A stretch of DNA of 64,000 nucleotides from Halothece sp. PCC 7418. Its GTDB lineage: Bacteria; Cyanobacteriota; Cyanobacteriia; Cyanobacteriales; Rubidibacteraceae. Position 1 is the first letter of the stretch. Every line of letters starts with the position of its first letter. This document shows positions 1 through 64,000 of this stretch, piece by piece. Where the stretch lies: assembly GCF_000317635.1 (NCBI RefSeq), contig NC_019779.1:372001-436000 (forward strand), in the 5' to 3' direction. The notes beneath the pieces were generated by a model that was given only the letters and a program-made list of their open reading frames with translations, was not told the origin of the DNA and did no database searches. The translations under genes and the position numbers were made by a program.

Positions 1-333
1 GTCCGTCAGCGCATTGAAACTGAGTTATCGCAACTGAAAGCAAAGATAGTGTTAGTGGTCATCCCGCTTTTGTTTGAAGCCAAGATGACCGCTTTAGTGA
101 CGGAAATTTGGGTCGTCGCTTGTTCCCCGCAACAGCAGTTGAGGCGGGTGATGCAGCGAGATGGTTTATCAGAAAAAGAAGCGCGATCGCGCATTCAATC
201 CCAAATGTCTCTCCCCGAAAAAATGGCTCGTGCTGATGTTGTGCTGGATAACGAAACAACCGTCACCCACTTACAACAACAGATTGATCAAAAGATGAGA
301 CAATCATCCATTCCAGATGTTGCCGACCCTTGA
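1..333 (+). CDS. coaE: Dephospho-CoA kinase, C-terminal part (5' end outside window)
   Basis: The frame is open from base 1 to a TGA at 331-333, so the N-terminal half with the P-loop is missing. The visible 110 residues contain the CoaE segment VVIPLLFEA, a V-x-C-x(2)-Q-Q stretch, and the lid-like RDGLSEKEARSRIQSQMS, followed by the K-x(3)-A-D-x-V-L-D-N motif typical of the family's C-terminal part. CoaE phosphorylates dephospho-CoA at the 3'-hydroxyl, the last step of CoA synthesis, in the cytosol. It converges on chlD with only two bases between the stop codons. A second CoA gene, coaX, lies at 51.4 kb. Confidence 0.93.
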   Translation, partial: VRQRIETELSQLKAKIVLVVIPLLFEAKMTALVTEIWVVACSPQQQLRRVMQRDGLSEKEARSRIQSQMSLPEKMARADVVLDNETTVTHLQQQIDQKMRQSSIPDVADP

Positions 334-335
334 TG

Positions 336-2411
336 TTATTTCATATCTGCAATGGCTTGTTTTGCCATTCCCGCGATCGCGCTGTCGGTTGCTTTCGGAA
401 GATGATAATAGTTCCCGCCTGCTGCTTTAGCCAATTCTTTTGCAAAACCTGTGGAAACAAACTTGTTTTCTGTGTCAATCACCAGTAACTTCACACCGAT
501 CGCGCGGATTTTACCCGCAATATCCAGCAATTCTTCTTTAATATTGGGTTTTTCGTCTTCAGATAACGGTTCACCCAGCGATCGCGCTAAGGGAATATTT
601 CCTCGTCCATCGGTAATCGCGACTAAAATCACTTGTCCCACATCGCCCGACATTTGAGCATTCGTTCCCACATGAACCGCTTGCGTTAAACCATGCGCCA
701 ACGGTGAACCGCCCCCACAAGGGAGTTTTTCTAAGCGATTCCGCGCCATGGAAATGGATCGCGTTGGCGGTAATAAAACTTCTGCTTGTTCCCCACGAAA
801 CGGAATCAACGCCACCTGATCGCGATTTTCGTAGGCTTCCGTCAACAGTTGTAAAACCGCCCCTTTTGCCGATTGCATCCGATTTAACGCCATTGAACCC
901 GACGCATCCACTAAAAACACCACTAACGCCCCCGCTTGTCTAGCTAGGCGTTTTGAGCGCATATCAGTTTGTTCCACGATGACTTTCCGATGGGGTTGAC
1001 GCAGCCGTCGTGCCTTCTGATAAGGTGCAGCAGCGCGAAGAGTCGCATCCACTGCAATCCGCTTCACTTTCCCTTTCGGAAGCATTGGCTTCACATAACG
1101 TCCCCGTTCATCGGAGAAGATTAACCCCCGACTCCCAGAAGTTCCCTGCTGTTGTGCCATTTGACTGAAATAAAGCACGGTGGGATCCATAATTACCCCT
1201 TCCGCATCAAAGACAAACTCTTCCGGGATTTGCGGGGCTTCTTGTTCCTCGTCATCCTCCCCATCTTCATCTTGTGGGGATTCCTCCTGTTCATTTTCAG
1301 GGGGTTGTTCTGGTTCTTGTTGATCTTCTGGTGGCGTTTCTCCTTCCCCTTGATCTTGATCCTCTTCTTGATTTTGTGGAGGGGGCGGTGGCGGTTCTTG
1401 TTCTTGTTGTTCCGGGGGACTTTGCGCCACAGTGGAACGGGGGACAATCACTAATTCTACCGCACGGCGTAAGTCATCTCCTGTGACTTGGTTGCGCCCA
1501 TCCAGGGCTGCTGCTGCTTTTGCCACGCGCACGGCAAATAATTCCGCCCGATGTCCTTGCACAACCCCACGCACGGCTTCTTCTACTAAATAATTAATCT
1601 GTTCTGGCGCGATCGTCACTTCTTTCAACCATTCTCGCGCTAAGATGATATCCGTCCGCAGTCCTTCTAAATCTTCCTCATATTGGTCGAGAAAGGATTG
1701 TTGGGAGTTGGCAAACCCAATCGCTTGTTCCACCGCTTGCACACGCTGATCGAGGGCTAAAACGCCATCGGCGGAGAGGGTAATGGCAATGCGATCTAAT
1801 AAATGTTCTCGTAACGGCTTTTCTTCTGGGTTATAAGTGGCAATTAATAACGGTTTGCAGGGATGTTGAAAACTAATTCCTTCCCGTTCAATCACATTGC
1901 GCCCTTCACTGATTACCGAAAGTAACTGGTTGGCAATTTGGTCATCCAGGAGGTTAATTTCATCAATGTAGAGAACTCCCCGATGGGCTTGCGCCAGTAG
2001 TCCAGGTTGGAAAACGGTTTTTCCTTCTTTCACGGACTTTTCTACATCCACCGACCCCAGTAAACGGTCTTCCGTTACGCCTAAGGGAATCTGCACAAAA
2101 GGCGCACGAATCACCTCAGTGGGGATGTCTGTGGTATCGCCATATTGGGCAAACGTTTCATCATCCCATTCCTCTGGGTTTTGCGGATCACAATTGGACA
2201 TCGACCCTTGAACAATTTCAAAGGGAGGTAACAAGGAATGAATCGCTCGCGCCATCACGGATTTGGCGGTTCCACGCTTACCGGAAATGGCAATTCCCCC
2301 CAGTTTGGGATCAACAGCACTGAGGAGTAACGCCAGCTTAATGGCTTCTTGTCCGACCACGGCGGTCAGGGGAAAAGTAGGATTGGAGAGAGACGTTGTT
2401 GAAGTAACCAT
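336..2411 (-). CDS. chlD: Magnesium chelatase subunit D
   Basis: This 691-residue protein has the three-part ChlD layout. An N-terminal AAA+ domain carries a Walker A-like SGKRGTAKS near residues 43-51 and the segment [14 protein letters not shown] low-complexity linker rich in Pro, Gln, Glu and Asp spans about residues 330-400. A C-terminal von Willebrand A domain has the MIDAS motif DASGSM at about residue 502. ChlD bridges the ChlI motor ring and ChlH to insert Mg2+ into protoporphyrin IX, the first step specific to chlorophyll. Length matches cyanobacterial homologues. The start lies 22 bases from the folC stop on the same strand, so the two may be cotranscribed. ChlI and ChlH are not in the window. 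Confidence 0.97.
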
Positions 2412-2433
2412 AGTGTTTATTATTTTGGCAAAT

Positions 2434-3699
2434 TTAACCCGATTTGTGCGGAATTGTCCCTAAAAAATAACCGACTAAATATAAAGACCCACAGAGGATG
2501 GTTGTGGGGGCTTCAGGGCGGGTTGCAACTTTTTCTAAGGCGGTTTCTAAATCTGAACAAGGAAAACATTGTTCTACAGTTTGCTGCATCTGACAAAGGT
2601 CTTCCGGTGGGGTTGTTTGATGCTCGGGAACCGGAACGGTATAAAGCGTATCATTGGGACGCAAGAGAATCTTCAAGATTTTTTCCTGTTCTTTGGTCGC
2701 TAAAATCCCCATAATCCAAGTGACCGGTTGCGGTAAGCGATCCACATAGTCTCGTAAGCCTTGGGCTGCTGCGGGGTTATGCGCCCCATCTAAAAGGAGA
2801 GCGCGATGGCTTCGCCGGTTCCCGAAGGGAACATCGCGCCACGTTACCCATTGTAAGCGTCCTAACCAGCGCGTCTTTTGCATTCCTTCTTCAATGGCTG
2901 CATCAGAAATGTTCCAACCTTGTCGCTGTAAATATTGTAAAGTTGCCACAGCAACCGCAGAATTGGTCAGTTGCACAGTTCCCGATAGCGGTAAGGGATA
3001 GGTTAAGCCTTGATAGGTGGCGCGATCGAATTTCTCAGAAACAGGGGTTGCGGGTTGCACCCAAGTGGTCGGACAATTTAATTGTTCTGCTCTTTTTTGA
3101 ATTACGCTTACGGCTTCTGTTTCTTGTGGTGCAATCAAGGCAGGACAATTCTGTTTGAGAACTCCAGCTTTTTCCGTTGCGATTTTACCAATGGTATCGC
3201 CTAAAACTTGCCAATGTTCGCGACTGATGGGAGTAATAATGGATGCAATGACTTCTTCTTTCACATTGGTTGCATCTAAACGCCCCCCTAACCCCACTTC
3301 CATCACTGCAACATCAACCTTTTGTTGGGCAAAGTAAAGCCACGCTGCTGCGGTTACCACTTCAAATAAGGTGGGGTGATCTTCCTCGCCAATAGCTGCT
3401 TTCACTTGTTCTAAAACCGCAAGCAAGTCTGCTTCTGAAATCGGTGATTCATTCAAACAGATCCGTTCTGTCCAAGTGACTAAATGGGGGGAAGTGTAGC
3501 GCCCGACTTTATACCCTGCTGTGGTTAACACCGAAGATAAATAAGCACAGACTGATCCTTTTCCATTCGTTCCCGCAACATGGATTAAAGGCACATTGTT
3601 TTCAGGGTTTCCCAGTTGGGTCAATAATTTTTTAATGCGAGTCAACCCCATATTTACGCCAAAGCGTTGAAAGGAGGCTAGAAATTGATCGATGTTCAT
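2434..3699 (-). CDS. folC: Bifunctional dihydrofolate/folylpolyglutamate synthase
   Basis: This 421-residue Mur-ligase-like enzyme adds glutamate to dihydropteroate and tetrahydrofolate in the cytosol. Seen: the P-loop [13 protein letters not shown] near residue 44, YTSPHL, the [12 protein letters not shown] segment, [15 protein letters not shown], and [11 protein letters not shown] in the C-terminal domain. Just before LLDGAHNP the protein contains an odd Arg-rich stretch ([11 protein letters not shown]) encoded by a three-arm palindromic repeat at 2801-2839. It looks like an in-frame insertion, because family members usually run straight from a W-x(n) strand into LLDGAHNP. It lies just upstream of chlD on the same strand. 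Confidence 0.96.
2801..2839. repeat. Three-arm palindromic repeat inside folC
   Basis: A 39-base unit, exactly 13 codons, that can fold as a small cloverleaf. The outer stem is GCGCGAT (2801-2807) with ATCGCGC (2833-2839). Arm one is GGC-TTC-GCC (2808-2816). Arm two is GTTCCC-GAA-GGGAAC (2818-2832). It keeps the folC frame open. The perfect pairing and the protein context suggest an inserted repetitive palindrome rather than selected protein sequence. Confidence 0.7.
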
Positions 3700-4068
3700 C
3701 TTTGTTCGTTCACGATATGCACCAAGCCAATTATAGTTCCGAGTCCTCTAGCGACCTAGATGGTCGCACTGTAATCATTTTGCAATTCCCGATCTTGGAT
3801 TTTAGATGTCTGATAGTTTACTTTTAAGTAATGTGTCTGGAAAGATTCCCAATATTTGCATAAAATTCTCATCAAATCTGGTAGAATTTTTGTAAATGAT
3901 GCAAAGTCTAATATGGCTTTGAATTTCTAGAATAACGATTTAAAAGAACTGTTGCTGAGGTCATCTGTAGTTTTAATCCCACTGTTTGGGATCAACTGCG
4001 ATTAAGTCTGATCAAGTGATAAAAAAGAATATTACCGTCAATCTTGTCGATCGCGCTTGAGGAGTCGA
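3700..4068. other. Intergenic region upstream of folC and of the small DUF5132-like gene
   Basis: This 369-base AT-rich divergent spacer must hold the promoters of folC (minus) and the gene at 4069 (plus). A short hairpin GCGACC-tagat-GGTCGC lies at 3751-3767. No open frame or convincing -35/-10 pair was recognised. Confidence 0.5.
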
Positions 4069-4383
4069 ATGATGTCATTAATTCACTGGAATAAGTCCGT
4101 TCTTTCCTTTCACCTGAGAGAAATTATTGAAGATGGAAATGGGAGTCATCCCCTCGCAGTAGCAGGTTTAAGTGTGATTGCAGCCAACACCCTCCTCCTT
4201 CCTGCGGTCATGAAACTCGGAAAACCAGTTCTCAAAGCTGCCATTAAAAAGACTTTACCGTCATCTCCAACCGCCTCCGTCATCTCAACCGATGCCTCTG
4301 ATGTGAGACAAATCTGGCAACAAGCCGCGATCGCAACGCAAAATAGCGGGTCTAGCAGCGATCGCGCCTCGAAAGCATTATAG
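4069..4383 (+). CDS. Small DUF5132-like membrane protein
   Basis: A protein of 104 residues. The ATG at 4069 is chosen because GAGGAG (4059-4064) sits four bases upstream; a second in-frame ATG follows at 4072. The middle has a probable membrane segment (VAGLSVIAANTLLLPAVM) followed by a Lys-rich KLGKPVLKAAIKKTL. This pattern, His-Pro then a hydrophobic stretch ending in a Pro, then K-P-x(2)-K-x(2)-I-K, is shared with the protein at 4808-5146, so the two look like divergent paralogues. The C-terminal third is polar and rich in Ser, Thr and Ala. Function is unknown. Position near a P-type ATPase suggests a link to metal transport, but that is inference. Confidence 0.6.
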   Translation: MMSLIHWNKSVLSFHLREIIEDGNGSHPLAVAGLSVIAANTLLLPAVMKLGKPVLKAAIKKTLPSSPTASVISTDASDVRQIWQQAAIATQNSGSSSDRASKAL

Positions 4384-4807
4384 AAGTCGCCGTAAAACCA
4401 ACGTGCTTCAGCCGCCGTTATGAGGAACTTACTCAAACTTGACCATAGCTTCTAAAAGCCTGATAGAGTCTGATGTCCACTTCCTGCTTCCTTTCCATTG
4501 GATCTTTTCTAGCAACGTCGGCGTTATCTAGTCCACAGGCTAACACGATGTAACTCACCGCTAAAAATGACTTATTCTTTAACTGTCTTGGTTATCGATC
4601 AGTTAAACTTAGCCACCCCACGATTATAGTATTTAATTTGACCAACTAAGTTAAGAAATGGTTAACTTTTAACTTTCTGTTAAAAGCCCCTTACCTCCCC
4701 CCAGTGGCAGGGTCGTTTCATTCTCCTGAAATCACCTTCAGGTGGGGAGATGGGGGGATGGGGAGACCAAATCCCCCTCCAGCTTGGTTTTTGCTCATTA
4801 GCCTCAA
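4384..4807. other. Intergenic region between convergent small genes
   Basis: No gene seen in 424 bases. The right half (4680-4780) has runs of C and then G that could pair at long range, and a perfect hairpin CCTGAA-atcacc-TTCAGG just after 4720. This could act as a terminator region for both flanking genes. Its G-rich run (GGGGAGATGGGGGGATGGGG) resembles dispersed low-complexity repeats, but no second copy was found here. Confidence 0.4.
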
Positions 4808-5146
4808 TTAGTTATCCGGTGACTCAGCTTTGGGCTGGGCTGAAGTCATTAAACCTGCTTGCACACTGGCTTTTTTTGCTTGTTCTGCTGCTGCTTCGGC
4901 TTTGGCTTCTGCAACAATATCCCCGATAGATTCTCCCGTTTCCGCGATCGCGCCTTTGGTTTTTTCATAGAAACCGACTCCGCTTTTAATCACTGTTTTG
5001 GCAAAGGGTTTCACAAGGGGAATCACCGTGGGGGCGAGAATCGCTGCGCCTAAGCCAATCGCTAAAGTTTGCATGGGATGATTAGTGACGCGATTGGTAA
5101 CTTGGTTGACAAGGGAATGACCATTCGGTTGTATCGGTTGTGGCAT
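4808..5146 (-). CDS. DUF5132 family membrane protein, P-type ATPase partner candidate
   Basis: A protein of 112 residues: a short polar N-terminus, one hydrophobic segment (about residues 27-47, TLAIGLGAAILAPTVIPLV), a KPFAKTVIKSG turn, then a long Ala/Glu/Lys-rich helix (about residues 60-95). DUF5132 assignment is from recognition of this pattern. It starts 15 bases after the P-type ATPase stop on the same strand, so the two are almost certainly one transcript. Mycobacterial PacL proteins (DUF1490), also one TM segment plus an Ala/Glu/Lys-rich tail, are encoded beside P-type metal pumps and stabilise them. A comparable role here is a guess from architecture. No His/Asp metal-binding tail is visible. 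Confidence 0.7.
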   Translation of the reverse strand: MPQPIQPNGHSLVNQVTNRVTNHPMQTLAIGLGAAILAPTVIPLVKPFAKTVIKSGVGFYEKTKGAIAETGESIGDIVAEAKAEAAAEQAKKASVQAGLMTSAQPKAESPDN

Positions 5147-5161
5147 TTTACAATTTTCTCC

Positions 5162-7327
5162 TTAAGTTTTTTGTTCTTCTAACTGATGTTGCACCAGTGG
5201 GCGCAGGCTGTTTAACCCCGCCGCGATCGCGGAACCATTGTGAATGATCGTTGCAATCAGCGGATTTAAGCCCACTGTCGAGGCTAACCCCAACGCCATG
5301 AGATTCGGCGCAACCACCAGAAATGTATTTTGCTCAATCAGCTTCTTGGTTTCTTTAGCGATATTGAGGGCTTCGAGCAAGGTTGCCAAATCATTGTTCA
5401 TCAAGACAACATCTGCGATTTCTCGGGCAATATCGGAACCATTGGCAAACGAAACTGACACATCGGCGTAGGCTAAAGCAACGGAATCATTCAACCCATC
5501 ACCTACAAAGGCAACGGTTTTGCCAGCCAACGTTAAGTCGCGAACGATCGCTGCTTTTTGCTCAGGAAACGCTTGAGCGTGGACTTGTGCAGGTGGAATT
5601 TGGAGTTCCTCTCCCACCATTTTAGCTCTTTCGGGGTTATCGCCCGTTAATAAATGAATTTCGCGACCAGAGGCTTCCAACGCTCGGATTAAAGCGGGGC
5701 TTTCGGGGCGCAAGGGATCCGCGTATTGAATCACCCCGGCAAGTTCACCGTCACAAGCGACATAGATTAAAGAGAGCCAAGCGGAGGTTTTTGATTGGTC
5801 TTCTAAATGGCAAATCTCTTGTAAGGGGAAGGTTTTCGTATCTAAACCGCTTAAATCCACCCCTTCTTGCACTAAAAAGCGTTCACTCCCCACTAACACT
5901 GCTTTTCCTTCAATTGTGGCGCGAATCCCTAAGCCCACTTCATAATTCCACTCGTCGCGAGGGGGAATCGTCAGATTTTGAGTTTCGGCATAATGGGTAA
6001 TGGCTTCTGCGACGGGGTGGGCGATGCGTTGTTCTGTTGCAGCAGCTAGCCTTAAAACTGCTTCGGGTTGCATTCCTTCCGAGAAAGTTTGAATACCGAC
6101 CACGGTTAATTCCCCTTGGGTTAAGGTTCCCGTTTTGTCAAAAACAACTGTATCCACTACTGCTAATTGTTCAATGGTGCGTCCACTGCGGACTAAAATG
6201 CCATGACGGGTGTTGTGGTTGAGTGCGCCTAAAAATGCAGTGGGAATGGAAACGCGGATTCCCGTAACAAAATCTAAAGTGAGAATCGAAGCAGCCCTCC
6301 CTGGGTCTCGGGTAATCGCCAAGACGACAGCAGCTAAGATAAAGGAAGGTAATATTAATTGATCCGCGAGTTGGGCTGCATAGTTTGCCATGCGGGTGTC
6401 GTGAACAGGTGCTTTTTGCAGGAGTTCGAGGCTTGCTGCAGCGCGAGTTTGTTCTCCCACGCGATCGGCACGGAGATAAAGCTGTCCAGAACGTACCAAT
6501 GTTGAGGCATAGACAATCGTTCCCACTTCGGCAACAATGGGCATGGCTTCCCCTGTCAGTTTTTGTTGGTCAACGGTTGCTGAACCTTTTAAGACCACTC
6601 CATCCACAGGAATTTGTTCTCCTGGATAGACAATGACGGTTTCCCCGACTTCAACGCGATCGCTGCTGATTTGAATGGGTTTTCCCTCTCGAATCACCCA
6701 AGCATAATGTCCAATGGCATCAAGAAGATCACTGGTTTGAGTCGCGGTAGAACGGGCGGTGCGATCGCGAATTAAATCCCCTAATTCGTGCAAGGTCAGA
6801 ACTAAGGCGGGAGTCACTAACTTGCCTTGACCATAACTTAACCCTAGGGCAACTAAATCCAAACAATCAATATTCAGTTTCTGATCGCGCCACAAACTCA
6901 GACTGGCTCGTTTCACAATCGGTAACGTCAGGGTAATCAAACTTGTCCAAGCAATGGGGCGTAACCAGAGCAATCGGTTGTGATGACTTAACCAACTCGC
7001 GACGGTGGTAAAGATGGGTAAGGCAAGACTTGACCAGTTTTCCTTGCTTGCAGTCTCAGGTGGCGTAGGCTGTGTGGAAATGGGTTTCTCAGTTGTGGCT
7101 TTCTCAATTAAAGCCGTTAAATGAGAGAGATTTAGGGAACGATACTGAATCGCGATCGAAGCGGCTGCACGATTCACTCTCACCTGTTTAATGTCGGGTT
7201 GTTCTGATAAAAATTGCTCTAAATGCAGGGCATAATCTTTGTCCTGAGTTACGCGATCGATGCGGAATCTGGCCCGACCCAGACAATGATGGACTACATA
7301 AATGTTGAGGGATGCAGAATGAGTCAA
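5162..7327 (-). CDS. Heavy-metal-type P-type ATPase lacking the CPC motif
   Basis: A 721-residue P1B-like cation pump. The N-terminal 75 residues look like an HMA_2-type ferredoxin fold (HHCLGRARFRI) without the CxxC of classical HMA domains. Then come transmembrane helices, the actuator segment with LTGEAMPI, the phosphorylation motif DKTGT (Asp397), HPVAEAI (the HP motif of P1B pumps), LTGDNPERA, GDGLNDSVAL, and two terminal helices. Where most P1B pumps have CPC before the P-T of TM6, this one reads DFVTGIRVSIPT, with no Cys. The transported ion therefore cannot be inferred. It is probably in the plasma or thylakoid membrane. It is followed closely by a DUF5132 gene. Confidence 0.92.
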   Translation of the reverse strand: MTHSASLNIYVVHHCLGRARFRIDRVTQDKDYALHLEQFLSEQPDIKQVRVNRAAASIAIQYRSLNLSHLTALIEKATTEKPISTQPTPPETASKENWSSLALPIFTTVASWLSHHNRLLWLRPIAWTSLITLTLPIVKRASLSLWRDQKLNIDCLDLVALGLSYGQGKLVTPALVLTLHELGDLIRDRTARSTATQTSDLLDAIGHYAWVIREGKPIQISSDRVEVGETVIVYPGEQIPVDGVVLKGSATVDQQKLTGEAMPIVAEVGTIVYASTLVRSGQLYLRADRVGEQTRAAASLELLQKAPVHDTRMANYAAQLADQLILPSFILAAVVLAITRDPGRAASILTLDFVTGIRVSIPTAFLGALNHNTRHGILVRSGRTIEQLAVVDTVVFDKTGTLTQGELTVVGIQTFSEGMQPEAVLRLAAATEQRIAHPVAEAITHYAETQNLTIPPRDEWNYEVGLGIRATIEGKAVLVGSERFLVQEGVDLSGLDTKTFPLQEICHLEDQSKTSAWLSLIYVACDGELAGVIQYADPLRPESPALIRALEASGREIHLLTGDNPERAKMVGEELQIPPAQVHAQAFPEQKAAIVRDLTLAGKTVAFVGDGLNDSVALAYADVSVSFANGSDIAREIADVVLMNNDLATLLEALNIAKETKKLIEQNTFLVVAPNLMALGLASTVGLNPLIATIIHNGSAIAAGLNSLRPLVQHQLEEQKT

Positions 7328-7724
7328 CTGGTTCTACTCCTGTTGAACATTAACCAAAAAGGCAATTGATAGATTTATGCTAGCTCTTATTAATACTACC
7401 GCATTTTCTAGGGTCTATTGACAGATCGCACTACTCATTTGGGTTAAGACAGATGAAAATTTATTTCATTTATCGGGAAAAGTATCAAGAGACCAATATT
7501 TCTTATTTAAAGGTGACACTCTAATTTATAAATTGGGGGAAAAGGTAACCCTTGTTTCTTGTCCCAGCGCGAAGTGCTGCCAAATGTTGGGCTAGTGCCG
7601 ATTTACTCTCTAATTACGCTAAAATATTAAGTAATATTACAAAAATACCATCATTCTGTCTTAACAGCTTGACGGTTTCTGAAAATATAGCTAAAGTGGC
7701 TACTAATACCCGGGTAAATCAGAA
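7328..7724. other. Divergent promoter region, P-type ATPase / RHH gene
   Basis: This 397-base AT-rich spacer separates two divergent transcription units and must carry both promoters. No gene, repeat or known regulator box was recognised. A short A+T-rich stretch around 7615-7700 precedes the plus-strand gene. Confidence 0.4.
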
Positions 7725-8093
7725 ATGAAACAGATGTCAGATAAGCAAAAAGTTACGCTTTATCTTCCGCCAGACGTTCACCGCAACCTGAAAATTAAAG
7801 CTGCCACGGGTGGTGAATCAATGTCAGGTTTAGTTGAACAAGCCGTTGTCTTCTATCTCAATCACTCCGAAGTGGTTGAAGAAGTAGAACAACAAGAGCA
7901 CGGTCAAACCTATCGCCTCTATGAATGTCCTCAATGCGAGAGTCCATTGATTATGCAAGATGGTGAACTGACCCCTCTCGAATCACAACCCACCGTGAAA
8001 ACGGAAGATATTGCCACTGAACAAGTCAGTCAACAGGTTAAAACTGCTGACACCGACCAATCTCAAGATCAGGAACAACTCGTTCCCTGCTAG
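7725..8093 (+). CDS. Ribbon-helix-helix protein with a CxxC knuckle
   Basis: A protein of 122 residues. The first 45 fit a ribbon-helix-helix fold: a beta strand KVTLYLPPDVHRNLKIKAA, then helices ending in SGLVEQAVVFYLNH. Residues about 60-80 contain YECPQCESPLIM, a single CxxC pair that could form half of a zinc site shared by a dimer. The tail is acidic and Gln-rich. The start could equally be the ATG four codons in. It lies 66 bases upstream of ycf46 on the same strand, so it may regulate that unit or act with its products. A TA antitoxin is unlikely because no small toxin gene adjoins it. Confidence 0.75.
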   Translation: MKQMSDKQKVTLYLPPDVHRNLKIKAATGGESMSGLVEQAVVFYLNHSEVVEEVEQQEHGQTYRLYECPQCESPLIMQDGELTPLESQPTVKTEDIATEQVSQQVKTADTDQSQDQEQLVPC

Positions 8094-8159
8094 GTACACC
8101 CCACCCCAGATGGTGCGTTGCTCATCAAGGGAAAACATCAAACGATAAGGTGAAAAGCC

Positions 8160-9668
8160 ATGCGCGAAGAGCTCAGTGTTCTAATTCAAGCTCAATATCC
8201 TCTTATCTACCTCATTACTCCTGAGGAGGAACGGGCTGAGCAAGCAATTTCCGAGATTGCGGAACAGGCCAAGTCCCGCCCCGTCTATGTCTGGACGGTC
8301 ACCCATGGCATCGCAGAATACGGAAAGTCCCAGCAAACTCCCCAGCGTAACACTGTGTCTCCCGAAGCAGCAATTGAGTGGGTGGTTCGCCAAAAAGAAG
8401 CTGGAATCTATATTTTTAAGGATTTGCATCCGTTTATTGATTCCCCAGCAACAACGCGCTGGTTACGGGACGCGATCGCGAGCTTTAAGGGTACTGACAA
8501 GATCATCGTTGTGATGTCCCCAGTGCAACAAGTTCCCATCGAGTTAGAAAAAGAAGTGGTGGTTCTCGACTATCCTTTGCCAGACTTAGCAGAGTTAGAT
8601 CAGGTTCTTACCAAGCAACTGGAACGAACTAAGCAAAGTCGTCTTGACAGTAGCGTGCGCGAGAAACTCTTACGGGCTACCTTGGGTTTAACTCGTGATG
8701 AAGCAGAAAAAGTTTACCGCAAGGTTTATGTCACTTCGCAACGCTTTAGTGAATCGGAAGTGGATGTCGTTCTCTCCGAGAAAAAACAACTGATTCGTCG
8801 CAATGGCATTCTAGAGTTTCTGGAAGAAGACGAAACTTTAGATAACATTGGGGGGTTAGAGGAACTGAAGCGTTGGCTCAGATTACGGTCGGAAGCCTTT
8901 ACCAAAAAGGCAAGAGACTATGGGCTTCCCCAACCGAAGGGAATGTTAATTTTAGGCGTTCCAGGTTGCGGAAAATCCTTAACTGCGAAAACAACCTCTC
9001 GCCTATGGGGACTCCCACTGTTGCGTCTCGATATGGGTCGCATTTACGATGGCTCGACTGTTGGACGGTCAGAAGCGAATCTCCGCAACGCACTGAAAAC
9101 TGCTGAGTCCATCTCTCCAGCGATCTTATTTATTGATGAATTGGACAAAGCCTTCTCGGGAAGTGCCGGTTCATCAGACTCTGATGGCGGAACCTCTAGC
9201 CGAATTTTTGGCTCTTTCCTCACCTGGATGCAAGAAAAAGAGTCTCCCGTCTTCGTTATGGCAACGGCAAACCGCGTCGAACGTTTACCTGGGGAATTTT
9301 TACGGAAAGGACGCTTTGATGAAATTTTCTTTGTCGATTTACCCAATACTGAAGAACGAGGAGATATCTTCCGTATTCATTTACAAAAACGGCGTTCCGA
9401 TATTTCTCGCTTCGATTTGGATCAATTAGCCAAACTATCTGAAGGTTTTTCTGGGGCAGAAATTGAGCAAGCACTAATCGCTGCAATGTATGATGCTTTT
9501 GCTCAAGATCGGGAGTTCACGCAGCTTGATATTATTGCTGCATTGAAGTCCACACTTCCACTGTCCCGAACGATGACAGAACAGGTCAATGCACTACGAG
9601 AATGGGCGCACCAACGCGCACGACCTGCGTCATCCTCCGTCGCCGAATATCAGCGACTGGAGTTCTAA
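8160..9668 (+). CDS. ycf46: AAA family ATPase Ycf46
   Basis: A protein of 502 residues, the usual length of Ycf46. An N-terminal, degenerate AAA-like region (to about residue 210) begins REELSVLIQAQYPLIYLITPEE. The active AAA+ domain has Walker A GVPGCGKS near residue 266, Walker B ILFIDELD, sensor-1 ATANR and an arginine-finger-like FRKGRFDE. Ycf46 is conserved in cyanobacteria and red-algal plastids. The Synechocystis homologue Slr0374 has been linked to carbon uptake regulation. Substrates are not known. It sits between an RHH gene and ycf35, all on the same strand, with 149 bases before ycf35. Confidence 0.93.
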   Translation: MREELSVLIQAQYPLIYLITPEEERAEQAISEIAEQAKSRPVYVWTVTHGIAEYGKSQQTPQRNTVSPEAAIEWVVRQKEAGIYIFKDLHPFIDSPATTRWLRDAIASFKGTDKIIVVMSPVQQVPIELEKEVVVLDYPLPDLAELDQVLTKQLERTKQSRLDSSVREKLLRATLGLTRDEAEKVYRKVYVTSQRFSESEVDVVLSEKKQLIRRNGILEFLEEDETLDNIGGLEELKRWLRLRSEAFTKKARDYGLPQPKGMLILGVPGCGKSLTAKTTSRLWGLPLLRLDMGRIYDGSTVGRSEANLRNALKTAESISPAILFIDELDKAFSGSAGSSDSDGGTSSRIFGSFLTWMQEKESPVFVMATANRVERLPGEFLRKGRFDEIFFVDLPNTEERGDIFRIHLQKRRSDISRFDLDQLAKLSEGFSGAEIEQALIAAMYDAFAQDREFTQLDIIAALKSTLPLSRTMTEQVNALREWAHQRARPASSSVAEYQRLEF

Positions 9669-9817
9669 CAGGCTTTCTCTCCTGCTGCCAACAGGGAGAA
9701 GGGCTAGCAAATTAGCTAGCAGTCTAAAACCAAAGATCGTAACCGATTGTAACATGGTGCGATCGCCTATGTCAAAACCAGTTAATGTTCATCTCTCAAC
9801 TTTAGGAGGAAATCACA

Positions 9818-10168
9818 ATGTCCCACTTTAGCACTCTCCGTACCAAAATTAGCAACGCGGAAATTCTCAAAACGTCCTTAAGCGACCTGGGTCTAACCGT
9901 TAAAACTAATGCGGATGTTCGTGGCTATAATGGTCAACGTCTTCGTGCGGATATCGTAGCGCAATTAGAAGGGGAATACGATTTAGGTTGGTCTGAAAAC
10001 AGTGATGGCACTTACGACCTGATTGCTGATCTTTGGGGTGTTGCGAAAAAGCATAATCAAACTGAGTTAATTAACTCCATTAACCAAAAGTATGCAGTTA
10101 ATAAAACCCTCGCAGAAGCGAAGCAACGTGGTCTGGAAAATGCCAACGTTAAGTTAGTGGTTCAGTAA
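9818..10168 (+). CDS. ycf35: DUF1257 protein Ycf35
   Basis: A protein of 116 residues starting MSHFSTLRTKI, a clear Ycf35/DUF1257 opening, with the conserved core YNGQRLRADIVAQLEGEYDLGW and a helical C-terminus. A strong AGGAGG Shine-Dalgarno lies just before the ATG at 9818. Ycf35 is found in cyanobacteria and in plastid genomes of algae; its biochemical role is unknown. Its pairing with ycf46 suggests the two work together, which is inference. The unit ends at a clear intrinsic terminator at 10235-10264. Confidence 0.9.
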   Translation: MSHFSTLRTKISNAEILKTSLSDLGLTVKTNADVRGYNGQRLRADIVAQLEGEYDLGWSENSDGTYDLIADLWGVAKKHNQTELINSINQKYAVNKTLAEAKQRGLENANVKLVVQ

Positions 10169-10234
10169 TCAGTATCCTAACTTGGTAGGGGCGTTTTCTA
10201 AAAACGTCTTTACTGCGCGTTCCCAAGCTGCAAC

Positions 10235-10264
10235 GGGTTGACCATTTTGGTTAACCCTTTTTTT
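10235..10264 (+). terminator. Rho-independent terminator after ycf35
   Basis: A nine-base stem GGGTTGACC (10235-10243) pairs with GGTTAACCC (10249-10257) with one G-T wobble and a five-base loop, followed directly by seven T (10258-10264). It lies 66 bases after the ycf35 stop and is well placed to end the RHH-ycf46-ycf35 unit. Confidence 0.85.
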
Positions 10265-10309
10265 ATGAATGTTGTTACTTAATGGCTTAAAAGACAAAAT
10301 TATTGGTTT

Positions 10310-10337
10310 TTGTTATTCGTTCTTTGTTCTTTGGTAA
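10310..10337. repeat. Heptamer short tandem repeat, four copies
   Basis: Four successive seven-base units of the form T-[TC]-G-[TG]-T-[AC]-[TA] (TTGTTAT, TCGTTCT, TTGTTCT, TTGGTAA) lie between the ycf35 terminator and cobK. They resemble the short tandemly repeated repetitive (STRR) sequences known in cyanobacteria. Confidence 0.65.
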
Positions 10338-10374
10338 CTCTAAACAAGGGTGAATGAAAAGTGGCAATTCCTAG

Positions 10375-11142
10375 ATGAAGAGAAAGATTTGGTTGATTGG
10401 TGGAACAAGTGAAAGTGTGGTGATTGCCGAGAAATTAATGGGTTATGGTTATCACTGTCTAGTGAGTGTAACCACAGAAGCAGCGATCGCGCTGTATCCA
10501 AAATCAGAATTAATGACCATTAAAGTGGGTGCACTGTCCCGAGAGGAAATGGCGCAACTGATCCAAGAGAATCAAATTAAGATAATTGTTGATGCCTCTC
10601 ATCCTTACGCGATCGTGGTTTCGGAAAATGTAATTGCGCTGGCGAATCAATTCAATCTTCCTTACTTACGCTACGAACGCCCTGCATTATCTTCAGACAA
10701 CGATCCTCATACCCTAATTTTAGATAGTTTCGACACCCTCATCAACGGCGATTATTTGCATCAACAGCGAGTCTTACTCACCGTTGGCTATAAAGCCCTC
10801 TCTTACTTTCAATCATGGCAGGAAGATGCCCTTTTATTTGCCCGCATCTTACCCACGGTGACTTCTCTCGAAAATGCTTTAGCAGCAGGATTTACTCACA
10901 AACAACTGATGGCGTTACGTCCTCCCGTCAGTTACGACTTAGAAAAAGCCCTCTGTGAACAATGGAAAATTTCTTTAATCATCACTAAGGCTTCAGGAAG
11001 TGCTGGGGGGGAAGATACGAAACAAGCCGTCGCCAAAGCCCTTGATATTCCTTTAATTATTATTGACCGTCCTCACCTTGCCTACCCCCAGAAAACCAGT
11101 AAACTGGAAGATGTCGTTAATTTTTGTCTCGATTATGGCTGA
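10375..11142 (+). CDS. cobK: Precorrin-6A reductase
   Basis: A protein of 255 residues. The N-terminus KIWLIGGTSESVVIAEKL is the CobK/CbiJ nucleotide-binding start. VDASHPYA, the family signature, follows near residue 83, then YLRYERP, and late in the chain ITKASGSAGGEDTK. The enzyme reduces the macrocycle with NAD(P)H in cobalamin synthesis in the cytosol. The last eight bases overlap the next gene (DUF2470), pointing to translational coupling. Another cobalamin gene (cobH) is far away at 37.6 kb. No cobalamin riboswitch was seen upstream. Confidence 0.93.
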   Translation: MKRKIWLIGGTSESVVIAEKLMGYGYHCLVSVTTEAAIALYPKSELMTIKVGALSREEMAQLIQENQIKIIVDASHPYAIVVSENVIALANQFNLPYLRYERPALSSDNDPHTLILDSFDTLINGDYLHQQRVLLTVGYKALSYFQSWQEDALLFARILPTVTSLENALAAGFTHKQLMALRPPVSYDLEKALCEQWKISLIITKASGSAGGEDTKQAVAKALDIPLIIIDRPHLAYPQKTSKLEDVVNFCLDYG

Positions 11143-11413
11143 TCCCTTAACGCCCCAAATCAGCGATCGCATTTGTCAACACATGAATGAAGATCACAGT
11201 GATGCGGTTCTACTTTATGCAAAAACGTTTGGCAAGACACCAGAAGCAGAATCTGCAATTCTCAATTCTGTGGATACCGATGGCATGAATCTATCGGCAA
11301 CCGTTGGGGGAACTTCGATTCCACTACGCATTCCGTTTGATCATCCCCTCCAGGATTCAGAAGATGCACACCACACCTTAATTGCGATGGTTAAGCAAGC
11401 GAAACAAAGTTAA
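11135..11413 (+). CDS. DUF2470 protein, Dri1-like
   Basis: A protein of 92 residues. The start at ATG 11135 (MADPLTPQISDRICQHMNEDHSDAVLLY) is preferred over longer versions because the DUF2470 domain begins there and the ATG overlaps the cobK stop by eight bases. Conserved features are HMNEDH near residue 16, DTDGMNL, and a final SEDAHHTLIAMVKQA. The small cyanobacterial DUF2470 protein Dri1 (Ssr1698) binds heme and affects succinate dehydrogenase. Similarity of size and ends suggests this is its homologue. The link with cobK, another tetrapyrrole gene, fits but proves nothing. Confidence 0.85.
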   Translation: MADPLTPQISDRICQHMNEDHSDAVLLYAKTFGKTPEAESAILNSVDTDGMNLSATVGGTSIPLRIPFDHPLQDSEDAHHTLIAMVKQAKQS

Positions 11414-11476
11414 CCTCATTTTTGGTGATAGCGGATCAACCAGGAACAACCGTCGAAGTGATTTTCCCCCTTCCGA

Positions 11477-12913
11477 TTATTTCTTCTGTCGGATCTGTTC
11501 CAATAACGCATAAAAGGGATCCCACTCGTTATCTAAACTAATCGGTTCCCAGACCGATTCAATAACAGAACGCAGTAAAGCCGTTTGCGGATTTTTGGCT
11601 TGCAGACGCGACTCCACCTGTTCCAATTCCGCATCGGTACACTGTTGTAATAGGCCCTGATAAACCGTTTGCCACTGTTCCCAAAGACTAGACTGTTCTC
11701 GCAGTTGTTTCACAAACTCTGCATTCTCTAAAATCAAGTGTGAGTGGTCTCGCCACTGCGGACTAAACCAATTCCCCAACTCTGCAAAAAAGCGATGATA
11801 GGGAACTTGAGAATCTCGTAATAAGTTAACTGTTGCTGCCACTAACTCTTCCGCATTGGGAGTGGAGAGAGAAACAAAGCCCAACTTCTCACTCATTAAC
11901 TGGCGATAGGTTGCCTGATAATGGCTGTCAAACTCAGCCAAGCCCAAGTCTAAATCTTTTTGCGACATGGCGAGATTTAGGGGACCCTGCAACCGTTCTA
12001 AATTCCAGTGACAGATGTAGGCTTGATTGCCATAGCGATATAAACCCGAATAATCGAAGTAAGCAGCAGTAAACGCAGGATTATAGGTGGGAATAAACGC
12101 ATAGGGGCCATAATCAAAACTTTCCCCTGTAATTGACATATTATCCGTATTGAGAACCCCATGACAGAAACCAGCAACCATCCATTGTGCTGCTAACTCC
12201 GCCACTCGCTTCACCAACTCCGCGTAAAATTCCCCATAGGCATCAGGAGAAGTTTTTAAGTGGGGATAATAATAGGTAATGACATGATTTAATAAGTTCT
12301 TAATTAAGTCGGGACGGTTTAAATAGCTTAACCGTTCAAATGTTCCGAAGCGAATATGAGCATGACTGATGCGGATCATCACAGAAGCGCGAGTGGGAGA
12401 GGGTTCATCATTACGCCAGAGGGATTCCCCCGTTTCAATCAAACTGAGACAACGAGACGTTCGCACGCCTAATTGATGTAAGGCTTCTGATGCTAAGACT
12501 TCTCGTACCCCCCCTTTTAAGGTTAACCGTCCATCGGCATTGCGAGAATAGGGCGTTTGTCCGGATCCTTTCGTGCCAAAATCATAGAGTCGTTCATCTT
12601 TTCCCCGTACTTGTCCATATAAAAATCCCCGTCCATCACCGAGAAAGGGATTATAATTTCCAAACTGGTAGCCGTGATAACGCAAGGCGAGGAATGGGCG
12701 CACCCCTTGGAATTGTCCAAAGGCTTCAATAAAATGCTCATCATCCACCTGCGTTGGATCTAAATTGAGCAGAGAGAGGAGGAGGTCATCATTGCGAAAA
12801 CGGAGGAAATGTTGAGGAAACTCTGCTGCAGAAACCACATCATAATAGTCTTCGCCAAGAGTTTCGAGGGCAGGTTCGTAGGTTAGGTTGAGAAAAGGAT
12901 TGTTGGCAGTCAC
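11477..12913 (-). CDS. selO: SelO/YdiU family protein adenylyltransferase
   Basis: A 478-residue pseudokinase-fold enzyme. Seen: the N-terminal [23 protein letters not shown], the nucleotide-binding segment [40 protein letters not shown], and the catalytic region [23 protein letters not shown] with the metal-binding Asn and Asp. SelO transfers AMP to hydroxyl groups of Ser, Thr and Tyr in target proteins and has a redox role in bacteria and mitochondria. No C-terminal Cys or selenocysteine is present, so the redox-active tail of some homologues is lacking. It is followed by 15 bases after the ABC ATPase stop on the same strand. Confidence 0.93.
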
Positions 12914-12928
12914 TTCTACTTTTCTTTT

Positions 12929-13645
12929 TCAGGATACCGCAACTTCTAACATTTCTTCGGGGGTGAGATGAGAATAAATCACTTCCCCATCACGGAACCA
13001 AATAATGCGCTTGCTTTCACGGGCGACATCCACTTCATGAGTCACCATGACTACAGTAATCCCTCCTTCATGGAGTTCTTTAAAGATATCTAACACTTCT
13101 CTCACCGTGCGGGAATCTAACGCCCCTGTGGGTTCATCAGCGAGCAATAAACGAGGATTATTGACGATCGCGCGAGCAATGGCAACCCGTTGTTGCTGTC
13201 CCCCTGAGAGTTGATTGGGTTTATTATACAACCGACTCCCCAATCCCACTTTTTCTAACGCTAAAATCGCCCGTTCTTTCCGTTCATCAGGAGAAACCCC
13301 CGCATAAATCATCGGTAAAATCACATTATCCACCGCACTAAGATGAGGGAGTAAATGAAATTGTTGAAACACAAACCCAATTTTTCGATTGCGAATCTCA
13401 GCTAACGCTGCGTTGGGTAACTGGGAAATGTCCTGATTTTCTAAGTAATAGCGTCCACTGGTGGGGCGATCTAAACAACCAATCACATTCATCGCCGTTG
13501 ATTTTCCTGAACCAGAAGCCCCCATAATGGAACAATATTCCCCTTCTTCAACAATGAGATTAATATGATTGAGGGCATGAACCGCAGTGTTTCCCGTCCC
13601 ATATACTTTACAAATATCTTCAAGGCGAATCAGCATTGAGTTCAT
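12929..13645 (-). CDS. ABC transporter ATP-binding protein, MacB/LolD/DevA type
   Basis: A protein of 238 residues, a single nucleotide-binding domain. Walker [11 protein letters not shown]-loop [15 protein letters not shown], signature [14 protein letters not shown], Walker [14 protein letters not shown] and the H-switch MVTHE are all intact. The [10 protein letters not shown] variant is typical of the MacB/LolD group that drives lipoprotein release or tripartite efflux. No permease or membrane-fusion gene is next to it. It lies between selO and an M16 peptidase, so the partner must be elsewhere. Confidence 0.93.
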
Positions 13646-13714
13646 GATCTATGGCTGGTTTGGTCTGATTTGATCTTAACGGTGAGGAAAGAAGATTTTT
13701 TGATCGATGCGAAA

Positions 13715-15001
13715 TCACTCATTTGTACCAGACGCTGTTTCAAATGGTTTCATGACCGTGAGCGCATACCGATCGGGAGATAAGTAAGTTTTTGCTAACT
13801 GTTGCAGTTCTTCGGGTTGTAGCTGTTGGATGCGCTGGGGATAACTCAAAGACATTTGAACTTGGGCGAGGGTGCTGTAATAGCCGTATAAGCCAGCCAG
13901 TTGTCCTGGGGTTTCGGTGGAAAAGGCGTAATCGTTACAGAGGAGTCGTTTAGCGCGGTTGAGTTCTTTTTCCGTGATTGGTTGGGTTTGCAATTCTAAA
14001 ACGCGATCGCGCAATATAGCTTCAACCCTTGCCAAATTTTCGGGGGCTAACCAACAATTAATCGTAAACAAACTGGAATCTTGCTGCAGAGAAAAGCCAC
14101 TGCCAATTTCATAAACCAACTGTTTCTCTTCTCGTAATTCTCGCACTAAACGAGACGTATTCCCTTGCGCCAGTAACACCGAGAGTAAATCCAACCCCAC
14201 CGCATCTTCCCAGTCTTCAATTCCCACCCCACGCCAGCCCATAATTAACCGAGCCACTTCTAAACGGGGTAAACGAATTTCTCGCCGTTGAGGGGTTGTT
14301 AATTGGGGTTGTGGGGCAATTTCAAACGGGGGACATTCCGAAGGCACACTAAAGGGATTAAAAGCCGACTCAATCCCTGCTAATGCTGTTTCTTGATCCA
14401 CATCTCCCACAACAACGATGGTCAGATTTTGCGGTTGGTAATACGTCCGATGGAAACAGCGGATTTGATTGGGCGATCGCGCTAATAAGGCTTCTTCTGT
14501 CCCTAAAATCGAACGTCCATAAGGATGTTGGTCATATAACGTTTCACATAAGGCTTGAAAGGCAAAACAATCGGGATCGTCTTCCGTTTGTCGAATCTCT
14601 TCTAAAACGACACCCTGTTCACAGAGAAACTCTTCCTCAGGAATTTCTGCTTGTAACAGCAACTCTGCTAAATAGGGTAAGGTTTGATGCCAATAACAAC
14701 CTGCTGTGGTCAAGAAAAAATGGGCAAAATCATAACTGGTTTCTGCATTTGCCATTCCCCCACAATTTTCGATGACATGATCAAACCAACCTGGCGGGAT
14801 GCGTTTGGTTCCTTTAAAAATCAAATGTTCTAGAAAATGAGCCGTTCCCCACCACGGTTCTTGTCTTGCCCCAGCTTTCACCCAAACATCCGTTACCACC
14901 ACTGGTGTTGCGGTCAGTTGCTGGTGAATTACGGTTAAGCCATTATCCAGTTCGAGGACGGTCGCTGGAAACTTCTCAAGCGGTATGGTTAAGTCAGACA
15001 T
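13715..15001 (-). CDS. M16 family zinc peptidase
   Basis: A protein of 428 residues with the inverted zinc motif HFLEHLIFKGT (HxxEH) near residue 58 and the downstream Glu in the VVLEEIRQ segment, both required for zinc binding. The C-terminal half is the partner-like domain with R-x-L-R-E-E-K-Q-L-V-Y. M16 peptidases of this type degrade or process peptides, often as pairs. Cyanobacteria frequently encode two in tandem, but only one copy is seen here. No signal peptide is evident. It is divergent from alaS. Confidence 0.93.
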   Translation of the reverse strand: MSDLTIPLEKFPATVLELDNGLTVIHQQLTATPVVVTDVWVKAGARQEPWWGTAHFLEHLIFKGTKRIPPGWFDHVIENCGGMANAETSYDFAHFFLTTAGCYWHQTLPYLAELLLQAEIPEEEFLCEQGVVLEEIRQTEDDPDCFAFQALCETLYDQHPYGRSILGTEEALLARSPNQIRCFHRTYYQPQNLTIVVVGDVDQETALAGIESAFNPFSVPSECPPFEIAPQPQLTTPQRREIRLPRLEVARLIMGWRGVGIEDWEDAVGLDLLSVLLAQGNTSRLVRELREEKQLVYEIGSGFSLQQDSSLFTINCWLAPENLARVEAILRDRVLELQTQPITEKELNRAKRLLCNDYAFSTETPGQLAGLYGYYSTLAQVQMSLSYPQRIQQLQPEELQQLAKTYLSPDRYALTVMKPFETASGTNE

Positions 15002-15256
15002 GAGAAGGAACTGTTGTTTACATTACATCACCCAAGGTAGGTCTATCGTAGCAGAAATTTCTAGGTTTGTTAACTTCGAGACGTCGGCGCGAGTGAGCAG
15101 CGTTAAACCCAAAGATTACGGTAATAGCGCAATTACTGCAAATATTTCGCCCCTGTCAAGAAACATCTCGAAATGTTAAGCCCAAGCAATGGCAACAAAA
15201 GTTTTTAGAATGGGAGATAAACTGTCGTTATTTTAACTCTCTAAACTAAAAGACTA

Positions 15257-17887
15257 ATGCCTAACGCTCCTCAATATCTTAGCGGGAATCAAATTCGCCA
15301 AACCTTTCTCGACTTTTATGCCAAGCGGGGACATGAAGTGTTACCCAGCGCATCTCTCGTTCCAGAAGATCCGACGGTTTTATTGACCATTGCGGGAATG
15401 CTTCCGTTTAAGCCGATCTTTCTCGGACAAAAAACAGCCCCCTACAATCGCGCGACAACGTCTCAGAAGTGTATCCGCACCAACGATATTGAAAATGTGG
15501 GACGCACCAAACGTCACCATACCTTCTTTGAGATGTTAGGAAACTTCAGTTTTGGCGATTATTTCAAAGAAGAAGCGATTCAATGGGCGTGGGAACTCTC
15601 CACTGAAGGATTTGGTCTTGACCCAGAACGCCTCGTTCCCAGTGTTTATAAAGAGGATGAAGAAGCCTTTGCCATTTGGCGGGATAAAATTGGGGTTGCA
15701 CCGCATCGCATTCAACGCATGGGTGAAGAGGATAATTTTTGGGCTGCGGGTCCCACCGGTCCTTGTGGTCCCTGTTCCGAGATTTATTATGATTTTCATC
15801 CCGAATTAGGGGACGAAGAGATTGATTTAGAAGATGACTCCCGCTTCATTGAGTTTTATAATCTTGTCTTCATGCAGTTTAATCGAGATAGTGAAGGGAA
15901 TCTCACCCCGTTACAGAATCAAAATATTGATACAGGGTTAGGATTGGAACGGATGGCGCAAATCCTACAACAAGTCCCCAATAACTACGAAACGGATCTC
16001 ATTTTCCCGATTATTAAAACCGCTGCAGAAATTGCCAATTTAGATTATTCGCAAGCGGATGAGAAGCAACAAGTCTCTCTGAAAGTAATTGGCGATCACG
16101 TGCGTGCTGTGGTTCACATGATTGCAGATGGGGTAACAGCTTCTAACCTGGGACGCGGTTATATTCTCCGCCGTTTGATTCGTCGGGTGGTGCGTCATGG
16201 ACGGTTGTTAGGGATTACCCGCGAGTTTACCCAAGATGTTGCTGAAAGCGCGATCGCGCTGATGGAAGACCATTATTCTAATTTGCGCGAAGGAGAAAAA
16301 CAAATTAAACAAGAATTACAGCGCGAAGAATCCCGTTTCTTGGAAACCTTAGAACGAGGGGAGAAACTCTTAGGGGAGATTCTGCAAAAAGAAAGCCAAC
16401 AGATTTCTGGCGAGGATGCGTTTGTTCTGTATGACACCTATGGTTTCCCCTTAGAATTAACGCAAGAAATCGCGGAAGAGAAAGGCTTAACCGTGGATCT
16501 CGATGGGTTTGAAGTGGAAATGGAAAAACAACGTCAGCGTTCCCAAGCAGCCCATGAAACCATTGATTTAATGGTACAGGGAAGTCTGGATAAACTGGCG
16601 CAAAGTGTTCATCCCACTGAATTTGTTGGCTATACCAATCCTCACGCTAGCGCAAGAGTGGAAGCAGTCTTAGTACAAGGAAAAACCGTCCAAGAAGCAG
16701 AAGCAGGAGATCAGGTGCAACTGGTGCTGGATCAAACCCCCTTCTACGCCGAATCTGGAGGACAAATTGGCGATCGCGGTTATCTTTCAGGAGATAATCT
16801 CTTAGTCCGTATTGAAGATGTGCAAAAAGAATCTAGCATCTTTGTTCACATCGGACGCATTGAACGGGGAATCATCCGCGTCGGGGATACCGTTACCGCA
16901 ACCATCGATCGCGCCTGTCGTCGTCGCGCTCAAGCCCATCATACAGCAACCCATTTACTACAAGCAGCCCTCAAACAAATCATTGACCCTTCTGTTTCCC
17001 AAGCGGGTTCTTTGGTCGCCTTTGACCGCTTACGATTTGATTTTAACTGTCCCCGTCAAATTACCCCTGACGAGTTACAGCAAGTGGAAGATACCATTAA
17101 TACATGGATTGCTGAAGCCCATGACACGCAATCGGATGTGATGCCTTTTGATGATGCTAAAGAAAAAGGCGCGATCGCGATGTTTGGAGAAAAGTATGAT
17201 GATATTGTTCGCGTCATTGATGTTCCCGGGGTTTCCATGGAACTCTGTGGCGGAACTCATGTCAATAACACCGCGGAAATTGGACTGTTTAAGATTATCT
17301 CCGAAACTGGGATCTCTTCGGGGGTGCGTCGCATTGAAGCCGTCGCTGGTCCTGCTGTTTTAGAATATCTCAACCTACGGGAAAAAATTGTGCGCGATCT
17401 CAGTAAACATTTCAAAGTCCAGCCAGAAGAAGTTCCCCATCGCATTGAAAACTTACAATCGGAACTGAAACAAACCCAAAAACAACTGGATGCGGTAAAA
17501 CAAGAACTCGCCCTTGCTAAATCGGATCAACTCCTTGCTGAAGCAGAAGCAGTGGGAGACTTCCAAGTTTTAGTGACCCAAGTGGAAGCCATGGACGCAA
17601 AAGCCCTACAAACCGCAGCCGAACGCCTCCAACAAAAACTAGGAGAAGCAGCGGTGGTTCTAGGATCAGTTCCCGCAGAAGGAAAAGTTAGTTTAGTGGC
17701 TGCATTTAGCCCAAAAGTGAATGAAAAAGGCTTACAAGCTGGTAAATTTATTGGCGGTATCGCTAAAATTTGCGGTGGTGGTGGCGGGGGTCGCCCAAAC
17801 CTCGCCCAAGCTGGCGGAAAAGATGCGTCTAAGTTACCAGAAGCACTGGAAAACGCGCAAAAGCAGTTGCGGGAACAATTGCAATAA
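15257..17887 (+). CDS. alaS: Alanyl-tRNA synthetase
   Basis: A full-length 876-residue AlaRS. The catalytic domain begins [26 protein letters not shown]. Also seen are [15 protein letters not shown], the tRNA-recognition region, the editing domain with the [12 protein letters not shown] zinc motif and CGGTHV, then a coiled coil and the Gly-rich C-Ala domain ([20 protein letters not shown]). It charges tRNA-Ala and hydrolyses mischarged Ser and Gly. The end of the gene lies about 27 bases from the palindrome of the IsrB-type insertion. Confidence 0.98.
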
Positions 17888-17913
17888 CCAATTTCAACAA
17901 AAGATCCGTGGGA

Positions 17914-17941
17914 CTCCCCCACCTCGGAACAGGTGGGGGAG
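17914..17941. repeat. Right-end palindrome of the IsrB element
   Basis: CTCCCCCACCT (17914-17924) and AGGTGGGGGAG (17931-17941) form an 11-base perfect stem with a 6-base loop. It matches the left-end palindrome in its inner nine bases. It may also terminate alaS transcription, although no T run follows. Confidence 0.8.
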
Positions 17942-17948
17942 GAAAGCG

Positions 17949-17985
17949 GGTGAGTCGATACCGCTCGATGCGGTTGAGACTCACC
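17949..17985. repeat. Nested hairpin just downstream of isrB
   Basis: GGTGAGTC (17949-17956) pairs with GACTCACC (17978-17985). Inside it ACCGC (17960-17964) pairs with GCGGT (17970-17974). It is a two-part stem in the 3' untranslated region of the IsrB-type gene. Confidence 0.7.
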
Positions 17986-17990
17986 ACCTC

Positions 17991-19148
17991 TTAGGCTACG
18001 CATAGACCATTTGACCTCCTGATTAACGTTGTTTTTGACACCGAAAACTGCCCGATTCGCTTCCATTGCCAGTCATACAGCGACATAACTTTATTGACTT
18101 CGCTGTAGCCGCCAATGTACCCGATGGACTCGGTTTTACCTTTAGTAGCACGAACTAAGTCACCCACCCTAAACCCCCAAGGGGTAATAGTTCCGCCTTT
18201 GCGCTTCCTAACTCCGTTTTGACCTGGAATCTCAAAGTGAAGCTGGCGACGGAATACGCCGTACTCCTTGCCACGCTTGACTGCACCAGGGCGAGTGATG
18301 ATGCGAAACTGAGAATTGGTTGTGGTTACCTTACCCTTCCAAGTTTTACCGTGACCACAAGAACTGTGAAAACGCCGAAATTGAATGAAGTACCCGCAAG
18401 CCAAAGCAACACCATCAACAGAATGGGTTTCGGGCTTGGCTTCAGACTTATTTTGCTTATCCTTCACCAGTCCTAATGCAGTGCGAAGCTGAGAAGTGCC
18501 GTTGCCGTCTTTCTGCCATCCTTCACGCACATAAACAGGAGCTATCTTTTCGAGTTCTGAGATACAGAATTGCTGTCCAATCATCACGGGAGAAAAGCCC
18601 TTACCAGAACGCGCACCCTTGCGCCCACTGGTCAGGTCAACATCAGCCCTCACTTTCTCATAACCAATGGCGGTTATGGGGTAAATGCTGGCAATCTCCT
18701 TCACCACTCGAATTTCCAGTTGTCTGGATGCTCGAATAGAGGGAGCTAGCTTTTTGCCTCTGCGATTATCGAACCGCTTTTGGCGATGATTTCTCAGTTT
18801 GAAGGGCACATCCCGATTGATGCGTCGGGAACGACGACTACGACGCAATAAGCGACGTTGATCCATTCGAGATCGAACTCTACCAAATGGCAAAATGAGA
18901 TGCAGTTGGAGCAGTGTGCATTTTGCCGACTGTACCCCAACCCCAGAATAAGATTTGCCAGGGTCTAGTCCCGCCACGACGGGTTGAGTTTCAGTTCCTG
19001 ATGGTTCTTGAAGCAACTGAACGTAGTACAGGCCCAAATCGCTCCACTTGCTAATAGCACGACCTGACTCTATCCATTTACGGGCCCGACTGGGCTTGGT
19101 CGGCATTAGCGGTTGCCCATCTTTGGAAACTACGGGAATTCGGTTCAT
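17991..19148 (-). CDS. isrB: IsrB-like RNA-guided nuclease (PLMP + split RuvC, no HNH)
   Basis: A protein of 385 residues. The N-terminus has the PLMP motif (residues 13-16) that defines the IscB/IsrB group. RuvC-I is AGLDPGKSYSGVGV with Asp62. An Arg-rich bridge helix follows at 98-109 (RRLLRRSRRSRR). RuvC-II is IGYEKVRADVD with Glu164. RuvC-III is ETHSVDGVALA with His242 and Asp245. Only about 80 residues separate RuvC-II and RuvC-III and no HNH or CxxC...CxxC pattern is there, which excludes IscB and points to IsrB. The C-terminal third (FRVGDLVRA at 326-334) fits the target-interaction domain. Known IsrB proteins nick DNA guided by an omega RNA. TnpB is unlikely because of the PLMP motif and the short N-terminus. 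All catalytic residues appear intact. Confidence 0.85.
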   Translation of the reverse strand: MNRIPVVSKDGQPLMPTKPSRARKWIESGRAISKWSDLGLYYVQLLQEPSGTETQPVVAGLDPGKSYSGVGVQSAKCTLLQLHLILPFGRVRSRMDQRRLLRRSRRSRRINRDVPFKLRNHRQKRFDNRRGKKLAPSIRASRQLEIRVVKEIASIYPITAIGYEKVRADVDLTSGRKGARSGKGFSPVMIGQQFCISELEKIAPVYVREGWQKDGNGTSQLRTALGLVKDKQNKSEAKPETHSVDGVALACGYFIQFRRFHSSCGHGKTWKGKVTTTNSQFRIITRPGAVKRGKEYGVFRRQLHFEIPGQNGVRKRKGGTITPWGFRVGDLVRATKGKTESIGYIGGYSEVNKVMSLYDWQWKRIGQFSVSKTTLIRRSNGLCVA

Positions 19149-19410
19149 AGGAGATAATCCCTCCGAATCAGGTTTACGTCTCTTACGCCACGGTTAACGC
19201 TGTGTCCTGGACTAACCCAGTTGGGCGAGATTCCACCCCCTCACATTTAATCCAAACTAGAGAAACATCTGGAGGTGTTTATTCGTTAACCGCTCATGGC
19301 TCTATTCGCAGCTACGGGGAGGTGATCTCTCCCCACTCCCCCACCTCACGAAGTAGGTGGGGGTCATTGAAGCCAGTGGATGAGGAGAAATCAAAATCTC
19401 ACTCCACTGG
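19149..19410 (-). ncRNA. Candidate omega RNA upstream of isrB
   Basis: About 260 bases between the isrB start and the nuclease end have no credible gene but several strong stems: 19373-19380 with 19403-19410 (CCAGTGGA/TCCACTGG plus an inner TGAG/CTCA), the left-end palindrome 19338-19363, and 19316-19321 with 19329-19334 (GGGGAG/CTCCCC). In the IscB/IsrB group the omega RNA is encoded immediately 5' of the nuclease gene, spans the left end and carries its guide at the 5' end, so position, strand and length fit. The 5' limit and guide are uncertain. The guide would come from flanking DNA near 19365-19430. Confidence 0.5.
19338..19363. repeat. Left-end palindrome of the IsrB element
   Basis: CCCCCACCT (19338-19346) and AGGTGGGGG (19355-19363) form a nine-base perfect stem with an eight-base loop. 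The same stem sequence is found at the right end near 17914-17941. Confidence 0.8.
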
Positions 19411-19427
19411 GCGCGATATCAGTGAAT

Positions 19428-20102
19428 CTAGGGAAGACTTTCACAAGCAACACCATCATTATCTCCATCTAAGCGATGGGGATCTTCGGGAAAGCGAGTT
19501 AAAACCTGTTGCGCTTGGGCTTGTGTGGAAAAATGTTTACAGTCACAGTCGCCATCAATACAACTGGGAAGATTTTCAGCCGTTGTTGTGGTCGGAATGG
19601 GCTGATGACGTTCTCCTCGGCGATAATTCCAAGGCATAATGGGATTATGATATGCCCAGATTCCTTGGCGCGATCGCTGCGCTTGTTCTTGAGCATTACG
19701 ATAACGGTTGGCATCACAGGGGTCAATATAGTCTTCATAAACCACAGCTTGTCCTGATCTCACCAGTTTCAAATTCACCAGTTGTCCCTGCTGATACACT
19801 TCCGCAATTTGTCGCCCATAACGACCCGTTGTGATTAAACGTAGTTCCACCGCATCACCAATTGATAATAACCTTTCCATCCACTGTACTGATTCTTCTC
19901 TTCCCCGTTGTCCTCTTTCTGGCGCATCAATACAAGCCAACCGCACTGTAACTTCTTCTCCCTTCTCAATGACCTTAATCGTATCCCCATCGATAACAGA
20001 CGCTACTGTTGCAGGAATTTGTGAAGATTTAGCATTGAGAGTGACCAGAGAGGAAAAAAGTAGTACACTCACAGCACACAGGCTTAATTTAAAGGGGAAC
20101 AT
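19428..20102 (-). CDS. Secreted thermonuclease-like protein with Excalibur domain
   Basis: About 224 residues from the ATG at 20102, which begins a signal-like stretch (MFPFKLSLCAVSVLLFSSLV); a longer GTG start at 20144 is possible. The nuclease domain has the SNase features DGDTIKV, VRLACIDAPE and RYGRQIAEVY, holding the expected Asp, Arg and Glu. The C-terminal 40 residues carry an Excalibur calcium-binding motif (DCDCKHF...DGDNDGVACESL). The protein probably degrades extracellular or periplasmic nucleic acids, Ca2+-dependently. The IsrB-type element lies directly downstream of its stop. Confidence 0.9.
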   Translation of the reverse strand: MFPFKLSLCAVSVLLFSSLVTLNAKSSQIPATVASVIDGDTIKVIEKGEEVTVRLACIDAPERGQRGREESVQWMERLLSIGDAVELRLITTGRYGRQIAEVYQQGQLVNLKLVRSGQAVVYEDYIDPCDANRYRNAQEQAQRSRQGIWAYHNPIMPWNYRRGERHQPIPTTTTAENLPSCIDGDCDCKHFSTQAQAQQVLTRFPEDPHRLDGDNDGVACESLP

Positions 20103-20302
20103 GATATTAAAACCGATTCGATGGCTAATGAGATTTGAAATCACATTACTTCTATGATACCCTTTTTCTTGAGGCGCAATCCCTGAGCTTTCCTCCCATT
20201 ACGAATGATTGAGAACTGCTATATCACCTCCTGTGAGGAGTAAAGGGCAAGGAAGTATCCCTTAAAATAAAAAATATAAGTAGCAGTTTTTTATAGGTCA
20301 AG

Positions 20303-20884
20303 ATGTTAACTTTAACTAATTTTAGCGGTTTATTGAATCAACGCTTTTTCAATAACTTTTTTCCCCTTCCTGCGAGTAGTCCTCTGATTCTTGGCTTAAA
20401 AACGCCAAATTTTGAACTTCCTGATATCACAAATGATCAACAAATCAAACTCAATGACTATCGCGATCAAAAACCAGTCATAATCGCTTTTACGCGCATT
20501 TTTACTGACAAGCAATATTGTCCCCTTTGTTACCCTCATATTGTTGAATTAAACCAACGCTATCAAGAATTTACAGAGCGAGGGATTGAAGTTTTAATGA
20601 TTACGAGTACAGATGTTCCACAAAGCAAACAAGTGGTTCAAGACTTAGGAATGAAGTTACCCTTACTGAGTAATCCCACTTGCAGTGTCTTCCGTAAGTA
20701 TGGCGTTGGTCAGGCTTTAGGCGCACCTTTACCCGCCCAATTTGTGTTAGATCAAGAAGGAACATTACTGTATAAACATCTGTTTTCTTTTCTTGATCCA
20801 AATGCAAGTGTCGATCAGTTATTATCTGTTTTTCCTGCTGAAGAAAAGACACCAGTAACCACTCAAAGTGAAGAAACTTCTTAA
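20303..20884 (+). CDS. Peroxiredoxin-like redoxin domain protein
   Basis: A protein of 193 residues with an AhpC/TSA-type thioredoxin fold. TPNFELPDI marks the first strands, VIIAFTRIFTDKQYCPLCYPHI holds a CPLC pair at the active-site helix start, and GAPLPAQFVLDQEGTLLYKHLF is the late cis-Pro and final strand region. The spacing of the redox centre (T-D-K-Q-Y-C-P-L-C) differs from the standard peroxiredoxin PxxxTxxC, so thiol-disulfide reductase activity is also possible. No signal peptide is obvious; the first 25 residues are variable. It stands alone between divergent and convergent neighbours. Confidence 0.85.
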   Translation: MLTLTNFSGLLNQRFFNNFFPLPASSPLILGLKTPNFELPDITNDQQIKLNDYRDQKPVIIAFTRIFTDKQYCPLCYPHIVELNQRYQEFTERGIEVLMITSTDVPQSKQVVQDLGMKLPLLSNPTCSVFRKYGVGQALGAPLPAQFVLDQEGTLLYKHLFSFLDPNASVDQLLSVFPAEEKTPVTTQSEETS

Positions 20885-20916
20885 GAAAGATAGCGCGATC
20901 GCGCGTTCTAATTCTC

Positions 20917-21498
20917 TTAATTATGGGTATGATTGGGTTCAGTGGGACGAATCGATTCAGGGGACACTTTGACTTTTTCAATCAGGGCTTGGGCTTGCTG
21001 ATATGTATTGAGATCCCCCTGTTGTTTGGACAGATTTGCTCCTGTTTCAAAATCCGCGATCGCGCTTTCAATTTCCCCTAATTCAACCTTGACATAACCG
21101 CGATTAAAATACAACAACGCATAATCAGAATCAAGTTTCATTGCTTGATTATAATCCGCAAGGGCTTGCTCATACTGTCCTAAACGATAGTGCATTGTTC
21201 CCCGAAAATTATAAGCATCCACATTATCGGAATCCAGTTTAATCACCTGATTAAAATCTTGAATCGCTTTTTGATATTCTTCTAAATGATTAAATGCTAA
21301 TCCTCGCTGTAAATAAGGTTGGGGATCATCAGGATTTTTTTCAATCGTCTCATTGAGAATTCTCATCACTTCTGGATTCACATGAGCAATGAGAAATTCT
21401 GATTCCTGATAAAATGTTTTTTTCTGTTCCAAAGCGATGATTGGGGATGCAGAAAATAAAATTAATCCCAACCCCAACCCTAAATGTTTGAGCCTCAT
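20917..21498 (-). CDS. Exported TPR repeat protein
   Basis: 194 residues from the ATG at 21498, chosen because it starts a signal-like N-terminus (MRLKHLGLGLGLILFSASPIIA). Three consecutive TPR units follow (for example QPYLQRGLAFNHLEEYQKAI, VDAYNFRGTMHYRLGQYEQAL, ALLYFNRGYVKVELGEIESAI), then a helical C-terminus. It is probably periplasmic and acts in protein-protein contacts; no specific partner can be named. It is convergent with the redoxin gene at 20303, with 32 bases between stops. Confidence 0.85.
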   Translation of the reverse strand: MRLKHLGLGLGLILFSASPIIALEQKKTFYQESEFLIAHVNPEVMRILNETIEKNPDDPQPYLQRGLAFNHLEEYQKAIQDFNQVIKLDSDNVDAYNFRGTMHYRLGQYEQALADYNQAMKLDSDYALLYFNRGYVKVELGEIESAIADFETGANLSKQQGDLNTYQQAQALIEKVKVSPESIRPTEPNHTHN

Positions 21499-22232
21499 GC
21501 AATCATTTCCTGACACTTCAAGACTGGACAATACTCGACATTAACTGTAAAAGTAAAGCAGTCATAGCGGACTTTGGAAAGCACGGTGGTGTCCCACAAC
21601 GCTTTAAGGAAGTTCCCTAAAGCTCATCAAATTGGTTTTTCCCTTGGCGGTCAGAATCGAGCTTCTGATTAGCGCACTGACACACAAGTCAATCCAAATT
21701 ATTCCCTAATTCTAAAAGACCTAAACCATTAATGTCAACAAGCGAGCGAACTTTTCCAAAAAATTAAACGATTTCGACAATATCAAGTAATAGTTGTATC
21801 AGGAAATTACTCTCTTTTTTGAACTAAAGTGCGACAGTCCTCAATCGAGCGCGATCGCGGATTGAGGAAGGATAGCACAGAAAGCGCGAGGATTCTATAA
21901 CTTGACGCACTCCCACGTCTTAAAGACGCGCTTGATGCTTCGCGCGGACTTCGTCCTACGGCGATCAAACAAGAGACGCAGGACAAGCCTGTCTTACTCT
22001 CTCTAACACCTGAGATAGCACCCTACCTCAATATCTTCAACAACCGGAACTTTACTTCTCGCGAAATTGAAGATAATTCCATTGTACACAAACTTGTAGG
22101 GTTTGTTCGTTTTCAGGCTATTGAAGCCTTCAACTCACCGCCTTATATCCAACGGCTAAAAGCGCGTGGGTGCGTGCGGCGACTTCTGTAAAATGCGTTA
22201 ACATCATGTAATGTAGTCTAGAAAGGCAGGTG
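21499..22232. other. 734-base gap with palindromes and a start-less open frame
   Basis: There is no credible complete gene. A strong hairpin CCTCAATC (21839-21846) with GATTGAGG (21860-21867) encloses a HIP1 site. A short palindrome CGTCTTAAAGACG lies near 21919. From about 21960 to 22190 the plus strand stays open for some 75 codons without a start, reading ...PEIAPYLNIFNN and later VGFVRFQAIEAF before a TAA. That looks like the C-terminal remnant of a protein I do not recognise. The overall look is decayed mobile or accessory DNA. Confidence 0.45.
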
Positions 22233-22592
22233 ATGATGGAGCTAGAGTCCCTTCTCACTGAGATTATATTGAGTCATCCCCGTCAGTCGTTGGGAAAAAT
22301 TCATTTGGAGTCGAGACCACAACCTGGACAGCACATTGAATTTAACGGCGAAACCTATCGCGTTTTAGAACGCCATCACCATTATCAATATAAAGTGGGG
22401 GGATATCAGTTAGATAAAATGTCTGTTTATGTGCAATCAGCCCAACGACCAGAGGAAAGGAGTTATTTAGAAGGAAAGTGGGTGATTGGGGACATTACCT
22501 GTCAGTATAATGCGCGATCAGAATTGTTACGCTGTGCGGTCAATCCCGAAGGTCCTTGTGAGGGATGTCCCGATTATCAGCCCATTACCTGA
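22233..22592 (+). CDS. DUF6464 family protein
   Basis: About 119 residues. ATG 22233 is chosen, with AAGG seven bases upstream; GTG 22230 and ATG 22236 are alternatives. The C-terminus holds four Cys in [30 protein letters not shown], a likely small metal-binding or disulfide cluster, which I recognise as the DUF6464 family of cyanobacteria. Before it are beta strands with [27 protein letters not shown]. Function is unknown. It overlaps the end of the convergent fmt gene by eight bases. Confidence 0.75.
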
Positions 22593-23583
22593 ATGTCTCC
22601 CCTTGTACTAATCGCATTCCGTTGACAAAATCCCAGCCTGACTGGGGGCGTTTTCCAGACCGTTGTACTTTTGAGAGTAATAATAAGCCTGTACCTGTTT
22701 GCGCGATCGCGCCAAATTTTTTGACAATTGCGACAATCTCTCCTGCTTCTCCTGTTTTTGCTGAAAGATTATCCCATTGCTGTATTAGGGGTTTGTATTG
22801 ATCCGAAAGTTGTGACCAATACTCTTCGCCGAGGGGAATGGTTTCTAGAATCTTGATCTTTTCTTCTCGTAATGGGGTCATGCAGTTGGGATAAAAGCCC
22901 CGAATTTGATTATGCAGCGCGATCGCGCTTTTTGACCAATCCAAAACATAATCCCTTTTTTGAATTAATGGCGCGTAAGTGGCTAAACTGTCATCTTGTG
23001 GTGTTGCTTCAATTTCTCCTTTCTCCCAACGAAACAGGGTTTGAACTAATAATTCACCGCCAATTTGTGCTAATCTTCCCCCCACCGTTTCTGCATTATC
23101 TAACAACGCCACAGGGGTAGTTGCTGTTTCTAACATCGCCCCAGTATCCATCCCCGCATCCATCAACATTGTCGTCACCCCCACTTCCGCTTCACCATAA
23201 TATAAACTCCATTGGATCGGTGCTGCACCGCGATATTGCGGTAAAATCGACCCATGGACATTAATGCAGCCTAACCTTGGCATTTCCAGAATTTCTGTGG
23301 AGAGAATTTGTCCATAAGCGGTAACAATAAAAGCATCCGCATTAAAATCCCGCAACTGCTGTAACGCCTCTTGATCTTTCTTCACCCGCTTCGGTTGTAA
23401 AACAGGTAAATCATTGCGGGTTGCAACTTCTTTCACTGGAGAAGGAATCAATTTTTTCCCTCTCCCTTTTGGTTTATCTGGTTGAGTAACCACCGCAGCA
23501 ACGTCAACCTCTGGATGTTGGAGTAAGGCTTCTAAAGTGGGAACAGCAAACTCTGGTGTACCAAAAAAAACAATTTTCATCAT
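22585..23583 (-). CDS. fmt: Methionyl-tRNA formyltransferase
   Basis: A protein of 332 residues. The N-terminal formyltransferase domain starts [20 protein letters not shown]. The catalytic segment [25 protein letters not shown] carries the Asn, His and the SLLP-like loop, and the conserved Asp lies in [13 protein letters not shown]-terminal tRNA-binding beta-barrel domain follows. It formylates Met-tRNAfMet for translation initiation. It lies 86 bases downstream of ccmK4 on the same strand, with heptamer repeats in between, so it may or may not share the ccmK transcript. Confidence 0.97.
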
Positions 23584-23591
23584 TTATTATT

Positions 23592-23662
23592 CGTCATTTG
23601 TCATTAGTCATTTGTCATTCGTTAGTGAACCGACAACAAAGAACAAATAACCAACAACAAAG
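23592..23662. repeat. Two heptamer tandem repeat arrays between ccmK4 and fmt
   Basis: Array one (23592-23626) is five units of the type N-GTCATT (CGTCATT, TGTCATT, AGTCATT, TGTCATT, CGTTAGT). Array two (23635-23662) is four units of AACAAAG/AACAAAT/AACCAAC type. They are typical cyanobacterial STRR heptamers. Confidence 0.75.
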
Positions 23663-23669
23663 AACCCAT

Positions 23670-24023
23670 TTAGCTACGATTTTGAGACGAACCAATGAGG
23701 GGACGTTCAGTAGATTCTCGGAAGCGTTCCACATTTTCGTTATAAGCAATGGGGAGGACACACTCCACATTCTCATGAGGACGAGGAATAATCACCCAAG
23801 TTTCTAAAGCTGCACCATACGCCTTATCCACCGCATGAATTCCCGCATCCATTGCGGTTTTTACTTCCGAAACATCACCGCGAATAATAATCGTAAATCG
23901 TGCACTACCCGCCCGAATATAACCAACCAGCGTCACTCGTCCTGTTTTTACCATCGCATCGGCGGCGGCTAAAACTCCTGGAAAGCCCTTTGTTTCCAGA
24001 CTACCGACTGCATCTAAAGACAT
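23670..24023 (-). CDS. ccmK4: Carboxysome shell protein CcmK4
   Basis: A 117-residue BMC-domain protein. The N-terminus is VGSLETKGFPGVLAAADAMVKTGRVTLVGY. The pore loop is RAGSARF, with the R-A-G-S variant typical of CcmK4. The C-terminus keeps WVIIPRPHENVECVLPI. Hexamers tile the carboxysome facets and the central pore admits small anions. It follows ccmK3 on the same strand with a 58-base gap, the usual satellite ccmK3-ccmK4 locus apart from the main ccm operon. The C-terminal extension after PFRES is short and polar. Confidence 0.93.
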   Translation of the reverse strand: MSLDAVGSLETKGFPGVLAAADAMVKTGRVTLVGYIRAGSARFTIIIRGDVSEVKTAMDAGIHAVDKAYGAALETWVIIPRPHENVECVLPIAYNENVERFRESTERPLIGSSQNRS

Positions 24024-24081
24024 TCACATTTCTCCTTAAATTTTTATTAATTGACGTTTTTTATACAATTCCACGATAATT

Positions 24082-24390
24082 CTACACTCGAAACGGTTCA
24101 ACTTCGTCGCTATACGCAATCGGCATCACCGTTTCCACATTATCAGGGGGGTTAGGAATCATATAATGGGTAATGACTGTTCCGTTGTAAGTTTCTTCAG
24201 CAGCAGCAATTCCCGCTTCCATCGAACGTTCTACCTCTGAAACGGGACCGCGTACCGCCACATAAAATTGAGCCCTTTCCGCTTTATCAAAAGAAACTAG
24301 GGTGACTGATGCTGCTTTCACCATCGCATCAGCAGCAGCTAAGACGGCTGGAAACCCATCTGTTTGAATTACGCCCACAGCAACTGGCAT
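24082..24390 (-). CDS. ccmK3: Carboxysome shell protein CcmK3
   Basis: A 102-residue BMC-domain protein beginning MPVAVGVIQTDGFPAVLAAADAMVKAASVTLV and ending NPPDNVETVMPIAYSDEVEPFRV. In place of the R-A-G-S or K-I-G-S pore loop it reads DKAERAQF, lacking the Gly-Ser of normal pores, the hallmark of CcmK3. Published work shows CcmK3 does not form hexamers alone but enters mixed CcmK3-CcmK4 hexamers, so production together with ccmK4 (58 bases downstream, same strand) makes sense. It probably tunes shell permeability. Confidence 0.92.
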   Translation of the reverse strand: MPVAVGVIQTDGFPAVLAAADAMVKAASVTLVSFDKAERAQFYVAVRGPVSEVERSMEAGIAAAEETYNGTVITHYMIPNPPDNVETVMPIAYSDEVEPFRV

Positions 24391-24460
24391 TTTGTTTTCT
24401 CCTGCTACTTCCTCATCGGTTATTCACTAAACAAGACTGGACTTTTTTAGACTTTAATTA

Positions 24461-24487
24461 AAAGAGGGAGAGGTGCAGTCCCTCTTT
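24461..24487 (-). terminator. Intrinsic terminator after the HTH/GrpE-like gene
   Basis: AAAGAGGGA (24461-24469) and TCCCTCTTT (24479-24487) form a nine-base stem with a nine-base loop. On the minus strand it follows the stop at 24528 by about 40 bases and ends in a T-rich run. It separates this gene from ccmK3. Confidence 0.75.
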
Positions 24488-24527
24488 TTGTCTCCATTGC
24501 GCCCAAAACTTATACTTCCCATTGTAC

Positions 24528-25127
24528 CTAATCTATGGGTTCGACTTGGGCTCGATACAAAAGTTTCTCACCATGTCGGTAGCCAACGTAGCGCACTCGC
24601 ACTGTTGAGTCGGGTTTAACATTTCCTGATAACAGTTGGTGCTGTTGAGGATTATAAGGGACTTCTTCCCCCACTTGTCCAATTCTTTCCACGCCCCAAG
24701 ATTGAAGTAACTTTTCTAAGGGATTAAGTAATTTAATAATGCGTTGGGCGGGTAAATCGGGGTTTTGCGCGATCGCGCTGACAGCAGTGGGCCACTGTAA
24801 TAACCAAGACTCAATGATTTGTAAACTTTCTCGCTGAAACTGTTCCCGAGAAGAAGTAGCCGTTTCCCCAGAAAATAACGCAATTAACTCATCAACACTC
24901 ACCCCCAACACAGATCTCAACGCTAGCAAAACCTCAACCCGCATTGACTTCACCTTCCCCCGACGCAAGTTGCGGATTTGTTTGGGTGAGACCCCAGCCC
25001 TTTCACTCAACTGCTTAAAATTAGTAATTTTAACGGTTTCCATTAAACTTTTTAATATCAGAGTATAATCATTACTGCTCTCAGGATTGGTTTCAGAATC
25101 CCATTGCGATTGCTGATTAAAAGTCAT
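24528..25127 (-). CDS. HTH DNA-binding protein with a GrpE-like C-terminal domain
   Basis: A protein of 199 residues. Residues about 30-80 form an XRE-type helix-turn-helix (FKQLSERAGVSPKQIRNLRRGKVKSMRVEVLLAL). A helical linker follows. The last 60 residues read WGVERIGQVGEEVPYNPQQH and then GYRHGEKLLYRAQVEP, matching the order of the GrpE beta domain (G-x-x-F-D-P-x(2)-H ... G-Y-x(3)-x-L-R-x-A-x-V). GrpE is the DnaK nucleotide exchange factor, so the protein may be a regulator that contacts DnaK or uses the fold otherwise. Its own stop is followed by a terminator. Only 20 bases separate its start from the divergent gene at 25148. Confidence 0.75.
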   Translation of the reverse strand: MTFNQQSQWDSETNPESSNDYTLILKSLMETVKITNFKQLSERAGVSPKQIRNLRRGKVKSMRVEVLLALRSVLGVSVDELIALFSGETATSSREQFQRESLQIIESWLLQWPTAVSAIAQNPDLPAQRIIKLLNPLEKLLQSWGVERIGQVGEEVPYNPQQHQLLSGNVKPDSTVRVRYVGYRHGEKLLYRAQVEPID

Positions 25128-25147
25128 TAATTTCCTCGGATCAAATT

Positions 25148-25456
25148 ATGAATTCTGTTTTGATTTTACTGGTCATTATCTATGGTTTAAGCCTGATTGG
25201 GTCATTTCTTGTCATTACCTTAGCCCTTCCCATCGAACAACGCCAAGAAGAGTTAACCCTTTTAATTGCCATTCAAGGAGTTCTTATTGCTGCTGCTTTG
25301 GGATTTTATTTTGGAAAAAAACCTAATCCTTCCCCTTGGTTCATGCTGAACAAACTTCTCTGCGTCTCTTTCGCTATAGTAACCAGAACCACAATCTTTC
25401 TCATCAGAAACTCTTTCTTGGGAAAGATGGTAAAAAATGTCAAGTGTTCTTTATAA
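25148..25456 (+). CDS. Small hypothetical membrane protein
   Basis: A protein of 102 residues with two hydrophobic segments: residues 3-26 (VLILLVIIYGLSLIGSFLVITL) and about 36-55 (LTLLIAIQGVLIAAALGFYF), then GKK. The rest is less regular and may be spurious, perhaps because of a frameshift after about residue 60. No family recognised. It begins 20 bases from the divergent HTH gene start, so its promoter would lie within that gene. Confidence 0.45.
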   Translation: MNSVLILLVIIYGLSLIGSFLVITLALPIEQRQEELTLLIAIQGVLIAAALGFYFGKKPNPSPWFMLNKLLCVSFAIVTRTTIFLIRNSFLGKMVKNVKCSL

Positions 25457-25503
25457 TTGTTAACAAATCAGATGATCCATTCTTATTCGTAGTGAGGTCA
25501 ACT

Positions 25504-25686
25504 ATGGAACTATCCTTAGAGCAAGAGTTCAACGTTCGCTCCTTTGAATCGCAAGTGAAGCAGATGAGTCGTGAACAAGCCCAAGAGTTTCTCGTGAAAC
25601 TTTACGAACAGATGCTTGCACGAGAAAATATGTATAAAGAATTCCTCAAACATGAATGGGGAATCGATCAAGGCTACTCAGCATAG
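25504..25686 (+). CDS. nblA: Phycobilisome degradation protein NblA
   Basis: A 60-residue NblA. ATG 25504 is chosen over upstream in-frame starts because GAGG (25494-25497) precedes it and the homologous sequence begins MELSLEQEFNVRSFESQVKQ. The two helices carry the conserved EQAQEFLVKLYEQMLARE and YKEFLKHEW. NblA links phycobiliproteins to the Clp protease during nitrogen or other starvation and triggers phycobilisome breakdown. The gap upstream holds no clear NtcA box that I could identify. A hairpin CGCTCA (25698-25703) with TGAGCG (25711-25716) follows the stop. Confidence 0.95.
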   Translation: MELSLEQEFNVRSFESQVKQMSREQAQEFLVKLYEQMLARENMYKEFLKHEWGIDQGYSA

Positions 25687-25919
25687 CCTGAGCAACCCGC
25701 TCATCTAAGCTGAGCGACCTCTCTCTCTTGCTTGCTTCATCGGGATTGAAGAAGCTGGGGAAACGGGGCGTTTCAGTTCTCAACCCAAATCAGGAGGGTA
25801 AAATTTCTTAAACCAGTGACAATGACTGCATACAACTGGGTCTATGGTAGAGTGAGGATAATTTAGGTTAATTTTCCAGCTATCCTATTCAGAACTGAAT
25901 CGAAACTCTTCTTTAACTC

Positions 25920-26819
25920 ATGTTTAAGCGTTGTCTCATTTGCACCGATTTTACTGATGGCTTAGACCGGTTTGCATCCTTTGTTCCCAGTCTCAGTGCT
26001 TCAGGTTTGAATTATATTGTCTTTCTCCACAGTGTTCCTTATTGGGAAGAAGGAGAAATTCCCCACGTTGACGAAGAAAAGGTTGCAGCAGCAAAGAGAC
26101 ATCTGGAGATTGCGCTGGAAAACGTTCCAGAAGGCGTGGAAGTAAAAGTGGAAGTTCCCACGGGAAAACCTAGCGATACAATTCCTCGGATTGTGGAACA
26201 AGAAAAGATTGAAGTGGTTTTAGCGGGAACGCCGATTCGCAGTTTTTTACAAGAAAAAGTGTTTGGCAGTACCAGCCTTAGTCTAGCGCGGGCGACTTCT
26301 GCACCGTTGATGATTTTTCGCCCCAATCAGATTTCTGTTTATACGAAAGAAGAATTAGATTTGCGCTGTCAACATTTGTGGCGATCGCTGCTGATTCCTT
26401 ATAATGATAGCGAAGCGGCTCAGTATCTCGTACAGCAAATTAAAAGATATGTCCAAGAAGATGGGACTTCCACCTTAAGGGAATGTATTCTCTTATGGGT
26501 CATCAGTGAAGCGGGACGGATGCCAAAAGAAACCCTGGAAAGCCGAAAACAAGAAGCCGAAAAACGGATTCAAGAGGTCAGAGCAGATTTAGAAACGATC
26601 GGCTTGAAAGTGACTACGCAAGTACGAGTGGGAAATCCCACTTTAGAAATTTTGAATGGCGTTTTAACCGAAGATGTCAGCGCGATCGCGGTGGGATCTG
26701 ATGATCGCGGAGGACTGTTAGAGTGGACGGTACAGAGTTTAGCCAATGAAATCCTTCGTAGCAGTTGGTATCCAGTTCTCTTTTTCTCCCAAGCGCGATC
26801 GCGCACCGAGGTGCTATAA
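25920..26819 (+). CDS. Tandem universal stress protein (USP) family protein
   Basis: A protein of 299 residues made of two USP-like domains. The first starts KRCLICTDFTDGLDRFASFV and includes VVLAGTPIRSFLQEKVFGSTSLSLARATSAPLMIF, matching the G-x(2)-G-x(9)-G-[ST] nucleotide-binding region only loosely. The second begins near SLLIPYNDSEAA and ends AIAVGSDDRGGLLEWTVQSLANEILRSSWYPVLFF. It probably binds ATP or a related nucleotide and acts in a stress response. It converges with a Ser/Thr kinase and the two stop codons are adjacent. Confidence 0.82.
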   Translation: MFKRCLICTDFTDGLDRFASFVPSLSASGLNYIVFLHSVPYWEEGEIPHVDEEKVAAAKRHLEIALENVPEGVEVKVEVPTGKPSDTIPRIVEQEKIEVVLAGTPIRSFLQEKVFGSTSLSLARATSAPLMIFRPNQISVYTKEELDLRCQHLWRSLLIPYNDSEAAQYLVQQIKRYVQEDGTSTLRECILLWVISEAGRMPKETLESRKQEAEKRIQEVRADLETIGLKVTTQVRVGNPTLEILNGVLTEDVSAIAVGSDDRGGLLEWTVQSLANEILRSSWYPVLFFSQARSRTEVL

Positions 26820-28340
26820 TCCAGAAACATTACTGGGGGCATCAGTTCCGAGAGATTCTAACTTAAACTGAATCTTAGGCTTAATATTTTCAAATTCTCG
26901 TCGCAACAGTTGTTTACTCATTTGGGGACTCGCATGAGATTCCCAAGTCTGACTCGATTGCGCCCAGTCATGAAGTTTTTGGCGTTGCGGTCCTGCAATC
27001 GTAGAAGTCAGAACGTGCTGACAGGTATCTGCTGATTCGAGAGCAAAAAATAAGATCCGATAATATCCTAACTCACCGAGAGAGCGAGCGGTGCGTTGTC
27101 CACTACTGGTCTTTAAATCTAAATAACAGGGTAGCCAGCGCGTCCCACATTCCGTATTATGCAGCGCTGTAATCCAAAGTACCATGGGATGAGGGGACAT
27201 AATAAATAAAAATTGATTATATCGCGTACTCAACAAACGCTTTTCAATATCCTCTTTATCTAACATCACCCATAAGGAGGGAAACGCACCATGAGCAGAA
27301 TTAATCAAACGAGGGAAAACAATTTTTTGTCGGGGTTTATCGGGGGGCCAAGCTGCATTTAAGTAATAATGTTCATCATTTCCCGTTGCGGTTTGAGTCG
27401 GATAAGTGCTGGCATAATCCAGAGAGTTTGTTGTTAAACCATCGCTAGCAGACTTACTTTTTTCAATCTCTTCTTCAATACTTGTAAACGCTTCCAAGAC
27501 TTCATCCATGCCCTGAGGACGTTGTTCTCGTTTTTTCGCTAAGCATTGATAAATTAAATCTTGTAGGGAGGAGGGAAGGTTAAGATCATCTCGAAACGGT
27601 TCTGGAGAATAATAGCGATGCGCTTGATACCAGGCCCCAAAGGAATTATTTTCAGGAAGGATGGGCATTTCCCCAGTAATCATTTCATACATCATCACGC
27701 CCAAACTATAGATATTAGATCGATTATCGAGTTCTTTTCCTTCCATTTGTTCTGGGGAACAATACGCCAACGTTCCCTGGAAAGAATGGGTTTGATCGCC
27801 ACCGGTTTGAATCAGTTTTGCAATCCCAAAATCAAGAATTTTCACCATTTCTCCCAAGGTGGAATCTTGAACAATTAAGATGTTACTAGGCTTGATATCG
27901 CGGTGAATAATTGGACAAAGTTCTCCCTTAAAGAAAATCCCTTGGTGAGCGCACTGTAGTCCGAGACAAATTTGACGAGTTAATCGTAAGAACCGTTTTA
28001 AGGACAGGGGACGATGCTTAATTAAATCATTGAGCCCTTTTCCTTGTAAAAATTCCATCGCATAAAAGGGAACATCATATTCATCCAAGCCATAATCTCG
28101 AACTTGGACAATATGAATACTTTTTTCTCCCAGTAAGGCACAGATGGTTGCTTCCTGTTCAAAGCGAGTGCGTCGTTTTTCATTGAGCACCGCTTGGGCA
28201 ACGAATTTAATCGCAACCGTCAAGCCTCCCAAGACAGTATCTTCGGCGCGATAGACTTGACCCATTGCACCTTTTCCCACCAGTTCGATTATGCGATAAC
28301 GGTTCGCGAGTAAACGACCCTCGTTACGGTCTTCAGTCAT
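26814..28340 (-). CDS. Serine/threonine protein kinase
   Basis: A 508-residue cytosolic Hanks-type kinase. The N-terminal domain has the P-loop VGKGAMGQVYRAED, catalytic Lys in VAIKFV, HRDIKPSNILI, DFGIAKL, and a CSPEQ activation-end motif. The C-terminal 200 residues have no transmembrane helix and contain LWVMLDKEDIEKRLLSTRYNQFLFIMSPHPMVLWITALHN, a cyanobacteria-type domain I do not recognise. It could regulate the adjacent USP protein, but that is speculation. Upstream (28341-28544) is an AT-rich promoter region with palindromic GATCATG clusters. Confidence 0.92.
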   Translation of the reverse strand: MTEDRNEGRLLANRYRIIELVGKGAMGQVYRAEDTVLGGLTVAIKFVAQAVLNEKRRTRFEQEATICALLGEKSIHIVQVRDYGLDEYDVPFYAMEFLQGKGLNDLIKHRPLSLKRFLRLTRQICLGLQCAHQGIFFKGELCPIIHRDIKPSNILIVQDSTLGEMVKILDFGIAKLIQTGGDQTHSFQGTLAYCSPEQMEGKELDNRSNIYSLGVMMYEMITGEMPILPENNSFGAWYQAHRYYSPEPFRDDLNLPSSLQDLIYQCLAKKREQRPQGMDEVLEAFTSIEEEIEKSKSASDGLTTNSLDYASTYPTQTATGNDEHYYLNAAWPPDKPRQKIVFPRLINSAHGAFPSLWVMLDKEDIEKRLLSTRYNQFLFIMSPHPMVLWITALHNTECGTRWLPCYLDLKTSSGQRTARSLGELGYYRILFFALESADTCQHVLTSTIAGPQRQKLHDWAQSSQTWESHASPQMSKQLLRREFENIKPKIQFKLESLGTDAPSNVSGL

Positions 28341-28544
28341 TTTTCAGAAGTAACATACAAATGAAGAACAAGAAAACTCAGCAAGAGAAGAGAAGAACTT
28401 CAATGGAGCGAGTGACATATATTTCCTAATTTTTTATAGATCACTCTGGCTTAATTTTAATTCTCTTCTTGGTCATGATGATCATGTCTTGATCACTAAT
28501 TCATTACCAATTCTTCCCTGATCGCATCTCAGGATCAGATTGTC

Positions 28545-29021
28545 TTAGGTAGAAGAACGAACCAGAGTCGCTTCAAGAGTATTCATGATCCGATGTCCTT
28601 GGTTGAGACCACTACATAAACGATAGGTATCGGCGGTTTCTTGATAAAGAGTCTCGAACCCTTGACGACGCTTGCGGTCATTTAAAACCCAATATCTTTG
28701 CATAATCCAAGTGGGAGTAATCCAGCCATTCCCTTCTAAGTGTCCAAGAATATTATGTTTGAGAACGAATGTATATTGGTTTTGCTGAAAGTCAAGATAT
28801 CCTCGGTAAGTTAAAGTCAGTTCTGGGCTGCTCAGGGAGTAATTAAGCTCAGAAATCATTTCGTCATTGGTAAATCTCAGTTGTTGATGGCAACGAAACC
28901 AGTTCGGTTGATTCCAGATAATGGTTACTGTCCCTTCTACTGTCAATGGGTCTAGTTTAGCTTCACACCAAACTCCTTTGAGACTCCATTGTCCAGGTTC
29001 GAGTAAAAAAGTATGTGTCAC
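28545..29021 (-). CDS. Hypothetical protein, lipocalin-like beta architecture
   Basis: A protein of 158 residues beginning MTHTFLLEPGQWSLKGVWCEA. Alternating hydrophobic and polar residues and regular W/Y/F positions (VEGTVTIIWNQPNWFRCHQQLRF, LTLTYRGYLDF, WIMQRYWVLND) suggest an antiparallel beta barrel. No family is recognised and no signal peptide is visible. It follows the dnd-associated-4-like gene with a 30-base gap on the same strand, so the two may be a transcription unit. Confidence 0.7.
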   Translation of the reverse strand: MTHTFLLEPGQWSLKGVWCEAKLDPLTVEGTVTIIWNQPNWFRCHQQLRFTNDEMISELNYSLSSPELTLTYRGYLDFQQNQYTFVLKHNILGHLEGNGWITPTWIMQRYWVLNDRKRRQGFETLYQETADTYRLCSGLNQGHRIMNTLEATLVRSST

Positions 29022-29051
29022 AGTTACGGAACTCTCATTGCAAAACCTAGT

Positions 29052-29519
29052 TTAAAGAAAACGAGTGAGATCAAAGTCGGGAGGCGGTTGGGAAATCGGA
29101 AAACGTTCTTGATTGAGAATTAACAATAACCGATCACTATAATCCACGGCTCCGCGCAGTTCATCTTCTAATAACTCTAAACCCCCATTGGCTAATCCTT
29201 CAATCAACAAGAGGCGTTGCCTTTGTGCTTCGGCATCATAGGGTGATAGAATGGTAGGGTCTTGGCTATGCGCGATCGCGATTAATTTTATCACCCACTC
29301 GTATCCCCGAGACAAAAAGATTTCTAAACTAATCGGTGCGGGATCTTTACTAATCCCACTGCTAATGGGAACATAACGCTCATGTTTCTCTCCATAGGCA
29401 GCAGCAAATATAATAACATCCGCATAAGTTTCAAAAGCACCTTTGCTTTCTTTCCCCGTAGTTAGGGCTTGTACGAGATTGCCATGCTCCTTGGCAATGC
29501 GAATCCGATGAACTGCCAT
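29052..29519 (-). CDS. DNA phosphorothioation-associated protein 4-like, orphan
   Basis: A protein of 155 residues. AFETYADVIIFAAAYGEKHERYVP, followed by a stretch about PISLEIFLSRGYEWVIKLIAIAHSQDP and a C-terminal GGLELLEDELRGAVDYSDRLLLIL, resembles the family named dnd system-associated protein 4 (a companion of DndBCDE-type phosphorothioation systems). No dnd gene is in the window. The match is by pattern memory, so uncertain. It could be an orphan with another role. It is upstream of the beta-rich hypothetical gene at 28545. Confidence 0.6.
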   Translation of the reverse strand: MAVHRIRIAKEHGNLVQALTTGKESKGAFETYADVIIFAAAYGEKHERYVPISSGISKDPAPISLEIFLSRGYEWVIKLIAIAHSQDPTILSPYDAEAQRQRLLLIEGLANGGLELLEDELRGAVDYSDRLLLILNQERFPISQPPPDFDLTRFL

Positions 29520-29687
29520 TGTTCCCCTGACCTGCCATAACTATCCCTTCTCCTGATTCTAACTAACTTGGCTTCTCAGCTTTCTCAGACAATTATTACT
29601 TTCTGCTTAACTCCCACTTAGGGGTTACTCAGAAAAAACACTGATCCTAAGAATTAAGGGAAGGAAGATACATTCACATACAGCAAA

Positions 29688-29716
29688 AGAGGGATCAGTC
29701 CAGGCTTTGTCCCTCT
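29688..29716 (+). promoter_or_regulatory. Leader hairpin before an exported protein gene
   Basis: AGAGGGA (29688-29694) and TCCCTCT (29710-29716) form a seven-base stem followed by a pyrimidine-rich run, about 45 bases before the ATG at 29762. Its sequence is much like the terminator stem at 24461-24487. It may be an attenuator or the end of an undetected small RNA; no upstream plus-strand gene needs a terminator here. Confidence 0.4.
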
Positions 29717-29761
29717 CTCTTTCCTCCCGAAACCACAACCAATCAGTTGGAGGGAAAGACG

Positions 29762-30121
29762 ATGAAATCCTTATTGACAGGGGCAATTTGTACCCTAGTC
29801 TTGGTAACTACCGCTTCTTCGGCAATGGCAGAGGAGGTCGCTGTTAATGAGATCACTTCAGCATCACCAGAGATTCAACCGTTTAATCTGGTTCATCGAG
29901 CTTACAGTGGTCATTTCTCTGCGGAAGGGATTCCTGGTTTTCAGGGGTTGGTAATGGCTTACCGTGCTGGTCAAGTTGAAGCAGAAGATCTGATGGAAGT
30001 GGCAATTCAACAAGGGCGACTCTCACCAGATGCTTTAGAGGATCAAGGCTATGTGAATGCAGTGAGATTTCAATTGCGAGGCTTAGAACGGGATACTTTA
30101 AGACGAGGTAACAGATTATAG
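29762..30121 (+). CDS. Exported hypothetical protein
   Basis: 119 residues from ATG 29762, with GGAGGGA just upstream (29749-29755). A signal peptide is clear (MKSLLTGAICTLVLVTTASSAMA, cut after A-M-A). The mature part includes NLVHRAYSGHFSAEGIPGFQGLVMAYRAGQVEAEDLMEVAIQQGRLSPDAL and ends RFQLRGLERDTLRRGNRL. It has the look of a widespread cyanobacterial periplasmic or thylakoid-lumen protein, but I cannot name it. A hairpin CTCTCTTATC (30202-30211) with GATAAGAGAG (30225-30234) lies after the stop. Confidence 0.75.
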   Translation: MKSLLTGAICTLVLVTTASSAMAEEVAVNEITSASPEIQPFNLVHRAYSGHFSAEGIPGFQGLVMAYRAGQVEAEDLMEVAIQQGRLSPDALEDQGYVNAVRFQLRGLERDTLRRGNRL

Positions 30122-30698
30122 CAGAGTTACCCCAGCGGATGAAGTGGGAAACTTCAGCGAAGCCAAGTTGGGGGACTTCACTGAGGAGTGCTTGCTGTCT
30201 TCTCTCTTATCGGTTATGCTGGTTGATAAGAGAGTTTATCGCTTCAATCCTCTCCCCCAATCAGTCTTTTTTCTCCAACGAATCATTTCTCGCTGAGACC
30301 CCTCAGAAATTCGTGCGTTCCTTCAATATTCTCTAAAGGAATAATTTTCGCTTAATATTCTGTAATGTATTATTTCTAACTTTATACTGCATTATTTTAA
30401 TGTTTTTCAGTCTTTTTATTCAGGGAAAAAACGGGTATTATCGTTATATTTTATACATATATACAGACACCCGCGTCGCGAAAACCATAGTAAGTATATT
30501 GTAATTGGCGGAAAAATTAACGTCAACAGACTGATGAGAAATGGCTGAAATCGGGAGATTAATGAATGATTGAAGTTGGGAAAAAAGAGAGAACTCCTAA
30601 TAAAAATAGGAATCAAAACAAAAACGGCGCGATCGCGCTGGGAAATAATTCGGTAAGATAGCAGCTTAGTCGGTTCAAATCAACGATAGAATTCAGTT
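30122..30698. other. Intergenic region upstream of leuB
   Basis: 577 bases without a supported gene. Just after 30121 there are pairs of short inverted segments (GAAGT...ACTTC at about 30140-30160). A ten-base stem, CTCTCTTATC (30202-30211) with GATAAGAGAG (30225-30234) and a TTTAT tail, could be the terminator of the exported protein gene. The rest is AT-rich with a HIP1 site near 30630, about 70 bases before leuB. Confidence 0.5.
30202..30240 (+). terminator. Possible terminator after the exported protein gene
   Basis: A ten-base perfect stem (30202-30211 with 30225-30234) with a 13-base loop, followed by a weak T run (TTTATC). It lies 80 bases after the stop at 30121. Confidence 0.5.
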
Positions 30699-31781
30699 AT
30701 GACAAACTCTTACCGTATTACCCTGCTGCCTGGAGACGGCATTGGCCCAGAAATTATTGCCGTCGCCGTGGAGATCCTAAAAGCAGTGGGGAAACAGTGC
30801 GACATCGAATTTACCTTTACTGAAGCCCTGATGGGAGGTGCTGCCATCGAGGCAACTGGCGAGCCCTTACCGCAAGCAACGTTAGAAACTTGTCGGGAGA
30901 GTGATGCTGTTTTACTCGCAGCCATTGGCGGGTATAAATGGGATCACTTACCTCGTCACCAACGTCCAGAAACGGGATTACTGGGGTTAAGGGCAGGTTT
31001 AGAGTTATTTGCCAACTTGCGTCCAGCGAAGATTTTACCGCAACTGGTAGATGCTTCTCCCCTCAAGGGTGAGATTGTGGAGGGTGTCGATATTATGGTG
31101 GTGCGAGAATTAACTGGTGGCGTTTATTTTGGCGAACCGAAAGGGATTTTTCGCACGGAGACGGGACAACAGCGTGGGGTTAATACTATGGCTTATACTG
31201 ACGCTGAAGTGGATCGAATTGCGAAAGTGGCGTTTGAAATTGCCCAGAAACGGAATCGGCAGTTGTGTTCTGTGGACAAAGCGAATGTTTTAGAAGTGTC
31301 TCAATTGTGGCGCGATCGCGTGAGTGCTCTTTCTTCGTCTTATCCTGAGATTGAACTGTCCCATCTGTATGTGGATAATGCAGCCATGCAATTGGTTCGC
31401 GCCCCGAAACAGTTCGATACGATTGTCACGGGAAATCTATTTGGAGACATTCTCTCTGATGCTGCTGCGATGTTAACGGGAAGTATTGGGATGTTACCGT
31501 CAGCAAGTATGGGAGAAGGAAAACCCGCTGTTTTTGAACCAGTTCATGGATCAGCCCCTGATATTGCCGGTGAAGATAAAGCCAATCCCTTAGCGCAAGT
31601 GTTAAGTGCAGCGATGATGTTACGGTATGGTTTAGATGAAGCCACGGCTGCGGACAAAATCGAACAAGCGGTGTTTCAAGTCTTAGACCAAGGGTATCGC
31701 ACGGGAGATATTATGTCAGATGGGATGACCTTTGTTGGTTGTCAGCAGATGGGAGAAGCCTTGTTAAAAGCGTTATCCTAG
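30699..31781 (+). CDS. leuB: 3-isopropylmalate dehydrogenase
   Basis: A protein of 360 residues, full length. The N-terminus [15 protein letters not shown], the substrate-binding [18 protein letters not shown] and [14 protein letters not shown], and the metal/NAD region [27 protein letters not shown] followed by [18 protein letters not shown] are all as expected for LeuB. It oxidatively decarboxylates 3-isopropylmalate in leucine synthesis in the cytosol. It stands alone; leuA, leuC and leuD are not in the window. No leader peptide or T-box was identified. Confidence 0.97.
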
Positions 31782-31810
31782 TGTTTCTTAGTCCTTGAGG
31801 TACACCTTGA

Positions 31811-31877
31811 GTTGGTGGATGTTCTTGGGAAGATACATTAACGAACAACAGACTAAGATCTTTCTTGATCCACCAAC
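31811..31877. repeat. Inverted repeat downstream of leuB
   Basis: GTTGGTGGAT (31811-31820) and ATCCACCAAC (31868-31877) are perfect ten-base inverted repeats with a 47-base spacer. They may be the leuB 3' hairpin or the ends of a small palindromic element. No T run follows. Confidence 0.55.
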
Positions 31878-31987
31878 CAACTCATGGCTTACCTTTCCCT
31901 TTTCCAGTAGCGCTATAGTGTTTTTAATTCTTGGTCGGGGAAAGGTTTCCTTTAACTGTCATCTTCCATCACTCCCTTAAGATCTTG

Positions 31988-32635
31988 ATGAGTCATCAAT
32001 CTTTTCCCAATCAGTTTTTCGCGCGATCGCGCCAGATCTTTAAAAAAATTTGGACGCATCATCCTCAGGAGTCTAGCTATGAAACAGCCCACCCACCGTT
32101 ACAGTTTCTGGAAAGATATCACTGCGATTTATTTCCAGAACAAACCTTCTCCCAGACAACAGAAGAGAGAAGGATTGACCCCCTAAAACTGAGAACAGCG
32201 GAGTTAATTCTAAAGCAAGTTAATCTCTATTATCTTCCTCATCGTCTAGAAAGTTTGCTTCCGTATTGTGACCCATTTACCGCAGTTGCGACCTTTCTCA
32301 ATGCACTCAACTTTTCTTATGAAACGTTACTTCAAGATGCAGAAAAACAGAAACTGGGTCAAGACATCATTCAAGAGTTCATGGAACTAGAGAAAGATTA
32401 TGATTGGACAACCACAGCCATTAATGATTTCCCACTCTACGACTCAGCTTCGACTCACGATTTAGCTGACTTCAAAAATACCATATTTGCCTTTCAAAGA
32501 GCACTTGATGTCATTGAAATTTTAGAGCAAGTGCAACCGCGCAATTATCAAAAGCAGAAGGATAATTTACTTCAATTTTGGCATCAACACAAGATCCAAA
32601 AATTAGAGAAAATCATTATGCAACTGACCCAGTAA
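31988..32635 (+). CDS. Hypothetical protein paired with membrane coiled-coil protein
   Basis: 215 residues from ATG 31988 ([22 protein letters not shown]). Longer in-frame starts exist but enter sequence that looks like leader. The protein is mostly helical and acidic, without transmembrane segments or a family I know. Notable stretches are LLPYCDPFTAVATFLNALNFSYETLL and IIQEFMELEKDYDWTTTAINDFPLYD. Its stop is four bases before the start of the next gene, so it is surely cotranscribed with it and probably works with that membrane protein. Confidence 0.75.
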   Translation: MSHQSFPNQFFARSRQIFKKIWTHHPQESSYETAHPPLQFLERYHCDLFPEQTFSQTTEERRIDPLKLRTAELILKQVNLYYLPHRLESLLPYCDPFTAVATFLNALNFSYETLLQDAEKQKLGQDIIQEFMELEKDYDWTTTAINDFPLYDSASTHDLADFKNTIFAFQRALDVIEILEQVQPRNYQKQKDNLLQFWHQHKIQKLEKIIMQLTQ

Positions 32636-32639
32636 AACA

Positions 32640-33533
32640 ATGCAGTATCCTCAATCTAGTTTAGCTGGTTTTACCTTTATTTATGTCCTCGGCATTCTTC
32701 TTGGTATGGTCATCGCCATTAGCCAAGTTTTTTCCACTGAAATTTTACTCATTGAAGGCTTATCTCATTTATTCATTTTGGTAATTTGGGGATTCTTCTT
32801 TCTTCCCCAATCCCAAAAGGAAGAAGCAGGAAATCGGATTCAAACGGCGGGCTATCTTCATACGTTAATTGGCTTTGCCTCCGCTTTAATTTTGCTGGGA
32901 AGTAGTGCGTTTAATCAAGGGGAACTCAATGCGATTCTCTATCCGTTAGGAAGTGCCTTATCGACCAGTATTGTCGGTTGGTTATTAGGGGGAGAAATTT
33001 CAAGTTTAGGGGAAAATTATGAAAAGAAACGGGTGAAATCAGAGTTTCAGCAACTCATTGATGAGATTCAAGAATTCACTGGCGCGATTCAAGAAGTACA
33101 CAGCACTTATTTAAGTACGATGACGCAGGTTTATCGCAGTTATCGACAATTACAAGAAGAACAAGAAAATCTTCTCCGACAACATCAGGATTTGCAATCT
33201 CGAATTATGGAAGAAACTCAAAACTTCCACTATAATCTCTTCACGACTAATACAGAAGCGACTCAAGAATTAAATCAACTCTTTACCCAATCCAGTGAAC
33301 GATTACAGGAACTAGAAACCTTAGTCGCTCGGACAACGGAAGAAATGAAACATCTCGATCCGCTTTTAGACAGTTTTTCCCAATTGAAAAATAATAGTGA
33401 TTTAGCCACCAATAATCTCGCGGAAGTGGCTCAAGCCTCTCGGCGCACCGCTCAATACTTAAATGAATCGCAAGCCTTGATGAGGGAATTAGAAAAGTTA
33501 TTAGATTACATCACGACCGTTAAAACTTCCTAG
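32640..33533 (+). CDS. ExbB/MotA-like membrane protein with long coiled-coil tail
   Basis: A protein of 297 residues. The first 120 contain three or four hydrophobic helices, the last of which (ILYPLGSALSTSIVGWLLGGEISSLGE) recalls the third helix of MotA/TolQ/ExbB proteins. From about residue 125 on the chain is a long charged coiled coil (for example VYRSYRQLQEEQENLLRQHQDLQSRI and later LNQLFTQSSERLQELETLVARTTEE). Comparable layouts are found in proton-driven motor stators and ZorA-type proteins, but the helix number is not certain. It is directly preceded by the hypothetical gene at 31988. No MotB-like partner is adjacent. Confidence 0.65.
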   Translation: MQYPQSSLAGFTFIYVLGILLGMVIAISQVFSTEILLIEGLSHLFILVIWGFFFLPQSQKEEAGNRIQTAGYLHTLIGFASALILLGSSAFNQGELNAILYPLGSALSTSIVGWLLGGEISSLGENYEKKRVKSEFQQLIDEIQEFTGAIQEVHSTYLSTMTQVYRSYRQLQEEQENLLRQHQDLQSRIMEETQNFHYNLFTTNTEATQELNQLFTQSSERLQELETLVARTTEEMKHLDPLLDSFSQLKNNSDLATNNLAEVAQASRRTAQYLNESQALMRELEKLLDYITTVKTS

Positions 33534-33547
33534 ACTCCTGATCAGAA

Positions 33548-34111
33548 TTAATTAAACATCCATTCTTCTAAAATCGGCTGAATGGTTTTTAACTCATCGA
33601 GAGAGAGTAATTCTAATTTCCCATTGGGTTGCGCTTTCGCGAAAAATAGTAAGGGGACTAACGGCGTGTAAATTCCATATTCTTGATCATGATGAAAGAA
33701 GGTTGCTAGCAATTGAAATTCTTCTGTTTCCCAACCCCGTTCTGTTTCAATTTCTAAGGTTAAGATGTCATCGTCATCTTCGGGTTCGGGTAATTCTCCT
33801 GCAACCGTTAGGGTAAAGGAGGTGCGCTTGAGAGTCAAATCTTCTTCGGCTAAACTCGCTTCTGCTTTCGAGAATAACTTATCAATTTCTCGTTCATCTT
33901 CAATTAAGATCGCTTGTTCCGCCTCTTCGTCCTCATCCCACATAATAATTGAAACAGGAGAATCGATGGGCATTAAAAGATAGTATTGAACCCCTTTTGA
34001 GGTAAAGGACTGTTCAACATAACAATATAACGATCGCGCATCTTCATCAATCAGAACTTTAATCTCTGGAGAAGAAGGGGGTTGATCTTGAGAAAAAGGA
34101 GATGAGGACAT
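33548..34111 (-). CDS. DUF3727 domain protein
   Basis: A protein of 187 residues. Two similar halves, LIDEDARSLYCYVEQSFTSKGVQYYLLMPIDSPVSIIMW and LATFFHHDQEYGIYTPLVPLLFFAKAQPNGKLELLSLDE, are joined by an acidic segment (ELPEPEDDDDILTLEIE). I recognise the DUF3727 family of cyanobacteria and plastids, thought to be related to DUF1292-type folds. It has no membrane helix. Function is unknown. It converges with the membrane coiled-coil gene, 14 bases between stops. Confidence 0.78.
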   Translation of the reverse strand: MSSSPFSQDQPPSSPEIKVLIDEDARSLYCYVEQSFTSKGVQYYLLMPIDSPVSIIMWDEDEEAEQAILIEDEREIDKLFSKAEASLAEEDLTLKRTSFTLTVAGELPEPEDDDDILTLEIETERGWETEEFQLLATFFHHDQEYGIYTPLVPLLFFAKAQPNGKLELLSLDELKTIQPILEEWMFN

Positions 34112-34153
34112 AACAGAGAAGAGAATATGGCATTCTTCAAAATATCACATAAT

Positions 34154-34193
34154 CTGTTCTTGTTCTTGGTTCTTGGTTATTTGTTATTTGTTG
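34154..34193. repeat. Heptamer tandem repeat between DUF3727 and hydrolase genes
   Basis: About five units of the type TTGTTAT/TTGGTTC in succession, with one six-base step. Same class as the arrays at 10310, 23592 and 35171. Confidence 0.6.
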
Positions 34194-34225
34194 TTTCTTC
34201 CCCTCTCTCTCCTTTCTCCTCGCCG

Positions 34226-35116
34226 TTAATCACAAATTTGTTTTAACCAATTGAGGATTAAGTGATTCACTGCTTCTGGTTTCTCGTCATGAGCACAATG
34301 TCCTGCTTTTGGAATCGCATAAAATGCAACATCGGTTTCTGTCTCACTTAAATCTTGATAAATTTTCGCGCCTGCAATCGGTGTCCAGGGATCATCTTCT
34401 CCCCATAACACTAGTAAAGGACAAGGACGATGGGGTAATAACTCCTCGGGTTTCGGTCCTGGGGGGGCGCTGAGGACGGATGCAAAAACTTTTTGTGCTC
34501 CCGAATCACAAGATGGGTTATAGAGTAACGCCACTAATTCCTCTGTAATCGCAGCGCGATCGCGATACACTTGTTGTAGGGTTCTGCGAATCTGCGATTT
34601 TCGACGGACTTGATTAAATACAAATTCACCGATTTTGGGGGTACTCACCAGCTTGGTAAATGTTCCCATAATAAAATTCAGAGGAAACTGTAACTCTTCA
34701 GGACGATGGTTTAAGCCTCCCGCACTATTAATCAAAACCGCACCCGCACTAATTGTGGGATATTGGCGAATCATCATTAACGTCAATAACCCCCCAATGG
34801 AGTTTCCGACAAAAACTGTCGGCTGATTAATCTGACTTTCCCAAAAATCATACAGTTGCTGTTGCCACAACTCAACACTATAGTCAATAGCAGGCTTATC
34901 CGATCCGCCAAACCCGAGTAAGTCCACAGCAAACACTTGATAGCCAGCATCTGCTAAAACGGGAATGTTTTTCCGCCAATGTCCAATGGATGCGCCAAAA
35001 CCGTGAATTAAAAGTAAGGGCTGTCCTTCTCCTTGTACCGTATAAACTGTATTATAGCCCCGCCATTGCCAAGAATACGGCGTTAAGGTTGTGTCTTTTG
35101 TCAGCGATTGAGTCAT
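34226..35116 (-). CDS. Alpha/beta hydrolase
   Basis: A 296-residue alpha/beta-hydrolase fold enzyme. The oxyanion region LLLIHGFGASIGHWRKNIPVL, AVDLLGFGGSDKP, the nucleophile elbow VGNSIGG (Ser), WGEDDPWTPI with the acid, and the final His in AGHCAHDEKPE make a complete catalytic triad. The close relatives are cyanobacterial and chloroplast hydrolases near pheophytinase and other lipases; substrate unknown. Divergent from the ABC-F gene, with heptamer repeats in the 93-base gap. Confidence 0.88.
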   Translation of the reverse strand: MTQSLTKDTTLTPYSWQWRGYNTVYTVQGEGQPLLLIHGFGASIGHWRKNIPVLADAGYQVFAVDLLGFGGSDKPAIDYSVELWQQQLYDFWESQINQPTVFVGNSIGGLLTLMMIRQYPTISAGAVLINSAGGLNHRPEELQFPLNFIMGTFTKLVSTPKIGEFVFNQVRRKSQIRRTLQQVYRDRAAITEELVALLYNPSCDSGAQKVFASVLSAPPGPKPEELLPHRPCPLLVLWGEDDPWTPIAGAKIYQDLSETETDVAFYAIPKAGHCAHDEKPEAVNHLILNWLKQICD

Positions 35117-35170
35117 CAGTCTTTTTGTAAAGGATTGTTAATTACCTTCTCCTATCTTAGATCAGTGACC

Positions 35171-35203
35171 AAAGAATAACGAACAAATAACCAATAACAA
35201 AAT
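35171..35203. repeat. Heptamer tandem repeat before the ABC-F gene
   Basis: Four to five units of the form AAAGAAT, AACGAAC, AAATAAC, CAATAAC, AAAATT. They fill the space just before the ATG at 35210. Confidence 0.6.
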
Positions 35204-35209
35204 TAAACT

Positions 35210-37138
35210 ATGGCAATTTTTACCCTGAAATCAGTAAAAAAAGACTTTGGAATTAAAGAGATTCTCCGCGATGCAACGTTCAGTATTAATGAAACCGAAA
35301 AAGTGGGTTTAATTGGAACCAATGGGTCTGGAAAATCAACACTACTCAAAATTTTAGCGGGACTTGAACCCATTGATGAGGGAGAATTTCAGGTCAATCA
35401 AAATGCTCGTTGTATCTATCTTCCCCAACAACCAGAAGTGGATGAAACCAAGACGGTTTTAGAACAAGTTTTAGCCAGTAGTGGCGAACAAATTAAACTA
35501 ATTCAAGAATACGAAACCCTTTCGGAAAAACTGGCGACCGCTCCCAATAATAATCAACTTCTCTCGCGTTTCTCCAAGATTACGCAACAAATGGATGCGA
35601 TGGGAACATGGGATTTAGATACGAAAGCCAAGATTATTTTAAATAAGTTAGGATTAGGTGATCCTCATACCCCTGTTAAGAATTTATCAGGAGGCGAACG
35701 GAAACGAGTGGCGTTAACAGCAGCGTTACTGTCTGAACCATCCGCACTTTTAATGGACGAACCGACTAACCATTTGGATGCTGATTCTGTGGCATGGTTA
35801 CAAGATTATTTAAAAAACTTCCGAGGCGCGTTATTGTTAGTTACTCACGATCGCTATTTCTTAGATCAAGTCACAAGTCGGATTATCGAAATCGATCGCG
35901 CGGATCTATATACTTATGATGGAAACTATTCCTACTATCTAGAAAAGAAAGCGGAAATTGAAGCAGCACAAGCCAGTCATTACCAAAAATATAAAAGCGT
36001 ATTACGACGGGAACTGGCTTGGTTAAAACAAGGACCAAAAGCGCGATCAACCAAACAAAAAGCACGGATTAAAGCGATTGATGAACTGCAAAATCAGGAG
36101 TTTAAAGAAGCGAAAGGAAATGTGGATATTTCCACTCCCACTCGTCGCATTGGGAAAAAAGTGATTGCAGTGGAGAATGTCAATAAGTCTTATCAAAATC
36201 GACAATTGATTAACGATTTTACTTATGAATTTAATCCGCGCGATCGCGTGGGAATTATTGGTCAAAATGGTGCGGGGAAATCAACTTTAATGGATATTGT
36301 TACGGGACGGATTCCCCCAGACAGTGGAAAAGTTGAAATCGGTGAAACCATTCACATCGGATACTTTGACCAACATTCAGAAAATCTTCTTCAGGCAAAA
36401 AATGAAAATCAACGAGTGATTGAATATCTCAAAGATGTAGCAGAATTTGTAAAAACTGCAGACGGAACATTAATCACTGCTTCGCAAATGTTAGAACGAT
36501 TTTTGTTTCCGCCCAATCAACAATATCTTCCCCTCCATAAACTTTCTGGCGGTGAAAAACGACGCTTATTCCTCTTAAAAGTGTTAATGAGTGCGCCGAA
36601 TGTTTTAATTTTAGACGAACCGACCAATGATTTAGATGTGCAGACCTTAAGTATTTTAGAAGATTATCTGCAAGAATTTAATGGTTGTGTGATTACTGTT
36701 TCTCACGACCGCTATTTTCTCGACCGAACGGTTACCCAAATTTTTGCTTTTACTGAAGGCGGTACAATTAAGTTTTATCCTGGAAATTACTCGACCTATT
36801 TAGATTATAAAGAAGCGGAAGAAGCATCGGAAAATACGTCTGAAAAAAAAGCTGCAAAAGCGGAAAAAACAAAAACTGAAGTCAACGGTAAAGGAAAAAA
36901 ACAAAAAACAGATAAACCCAGGAGACTTTCTAACTGGGAACGACGAGAGTTAGAAGATTTAGAAACAAAAATTCCCCAACTAGAAGCCGAGAAAACAGAA
37001 TTAGAAACAGCCCTTTATCATACCCCTTCCCAAAAATATAGTGAATTGCAAAAACTCTCCGAACAAGTCGCAACCTTGGAACAACAGATTGAAGAAGCAA
37101 CTGAACGCTGGTTAGAGTTAGCCGAAATCGAATCGTGA
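35210..37138 (+). CDS. uup: ABC-F family ATPase, Uup-type
   Basis: A protein of 642 residues with two nucleotide-binding domains and no membrane helices. Domain one has GTNGSGKST, LSGGERKR and LLMDEPTNHLD; domain two has GQNGAGKST, LSGGEKRRLF and LILDEPTNDLD. The linker carries the WLKQGPKARSTKQKARI segment typical of Uup. The C-terminal 80 residues form a Lys-rich linker and coiled coil (NWERRELEDLETKIPQLEAEKTELE), matching the Uup C-terminal domain that can bind DNA. ABC-F proteins act on the ribosome E site or on DNA integrity. It stands alone. Confidence 0.93.
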   Translation: MAIFTLKSVKKDFGIKEILRDATFSINETEKVGLIGTNGSGKSTLLKILAGLEPIDEGEFQVNQNARCIYLPQQPEVDETKTVLEQVLASSGEQIKLIQEYETLSEKLATAPNNNQLLSRFSKITQQMDAMGTWDLDTKAKIILNKLGLGDPHTPVKNLSGGERKRVALTAALLSEPSALLMDEPTNHLDADSVAWLQDYLKNFRGALLLVTHDRYFLDQVTSRIIEIDRADLYTYDGNYSYYLEKKAEIEAAQASHYQKYKSVLRRELAWLKQGPKARSTKQKARIKAIDELQNQEFKEAKGNVDISTPTRRIGKKVIAVENVNKSYQNRQLINDFTYEFNPRDRVGIIGQNGAGKSTLMDIVTGRIPPDSGKVEIGETIHIGYFDQHSENLLQAKNENQRVIEYLKDVAEFVKTADGTLITASQMLERFLFPPNQQYLPLHKLSGGEKRRLFLLKVLMSAPNVLILDEPTNDLDVQTLSILEDYLQEFNGCVITVSHDRYFLDRTVTQIFAFTEGGTIKFYPGNYSTYLDYKEAEEASENTSEKKAAKAEKTKTEVNGKGKKQKTDKPRRLSNWERRELEDLETKIPQLEAEKTELETALYHTPSQKYSELQKLSEQVATLEQQIEEATERWLELAEIES

Positions 37139-37250
37139 GGGAGAACCAAGGACGATCAGTCCTAGAGTAGATTTTCTGTAACAAAGGCTACATCATACTG
37201 AAGAATCGGGCAAACTAGAAGAAGAAAGACTTTTAATTGACTGATAAACA

Positions 37251-37562
37251 ATGTTACGTCATCCCCTGAAATTTCTCAATCGTATGGAATTAGCCTTAGA
37301 GCGTTTTTTTGACACCTCAGCGCGAACGATTCCTGTAATTATCGAGTCCAGTTATTCCCGATTAAATATTGGTGAAGTGATTTATGGTCAGGGTTGGAAT
37401 GCACCCTATCAAGTAGTGTCGGGTTCATTTAACCGCATTTATTATTTCCGTTGGCGCGGTCACTTAGTCTCTGCTTGTGCTGATCCGCCGAATACGGTCA
37501 ATTATTACCTAAAACGTTTAGGCGGACAGCAAATCATTCGTCTTCATCTGAAACCAGATTAG
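37251..37562 (+). CDS. Hypothetical protein
   Basis: A protein of 103 residues, beginning MLRHPLKFLNRMELALERFF. The middle contains IESSYSRLNIGEVIYGQGWNAPYQVVSGSFNRIYYFRWRGHLVSACADPP, a beta-rich pattern without membrane helices. No family recognised. Ends five bases before the stop of the convergent cobH gene. The regular composition and tight fit between neighbours support it being a real gene. Confidence 0.65.
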   Translation: MLRHPLKFLNRMELALERFFDTSARTIPVIIESSYSRLNIGEVIYGQGWNAPYQVVSGSFNRIYYFRWRGHLVSACADPPNTVNYYLKRLGGQQIIRLHLKPD

Positions 37563-37566
37563 TGAT

Positions 37567-38175
37567 TTACTGATCATTGGGAATCGTGTCTCGTTGTGCG
37601 TAAACCTGCCATGCTAAGTGCATTAAACCGTTAAAGATTCCCACCGCAACACTAGCACTCCCTTTTTTCCCTGTTACTCGAATATGAGGGATGGTCAGTG
37701 CAGCCAGCTTACTTTCAATATTATCAACATCAACTAATTTCGGGGCAGTGATAATGGCAAAAGCGGGTTGAATCTCTTCTTTTTCCAATAATTGAAAGAA
37801 GGTTGAAAAAGCACTTTGTTCCTTCCCAATAATGAAAATAGCCTCAGGATATCGTTGTGCTAAAACCTTTAATTTGTGACTGCGATGATTGGGGACATGA
37901 GAATAAATCGGGTTAGCAAAACTATTTTGAGCACATTGAGTAATTCCTGCTTGAATCAAGGGAACATCAACAACAATTGCAGTGCGAGCAGCTAGGGCAG
38001 CAGCCCCTGCACTGAGAGCGCGATCGGAAAAATGAATATGAGATAGGTAGTCAAAATCCCCCGTTTCATAAATCACACGACGTATAATTTCATATTCAGC
38101 AGGGGAAAAGCGATGTTTTCCGACTTCCTGATCAATTGCTAATAAACTATTCGCCTCAGTTTTTGTCAGTTCCAT
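37567..38175 (-). CDS. cobH: Precorrin-8X methylmutase
   Basis: A protein of 202 residues matching CobH/CbiC. Seen: ALLAIDQEVG-like N-terminus (ANSLLAIDQEVGKHRFSPAEYEIIRRVIYETGDFDYL), FSDRALSAGAAALAARTAIVVDVPLIQAGIT, and the C-terminal VTGKKGSASVAVGIFNGLMHLAWQVY. It moves a methyl group from C-11 to C-12 in hydrogenobyrinic acid formation. It is a little shorter than some cyanobacterial homologues, as the loop after NPIYSHV is reduced. Another cobalamin gene, cobK, is at 10.4 kb. Confidence 0.88.
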   Translation of the reverse strand: MELTKTEANSLLAIDQEVGKHRFSPAEYEIIRRVIYETGDFDYLSHIHFSDRALSAGAAALAARTAIVVDVPLIQAGITQCAQNSFANPIYSHVPNHRSHKLKVLAQRYPEAIFIIGKEQSAFSTFFQLLEKEEIQPAFAIITAPKLVDVDNIESKLAALTIPHIRVTGKKGSASVAVGIFNGLMHLAWQVYAQRDTIPNDQ

Positions 38176-38212
38176 TGATTTATTAATGATGCAGTGTGAT
38201 GCTATTCATATT

Positions 38213-39910
38213 TTAATGCAATTCTTTTTCCCAAACGCCAATATAAATTTGGTTTCCTTGCTGTCTTTGAATCATTCCTTCCCAATCCGCGATCGCGAAC
38301 GAGCGTAAATCTGTTTGCTGACGATACACTTGCACAAGGGCTTCTCGGATTTCAGGAGTGATTTGACCTTGCAACATCTGAGTCAAGGCAGCTTCAATCA
38401 TACTTAATTCCACGGAGGAAGAAAAAGAAGCCTCGGTTTGTCGGAGTTTCTCGGTATCGCGATCAAAAATTAAGCCTAAATCAAGTTGGTCGGGAATATA
38501 ATTTTTATACAGAACCGATTGTGTATTTTCCCAGTAGCCTCTGCGAATTGAAGTCGGTTCTCCTAAAGTCTTGAGGACTTCCTGTTTTTTAACCCCAGTG
38601 CTGAAAATAGGAACGTCTTCCCCAGTCAATTGGGGGGTTGGGGGAGTTGGCGAAGGGGGGGGAGATGGCGTTTCTTTCACAGGAACAGTGGGAACAACGA
38701 CCACAGGAGAATTGAGGTCTAAATTTAAGGGAGGGGTTTCCACTTGCGGGGAGGGAGGAGAAACCTTATCCTCTTTTTTGGGTTCTTCTTTTGGTTGATT
38801 GGACTCTGGGGGAGAAGTTTCTTGAGGGTTCGTGGGTTCAGTTGCGACAGAATCTTGATCGCTGCTTCTGCGGAGATTTTCTAAAATCTGTACTGTACCA
38901 TAGCCAACAAAGCCCGCACTCAAAATTAAGAGTAGCGCGATCGCGCTGCCAATTAAAATATTATTGCCATTCCCCTTACTAACAGTCCCCGTCGGAGAAA
39001 CCGCAGCAACCGTGGGATAACTGGTAGCATTTCCAGTTTCCTGATTATGCTCAGGCTTCTGAGTTCGAGTTGATTCGGCTTCATTAGTAGTGAGGGCAGA
39101 TAACATAGAATTAGCATCAGCAAATCGATCGCGCGGATGAAAACGAATCGCCTGATCAATCACTCTGGCTAATTGACCATGTAAATGGGGAACTGCTTTC
39201 CGCCACAATAACTCCCCCGTCTTGGGATCACTTTCCAAATTTTGGGGAGGTTGACCACTGAGTAAGAAAACCGCAGTTAATCCTAAACTGTATAAATCGC
39301 TGGAATAAACGGGTCGTCCTGCAGCTTGTTCTGAGGGCATATAGCCAGGAGTTCCAATCGCGATCGAATGGGTTCGATCCGAGTCAACAACCGTTTCTAG
39401 GGCTTCTTTGACCACGCCAAAATCAATTAAAACCGGTTTGTGATCCCCCGCCCTTAAAATAATATTATCAGGTTTCACATCGCGGTGAATTATCCGTTGA
39501 TCATGAACATAAGCCAACACTTGCAGCAAGCTCATTAAAATCTTCTTCACTTCCTGTTCTGACATCACGCCGTTGTGCGCCACTTTTTCCGTCAGCGTTT
39601 TTCCTTCAATATATTCTTGAACCAGATAAAACGTTTCGGCTTCAGCAAAATAAGCATAAAGTTGGGGAATTTGGCTATTTCCGCGACTTAACGTTTCTAA
39701 AATTGCTGCTTCTCGTTGAAAGCGTTCTCTCACCCATTGATACTGTTTTGGTTTAGAAACAATGGGATAGAGTTGTTTAATCACACAAGATCGTTCTGAA
39801 GGGAGATGGGTATCCACCGCCAGAAAAGTACGACCAAATCCCCCTTGTCCCAATTCTCGAACCACACGATAGCGATTATTTAAAACAACAGCAGCCATTC
39901 CCACACCCAT
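38213..39910 (-). CDS. Serine/threonine protein kinase with one TM helix
   Basis: A protein of 565 residues. The kinase domain starts YRVVRELGQGGFGRTFLAVD, has HRDVKPDNIILR, LIDFGVVKE and a GTPGYMPSEQ activation loop. A hydrophobic helix (ILIGSAIALLLILSAGFVGYGTV, about residue 320) is followed by a Pro-rich, polar spacer (about residues 350-420, many PSPP and PTP). The C-terminal 130 residues, with VPIFSTGVKKQEVLKTLGEPTSIRRGYWENTQSVLYKNYI, are a domain found in other cyanobacterial kinases, probably in the periplasm or lumen. The Met at residue 5 is an equally good start. GIY-YIG-like gene lies upstream on the same strand, 23 bases away. Confidence 0.92.
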   Translation of the reverse strand: MGVGMAAVVLNNRYRVVRELGQGGFGRTFLAVDTHLPSERSCVIKQLYPIVSKPKQYQWVRERFQREAAILETLSRGNSQIPQLYAYFAEAETFYLVQEYIEGKTLTEKVAHNGVMSEQEVKKILMSLLQVLAYVHDQRIIHRDVKPDNIILRAGDHKPVLIDFGVVKEALETVVDSDRTHSIAIGTPGYMPSEQAAGRPVYSSDLYSLGLTAVFLLSGQPPQNLESDPKTGELLWRKAVPHLHGQLARVIDQAIRFHPRDRFADANSMLSALTTNEAESTRTQKPEHNQETGNATSYPTVAAVSPTGTVSKGNGNNILIGSAIALLLILSAGFVGYGTVQILENLRRSSDQDSVATEPTNPQETSPPESNQPKEEPKKEDKVSPPSPQVETPPLNLDLNSPVVVVPTVPVKETPSPPPSPTPPTPQLTGEDVPIFSTGVKKQEVLKTLGEPTSIRRGYWENTQSVLYKNYIPDQLDLGLIFDRDTEKLRQTEASFSSSVELSMIEAALTQMLQGQITPEIREALVQVYRQQTDLRSFAIADWEGMIQRQQGNQIYIGVWEKELH

Positions 39911-39933
39911 TTTTGATTCAGCGCATCCTTCAA

Positions 39934-40473
39934 CTATTTTAAGTCCAACCGTCCTTGTTCTTTCAATTTCGGGTTGAACCGCATTTCCATTGTCACCCCC
40001 CGTGCTTTCAGGGTTTCTTTGATTTCAGCTTCTACCCGTCGGGCGATATTTTTTAGCAATTTAGTTTGGGTGAGTTCATCCGCATTAGCATACTCTTGTT
40101 GTTCCGCATCGGTCATCGTTAATTTGGCATCAATGGGGTCTGTCCATTCTGATTCTTGATGACTATTTCCTGGGGGAATTGTTCCATTTTCCTCAATCCA
40201 AGCGTTTTTAATCTCGTCGAGGGTGCTGCGACGGGGACGATCAATTGTTATTAGTTTTACCCAATGACAGGCTTGGGGTTGACGGACTAAATGTTGTTTC
40301 AGACTGGTATAAATATCTCGGGAATAGGCAACAAATTGTAGATTTTTTTCCGCATCAAAAATACTGTAAACCCCAATTTTTTTCTCAAATTTCGGATCAA
40401 TTTCTCCCTGATCATTAAGGTAAGGAATAAACGTTAAGTCAGCTAAAGCAGTGAATTCAGTTGGAGCAGTCAT
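39934..40473 (-). CDS. GIY-YIG-like domain protein
   Basis: A protein of 179 residues. KKIGVYSIFDAEKNLQFVAYSRDIYTSLKQHL (about residues 31-62) resembles a GIY-YIG start in which the second motif is altered (VAYS in place of YIG), followed by QACHWVKLITIDRPRRSTLDEIKNAWIEENG with possible Arg and Glu positions of the nuclease fold. The C-terminal half is helical, charged and rich in Glu and Lys. Whether it still cleaves DNA is doubtful. Family members are frequent in cyanobacteria. It lies 23 bases upstream of the kinase gene, so the two may be cotranscribed. Confidence 0.6.
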   Translation of the reverse strand: MTAPTEFTALADLTFIPYLNDQGEIDPKFEKKIGVYSIFDAEKNLQFVAYSRDIYTSLKQHLVRQPQACHWVKLITIDRPRRSTLDEIKNAWIEENGTIPPGNSHQESEWTDPIDAKLTMTDAEQQEYANADELTQTKLLKNIARRVEAEIKETLKARGVTMEMRFNPKLKEQGRLDLK

Positions 40474-40641
40474 TGGTTGGACGATTCGTTAACGAGGACG
40501 ACAGATCAAGTTTAGATCACTTTTAATCAGCCTGAAGACCGCATCTTAAATCTCTGTTATTTGTCCTTTCCTCTTCAGTCGTTTAGAATAGCAACTTGAC
40601 CGCTTTCCAGTCAGAAATAGGAATCAAAAAACTCAATCATA

Positions 40642-41403
40642 ATGCAGATCAAGTATAGCGAACATCCCGATGGAACGAGCTTAGCCTACCGCCATCATTC
40701 CGCATCAGAGCAACAGCAAGATCAGCCTGGGTTGCTGTTTTTGCCTGGCTATGGTTCAGATATGGACGGAACAAAAGCCACTCAAATTTTGACTTGGGCG
40801 CAGGAACAGGGGCTTCAGGTGACCTTAATGGACTATGGGGGACATGGTCATTCTAGCGGTCGATTCACCGAGGGAACTCTCGGTCAGTGGATGGATCATG
40901 CCCGTCATATTTTAGAAACTATCACCTCGGGAGCACAAATTTTAGTGGGTTCATCCATGGGGGGCTGGATCATGTTACTCTTAGCCCTGGAATTTCCACA
41001 GCGACTGTGTGGCTTGATGGGTTTAGCGACTGCAACCGACTTCACCTCGCGCTTGATCCAACCGTCTCTCACGGCTCAACAAAAGCAAGATTTAGAGAGC
41101 AAAGGTGAAATGATTCTTAATTATAGTTCTTTGCCAATGACTCAGCATTTCCTAGAGGAGTCTGTGAATCATCTTCTTCTTGAAACGGCACGTCTGGGTA
41201 AAATTATTTGTCCTGTAACTTTAATTCATGGCTTGCAAGACAGTGTTGTCCCTTGGCAAGAGAGTTGTCAATTACAACAGGAATTAGGCAGCGATTTGGT
41301 TACTGTTATTCTCCTTAAACAGGGCGACCACCGACTTAGCGATTCGCAAAGTCTAGACATGATTATTGATCATTTGGAACGATTTTATGCAGGAAACTTA
41401 TAA
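40642..41403 (+). CDS. Alpha/beta hydrolase
   Basis: A protein of 253 residues. FLPGYGSDMDGTKA holds the oxyanion loop, LMDYGGHGHSSG the second conserved loop, LVGSSMGGW the nucleophile Ser elbow (G-S-S-M-G), and VTLIHGLQDSVVP with GDHRLSD the acid and His. This layout resembles ABHD10-type thioesterases. No signal peptide. The gene overlaps the GNAT gene by 17 bases, so they are translationally coupled. Confidence 0.87.
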   Translation: MQIKYSEHPDGTSLAYRHHSASEQQQDQPGLLFLPGYGSDMDGTKATQILTWAQEQGLQVTLMDYGGHGHSSGRFTEGTLGQWMDHARHILETITSGAQILVGSSMGGWIMLLLALEFPQRLCGLMGLATATDFTSRLIQPSLTAQQKQDLESKGEMILNYSSLPMTQHFLEESVNHLLLETARLGKIICPVTLIHGLQDSVVPWQESCQLQQELGSDLVTVILLKQGDHRLSDSQSLDMIIDHLERFYAGNL

Positions 41404-41869
41404 AAATTTCTTAATTCGTTCTTGGAAACCGCGCGATCGCGCGATCGCCTCTTCTCTTATTGCTACAGTTTTAGCGGAATATGGATTGCCTTGGGATGAA
41501 ACGGATGCAGATCAAGATGTGGTGAAAGTCGAACAGTTCTACCAAGAAACAGGCGGTGAGTTTTGGGTTGTTGAAAAAGAGGAAAAACTGGTGGGAACGG
41601 CGGGCTATTACCCGATTTCTCGCGGGAAAAATGCGGTGGAAATTCGGAAAATGTATTTGTTACCTGAAGTGAGGGGGAAGGGGTTAGGACGGTTTTTATT
41701 AAAGAAATTAGAACGCGCGATCGCGCAACGAAATTATCAAGAAGTTTGGATTGAAACCGCAAGTGTCCTCACCGAGGCGATCCAACTTTATGAAACATCT
41801 GGTTACCAGCCTGCGGAGGGGGTAGAAACCACTCGCTGCGATCGCGTTTATCGGAAACAGTTCATCTAA
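41387..41869 (+). CDS. GNAT family N-acetyltransferase
   Basis: 160 residues from ATG 41387 (MQETYKNFLIRSWKPRDRAIASSL), the start that begins the domain; it lies within the end of the hydrolase gene. The acetyl-CoA binding motif A is MYLLPEVRGKGLGRFLLKKLE (R-G-x-G-x-G-like), preceded by VGTAGYYPI and followed by WIETASVLTEAIQLYETSGYQPAEG. Substrate unknown. HIP1-rich start (41431-41450, two overlapping octamers). Confidence 0.87.
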   Translation: MQETYKNFLIRSWKPRDRAIASSLIATVLAEYGLPWDETDADQDVVKVEQFYQETGGEFWVVEKEEKLVGTAGYYPISRGKNAVEIRKMYLLPEVRGKGLGRFLLKKLERAIAQRNYQEVWIETASVLTEAIQLYETSGYQPAEGVETTRCDRVYRKQFI

Positions 41870-41870
41870 C

Positions 41871-42047
41871 TTGCTTGAAGATTCATTTGCGGAAACTTAT
41901 AGACAAATGGACGGTTTTGATTGTCTCATTTATACTCTTGCTTGGGAAGATTATTGCCAGCAGCGCGATCGCGCAGTTATGCCAGTATTTCCTCGGCGAT
42001 CGGGCGAACGAGTGATACCATGCGTGATCTTTCAGAAGGGGGATTAA
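41871..42047 (+). pseudogene. Open frame of 58 codons after the GNAT gene, possible remnant
   Basis: The frame begins right after the GNAT stop at a TTG and runs to a TAA at 42045-42047 without an ATG near its beginning. It reads FAETYRQMDGFDCLIYTLAWEDY in its first half, which looks like real protein, but no family was placed with certainty. It may be the leftover of a longer gene or a small gene with an unusual start. Confidence 0.3.
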
Positions 42048-42086
42048 CTTTAGTCAAGAACTCATTCCCCGTCAACAGTTCAAAAG

Positions 42087-42110
42087 CCCCTACCTGGATC
42101 CAGGTAGGGG
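42087..42110. terminator. Perfect palindrome between convergent genes, bidirectional terminator
   Basis: CCCCTACCTGGATCCAGGTAGGGG is a perfect 24-base palindrome. On the plus strand it is followed by TTGCGTCTTTTT, on the minus strand by CTTTTG. It lies 23 bases beyond the stop of the minus-strand gene at 42133, so it can serve both directions. Confidence 0.75.
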
Positions 42111-42132
42111 TTGCGTCTTTTTCACCACTGGT

Positions 42133-45105
42133 TTAGATGAAGTTCAATTCATTGCCAGTTTCTAAATCCGTTTCTCCTCCCATCATCAGGCTAGACGGGA
42201 AAGGTTCATTGATCAGGTTGGCACTCAACTCACTGATTCCAGCGTCTGTTTCCTGCAAGGTTAATTCTGTAATTGCGCCATCAATTTCTTCTCCATCCTC
42301 AAAACTTTCTCCGCCAAAGGTGATTTCACCGCCAGCAACCGCCACCTCGGTACTACCATCATCAAAATTGACAGCACTGGTTGTGTCAGGAGAAGCTAGA
42401 ATTTCAGCAGTGAGATTGTCATTGCCATCAAGGATTTGAAGAGTGGAACCATCCCGTCGGTAGGTAAAATCGCTGCTAGTTCCAGTCAGATTAATGGTTG
42501 CACCTGCGTCTAAATTGTTAGCACCAGCCCCTTCTTCAAGGTTAAAGGTGCGGGTGCTGTCTTGAGTTCCCGCAAAGTCCATGAAGAATCCAGAACTCAC
42601 TGGAATTACCTGCGGTGAGTTGTCTGTGAGGATCATCAACGTATTGGAAAGAATCGGAGAGTTGATGGTAATGGTGACGGTTGCGGTATCACTATTGCCA
42701 TTACCATCGCTGACGGTATAGGTAAAGCTATCACGATCGGTGTCTCCATCATCGAGCTCCTCGAACTGACCATTGGGGTTGTAGGTGAAAGCCCCATCTT
42801 CATCTAGAGTTAGCAAAGCCCCTGAAGCTAAGGTAATGGTTTCACCGAGGTTGATTGTTTCTTCATTGACTTCGGTTACTGTTAAGGAATCGTTATCAGG
42901 GTCGCTGTCGATGCCATTGCCGTTATCTGCGAACAGATTGCCATTGAGTATCGTATTTTTTTCTGTGCTAACTGCATCATTATTGGCAATCGGATCTTGA
43001 TTGGCATCATCTGGATCATCATTCGGATCATTTTCTAGGTTTACCGTGACATCCACTTCATCAGAGGTATTTACTGCTGCATCACTGGCGGTAATGCCTA
43101 ACCTGAAAGTGTTAGGAGTGGTTTCAAAATCATTGGCTGCACTATTGACTCCCGCCTCCGTTAAGGTGATGACACCATTAGTATTAATGTTAAAGAAGCC
43201 CCCTTCATTTCCCTGCGCGATCGCGTAACTGGTTACTCCTTCATTATCGCTGGCTGCAACTGTGCCAATTTCAAAGCCTGCACTTTGATTTTCAGGGAAG
43301 TAGAAATTCTGATCCACGCTAATAACAGGAATTTCTGTATCAAGGTCATTAGCAGGATCATTTAGAGAAACAAAGAAAACATCAGCAATTCCGCTGGAAC
43401 TATTTTCATAACCCCACCAAACTATATTCGATTCTGATATTTCGGGATCAAAACCATAACTACCAGAATTGGGGTAAAAGAGTTCAACAAGTTCGCCATT
43501 CTTGTATGTGTAAATTCCATAATCACTACCCCAACCTTGGGGAGCATAAGTCAATACAAGTTGGTTTTCAGAAATTTTTACATTATATACGTAACCAGAG
43601 TCGTTAATTGGCTCAACAGTATCACCGTTATAAAAATAGGCAATACCGCTATCACCACCCGAAGAGTCACCAAACCAGACAATACCAGCTTCAGAAACAG
43701 CCCGAATATCCTCAACTTCGTTGAGTTGAGTAACTGACTGACCATCGAATAAGTAACTGGCTGTACCTACACGTTCGCGCCAGTCAAGATCATATCCTGA
43801 TGAAGCCCAATAAATTTTATCGTCAGATATTTGAGGATTCCAATCTCTCCAAATAATTGAATCACCAGTTCCAGGTAAAGTATCAGTACCGTAAGCCTCA
43901 CTCAAGTTAATGACATTATTACCATCAAAAAGAAAGATATCGTAGTCATCGGCAGGAGGACGGATCGAACCAGGTTCTCCAACTGGATAGTCTTCATTAA
44001 AGATTCGATTACTCCAAACAACCCAATCTCCTGATATTTGAGTGTCTGAAATTTGAACACCAAAATTGTAATCTATATCGTTATCAGTCAAATTTTGAAT
44101 AGTAGTACCATCAAAGAAATAAAGTTCTGCGTCTGTATTGGCTTCAACGTCTCGCTCGTGCCAAACTACACCGAGTTCAGAGACTAGGGGTTCATAATCT
44201 TCCAAATCGTTATCTGTCAGCCGAATTGTTTGGTTGTCATCATAAAAATAGACTTCGTAATCTGGGTCTTGGTCAGTGTATTGCGTCCAAACTACTTGAT
44301 CGCCAAACAGGTCGTAAGTCCCGATGTAAACATCACTGACAAGTGTCTGAGTTGAGTGTCCATCAAACAAGATTAATTCATCTAACAATGTTTCTTGATC
44401 AACGTTTTTCCAGAGGATATAGTCTCCATCAATCTTGGGATAATAACTACTAGCGTTGGTAGCTGCGTTATTGGTTAAATTAACAATCGTCCAACCAGAA
44501 TTATCGCTCTCTGATTCGTCATCATCTGTTCCTTGGGCAATAACTTGAAAAGAATAAGGAGGCGATTGAGATTGCTCAAGGTTGACCAGTTGATTATCCA
44601 GAAAAATACTGGCTTGATCATTTTCTTCCCGAAGTTTATTGAAGGTTGATGTAGTTAATTCTTTTTGATTAACAAATAATGAAAAAATTTGTCCTTCATC
44701 CCCAAGGGCATCTATCAAATTAACTTGATCATCTACAAAATGCCCGTACTCTTCCAACAAAACTGCAACAAATTTTCCTAGAGGCTGATTTTCCAGTAAC
44801 TCTTTTGCCAAATAAATCTTATCGGTCGATCGCGCAGAAGCGCCCCAAGCATTCCCCAATTCTAAACTTGATAAAATCTCAATCTCTGGAAACGTCACGT
44901 CCCCTGTTAACCAAGCCTCTTGCCATTGGGAAACATCCACGCCTTCCCCAAATGCTAATTCCATCTGGGAAAGAAAGTCTGGACTGCTGGCACAAGTTCG
45001 CAACTGGGAAGCTGCCATCGTTTTTGCTTCTGCCAATAGATCAAAGATTAGTGTGGTTTCTTCTTCATTAAAAAAATCAGACCCATTTCCCAATTGAATA
45101 TCCAT
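42133..45105 (-). CDS. Large surface-type protein: peptidase-like N-terminus, beta-propeller repeats, cadherin/VCBS-like domains
   Basis: 990 residues from ATG 45105 (MDIQLGNGSDFF), preceded by GGGAG and chosen over a longer start. Residues 118-122 hold EEYGH within LLEEYGHFVDDQVNLIDALGDEG, a pattern found at the start of many cyanobacterial secreted proteins. About residues 200-600 comprise roughly eight repeats of the type [VI]VW...[YF][FY][DN]G....L, consistent with beta-propeller blades. Then come a cadherin-like domain (NFYFPENQSAGFEIGTV), a VCBS-like domain (TATVTITI end) and a beta-rich C-terminus. There is no signal peptide; composition is very acidic, as in type I-secreted proteins, but no RTX nonapeptides are seen. 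Confidence 0.8.
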   Translation of the reverse strand: MDIQLGNGSDFFNEEETTLIFDLLAEAKTMAASQLRTCASSPDFLSQMELAFGEGVDVSQWQEAWLTGDVTFPEIEILSSLELGNAWGASARSTDKIYLAKELLENQPLGKFVAVLLEEYGHFVDDQVNLIDALGDEGQIFSLFVNQKELTTSTFNKLREENDQASIFLDNQLVNLEQSQSPPYSFQVIAQGTDDDESESDNSGWTIVNLTNNAATNASSYYPKIDGDYILWKNVDQETLLDELILFDGHSTQTLVSDVYIGTYDLFGDQVVWTQYTDQDPDYEVYFYDDNQTIRLTDNDLEDYEPLVSELGVVWHERDVEANTDAELYFFDGTTIQNLTDNDIDYNFGVQISDTQISGDWVVWSNRIFNEDYPVGEPGSIRPPADDYDIFLFDGNNVINLSEAYGTDTLPGTGDSIIWRDWNPQISDDKIYWASSGYDLDWRERVGTASYLFDGQSVTQLNEVEDIRAVSEAGIVWFGDSSGGDSGIAYFYNGDTVEPINDSGYVYNVKISENQLVLTYAPQGWGSDYGIYTYKNGELVELFYPNSGSYGFDPEISESNIVWWGYENSSSGIADVFFVSLNDPANDLDTEIPVISVDQNFYFPENQSAGFEIGTVAASDNEGVTSYAIAQGNEGGFFNINTNGVITLTEAGVNSAANDFETTPNTFRLGITASDAAVNTSDEVDVTVNLENDPNDDPDDANQDPIANNDAVSTEKNTILNGNLFADNGNGIDSDPDNDSLTVTEVNEETINLGETITLASGALLTLDEDGAFTYNPNGQFEELDDGDTDRDSFTYTVSDGNGNSDTATVTITINSPILSNTLMILTDNSPQVIPVSSGFFMDFAGTQDSTRTFNLEEGAGANNLDAGATINLTGTSSDFTYRRDGSTLQILDGNDNLTAEILASPDTTSAVNFDDGSTEVAVAGGEITFGGESFEDGEEIDGAITELTLQETDAGISELSANLINEPFPSSLMMGGETDLETGNELNFI

Positions 45106-45566
45106 CTTTCTTCTCCCGCTATCACTTGGCAAGGACAGATGGTTTCAGGGATTTGCTTTTTTCAATGAGGAAAGAATCAATCAGAAAAAACCATAACGAA
45201 GTTTGCAGAGAAACTTTGTTCCTCAAATGAATTCAATCATCAATTAGTCGTATCAACTTATTAGTGAAATGTCCCTTTTAAGTTGATAACTGAAACGAAC
45301 TGCCTTGACTGATTAATCTAGTTTTTTGCTATTAACATCCTTAGAATACACAACTTTTGATCTGAGGACAACAGTGATTATTAATACTTAACAGTTGGCA
45401 GAACTCTTTGTTCAAAAACAATTGAGCAATTTAAAAAAAGAGTTTTCATGACTACCATGAATCGCCTTCAATAATTTTCAATCTCAATATAATTTAACAA
45501 TAACAACCGACCAATTAACTATTGAAGTTGTTATTTCTCAACTTCTGAGGCTTCAAATTTTAAGTT
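45106..45566. other. AT-rich spacer upstream of the surface protein gene
   Basis: 461 bases of high A+T with no open frame, hairpin or repeat that stands out. It holds the promoter of the surface protein gene and the 3' end of the SemiSWEET gene (stop 45567, minus strand). Nothing else was identified. Confidence 0.5.
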
Positions 45567-45830
45567 TTATCCATATCTAAATTTAAAGACGAGAATGGTG
45601 AAAGCGAGGACAAAGGTAACAATATTGGCCAATAAAACGGGTAAATCACCAACGCTGAAGCCGTAAACAATCCAGAGAAAAACACCTGTACAAAAGGTAG
45701 AAAACATCCCAAGAGAAATATCTTTTGCAGATTTCGATTGCCAAGTTTTAATCACTTGGGGTAAAAACGCGATCGTGGTCAGGGTACCAGCAGCTAAACC
45801 AATGGCGGTGAAGAAGTTGGTGGGTTCCAT
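45567..45830 (-). CDS. SemiSWEET-type sugar transporter
   Basis: An 87-residue membrane protein with three helices. The first carries the PQ-loop motif TTIAFLPQVIKTWQSKSAKDIS, and the second GMFSTFCTGVFLWIVYGF, with the third at LPVLLANIVTFVLAFTILVF. This is a SemiSWEET half-transporter, which dimerises to move sugars down their gradient. Alone between the surface protein and gcvT; the gcvT promoter region lies in the 139 bases upstream, with a HIP1 site near 45895. Confidence 0.88.
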   Translation of the reverse strand: MEPTNFFTAIGLAAGTLTTIAFLPQVIKTWQSKSAKDISLGMFSTFCTGVFLWIVYGFSVGDLPVLLANIVTFVLAFTILVFKFRYG

Positions 45831-45969
45831 GGCGTGTCAATAGGGAAGAGAGCTAGCGTTTGATTATAGCACGATTCATTTTAGTCGTTAAGCGCGATCG
45901 CGCTTGGGAAAGAAGGGTCAGCTTGGTATGCTAAAGACACTGTAGATTAAGGAAAGTTAAAGCATTATT

Positions 45970-47085
45970 GTGACAACGACATCAAATCAAACCGCACAGA
46001 CTCCTCTCTATGACTTAATTCTCCAGCAAAATGCTCGCATGACTGAGTTTGCTGGTTGGGAAATGCCAGTTCAATTCTCTGGTTTAAAACCAGAACACGC
46101 TGCGGTTCGTGAAGCCGTTGGTATGTTTGACATTTCCCACATGGGTAAGTTTTTACTCTCAGGAGAACATCTCCGCGAACAACTCCAACGTCTCGTTCCG
46201 TCTGATCTGTCTCGCTTGAGTGCAGGTGAATCGCAATATACAGTTTTACTGAACCCCCAAGGCGGAATTATTGACGATTTTATCTTTTATTACCAAGGCA
46301 ACAATCGCGCCGTTGCCATTGTCAATGCAGCAACAACAGATAAAGATAAAACCTGGCTTCTCGAACAACTCAAAGAGACTTCGGTACAACTGCATGATGT
46401 CTCTCAAGAGCAAATTCTACTGGCGGTACAGGGGCCAAAAGCCATTACCACCCTTGATCCACTGCTAGAAGGAGACATGACCTCTCTCAAAGCCTTTGGT
46501 CATACTGAAGTTTCTGTTTTTGGAGAAACGGCTTTTATCTCTCGCACAGGTTACACGGGGGAAGATGGTGTAGAAATCATGCTTCCGATCGCTGCGGGGA
46601 GAAAACTCTGGGAAGCGTTATTAGAAAAAGGAGTGACTCCTTGCGGGTTAGGCGCACGAGATACCCTACGCTTAGAATCTGCATTATCTCTTTATAGCCA
46701 AGATATTGACGATACCACTACGCCTTTAGAAGCGGGCTTAGGCTGGTTAGTCCATCTTGATAGTAAAGGTGATTTTATCGGGCGAGAAGTTCTAGCTAAG
46801 CAGAAAGCAGAAGGACTACAACGGCGTTTAGTCGGACTGGAAATGCAAGGACGAGGGATTGCCCGCCATGATTATCCAATTTTACAGGAAGGGAAAGAAG
46901 TGGGAATCGTCACCAGTGGCACATTATCACCAACTCTCGGTAAAGCCATTGCTCTCGGTTATGTCCCGAAATCGCTTGCTAAAGTCGGACAAGCCCTAGA
47001 AGTAGAAATTCGGGGCAAAAAATACCCCGCCCAAGTGGTGAAAAAGCCGTTCTACCGAACGAGTCATCCTGCGCCGAAAGGGTAA
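45970..47085 (+). CDS. gcvT: Glycine cleavage system T protein (aminomethyltransferase)
   Basis: A 371-residue GcvT. FAGWEMPVQFSG at the N-terminus, VGMFDISHMGKF, the folate-binding region ISRTGYTGEDGVEIMLP, PCGLGARDTLRLE and the late GIVTSGTLSPTLGKAIALGYV are all present. It transfers the methylene of glycine to tetrahydrofolate in the glycine cleavage complex, part of photorespiration in cyanobacteria. It starts with GTG and no strong Shine-Dalgarno. No glycine riboswitch was recognised upstream. gcvH and gcvP are not in the window. Its stop is one base from the stop of the convergent phosphatase gene. Confidence 0.96.
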   Translation: MTTTSNQTAQTPLYDLILQQNARMTEFAGWEMPVQFSGLKPEHAAVREAVGMFDISHMGKFLLSGEHLREQLQRLVPSDLSRLSAGESQYTVLLNPQGGIIDDFIFYYQGNNRAVAIVNAATTDKDKTWLLEQLKETSVQLHDVSQEQILLAVQGPKAITTLDPLLEGDMTSLKAFGHTEVSVFGETAFISRTGYTGEDGVEIMLPIAAGRKLWEALLEKGVTPCGLGARDTLRLESALSLYSQDIDDTTTPLEAGLGWLVHLDSKGDFIGREVLAKQKAEGLQRRLVGLEMQGRGIARHDYPILQEGKEVGIVTSGTLSPTLGKAIALGYVPKSLAKVGQALEVEIRGKKYPAQVVKKPFYRTSHPAPKG

Positions 47086-47086
47086 T

Positions 47087-47563
47087 TTAAAATTCAGCTT
47101 TCTCGGTGGCAGATAAACCGAGAAACTGGTGCATAACAGAGATTTGTGCGAGATCAGGATGGGCATTGCGATGTCTGTCCTGAACATAAGTAACTGCTTC
47201 TGCGACAGAAATTCCTTTGATGGTTGCAATATAGGCTGCACAGATGGCAGGGGAACGCCCGACACCAGCTAAACAGTGAACATAAGTGACATGATGACGT
47301 TGTTGCCATCGCAATAAGGTGGCACAGGCTTCTTGAAAATGTTTAACTTCTGGAATACCTCCCTTTGCGCCATCTGGGATGGGAACATTTTTCCAAACAA
47401 ACCGATTATGAATTTCTTGGGGAATTTTAACTTCTTTGGGTGTTGTTAAAGATAAGACAGAGGTGATACCAATACGACTGAGGTAAGCAATAGCGTACTC
47501 AGATTGGGGAAGAGAACCCACAGCAAGACGATTGGGAAGAACCCAAGAAAACCAATTCGACAT
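47087..47563 (-). CDS. Dual-specificity-type protein phosphatase
   Basis: 158 residues from ATG 47563 (MSNWFSWVLPNRLAVGSLPQ). A GTG nine codons further up is also possible. The signature is VHCLAGVGRSPAICAAY, with Cys and Arg of HCxxGxxRS, and a preceding Asp region (PIPDGAKGG) that could hold the general acid. It removes phosphate from Ser/Thr/Tyr of proteins, or perhaps from nucleotides. Two Ser/Thr kinases lie elsewhere in the window, without specific linkage. It lies on the same strand as holB, 110 bases downstream of it. Confidence 0.85.
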   Translation of the reverse strand: MSNWFSWVLPNRLAVGSLPQSEYAIAYLSRIGITSVLSLTTPKEVKIPQEIHNRFVWKNVPIPDGAKGGIPEVKHFQEACATLLRWQQRHHVTYVHCLAGVGRSPAICAAYIATIKGISVAEAVTYVQDRHRNAHPDLAQISVMHQFLGLSATEKAEF

Positions 47564-47673
47564 TAAGAAAGGATTATATTTTGACGACACCGCTTTTCAG
47601 GATAACAGGAATCAAGGAGAAAAATATTTTTTTATTCTGACCGAAGATATCTCAAGCAACAATGATAACTGTT

Positions 47674-48663
47674 TCAAGAATGTGTTGTGTTGATGATCTT
47701 CAAAAATGTGACTTCCCAAACGAAGCGGGGTTGAACATAGTTTAAGAGTTGTTTGCGACTTGCCTCTAATTGCTCTAATCCTAACTGAATCCGAAGAGGA
47801 AATTCATCCTGAAGGGCGTTTTGCCAATAGGATTGTTGAAGATAATTAATCAGCCAAAGCTGCGTATTGAAATCAAGGGTTTGAGTAATATCTTTGGCTA
47901 AAGTCAGGGCGAGTTCAATCTGGGCGAGAGAAGAGTTGTCTTGAGGAGAGATGAGTGTGGTCAGTCGTTCTAATAGGTGGGAAGGGAGGTGATCTAAGTG
48001 ATCGGTTGCGGTGATGGCTTCTCCAGGACTCCCTTGCGCGATCGCGAGAACCGTGTCTTGTTCAAGGATTTCATGATAATTGGCTTGGAGTAAAACTTGT
48101 TTCAGTTCATCAGTTGCGAGACGAGAAAACGGAATCCGTTGACAGCGCGAGACTAAAGTAGGTAGTAACGCATCTGTACTAGGCGCAATCAAGATGAGGG
48201 TTGCTTTTCCTGGTTCTTCTAGGGTTTTTAATAAAGCATTCGCTGCACTTTCCGCCATGGTCTGTGCTGAATCAATAATAACGACCGCACGAGATGCTTC
48301 TAGGGGTGGACGGGACAAAAATTCCGCAATCTCCCGAATCTGTTCCACTCGGATTTGGGGAGGGGCTTTCCGTTTTAAGCCTTCTGCTTCGGCTTGTGCT
48401 TCAGTGAACAATTTTCCTTGATGCAAATAAGTGGGTTCGACTTCTAATAAATCAGGATGATTATGTTGGTTAACTTTACGGCGCACCAACGCTTCATCTT
48501 GTTTTCCCGCAAGGATTAAAGTGCTAAACTCAAGAGCAGCTAAATGTCGTCCCACTCCTTCGGGACCGCTAAACAGGTAAGCTGGGGCGATGCGTTGACG
48601 ATGAATCGCACTAGTTAACAATTCTACGGCTTGTTCTTGACCAATTAAATGAGAGAATGTCAT
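47674..48663 (-). CDS. holB: DNA polymerase III subunit delta'
   Basis: A 329-residue clamp-loader subunit. LIGQEQAVELLTSAIHRQRIAPAYLFSGPEGVGRHLAALEF shows the AAA start with a P-loop (GPEGVGR), while the usual Cys zinc-binding module is reduced. VVIIDSAQTMAESAANALLKTLEEP follows with the SRC region (LPTLVSRCQRIPF). Delta' helps the clamp loader open the beta clamp. It is divergent from rfbC with about 100 bases between starts. Confidence 0.93.
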   Translation of the reverse strand: MTFSHLIGQEQAVELLTSAIHRQRIAPAYLFSGPEGVGRHLAALEFSTLILAGKQDEALVRRKVNQHNHPDLLEVEPTYLHQGKLFTEAQAEAEGLKRKAPPQIRVEQIREIAEFLSRPPLEASRAVVIIDSAQTMAESAANALLKTLEEPGKATLILIAPSTDALLPTLVSRCQRIPFSRLATDELKQVLLQANYHEILEQDTVLAIAQGSPGEAITATDHLDHLPSHLLERLTTLISPQDNSSLAQIELALTLAKDITQTLDFNTQLWLINYLQQSYWQNALQDEFPLRIQLGLEQLEASRKQLLNYVQPRFVWEVTFLKIINTTHS

Positions 48664-48767
48664 CAGGTGAATGTCTGCTGTAGGTGGATCAGGGGGTGAC
48701 CCTAGTTGACTGACAAAACTTCTGAAATGCCTCTTCTATTAAATCAATTCGCGCTTTCTTAAAAAAA

Positions 48768-49313
48768 ATGGAGATTTTTGCAACTGAGATTCCCGAGGTG
48801 TTGATTATTCAACCGCAAGTTTTCGGTGATGATCGAGGCTTTTTCTTTGAAAGTTTTAATCAAAACAAGTTTCGGGACAAAACTGGAGTCAAAACTGAGT
48901 TTGTTCAAGATAACCATTCCCGCTCTCAACAAAAGGTCTTGCGAGGATTACATTATCAAATTCAGCAAGCCCAAGGAAAATTAGTCCGAACGATTGTTGG
49001 TGAAATTTTAGATGTTGCTGTTGATATTCGTCGCTCTTCTCCTACCTTTGGTCAATGGGTGAGTTGCATTCTCAGTGCGAGGAATAAGCAGCAATTGTGG
49101 ATTCCAGAAGGATTTGCTCATGGGTTTTATGTCATTTCAGATGTGGCGGAGGTTTTATATAAAACCACTGATTATTATGCACCAGAACAAGAACGATGTA
49201 TCATTTGGAATGATCCAGATCTGCAAATTGACTGGCAAAATAGGGAAGAACCGATTTTATCGACGAAAGATCAAGCGGGAAAATATTTAAAGGACGCAGA
49301 CCTTTATGACTAA
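48768..49313 (+). CDS. rfbC: dTDP-4-dehydrorhamnose 3,5-epimerase
   Basis: A 181-residue cupin-type RmlC. VLIIQPQVFGDDRGFFFESFNQNKF is the usual start; the His of VLRGLHYQ and the Tyr of VLYKTTDYYAPEQERCIIWNDP are in place. It interconverts the 4-keto sugar at C-3 and C-5 in dTDP-L-rhamnose synthesis for the cell surface. Its last eight bases overlap rfbD, so C-D-A form one coupled operon. rfbB is not here. Confidence 0.96.
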   Translation: MEIFATEIPEVLIIQPQVFGDDRGFFFESFNQNKFRDKTGVKTEFVQDNHSRSQQKVLRGLHYQIQQAQGKLVRTIVGEILDVAVDIRRSSPTFGQWVSCILSARNKQQLWIPEGFAHGFYVISDVAEVLYKTTDYYAPEQERCIIWNDPDLQIDWQNREEPILSTKDQAGKYLKDADLYD

Positions 49314-50190
49314 AATTCTTTTAACTGGAAAAAATGGTCAAGTGGGTCAAGAGCTAGAATTATTACTCACGCAAGTTGGGGAAGTGGTTGCTCTTGGGAG
49401 AGAAGAACTTGACTTAAGTAATGAGGAAAAAATTCGAGACTGTATCCATCATCATCAACCGAATGTCATTATTAATGCTGGGGCTTACACGGCGGTTGAT
49501 AAAGCAGAAAGTGAAGAGTCTCTAGCGTATGCGGTGAATGGTAATGCGCCGACAGTTTTAGCAGAAAGTGCAGAACAAATTGGGGCGAGATTACTCCATA
49601 TTTCTACAGATTATGTGTTTGATGGGACAAAACATAAACCTTATACAGAAACAGATGACCCCAATCCTTTGGGTGTTTATGGTCAATCAAAACTAGTTGG
49701 AGAACGAGGAATTCAACAGCATTCGAGTAATTATATTATTTTACGGACAGCTTGGGTTTATGGGGCTTATGGTAGTGGAAATTTTGTTAAAACAATGTTG
49801 CGTCTTGGGGAAGAAAGAGAAGAATTAAATGTCGTTTCTGATCAGGTGGGAACGCCGACTTGGAGTAATGATATCGCTAAAGCAATTGTGGGATTAATTC
49901 TGAAGTTACCCGCTTCTTCGGTGCAAGAGATTTATCATTTTACGAATAGTGGGGTCGCCAGTTGGTATGATTTCGCGATCGCGATTTTTGAAGAAGCAAA
50001 AGTGTTACATTTTCCCTTAAAAGTGCATCGTGTTTCTCCAATTTTAACTCGGGACTATCCGACTCCCGCCAAGCGCCCTGCTTACTCGGTTTTATCAGGA
50101 GAAAAAATTAGTCAAGTTTTAGGAACACGCCCCCCGCAGTGGCGCATTAGCCTCAGAGAAATGTTAACCCAATTATCGACTCAAAAATGA
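49306..50190 (+). CDS. rfbD: dTDP-4-dehydrorhamnose reductase
   Basis: A 294-residue Rossmann enzyme. KILLTGKNGQVGQELELLL binds the dinucleotide; VIINAGAYTAVDKAE is the family-typical segment; HISTDYVFDG and YGQSKLVGER provide the Thr/Tyr/Lys active-site residues. It makes dTDP-L-rhamnose. Overlaps rfbC by eight bases and rfbA by four (ATGA), so translation of the three is coupled. A HIP1 site lies at about 49977. Confidence 0.96.
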   Translation: MTKILLTGKNGQVGQELELLLTQVGEVVALGREELDLSNEEKIRDCIHHHQPNVIINAGAYTAVDKAESEESLAYAVNGNAPTVLAESAEQIGARLLHISTDYVFDGTKHKPYTETDDPNPLGVYGQSKLVGERGIQQHSSNYIILRTAWVYGAYGSGNFVKTMLRLGEEREELNVVSDQVGTPTWSNDIAKAIVGLILKLPASSVQEIYHFTNSGVASWYDFAIAIFEEAKVLHFPLKVHRVSPILTRDYPTPAKRPAYSVLSGEKISQVLGTRPPQWRISLREMLTQLSTQK

Positions 50191-51260
50191 AAGCATTAAT
50201 TCTTTCTGGTGGTAAAGGAACGCGACTCCGTCCTCTCACATATACGGGCGCAAAACAACTGGTTCCCGTTGCAAATAAGCCCATTTTATGGTATGGCCTT
50301 GAGGCAATTGTAGAGGCGGGAATTACCGATATTGGTATTATTATTAGCCCCGAAACTGGACAAGAAATTAAAGACAAAACGGGAGATGGAAGTCAGTTTG
50401 GGGCAAAAATTACTTATATTACCCAAGATGAACCAGCTGGGTTAGCCCATGCGGTAAAAATTGCCCAACCGTTTCTCGGTGATTCCCCTTTTATTATGTA
50501 TTTAGGGGATAATTTAGTGGAAGCAGATTTAAAGATGTTTTTAAGCGAGTTCAAAAAACAACAAGATGATGCTTTAATTTTGCTGCGTCAGGTGTCGAAT
50601 CCCAGTGCTTTCGGGGTCGCCAGTGTGGATGGAGAGGGAAAGGTGTTTCAATTAATTGAAAAGCCCAAAGATCCGCCGTCTAATTTGGCTTTGGTTGGGA
50701 TTTACTTTTTTAATGCTACTGTTCACAGCGCGATCGCGCAAATTAACCCCTCAGCCAGAGGAGAATTAGAAATCACAGATGCGATTCAATGGCTAATTGA
50801 CGAAAATAAAAAAGTGGGTTCTTGTCAACTACAAGGTTGGTGGTTAGATACGGGAAAAAAAGATGATTTGTTAGAAGCTAATCGGATTATTCTTGATACT
50901 CGTCTTCCGATTGAGGTGTTAGGAGAAGTTGATAATCACTCACAAATTATTGGACGAGTGAAAATTGGAAAGGGAACAAAAATAAAAAATTCCACGATTC
51001 GCGGTCCAGTTATTATTGGGGAAAATTGTCTTCTTGAAAACTGTTTTATTGGCCCTTATAGTAGTATCGCAGATGAGACGACTTTAATCGAAGCGGATCT
51101 CGAACATAGTGTGATTTTAAGACAGGCAAAAGTTCTCAATATTCAACAGCGAATTGTAGATAGTTTAATTGGGGAACGGGTCGAATTAAAAATTGCACCA
51201 AAACGTCCGAAAGCGATGCGGTTTTTAATTGGGGATGACTCTCAAATTGAGTTAACTTAA
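50187..51260 (+). CDS. rfbA: Glucose-1-phosphate thymidylyltransferase, long form
   Basis: A protein of 357 residues. ALILSGGKGTRLRPLTYTGAKQLVPVANKP is the nucleotidyltransferase start; MYLGDNLVE and IEKPKDPPSNLALVGIYFF follow. The C-terminal third is a left-handed beta-helix (ITDAIQWLIDE, then hexapeptide-like repeats such as GRVKIGKGTKIKNSTIRGPVIIGEN). The extended form (about 355 residues) differs from the usual 290-residue RmlA. It produces dTDP-glucose, the first step of the dTDP-rhamnose pathway. Confidence 0.95.
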   Translation: MKALILSGGKGTRLRPLTYTGAKQLVPVANKPILWYGLEAIVEAGITDIGIIISPETGQEIKDKTGDGSQFGAKITYITQDEPAGLAHAVKIAQPFLGDSPFIMYLGDNLVEADLKMFLSEFKKQQDDALILLRQVSNPSAFGVASVDGEGKVFQLIEKPKDPPSNLALVGIYFFNATVHSAIAQINPSARGELEITDAIQWLIDENKKVGSCQLQGWWLDTGKKDDLLEANRIILDTRLPIEVLGEVDNHSQIIGRVKIGKGTKIKNSTIRGPVIIGENCLLENCFIGPYSSIADETTLIEADLEHSVILRQAKVLNIQQRIVDSLIGERVELKIAPKRPKAMRFLIGDDSQIELT

Positions 51261-51322
51261 ACTTAGTCCTTGGTCAATGATCATCGATCATTAGTCATTG
51301 GTTCATGGTTTGTGGTATTTCA

Positions 51323-51350
51323 AAGAACAAGGAACAAAGAACAAAGAACA
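51323..51350. repeat. Heptamer tandem repeat between rfbA and coaX
   Basis: Four units of A-[AG]-GAACA (AAGAACA, AGGAACA, AAGAACA, AAGAACA) in exact seven-base steps. About 30 bases before it, GTCATT-type motifs also occur. Same repeat class as at 23592. Confidence 0.7.
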
Positions 51351-51403
51351 AAAATTGAGAATGTACCTCATGAGGATGAAAACTGCTATATATATAAATT
51401 CTT

Positions 51404-52168
51404 GTGGATTATTTAGCGTTAGTTATTGGGAATTCTCGTTTACATTGGGGATGGTTGAAGGGAAAACAACTGTTACAAACTTGGGATACACCTCACTTAA
51501 AGAAACCTATTACTGATTTCCCTAGAGATTTATTTCCAAAATCAGTTACGGAATCTCTTCCTAATAAAACGTGGATTTATATTATTTCTGTTGTTCCTGA
51601 ACAGACAAAACTTTGGCAGAATTATCCTGATCAAACAGTGATTACTAAAGATCAGATTCCCCTGAATAATCTTTATGCTACTTTAGGCAGCGATCGCGCA
51701 GTGTGTGCTTATGGTGCAGGAGAAACCTATGGTTATCCAGTTTTAGTCATTGATGGGGGAACCGCGCTCACTTATACGGCGGTAGGGCAGCAAAAAGATT
51801 TTCTCGGTGGGGCAATTTTACCTGGTTTAAGGTTGCAATTACGAGCCTTAAACCAACAGACCGCAGCCCTTTCTGAAGCGAGTTTACCAGAAATTTTACC
51901 GCCGTTGTGGGCGAATTCTACAGATAGCGCGATCGCGAGTGGCGTAATTTATACTTTAATCAGTGGCATTTATTTTTACGTGACCGATTGGTTAAAAAGA
52001 TCCCCCGAAGGACAAATCATTTTCACTGGAGGTGATGCCATTTTACTCCATCATTATCTGCAAGAAAAAGATCCAACTTTTTCCCAGAAAATCATTATTG
52101 ATCAAAGATTAATGTTTCAAGGGATAGCAAGGCTAATCAGATGGGGTGAGTGGGAGAGGGGGGGGTGA
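51404..52168 (+). CDS. coaX: Type III pantothenate kinase
   Basis: A 254-residue ASKHA-fold kinase starting with GTG (51404). Seen: LALVIGNSRLHWGW (the phosphate-binding start, with Ile replacing the more common Asp), GSDRAVCAYGAGETYGYPVLVIDGGTALTYTAV with the second acid site, GGAILPGLRLQLRAL, and SGVIYTLISGIY. It makes 4'-phosphopantothenate, the first step in CoA synthesis, in the cytosol, without being inhibited by CoA. Another CoA gene, coaE, opens the window. Confidence 0.92.
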   Translation: MDYLALVIGNSRLHWGWLKGKQLLQTWDTPHLKKPITDFPRDLFPKSVTESLPNKTWIYIISVVPEQTKLWQNYPDQTVITKDQIPLNNLYATLGSDRAVCAYGAGETYGYPVLVIDGGTALTYTAVGQQKDFLGGAILPGLRLQLRALNQQTAALSEASLPEILPPLWANSTDSAIASGVIYTLISGIYFYVTDWLKRSPEGQIIFTGGDAILLHHYLQEKDPTFSQKIIIDQRLMFQGIARLIRWGEWERGG

Positions 52169-52204
52169 ACCCCAATTTTAAACTTTGAGCATCATTGCCT
52201 CTGA

Positions 52205-52963
<759 letters not shown>

Positions 52964-53135
52964 TTAAGGTTTTAATCTGTAATCAAATGAGCAACCTCTA
53001 GAGTCCTAGAAATTGGGACAAAAATCAATGGAGAAAGTGTGATTAGTTACTTGCGATTTCCCCGAATCCGATACAATCAAAGCAACTTTCTAAGTTTTGA
53101 TTTTAATTGTGGTGTGTTTTTTGGAGGATAGAGCC

Positions 53136-54476
53136 ATTAATTTATCAACTGAGACCCAACCCCCTTCTGTGCTAAAAATTTGGGGAGAAACCCAGTTAAA
53201 CGGACAGGTTACTATTAGTGGGGCAAAAAACTCTGCTTTAGCCATTATGGCAGGAACGCTGTTATGTGCGGATGAATGCCGTTTGCGGAATATTCCCTCT
53301 CTCGTCGATATTAATCACATGGGAGATGTTTTAAACAGTTTAGGACTGAAACTGAACCGCAACGGGGACACTTTAGAGATTAACGCCCAAGAGATTACAA
53401 CATCGAAACCCCCTTACGAACTTGTCTCTCGTTTACGGGCGAGTTTTTTTGTGATTGGGCCATTGTTAGCACGTTTAGGGGTGGCGCGAGTGCCTTTACC
53501 AGGGGGATGCGCGATCGGGGCGCGTCCAGTGGATCTTCATGTGCGAGGCTTAGAAGCCATGGGGGCAAAAGTCCGCATTGAACACGGGATTGTTTATGCC
53601 GATATTCCTGGCAGTAATAATCGCTTACAGGGAGCAGAGATTTATCTGGATTATCCCAGTGTCGGCGCAACAGAAACCATTTTAATGGCTGCTACCTTAG
53701 CCGAAGGGGAAACCCGCATTGAAAATGCAGCGCGAGAACCAGAAGTCGTTGATTTAGCCAATTTCTGCATCGCCATGGGGGCAAAAATTCAAGGTGCAGG
53801 CACAAATACGATTACGATTTCTGGGGTTAAATCCCTACACAGTGTGGATTATCCGATTATTCCAGATCGGATTGAAGCGGGAACGTTTTTAGTCGCGGGT
53901 GCGATTACCCATTCCGAAATTTCTTTATCACCCGTTGTTCCCGAGCATTTAACTCCTGTCATTGCCAAATTAAGAGCAATGGGAGTCAAAATTATCGCGG
54001 ATGCACCAAACTGCTTAAGTCTGATTCCGGGTACACTTCACGGAACTGATATTGAAACGCTTCCTTATCCTGGCTTTCCCACAGATATGCAAGCCCAACT
54101 GATGGCGTTACTCGCCCTGAGTGAAGGGGATAGTGTTATCACCGAAACCGTTTTTGAAAATCGTCTGCGTCATGTTGCTGAGTTTAAGCGGATGGGGGCT
54201 GATATTCGTTTGAAGGGTCAGCAAGCGATTATTCGGGGGGTTTCTATGCTGACGGGTGCGCCAGTTGTCGCCACCGATTTGCGAGCGTCTGCTGCGCTAG
54301 TGGTTGCTGGCTTAGCAGCCAAAGGCATCACCACGATTCAAGGGTTACATCATCTCGATCGCGGTTACGATAACTTAGAAGACAAATTACGTGGACTTGG
54401 GGCAAAATTGCAACGGGTGAGTATTGAAGAAACCGATCTTCCTGCAGAAGAATTAATTGAAGCTGAAAAACGCTAA
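53136..54476 (+). CDS. murA: UDP-N-acetylglucosamine 1-carboxyvinyltransferase
   Basis: About 446 residues. Signature parts: [45 protein letters not shown] with the active-site Cys ([11 protein letters not shown]), and the C-terminal [16 protein letters not shown]. It transfers enolpyruvate to UDP-GlcNAc, the first step of peptidoglycan synthesis. There is no ATG near the start of homology. GGAGG (53123-53127) sits eight bases before ATT 53136, which I take as the start. TTG codons at 53097 and 53121 are in frame but less well placed. Confidence 0.94.
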
Positions 54477-55008
54477 TCATTTGTTTTTGCTCAAGGGAAC
54501 TGAATCTAGAGAAAATGGGGAAGTTGAGGCGCGTCTTGGGTGACAATTTCCCCTGTTTTCCTGATTAGAAAGAGATTAGGCATAATAGAGATCAGATCCC
54601 TTTTTCCTTTTGCTCTCTTAGTTTCCGCTCGTTAAAAGCTAGACATTAATTGACATGGGTCGATTTTTGTTGACCTAGAAAGGTACGAGCGTGCAGACTC
54701 AGCCTTAAAAACCTATAACAAGGTAGGCTACCTTCTTTTCGTGATCACACCTTTCGGTGAACGCCAGCCGTTAGCTACTGTGGTCTGTAATTAAACTAAG
54801 TACCGATGCTTTATAAGGTCGTGTTACAGATGTAAAAAGCGATTAGAAGTTTGTCGAGGCCCACCTAACTGTTTTTCAGATTGGCGAAAGCAAGCCCTTT
54901 AGGAAAGGGAGATGGGCTTTGACCCATTTCCCTTCCCACTAAAAAGTAAAGTTAAGTCAAAAAATGTACAATAATTTACTTACTAGAGGTTAACCCCAGT
55001 GCTCAACG
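54477..55008. other. Structured 532-base intergenic region
   Basis: No protein gene. From about 54640 to 54940 the sequence is rich in palindromes: AAGGTAGGCTACCTT near 54720-54734, CACC-tttc-GGTG near 54750, and a 12-base stem AAGGGAGATGGG (54905-54916) with CCCATTTCCCTT (54923-54934), one wobble pair, loop of six. TTGACA occurs at 54650-54655 but no good -10 box follows at the right distance. Confidence 0.55.
54640..54940 (+). ncRNA. Candidate structured RNA between murA and a 2TM protein gene
   Basis: The palindromes listed for this gap, together with the absence of protein coding, suggest a structured transcript on the plus strand of roughly 200-300 bases. I considered 6S RNA, tmRNA and SRP RNA and could not match their conserved segments. 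The last stem (54905-54934) has no T run, so it is not a standard terminator. Confidence 0.25.
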
Positions 55009-55509
55009 ATGACAGTTACAGACACCTACACCCAACCCACTTATCGTCAAGAGGAAGTTCAAGAAATTTTACAACTCGCGATCGCGCAAAAGTCGAATCA
55101 AGGAGAATTCACCCGCGATCAACTCTTTGAAATGGCTGCGGAATTAGAGATTCCTCCAACCACGATTCAAGCTGCGGAAAAAGCGTGGTTAGACCAACAG
55201 CAAGAAGCCCAAAAACGCAAGGCTTTTGATAACTATCGTTGGCATCAAATTAAACAAAAAGTTGGCAAATATCTGATTACAAATAGTTTTCTGGTCACTC
55301 TCGATCTCCTCAAAGATACAACACTCAACTGGTCACCATTTATCTTTTTAATTTGGGGGTTATTTCTCTCTCTCGATATTTGGAAAACCTATCATCTGCA
55401 AGGAGAAGAATACGATCGCGCTTTTGAAAGCTGGAAACGCAAATATGAACTGCGACGTTCAGCAAAACTCCTCTGGCAAACCTTTAAGGAGAAATTAGCG
55501 GGTAATTAA
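55009..55509 (+). CDS. 2TM domain protein
   Basis: A protein of 166 residues. A helical N-terminal part (QEEVQEILQLAIAQKSNQGEFTRDQLFEMAAELEIPPTTIQAAEKAWL) resembles the small helix bundle often found before 2TM domains. Then YRWHQIKQKVGKYLITNSFLVTLDLL and WSPFIFLIWGLFLSLDIWKTYHLQGEEYDRAFE give the two hydrophobic helices and the conserved tail of the 2TM family. Function unknown; likely in the inner membrane. A HIP1 site lies near 55079. Confidence 0.78.
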   Translation: MTVTDTYTQPTYRQEEVQEILQLAIAQKSNQGEFTRDQLFEMAAELEIPPTTIQAAEKAWLDQQQEAQKRKAFDNYRWHQIKQKVGKYLITNSFLVTLDLLKDTTLNWSPFIFLIWGLFLSLDIWKTYHLQGEEYDRAFESWKRKYELRRSAKLLWQTFKEKLAGN

Positions 55510-55551
55510 TCATTAGTCATTGGTCACTGATTACTGATTACTGGTTACAGT
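55510..55551. repeat. Heptamer tandem repeat running into the amidase gene
   Basis: Six units in exact seven-base steps (TCATTAG, TCATTGG, TCACTGA, TTACTGA, TTACTGG, TTACAGT). The array starts just after the stop of the 2TM gene and extends past the amidase stop (55531-55533), so the last amidase residues (TVTSNQ) are encoded by the repeat. Confidence 0.75.
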
Positions 55552-56937
55552 GACGATTTTTTCTCGTTCTAAAATGCTAGCCAGTCGTAATAACAACGCT
55601 TCATTATAGGGAGAGGTAATGAGTTGTACGCCAAGAGGAAGACTCCCCGAGGGATAAATAGGAATAGATAAAACGGGTAAACCGACAAAAGAAATCGGTT
55701 GGGTAAAGCGTCCTAAATGAGGACGAACTTGTAAGGTTTCTCCTGAAATTTCTATGGTTTTTTGTCCTAAATAGGGCGCACAACAAGGGGTGCTTGGGGC
55801 AAGAATAATATCAAACTGTTGAAAGACTTCTCGCAGCCGATCGCGATACCAACTGCGAAACCGTTGCGCTTGATCATACCACTGACTCGGAATTAATGCC
55901 CCTGCTAAAAACCGATCGCGCGTTGCAGGGTCAAAATCCTGAGGGCGTGACCTAAGAGCGTGTAAATGTTGAGAAGCCCCTTCCGTTGCAGTAATAATAT
56001 AGGCTGCTGCTTTGGCTCGCTCGGATTCAGGTAACGTCACCCGTTGTGTTGTGCCTAAAATTCTCGCTAATTCTTCTACCACGGCTAAGGCTTCGGGTTG
56101 CGCCCCAGTGGCAAAATAACCATCAGCAACGGCTACCCGCACATCGCGAATCCCTAAATTGAGTTGGGGTAAACAAGGCTCTGGGGGATGCTTAGTGGAG
56201 ACAGGATCATCAAGATCTTCTCCTTGCAGTAAATCCATTACGGTTGCTAAATCGCGCACTGATCGCGCAAAAATACCAATATGGTCGAGACTATCACTAA
56301 GTAAAACCGTACCCGCCCGAGACAGTCGCCCATAGGTCGGTTTTAGCCCATAGACCCCACATAACGCTGCGGGGACGCGAACCGAGCCATTGGTATCTGA
56401 TCCCAGCGCGATCGGCACTAAACCTGCAGCAACCACTGCAGCAGAGGCCCCAGAAGACCCGCCAGCAATACGAGACGCATCATGAGGATTGGGAGTCGCG
56501 CCATAATGACTGTTTTCCGTGACGAAGCCATAGGCATATTCATCCATATTCAAGGCCCCCACTAAAACCGCTCCAGCTTGCTTCAAACGCGCGATCGCGC
56601 CTGCATCTTGTTGCGCTGGTGGCTGATCGGCATTAATTTTTGACCCTGCCAGAGTGGGGATTCCCGCGATATCAAACAAATTCTTGACGGCAAAGGGGAC
56701 TCCTGTCAAGATCCCGAGAGGACTCCCCTGCTCAATATGACGGTCAATGGTGCGGGCTTGCTTTTGCGCTGCTTCATTGGTGATTGTCGTAAAGCAATTT
56801 CGCGAGGGATTTTCCGCTTCGATTCGAGCCAGCATTGCTGTAATTACGTCTGTTGCGGTGCAGTGACGATGACGAATCGCCTGCGCGATCGCAACAGCAT
56901 CAAGGGTTTTCCAATCCGCATCCATGTTAAAACTCAC
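55531..56937 (-). CDS. Amidase, AtzE family
   Basis: About 468 residues. Start GTG 56937 is preferred because GGGGAG lies eight bases upstream; ATG 56925 is also possible. The amidase signature is complete: PFAVKNLFDIAGIPTLAGS with catalytic Lys, GGSSGASAAVVAAG with the Ser-cis-Ser pair, and GSDTNGSVRVPAALCGVYGLKPTYGR. It matches the AtzE-type amidohydrolases and is not GatA by context (no gatB/C nearby). Substrate unknown. Its last residues are encoded by heptamer repeats. Confidence 0.88.
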   Translation of the reverse strand: MSFNMDADWKTLDAVAIAQAIRHRHCTATDVITAMLARIEAENPSRNCFTTITNEAAQKQARTIDRHIEQGSPLGILTGVPFAVKNLFDIAGIPTLAGSKINADQPPAQQDAGAIARLKQAGAVLVGALNMDEYAYGFVTENSHYGATPNPHDASRIAGGSSGASAAVVAAGLVPIALGSDTNGSVRVPAALCGVYGLKPTYGRLSRAGTVLLSDSLDHIGIFARSVRDLATVMDLLQGEDLDDPVSTKHPPEPCLPQLNLGIRDVRVAVADGYFATGAQPEALAVVEELARILGTTQRVTLPESERAKAAAYIITATEGASQHLHALRSRPQDFDPATRDRFLAGALIPSQWYDQAQRFRSWYRDRLREVFQQFDIILAPSTPCCAPYLGQKTIEISGETLQVRPHLGRFTQPISFVGLPVLSIPIYPSGSLPLGVQLITSPYNEALLLRLASILEREKIVTVTSNQ

Positions 56938-57140
56938 GGTGAGAACTCCCCACCCCCTCATCAGAAAAACAGAGGAGGTAAAGAGAAGAAACCGTGCCTC
57001 CTAGGTGTGGTCAATTGAATTGATCATGGGCAAAAAGTGACTCCCGTTTCTCCTTTTTCAGTGATTGGTTGAGTCTAGTGAGAAAAGAGAAGAAACTCCC
57101 CCAACGGCTTCACTTGCATGACTATATCATCATTTCTTTG

Positions 57141-58028
57141 TTAGCGGTTATTGCCAATCTGCTCTTGCCAAGCTGTAGATTTCAGTAAACGCATCTCAAT
57201 ACGACGACGACCCTCATTTTCGCTGGTTTCTGGAGAGGTATCAAGGGTATGGTTTGGTTTTAACATTTGACCGGCGGAATAAGGAAGGAAATATTCAATT
57301 TGAGTTAACTGTCCTTCCTGTTGTGCTTGTTTCAAATAACGAATAATGGAGAGGGCTCGCATCATCCCTAAATCCAGGTTACTACCAGGGACTAAATTCG
57401 GAGTTTCTTCTTGATTAAACGCGGTAATTAGTTTTTCATCTAAATTGGAGCGTCCACCGCTTACGGGTAAACTATCGGTATGTCCAATCACTTCAATGGC
57501 ATCACAATCACACTGTTGACTTTGGCGATCTAAAACTGGAATAATGCGATTATCTAAAGCCCTTTCAAATGCGGGAGAAATTGCTGCTGATCCCACTGCA
57601 AAGCGATAACTTTGGTTTTGTTCGGAGAGAATAATAATCGGTGGACTTTCTGGGGTTTGGGCTAACGTTGCTTGTGCTTCGGCTAATTGCGCTCTTAACT
57701 CAGACACTTCTTCCGTTGTCGCTTGTGCTGCTTCTAATTTAGCTTGTAATTCCTCAACTTTTTCGGCTTTTTCTTGCAACGACTCCACTTTTTCTTGCAA
57801 AGAATAAACTTCTTCTGCAGTGTCTTGTGCCGAAGCTAATTGTCTTTGTAAACGGGGGATTTTGTCAGCCGTTGCTTGTGCTTGCGCTAACTTTTTTTCT
57901 AATTCTGGAACTTGACTTGCCACCTGCTCAGTTTCCAGCAAATTTAACCGTAATAGGACAAAAAAGATGACAAAAATGAAGGCAAGAAACGAAAAGATTT
58001 CAGAATATTTGAGGAACTTCGGATTCAT
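57141..58028 (-). CDS. OmpA/MotB-like domain protein with N-terminal TM and coiled coil
   Basis: A protein of 295 residues. A TM helix (IFSFLAFIFVIFFVLLRLNLL, residues about 11-31) is followed by a coiled coil with seven-residue Leu/Ala periodicity (to about residue 130). The C-terminal domain has the OmpA-type sequence IEVIGHTDSLPVSGGRSNLDEKL, LGMMRALSIIRYL and NEGRRRIEMRLL, binding peptidoglycan. Membership is MotB-like in order of parts. It may be a membrane-peptidoglycan tether or stator half. A MotA/ExbB-like protein with a coiled coil is at 32.6 kb; no link is shown. Confidence 0.85.
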   Translation of the reverse strand: MNPKFLKYSEIFSFLAFIFVIFFVLLRLNLLETEQVASQVPELEKKLAQAQATADKIPRLQRQLASAQDTAEEVYSLQEKVESLQEKAEKVEELQAKLEAAQATTEEVSELRAQLAEAQATLAQTPESPPIIILSEQNQSYRFAVGSAAISPAFERALDNRIIPVLDRQSQQCDCDAIEVIGHTDSLPVSGGRSNLDEKLITAFNQEETPNLVPGSNLDLGMMRALSIIRYLKQAQQEGQLTQIEYFLPYSAGQMLKPNHTLDTSPETSENEGRRRIEMRLLKSTAWQEQIGNNR

Positions 58029-58093
58029 TTCAGAAGGGGAATAACAGTGAGCAATTACCAGTTACCAAATAACCAGAAACGAAGAAGGAAAAA

Positions 58094-58675
58094 CTAATTT
58101 GAAACTTCTGCCATTTCAATTACTCGTTCATCTAAATCTTTGACTAAAAAATTTAAGGGTTTGGTGCGACGAACTTTAAACTTTAACCGTCGCGCTTGGA
58201 CTTGCATTAAAATTTGTTCTAAACAGTCGTGATCAAAACAGACGTGACGCTCACGGTCTTTATACCCATAGTTAGCCCCAGCAATGATATGTAACTGCGT
58301 ATTCTTTTTCAGTTGATACCAGAGTCCATCGGTGCCATTATAACTGGGATTGGTGGAAATGCCTGGATTGGCGGACATATAGAGGGGGTCCATCGCCGTT
58401 GCGCCTAGAGATTGTTCATAGTTGTAATAATAATGGAGGGGAACTTCCGCAATGGTTAAATTTAAAACTCCCTCATAAAACTGGCGCGCCACTTCTAAAT
58501 CCGATACCATAACTGTATAAACCTTGGGAGCACTGGTGAGGAACATCCACATTGCTCCAGCATAGGCAACCAAGAGCAATACCATAATGCCTTGAGTGGA
58601 AAAAACGGTATCGAGTCCGGGTAAAAAAGCCCCTAACCAAACTAAATTAACAATCGTTCCAGAAAGCATAAGCAA
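58094..58675 (-). CDS. VOC (glyoxalase-fold) family protein with N-terminal membrane segments
   Basis: A protein of 193 residues. Residues 1-50 have two hydrophobic helices (GTIVNLVWLGAFLPGLD and GIMVLLLVAYAGAMWMFL). The rest is a VOC domain: YTVMVSDLEVARQFYEGVLNLTIAEV, GLWYQLKKNTQLHIIAG, RHVCFDHDCLEQILMQVQ and FLVKDLDERVIEMAE, with His and Glu at possible metal sites. Enzymatic substrate unknown. Its membrane anchoring is unusual. Lies 65 bases upstream of the OmpA-like gene on the same strand. Confidence 0.75.
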   Translation of the reverse strand: MLMLSGTIVNLVWLGAFLPGLDTVFSTQGIMVLLLVAYAGAMWMFLTSAPKVYTVMVSDLEVARQFYEGVLNLTIAEVPLHYYYNYEQSLGATAMDPLYMSANPGISTNPSYNGTDGLWYQLKKNTQLHIIAGANYGYKDRERHVCFDHDCLEQILMQVQARRLKFKVRRTKPLNFLVKDLDERVIEMAEVSN

Positions 58676-58821
58676 ATCATTAAAAAATACAATAAAAGCT
58701 CACCGACAAACCAAATCGGATGGAGTAAAGTGCAATTAATCAGTCAATTGAGCTTTGGGTCTCAATCTAGCTCTAGGCTAGCTTACCTTATTCTATCTTT
58801 CGTATAGGTTGACGAAAAGCT

Positions 58822-59448
58822 GTGCAGATACCTCGTTTTCCAGAAGCTAATCATCCTTTAGTGCAACCGCTATTTCATCATAGCGATTTGGAATTGTTAA
58901 CACTGTTGCAAAACCATCCTGAACAGGGAAAACATTTTACGGCGATTTTTTGTCGGTATAGTCCTTTGATCTACACCATTATTCGTCACAGTGCGCGATC
59001 GCGCGTTCAATCTGACTATCTGTTTGCGATGATTTGGCGACATTTATATTATGAAATGCAAGGCTTAAATCCAGCTGAACTCGAAGCAACTGGGGAAAAT
59101 TCTTTACAAAGTTGGCTCATTAAAATGTCAGGCTTAGCATTGCGGGAAGTAGAAATTCCTCCAGTAGAAAACATTAACTATAGTTTAGAAGCAGCCCCCC
59201 CGCCATTTTGGTGTCATCTGGAAATTGCTTTGAATAAATTACCGCCGATTGTTCGCCTCATGGTTTTGATGGCGGAAACGTTTCATTGGAGTGAAGCGCG
59301 AATTGCAGATTATTTACAAGAAGTGGACGAACCCTTAACAGAAGCAGAAGTCAAAAGTGGACTCGAACAAGGATATCAACTGTTAGAAACCGCTTTACCA
59401 GATGATATTCGCATGATTTATTTATATAACAGAAACAGTGAGCCCTAA
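58822..59448 (+). CDS. Divergent sigma-70-like protein
   Basis: 208 residues, GTG start. Residues about 20-90 (LELLTLLQNHPEQGKHFTAIFCRYSPLIYTIIRHSARSRVQSDYLFAMIWRHLYYEMQGL) resemble a sigma region 2, and about 150-200 (ALNKLPPIVRLMVLMAETFHWSEARIADYL and EVKSGLEQGYQLLE) resemble region 4. Loops are shorter than in ECF sigma factors and DNA-contacting residues are not obvious, so it may be an ECF-like regulator or a fold relative. It is followed at 59 bases by a coiled-coil gene on the same strand, as a likely pair. Confidence 0.65.
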   Translation: MQIPRFPEANHPLVQPLFHHSDLELLTLLQNHPEQGKHFTAIFCRYSPLIYTIIRHSARSRVQSDYLFAMIWRHLYYEMQGLNPAELEATGENSLQSWLIKMSGLALREVEIPPVENINYSLEAAPPPFWCHLEIALNKLPPIVRLMVLMAETFHWSEARIADYLQEVDEPLTEAEVKSGLEQGYQLLETALPDDIRMIYLYNRNSEP

Positions 59449-59507
59449 GCTCATCATCAATTGCAAACAACGTTAAGATAAATCCTATAGATATCCCACC
59501 CAAAACC

Positions 59508-60554
59508 ATGAGCGAAGCTGATACCCCTAAATCTTCCCCCTTTTCGGACAATGATTATGATGCTATTGAAGAACTCATTGCGTCTGAGGATAACGACGAA
59601 AGTGATGAGCTTGATGAACTCCTTGCTTCACTTGAACCTTCTCCCTCGACTGAAGAAAACAATGACAATGAGTCTAGCTTAGATGAGTCGTTATTTTGGG
59701 AAGCAGACACCGAAGCAACGGAAGAAACGCCAGTCGTGACTCAACTTCAGGAACGAAATCATCAACTGTTACGCCGGAATGCTGAACTGCAAAGAGCTTT
59801 AGAAACGGCGCAAACGGAATTAGAACAGCAACAGTTTCGGTTACGACAAGCAGAGGACTTAAATGCACAGCAAAATGATGAAATTAATGCTGCGTCGGAA
59901 CAAAATTTAAGTTTGTCTCAAGAATTAAAAAATTATCGTTTGCAAGAACAACAACAAGCGGAAAAAATTACTCAGTTGACCCATCAGTTAAAAGTCTCTC
60001 AGCAACGAGTCGCTCAACTGGAACGAGAATGTGCTTTGATTCAAAAGCAATTTCAAGAACAATCTTATAAATTGTGTCAAGCTGAAAAATATTCTCGGGA
60101 TCTATCATTTCGCCTACAGCAACAGCGTCGTCATACTTGGCAATTTAAGTCTGCTCTGAATAAATGCCTAGAAACCACTGCGGAAAAAACAGATCAGGAA
60201 CTAATGCCGAATCCTCCCGTTTCATCTCAACCTATTCCTCCTTGGTCAAGTCAACAAAGTCATGTTTCTGTGAACCCAGATCAACCTGCGGTAGCAGAGG
60301 TGTCTTTTGAGGAAGAACCAGACTCTATACTAGAGATAACAGGGTTGTCGGAGGGAGAGTCAAAGATGCCCTCTGAGGGAGAACCATCAGATGCTACCAT
60401 GGCTGCTGAATCTTCTCAAAACGGTGTTAAAACCACCCCAAGTTTGCCCCATCGCGAAAGCAGTTCTCGCTTTTCTCCCTCTCCCTTGGTGAGCTCGAAC
60501 CGCAAAAAACGCCAGTCTTATGCAGCAGTGGAATTACCCAAGTTTGTTCGCTAG
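59508..60554 (+). CDS. Acidic coiled-coil protein
   Basis: A protein of 348 residues. N-terminal 75 residues are strongly acidic (many Asp/Glu/Ser: YDAIEELIASEDNDESDELDELL). A coiled coil covers about residues 80-225 (RNHQLLRRNAELQRALETAQTELEQQQFRLRQAEDLNAQQ and so on). The C-terminal part is Ser/Pro/Gly-rich and ends in a conserved-looking basic tail NRKKRQSYAAVELPKFVR. No family recognised. Its pairing with the sigma-like gene upstream suggests a regulatory or scaffolding partnership. Confidence 0.75.
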   Translation: MSEADTPKSSPFSDNDYDAIEELIASEDNDESDELDELLASLEPSPSTEENNDNESSLDESLFWEADTEATEETPVVTQLQERNHQLLRRNAELQRALETAQTELEQQQFRLRQAEDLNAQQNDEINAASEQNLSLSQELKNYRLQEQQQAEKITQLTHQLKVSQQRVAQLERECALIQKQFQEQSYKLCQAEKYSRDLSFRLQQQRRHTWQFKSALNKCLETTAEKTDQELMPNPPVSSQPIPPWSSQQSHVSVNPDQPAVAEVSFEEEPDSILEITGLSEGESKMPSEGEPSDATMAAESSQNGVKTTPSLPHRESSSRFSPSPLVSSNRKKRQSYAAVELPKFVR

Positions 60555-60626
60555 CTGGTTTCTGTCATTGGGGCGGTGCGAAAAACTCGGAAAATCGGTT
60601 AAACTAAGCGCAATAGCGACCAACGG

Positions 60627-60641
60627 TCACCTTCGGTGACA
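60627..60641. repeat. Small hairpin in the spacer before the YggT gene
   Basis: GTCACC (60627-60632) pairs with GGTGAC (60636-60641) with a three-base TTC loop. It lies about 75 bases after the stop of the coiled-coil gene. Confidence 0.6.
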
Positions 60642-60695
60642 GAAGGCGTAATCTCTGACTTGCTCAATTGAATCTAGAAATCCCTATAAATCCTT

Positions 60696-60956
60696 ATGAG
60701 TCCAACTGCATTACTAACGGATAGTCTCGCTAACTTTCTTAATATTTATCTTCTTCTGATCTTTGTGCGGATTCTCTTAAGCTGGTTTCAAACAGCGGGC
60801 TGGGCCCAACAAGCAATGTCATTCCTCAGCCCGGTTACTGATCCCTATCTAAATATTTTCCGCTCTTTTATCCCTCCTTTAGGTGGGATTGATTTATCTC
60901 CGATTTTGGCAATTTTTAGCCTGCAAATTATTTCTAGCTTATTAACGAGTGTTTAA
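60696..60956 (+). CDS. YggT family membrane protein
   Basis: An 86-residue membrane protein with two hydrophobic helices, VRILLSWFQ after the first helix, and the YggT/Ycf19 signature LSPVTDPYLNIFRSFIPPLGGIDLSPILAI. YggT/Ycf19 proteins have roles in osmotic stress, chloroplast nucleoid structure or thylakoid biogenesis. It ends four bases within the convergent gene below. Confidence 0.88.
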   Translation: MSPTALLTDSLANFLNIYLLLIFVRILLSWFQTAGWAQQAMSFLSPVTDPYLNIFRSFIPPLGGIDLSPILAIFSLQIISSLLTSV

Positions 60957-61393
60957 AACCGAACTCTCGGGCTAACACGGCTAGAGAAGCCCGAGGCTTT
61001 AAATTGCTCAAGCTGTAATGGCGTTGGTTGATTAGCCGGGACGCTAATTCTAAGGCTAAATTCGCTAACGCCAGGAGGCACTTCTGAAATAGAACCGACA
61101 CGAGTGCGGTTTTGGAGGACGGGATTACCATTAGCATCGTAAATCCGTCCAAAAACGTCTGCATCATAGATGGTTTTACCCGAGGGGTTTTTCGCTTTTC
61201 CCGTGACCAGAAAACAACTGGCTGCATTAGAACTCCCACTGAGTAATCCCCCTTCATATTCTTCGGGACACTCTTGGTAGGAAACATTAGAAAGTTTAAT
61301 TTGTGTCTTTGCTTCCGCCTCTGGAGAAATGAACAGTCCTCCTAGCCAAAACATGAGGGAAAGGGCGATCACGGCTATGGTTTGAAATCTCAT
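60953..61393 (-). CDS. Exported hypothetical protein
   Basis: 146 residues from ATG 61393 (MRFQTIAVIALSLMFWLGGLF), a signal peptide cut near AEA-KT. A longer start exists. The mature region reads IKLSNVSYQECPEEYEGGLLSGSSNAASCFLVTGKAKNPSGKTIYDADVFGRIYDANGNPV, with two Cys likely disulfide bonded, and a Fn3-like/FxLYD-like beta pattern. Periplasmic or lumen. Family unknown. Overlaps the end of YggT by four bases. Confidence 0.75.
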   Translation of the reverse strand: MRFQTIAVIALSLMFWLGGLFISPEAEAKTQIKLSNVSYQECPEEYEGGLLSGSSNAASCFLVTGKAKNPSGKTIYDADVFGRIYDANGNPVLQNRTRVGSISEVPPGVSEFSLRISVPANQPTPLQLEQFKASGFSSRVSPRVRF

Positions 61394-61572
61394 AAGTTGT
61401 CTATATCGATAACGTGCGATCAATCTCTTGTTAGCTTATCGCATTCAGGAGAATCTGCTATCGTCGAGCAAAATTTCAGGAATTTCTGAAAATCATTATA
61501 AAGTGTAACATTCGATACAGAATGAGAAACTATAATGAGATTTGGAGTGGATCGATTGCTAAGGAGACAATC

Positions 61573-61992
61573 ATGAGATTAACCTATCGCGGGATTAACT
61601 ATGAAACAGAAACAATGCCTCTAGAAACAACAGAAGGCGAGGTCGTCGGAACATATAGAGGACAGCCTTGGCGTGATCATTATCCGCGCCACATTCCCGA
61701 ACTCGAACCGAAACTCTGGTTACAATATCGAGGAGTCAATTATAGCAAGCGTCCAGTTGTTCAATCTTCTCACCGATCAGATCTTCCAATTCCAGCAGTG
61801 ACTCCTCATTCTGAGTTACCCAGTCCTCGACACTTTACAACGCAAAATGAGGAAAGTGAAGCAGCTAACGCTCATCTTGAAAGTATCCGTCGGAACTTAG
61901 AACGTCGGATTTCTGTGGCGAGAGAACAAGGAAATGAGCACTTACTCTCAATGTTGGAACAAGAATATCGAGATTTGGCGATTAGTCATTAA
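61573..61992 (+). CDS. DUF4278 domain protein
   Basis: 139 residues from ATG 61573, preceded by AAGGAG (61561-61566) at a good distance. It begins MRLTYRGINYETE and repeats LQYRGVNYSKRP about 40 residues later, the DUF4278 pattern (Y-R-G-x-x-Y). The C-terminus is helical (AHLESIRRNLERRISVAREQGNEHLLSMLEQEYRDLAIS). DUF4278 proteins are typical of cyanobacteria and induced in stress; function unknown. Confidence 0.85.
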   Translation: MRLTYRGINYETETMPLETTEGEVVGTYRGQPWRDHYPRHIPELEPKLWLQYRGVNYSKRPVVQSSHRSDLPIPAVTPHSELPSPRHFTTQNEESEAANAHLESIRRNLERRISVAREQGNEHLLSMLEQEYRDLAISH

Positions 61993-62205
61993 TTACCTTG
62001 TTTGTAAACTGCTCACTACAGCCCCTAACCGAATGTTGGCTTCTGTACATTCCGTTGCACTGTATGACTATCATCTATGCAGCCAACCACTGGGGCTTCT
62101 CCGTTTGGCGCTTGCAGTTACCAGCGTTAAGGCTAATTATAGCCTAACCCAAGAAGCCTTAATCCATTGCTCTTTTAAAGCAAAAACGGAAAATTCCAGC
62201 CTGTT

Positions 62206-63744
62206 TTAAAGATTGGCAAGGGTTTCAGACAGTTGCTTCCAGTCTTGACTGGTATCAAGTGTTACGAGATAAGCCTGTTCTGCTTTTGTAAAGGGTTCAG
62301 CATTCGCTCGTTGTTTTGCTAGTAAGTCGGGAGTGGCATCAGAAATATCGCCTGATCGGTTTGCAACACGATCGCGCAAGACTTCAATTGGTGCATCACA
62401 ATAGACAATCTGTAAAGGCAACTGGTATTTTTTTGCCTCACGAATCACCGCTTGTCTTAAGTCTTTTCGGTCATATTTCGCATCTAAAATCACTGACCAA
62501 CCTTGAGACGCAAGAAGAGTCCCTAACGCTAACAGGCGATTATAAGTTTTTTGGCTCATTTCTGCTGTGTAAATCTCCTCACTTCCTGTGTCTTCAACAT
62601 CAATCCCTGCGAGATGTTTTCGTACCGCATCGGATCGTAAATGAATCGCCTGCTGCTGTTTTGCCATTTCCTGCGCGATCGTGGTTTTCCCCGAACCCGA
62701 TAACCCTGACATCATCCACAAGCGTCCAGTTTGGGGTCGGGTATATTCCCACGCTAAATGATAGTATTGGCTAGCTTGTTCACTGGCGTGTTGTTTGTCT
62801 TCTGCACCGATATGAGGATCATCTAACATTAAAGAATTAACTTTAGCGCGAACATAAGCCTGTCGGCTGAGATATAAGGGTAACACTTGTATCCCTTCCC
62901 AGTCTCCCGTTTGTTCTAAATAGCAATTGAGAAAAACATTGGCAAAATCAGGACAGCCTCGAAACTGTAAATCCATCACCGTAAAGGCCACATCATACAT
63001 CACATCGACAAACCGAAACGGTTCATTAAATTCGATGCGATCAAACAGTTGAATTTTATCACGCCACCAACAAATATTTTTCAGGTGCAAATCGCCGTGA
63101 CATTCCCGAATCAAACCTTGATCCACTCTGGCTTGAAATAGAGACTCCCGAGTTTTTAAAAAGTTCTCTGTAAAGGCTTTTGTTTCCTGAAACTGTTTTT
63201 CAGTTTGAGTGATACCAATATATTTCTCGGTTTGTTTGTAGTTATTGTTAATCGCTTCTGCAATAACTCTCGGTTTACCAAATTGAGAGATGTAGTCGCT
63301 CGTTTTGGCGTGCTGATGGAAAGTCGCGACTCGTTTTCCTAATTGTGCAATCAAAGATTCTGATAATTGACCCTCTCTTTGCATCACACTTAAAAGGGCT
63401 GATTGGGGAAATTGACGCATTTTTAAGACATATTCTATAACTTGACCCTTACCGTTGAGTTCGAGAGTATTTTCTTGTTGGGTAATGGGTAAAACGCCCA
63501 GATAAATATCAGGCGCGATCGGCTGATTTAAATCTAATTCTTGCTGACAATAATAGTGTCGCTTTTCTAAGGTTGAAAAATCTAAAAACCCCAGATCAAG
63601 AGGTTTTTTGAGCTTGTAAGCATACTCTCCTGTCAGAAAAATATAGGAAATGTGAGTTTGTAACTGTTGAATCGAATCATTTGTAAAATGAGGATAAAAG
63701 TCAGGGCGATTCATCCTCTCTAAAAGCCGATCAGAGCTAGTCAT
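62206..63744 (-). CDS. Fusion of APH-like kinase domain and P-loop ATPase domain
   Basis: A protein of 512 residues. The N-terminal 330 residues resemble an aminoglycoside phosphotransferase-like fold: EYAYKLKKPLDLGFLDFSTLEKR with a Lys, and ECHGDLHLKNICWWRDKIQLFDRIEFNEPFRFVDVMYDVAF with the HxDLHxxN and D catalytic pattern. The C-terminal part has the P-loop MSGLSGSGKTTIAQEMAKQ, LRSDAVRKHLAG and VIFDAKY-like strands (SVILDAKYDRKDLRQAVI), as in small kinases of the zeta/gluconate type. Such fusions are common in environmental bacteria; substrate unknown. The promoter region lies upstream of 63744, shared with the divergent gene at 63930. Confidence 0.85.
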   Translation of the reverse strand: MTSSDRLLERMNRPDFYPHFTNDSIQQLQTHISYIFLTGEYAYKLKKPLDLGFLDFSTLEKRHYYCQQELDLNQPIAPDIYLGVLPITQQENTLELNGKGQVIEYVLKMRQFPQSALLSVMQREGQLSESLIAQLGKRVATFHQHAKTSDYISQFGKPRVIAEAINNNYKQTEKYIGITQTEKQFQETKAFTENFLKTRESLFQARVDQGLIRECHGDLHLKNICWWRDKIQLFDRIEFNEPFRFVDVMYDVAFTVMDLQFRGCPDFANVFLNCYLEQTGDWEGIQVLPLYLSRQAYVRAKVNSLMLDDPHIGAEDKQHASEQASQYYHLAWEYTRPQTGRLWMMSGLSGSGKTTIAQEMAKQQQAIHLRSDAVRKHLAGIDVEDTGSEEIYTAEMSQKTYNRLLALGTLLASQGWSVILDAKYDRKDLRQAVIREAKKYQLPLQIVYCDAPIEVLRDRVANRSGDISDATPDLLAKQRANAEPFTKAEQAYLVTLDTSQDWKQLSETLANL

Positions 63745-63929
63745 GATTGTAAATTTTGATACCCTACACCTCCGATCATAACAAGATTAAAGCCAATTTA
63801 TGAAGAGGTTAAAAAATATGTATTGCAAAACTCTTGTAAAATCTAATTATAGACTTCAGAGATCAACTCAATATAATTAATTGTTCTGAAATTTAATTCC
63901 TTAAGCCCTCTAATTTAGGAAATAAGCTA

Positions 63930-64000
63930 ATGATTAATGAGCAAGGACACATTAAAAAACTTACGAAATCAGTGGTCGTTTTTCTAGGTGTATTAACCCT
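63930..64000 (+). CDS. N-terminus of a possible membrane protein (continues beyond window)
   Basis: ATG 63930 with AGGA at 63917-63920 upstream. The 23 visible residues read MINEQGHIKKLTKSVV, then a hydrophobic stretch (VFLGVLTL) that may be a signal or membrane segment. The rest is outside the window, so no product can be given. Confidence 0.5.
   Translation, partial: MINEQGHIKKLTKSVVVFLGVLT

What the first reader, a model, noticed from the sequence alone, without database searches (positions are those of the whole stretch)
17991..19148. IsrB-like RNA-guided nuclease gene in a cyanobacterial chromosome
The 385-residue protein has PLMP (13-16), RuvC-I Asp62, Arg-rich bridge helix (98-109), RuvC-II Glu164 and RuvC-III His242/Asp245, with only about 80 residues and no HNH between RuvC-II and III. 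That is the IsrB layout, the HNH-less ancestor-like branch of IscB and Cas9, known from few experiments. All catalytic positions seem intact, so it may be active as an RNA-guided nickase.
Basis: partly seen in the sequence, partly recalled or inferred. Interest (0 to 1): 0.85.

Follow-up and report, generated by a model that had tools for sequence, protein, structure and literature searches.

The report
IsrB RNA-guided nickase transposon
The gene encodes an intact-looking IsrB, a small RNA-guided DNA-nicking enzyme related to Cas9, inside a complete 1.47-kb mobile element with its guide RNA in a cyanobacterial chromosome; this is a new copy of a known kind, but many of its cyanobacterial relatives turn out to sit exactly at the start codons of host genes.

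Summary
The finding is right. The 385-aa ORF (17991-19148, minus strand) is an IsrB. Its best solved relative is Desulfovirgula IsrB 8dmb (phmmer 8e-47; AlphaFold model Z 29.9 over 315 residues, above every IscB). D62, E164, H242 and D245 are invariant in 50 homologues, there is no HNH domain, and the TAM-reading Arg/Gln pair is kept.
The gene lies in a whole tnpA-less element, 17898-19371. The 223 nt upstream of the ORF are an omega RNA scaffold: of 46 tested pairs, 39 have compensatory changes, and both pseudoknots known from DtIsrB are conserved. The element begins at nucleotide 1 of the scaffold, so the guide is the host flank 19372-19391. The other flank starts with TTGA, the DtIsrB TAM. 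Empty alleles are therefore guide+TAM targets; filled ones are not. IsrB is widespread in cyanobacteria and two cyanobacterial IsrBs were assayed before: a new member of a known kind.
The unexpected result lies next door. A derived cyanobacterial IsrB clade uses ATGA instead of TTGA. In 59 of 80 mapped junctions that ATG opens a host frame of 60 or more codons; two sites were resolved to the base (cphA, pntB). The papers searched do not mention this.

The parts
17991..19148 (-). isrB gene, 385 aa: PLMP domain about 1-55, RuvC with bridge helix, C-terminal TAM-interacting domain
17898..19371 (-). whole mobile element (1474 bp), IS200/IS605-like, no tnpA; no target-site duplication
   Evidence: ends set by comparison with 96%- and 94%-identical copies, by micro-element L105, by the position of omega RNA nt 1, and by analogy with base-resolved empty sites of relatives
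19149..19371 (-). omega RNA scaffold, from the element's first nucleotide to the isrB start codon
   Evidence: 96% of cells paired, 39 of 46 pairs with compensatory changes, 0 of 500 shuffles as high; RNAalifold 32 of 35 pairs with double changes; adaptor pseudoknot in 49 of 50
19372..19391 (-). predicted 20-nt guide, host sequence 5'-ATTTCTCCTCATCCACTGGC-3' just outside the left end
   Evidence: guide is 5' of the scaffold in DtIsrB (PMC9581776). Only the donor site itself matches in the genome
17894..17897 (-). TTGA at the right end = predicted TAM of the empty site
   Evidence: same as the DtIsrB TAM TTGA (PMC9581776); shared by three copies and by L105
19338..19363 (-). left-end hairpin CCCCCACCTACTTCGTGAGGTGGGGG, also the first hairpin of the omega RNA
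17916..17939 (-). right-end hairpin CCCCCACCTGTTCCGAGGTGGGGG

Best explanation
This is a complete, probably functional non-autonomous IS200/IS605-type element carrying isrB and its omega RNA. Transcription running from the host flank into the left end gives an RNA whose 5' part (the last ~20 nt of the flank) is the guide and whose 223-nt remainder is the scaffold. IsrB binds it and nicks the non-target strand of DNA that matches the guide and is followed by NTGA (here TTGA). At the occupied locus the guide sequence is followed by TTCA, the element's own first bases, so the copy does not attack itself; an empty allele (guide + TTGA) is a perfect target. The nick is then expected to favour repair or re-insertion that restores the element after excision, or spreads it to an empty sister copy. 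Mobility needs a Y1 TnpA in trans, encoded elsewhere in the genome. Shown: the protein family, intact catalytic and TAM-reading residues, omega RNA structure by covariation, element ends, guide/TAM geometry. Inferred: expression, nicking, homing, the TnpA partner.
For: Protein. Omega RNA. Element ends and TTGA. Congeners lack the element downstream of alaS, so it is an insertion. Base-resolved empty sites of two relatives show guide|NTGA when empty and guide|[TG]TCA when filled, without target duplication. Two near copies (96% and 94%) sit at different places in G005. Y1 tnpA genes exist elsewhere in the genome. The DtIsrB mechanism, the TAM, and R323/Q326 (aligned by eye to R364/Q367 here) are from PMC9581776.
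Against: No transcript or activity data. No base-precise empty site for the window copy itself, because the neighbouring gene order differs in congeners. No tnpA was found beside any isrB held here, so mobility in trans is inferred. The guide matches no second site in this genome, so no current target other than an empty sister allele is known.
Confidence: 0.88

Rival explanations
1. An IsrB element that is now inert: a fixed relic whose protein and RNA look intact only because the insertion is recent.
For: One intact copy in this genome; the second isrB is split by a group II intron; no tnpA in the element.
Against: All catalytic and TAM residues and both pseudoknots are intact; near-identical copies at other sites in G005 point to recent movement.
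Confidence: 0.15
2. A domesticated regulator: nuclease-competent or not, it binds its guide target to control a host gene, as nuclease-dead TnpB relatives (TldR, from memory) do.
For: In the related ATGA clade the guide covers the ribosome-binding region of a host gene, so binding an empty allele would cover a translation start.
Against: The catalytic residues are kept; the window copy sits between convergent genes, so its guide covers no start codon; patchy presence and absence is that of a mobile element.
Confidence: 0.04
3. The protein is an IscB or a TnpB/RuvC relative of another family.
For: The NCBIfam IscB model matches residues 6-171.
Against: That match is at 96.6 bits, below the cut-off of 175; IsrB 8dmb outranks all IscBs by sequence and structure; no HNH domain.
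Confidence: 0.01

Closest known systems
DtIsrB of Desulfovirgula thermocuniculi (PDB 8dmb, PMC9581776)
   Same: PLMP, RuvC, bridge helix, HNH linker, TAM-interacting domain; omega RNA upstream of the gene with adaptor and nexus pseudoknots; TTGA TAM; no HNH
   Different: About 38% identical over 315 aligned residues; scaffold about 223 nt against 262 nt; 385 against 353 residues
CwIsrB and DsIsrB (Crocosphaera, Dolichospermum; PMC9581776)
   Same: Cyanobacterial IsrBs with the same pseudoknot arrangement, shown to nick DNA with an NTG TAM
   Different: Their sequences were not compared here; I do not know whether they fall in the TTGA grade or the ATGA clade
IscB (OgeuIscB and others, PDB 7utn, 7xht)
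   Same: PLMP and RuvC core, omega RNA with a 5' guide
   Different: IscB has an HNH domain and cuts both strands; this protein has none
IsrB insertion at ATGA in phage Mic1 gene gp49 (PMC11237433)
   Same: A cyanobacterial IsrB element inserted at an NTGA motif
   Different: There at an internal ATGA of a phage gene; start-codon sites are not discussed in the passages read

Membership tests
IsrB | N-terminal PLMP domain | tested here: met
   PLMP at 13-16; Pfam RRXRR E=2.6e-49; strands 4-45 in the model
IsrB | RuvC I-III catalytic residues intact | tested here: met
   D62, E164, H242, D245 invariant in 50 homologues
IsrB | No HNH domain between RuvC-II and RuvC-III | tested here: met
   78 residues between E164 and H242 with only short elements in the model; Z 29.9 with 8dmb end to end
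IsrB | Arg-rich bridge helix | tested here: met
   helix 88-109; R102, R105, R106, R109 invariant
IsrB | Omega RNA upstream of the gene with adaptor and nexus pseudoknots | tested here: met
IsrB | NTGA TAM at the element border and conserved TAM-reading Arg/Gln | tested here: met
   TTGA at 17894-17897; R364 invariant and Q367 at least 90% conserved
IsrB | RNA-guided nicking of the non-target strand | not testable with these tools
   needs a biochemical assay
IscB | HNH domain and match to the IscB equivalog model | tested here: not met
   NF040563 at 96.6 bits against a cut-off of 175, N-terminal half only; no HNH
IS200/IS605-type element | Subterminal hairpins at both ends, insertion at a fixed tetranucleotide without duplication | tested here: met
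   hairpins; for relatives, empty sites without duplication; for the window copy, ends by copy comparison
IS200/IS605-type element | Mobilised by a Y1 TnpA | tested here: inconclusive
   no tnpA in any isrB element held; Y1 tnpA genes elsewhere in the genome, one with similar end hairpins

The most novel reading that the evidence does not exclude
Cyanobacterial IsrB elements split into a TTGA grade (to which the window copy belongs) and one large derived ATGA clade. By taking ATGA as target and TAM, the clade inserts exactly at host start codons: between the ribosome-binding region, which becomes the guide, and the ATG, which stays with the gene. Some right ends carry a replacement Shine-Dalgarno-like motif (AAGGAG or GGAGG plus a short spacer). 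The insertion leaves the coding sequence intact while the RNA-guided nickase keeps watch over an empty site that the host cannot easily lose.
Probability: 0.6. Interest if true: 0.65.

Novelty: new member of a known kind. Interest (0 to 1): 0.45.

Why it matters
The element gives a complete, readable example of IsrB in its natural setting: protein, RNA, guide, TAM and both ends. The empty and filled alleles of its relatives show to the base why an occupied site is safe and an empty one is a target, which makes the proposed homing role of IsrB directly testable in culturable cyanobacteria. If the start-codon pattern holds, it is a simple way for a mobile element to sit at important genes (cphA, pntB, leuD, metH, secF) without breaking their reading frames.

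Tried and rejected
Rfam finds no family on the omega RNA at gathering or relaxed thresholds, so a de novo alignment was used. A base-precise empty site for the window copy failed: all five congeners lack the element after alaS but have other neighbours. A second genomic target for the guide was sought; only the donor site was found. Chance and selection as causes of the start-codon pattern: plain chance is rejected (59/80 against 19.4% of ATGA sites in the flanks). Selection against insertion into genes explains part of it: among start-like plus non-coding ATGA sites about 28% are start-like, against 39/71 observed, p=2.5e-6; gene calling in that null was crude. Automatic right-end mapping failed for 35 of 144 loci and misplaced a few (for example L035, L147), so the counts are approximate. 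The Kapitonov, Altae-Tran and Meers papers are not held, so prior mention of the start-codon pattern there cannot be excluded.

Full report
OBSERVATION. The ORF is at 17991-19148 on the minus strand, 385 aa, ATG start. The window is bases 372001-436000 of a one-contig genome of 4,179,170 bp. The gene lies between alaS (15257-17887, plus) and a nuclease-like gene (SNase plus Excalibur domains, 19428-20144, minus).

PROTEIN. Pfam gives RRXRR over residues 4-180, E=2.6e-49. The NCBIfam IscB model matches only residues 6-171, well below its cut-off. phmmer against PDB sequences puts DtIsrB 8dmb first (8e-47, two stretches covering the RuvC part and the C-terminal TAM-interacting part); IscBs follow at 6e-9 and worse. 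An AlphaFold2 model from 50 homologues has mean pLDDT 85.9 and pTM 0.84. Foldseek ranks 8dmb first (3e-30). VIA-align gives Z 29.9, rmsd 3.1, 315 residues aligned, 38% identity; the best IscB is 23.4 and RuvC resolvases are about 11. D62, E164, H242 and D245 are invariant in 50 homologues, as are the bridge-helix arginines and R364; Q367 is at least 90% conserved. By the alignment, counted by eye with PLMP prolines 17 and 20 as anchor, R364 and Q367 are DtIsrB R323 and Q326, which read the third and fourth TAM bases (PMC9581776).

OMEGA RNA. The 223 nt between the left end and the ATG align with the same region of 49 relatives. RNAalifold predicts 35 pairs, 32 with double-sided changes. With the terminal stem and the nexus pseudoknot added, 96.0% of cells pair (shuffled 71.4%), 39 of 46 pairs have compensatory changes, and sliding the partners by one to three columns destroys the signal. 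The first element base is U or G and pairs with A or C in 50 of 50. The adaptor pseudoknot (SL2-SL5; GAGAU with AUCUC here) is present with four or more Watson-Crick pairs in 49 of 50, against a mean of 24 and a maximum of 33 after dealing partners at random. This is the arrangement reported for DtIsrB, CwIsrB and DsIsrB. Rfam has no model that fits.

ELEMENT, GUIDE, TAM. Copies 96% and 94% identical in G005 share the sequence up to TTTG|TTGA on the right; one contig of G005 begins exactly at TTCAATGACC on the left. A roughly 50-bp micro-element elsewhere in the genome (L105) fuses the same left and right ends and again abuts TTGA. Element: 17898-19371, 1474 bp; TTGA at 17894-17897; predicted guide ATTTCTCCTCATCCACTGGC from 19372-19391. 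All five congeners lack the element after alaS. The guide plus NTGA occurs nowhere else in the genome. No Y1 tnpA was found beside any isrB locus held; the genome has nine Y1 matches, and one tnpA+tnpB element (L010) has similar end hairpins.

START CODONS. In the relatives the right end mostly abuts ATGA rather than TTGA. Among 108 deduplicated mapped elements, 80 are ATGA-type, and in 59 of them that ATG opens a frame of 60 or more codons, against 1 of 28 TTGA-type and 19.4% of ATGA sites in the flanks. With the left end known, 39 of 71 also have an in-frame stop within 99 nt upstream in the rejoined flanks, against 7.0%; against a stricter non-coding null of 28% the excess is about twofold, p=2.5e-6. 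Profile matches begin at or near residue 1 for cyanophycin synthetase, LeuD, MetH, PntB, SecF, HpsL, sulfate adenylyltransferase, glutathione synthetase, a response regulator and others, so these are true gene starts. Two empty sites were resolved: cphA, AGCTATATC|ATGAAAATT (or AGCTACATC) in nine of ten element-free congeners (the tenth also matches across the junction) against AGCTATATC|GTCACTAACC...CG|ATGAAAATT in G099 (G571 carries the same insertion); pntB, AAGGAGGCTAAAGC|ATGAATCTG in G076 against AAGGAGGCTAAAGC|GTCAATTACC...GGAGGTTTTT|ATGAATCTG in G092. In the second, the host Shine-Dalgarno is left outside and the element supplies GGAGG. On a protein tree TTGA versus ATGA needs 6 changes (shuffled mean 22.4), most ATGA rows form one supported clade, and the window copy lies just outside it; at least some of the remaining changes look like mapping errors.

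MECHANISM. From PMC9581776 an IsrB RNP nicks the non-target strand next to NTGA. The geometry here makes an empty allele a target and a filled allele not. Homing after excision is the most likely benefit; that step is inferred, by analogy with work on TnpB and IscB known to me from memory.

NOVELTY. The window element is a new member of a known kind. The start-codon pattern of the sister clade was not found in the papers searched, of which PMC11237433 reports an IsrB insertion at ATGA inside a phage gene. Key subscription papers were not available, so novelty of the pattern is unsettled.

Noticed in passing
L078:2369-6012 (G000:C1:715368-719011), L259, L258: The genome's second isrB is split by a ~2.5-kb group II intron with its own reverse transcriptase, directly after the RuvC-I motif (GIDPGKN|GTGCGATTCG); a distant species (G095) has a group II intron at the identical codon and another a few codons further on.
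   Followed up: partly
L025, L029, L090: Group II intron 3' ends (Rfam RF00029) lie inside or at the left end of the omega RNA of other IsrB elements.
   Followed up: partly
L105:1500-1560 (G000:C1:1115762): A roughly 50-bp micro-element made of the IsrB left-end hairpin fused to the right end, again followed by TTGA: probably a deletion product between the two terminal palindromes.
   Followed up: partly
L106 (G000:C1:1238720): A near-perfect palindrome of the IsrB left end (TTCAATGACCCCCACCT...AGGTGGGGGTCATTGAA), possibly a snap-back relic.
   Followed up: no
L010 (G000:C1:~1181000-1183000): Divergent tnpA and tnpB-like genes flanked by CCCCCACCT/AGGTGGGGG hairpins like those of the IsrB element: a candidate transposase donor in trans.
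   Followed up: partly
window:19372-19412: Just outside the left end the host flank holds a long inverted repeat (CCAGTGGAGTGAG...CTCATCCACTGG) that contains part of the predicted guide; the guide may therefore be partly folded, or the repeat may be the terminator of the convergent genes.
   Followed up: no
G000:C1:489019-489504 (L079): A third, distant RRXRR relative in a 455-aa open frame, in the size range of IscB.
   Followed up: no
window:17994-19148: PHROG family 32617 (unknown function) matches the protein end to end (1e-141): the family has phage-borne members and could be annotated as IsrB.
   Followed up: no
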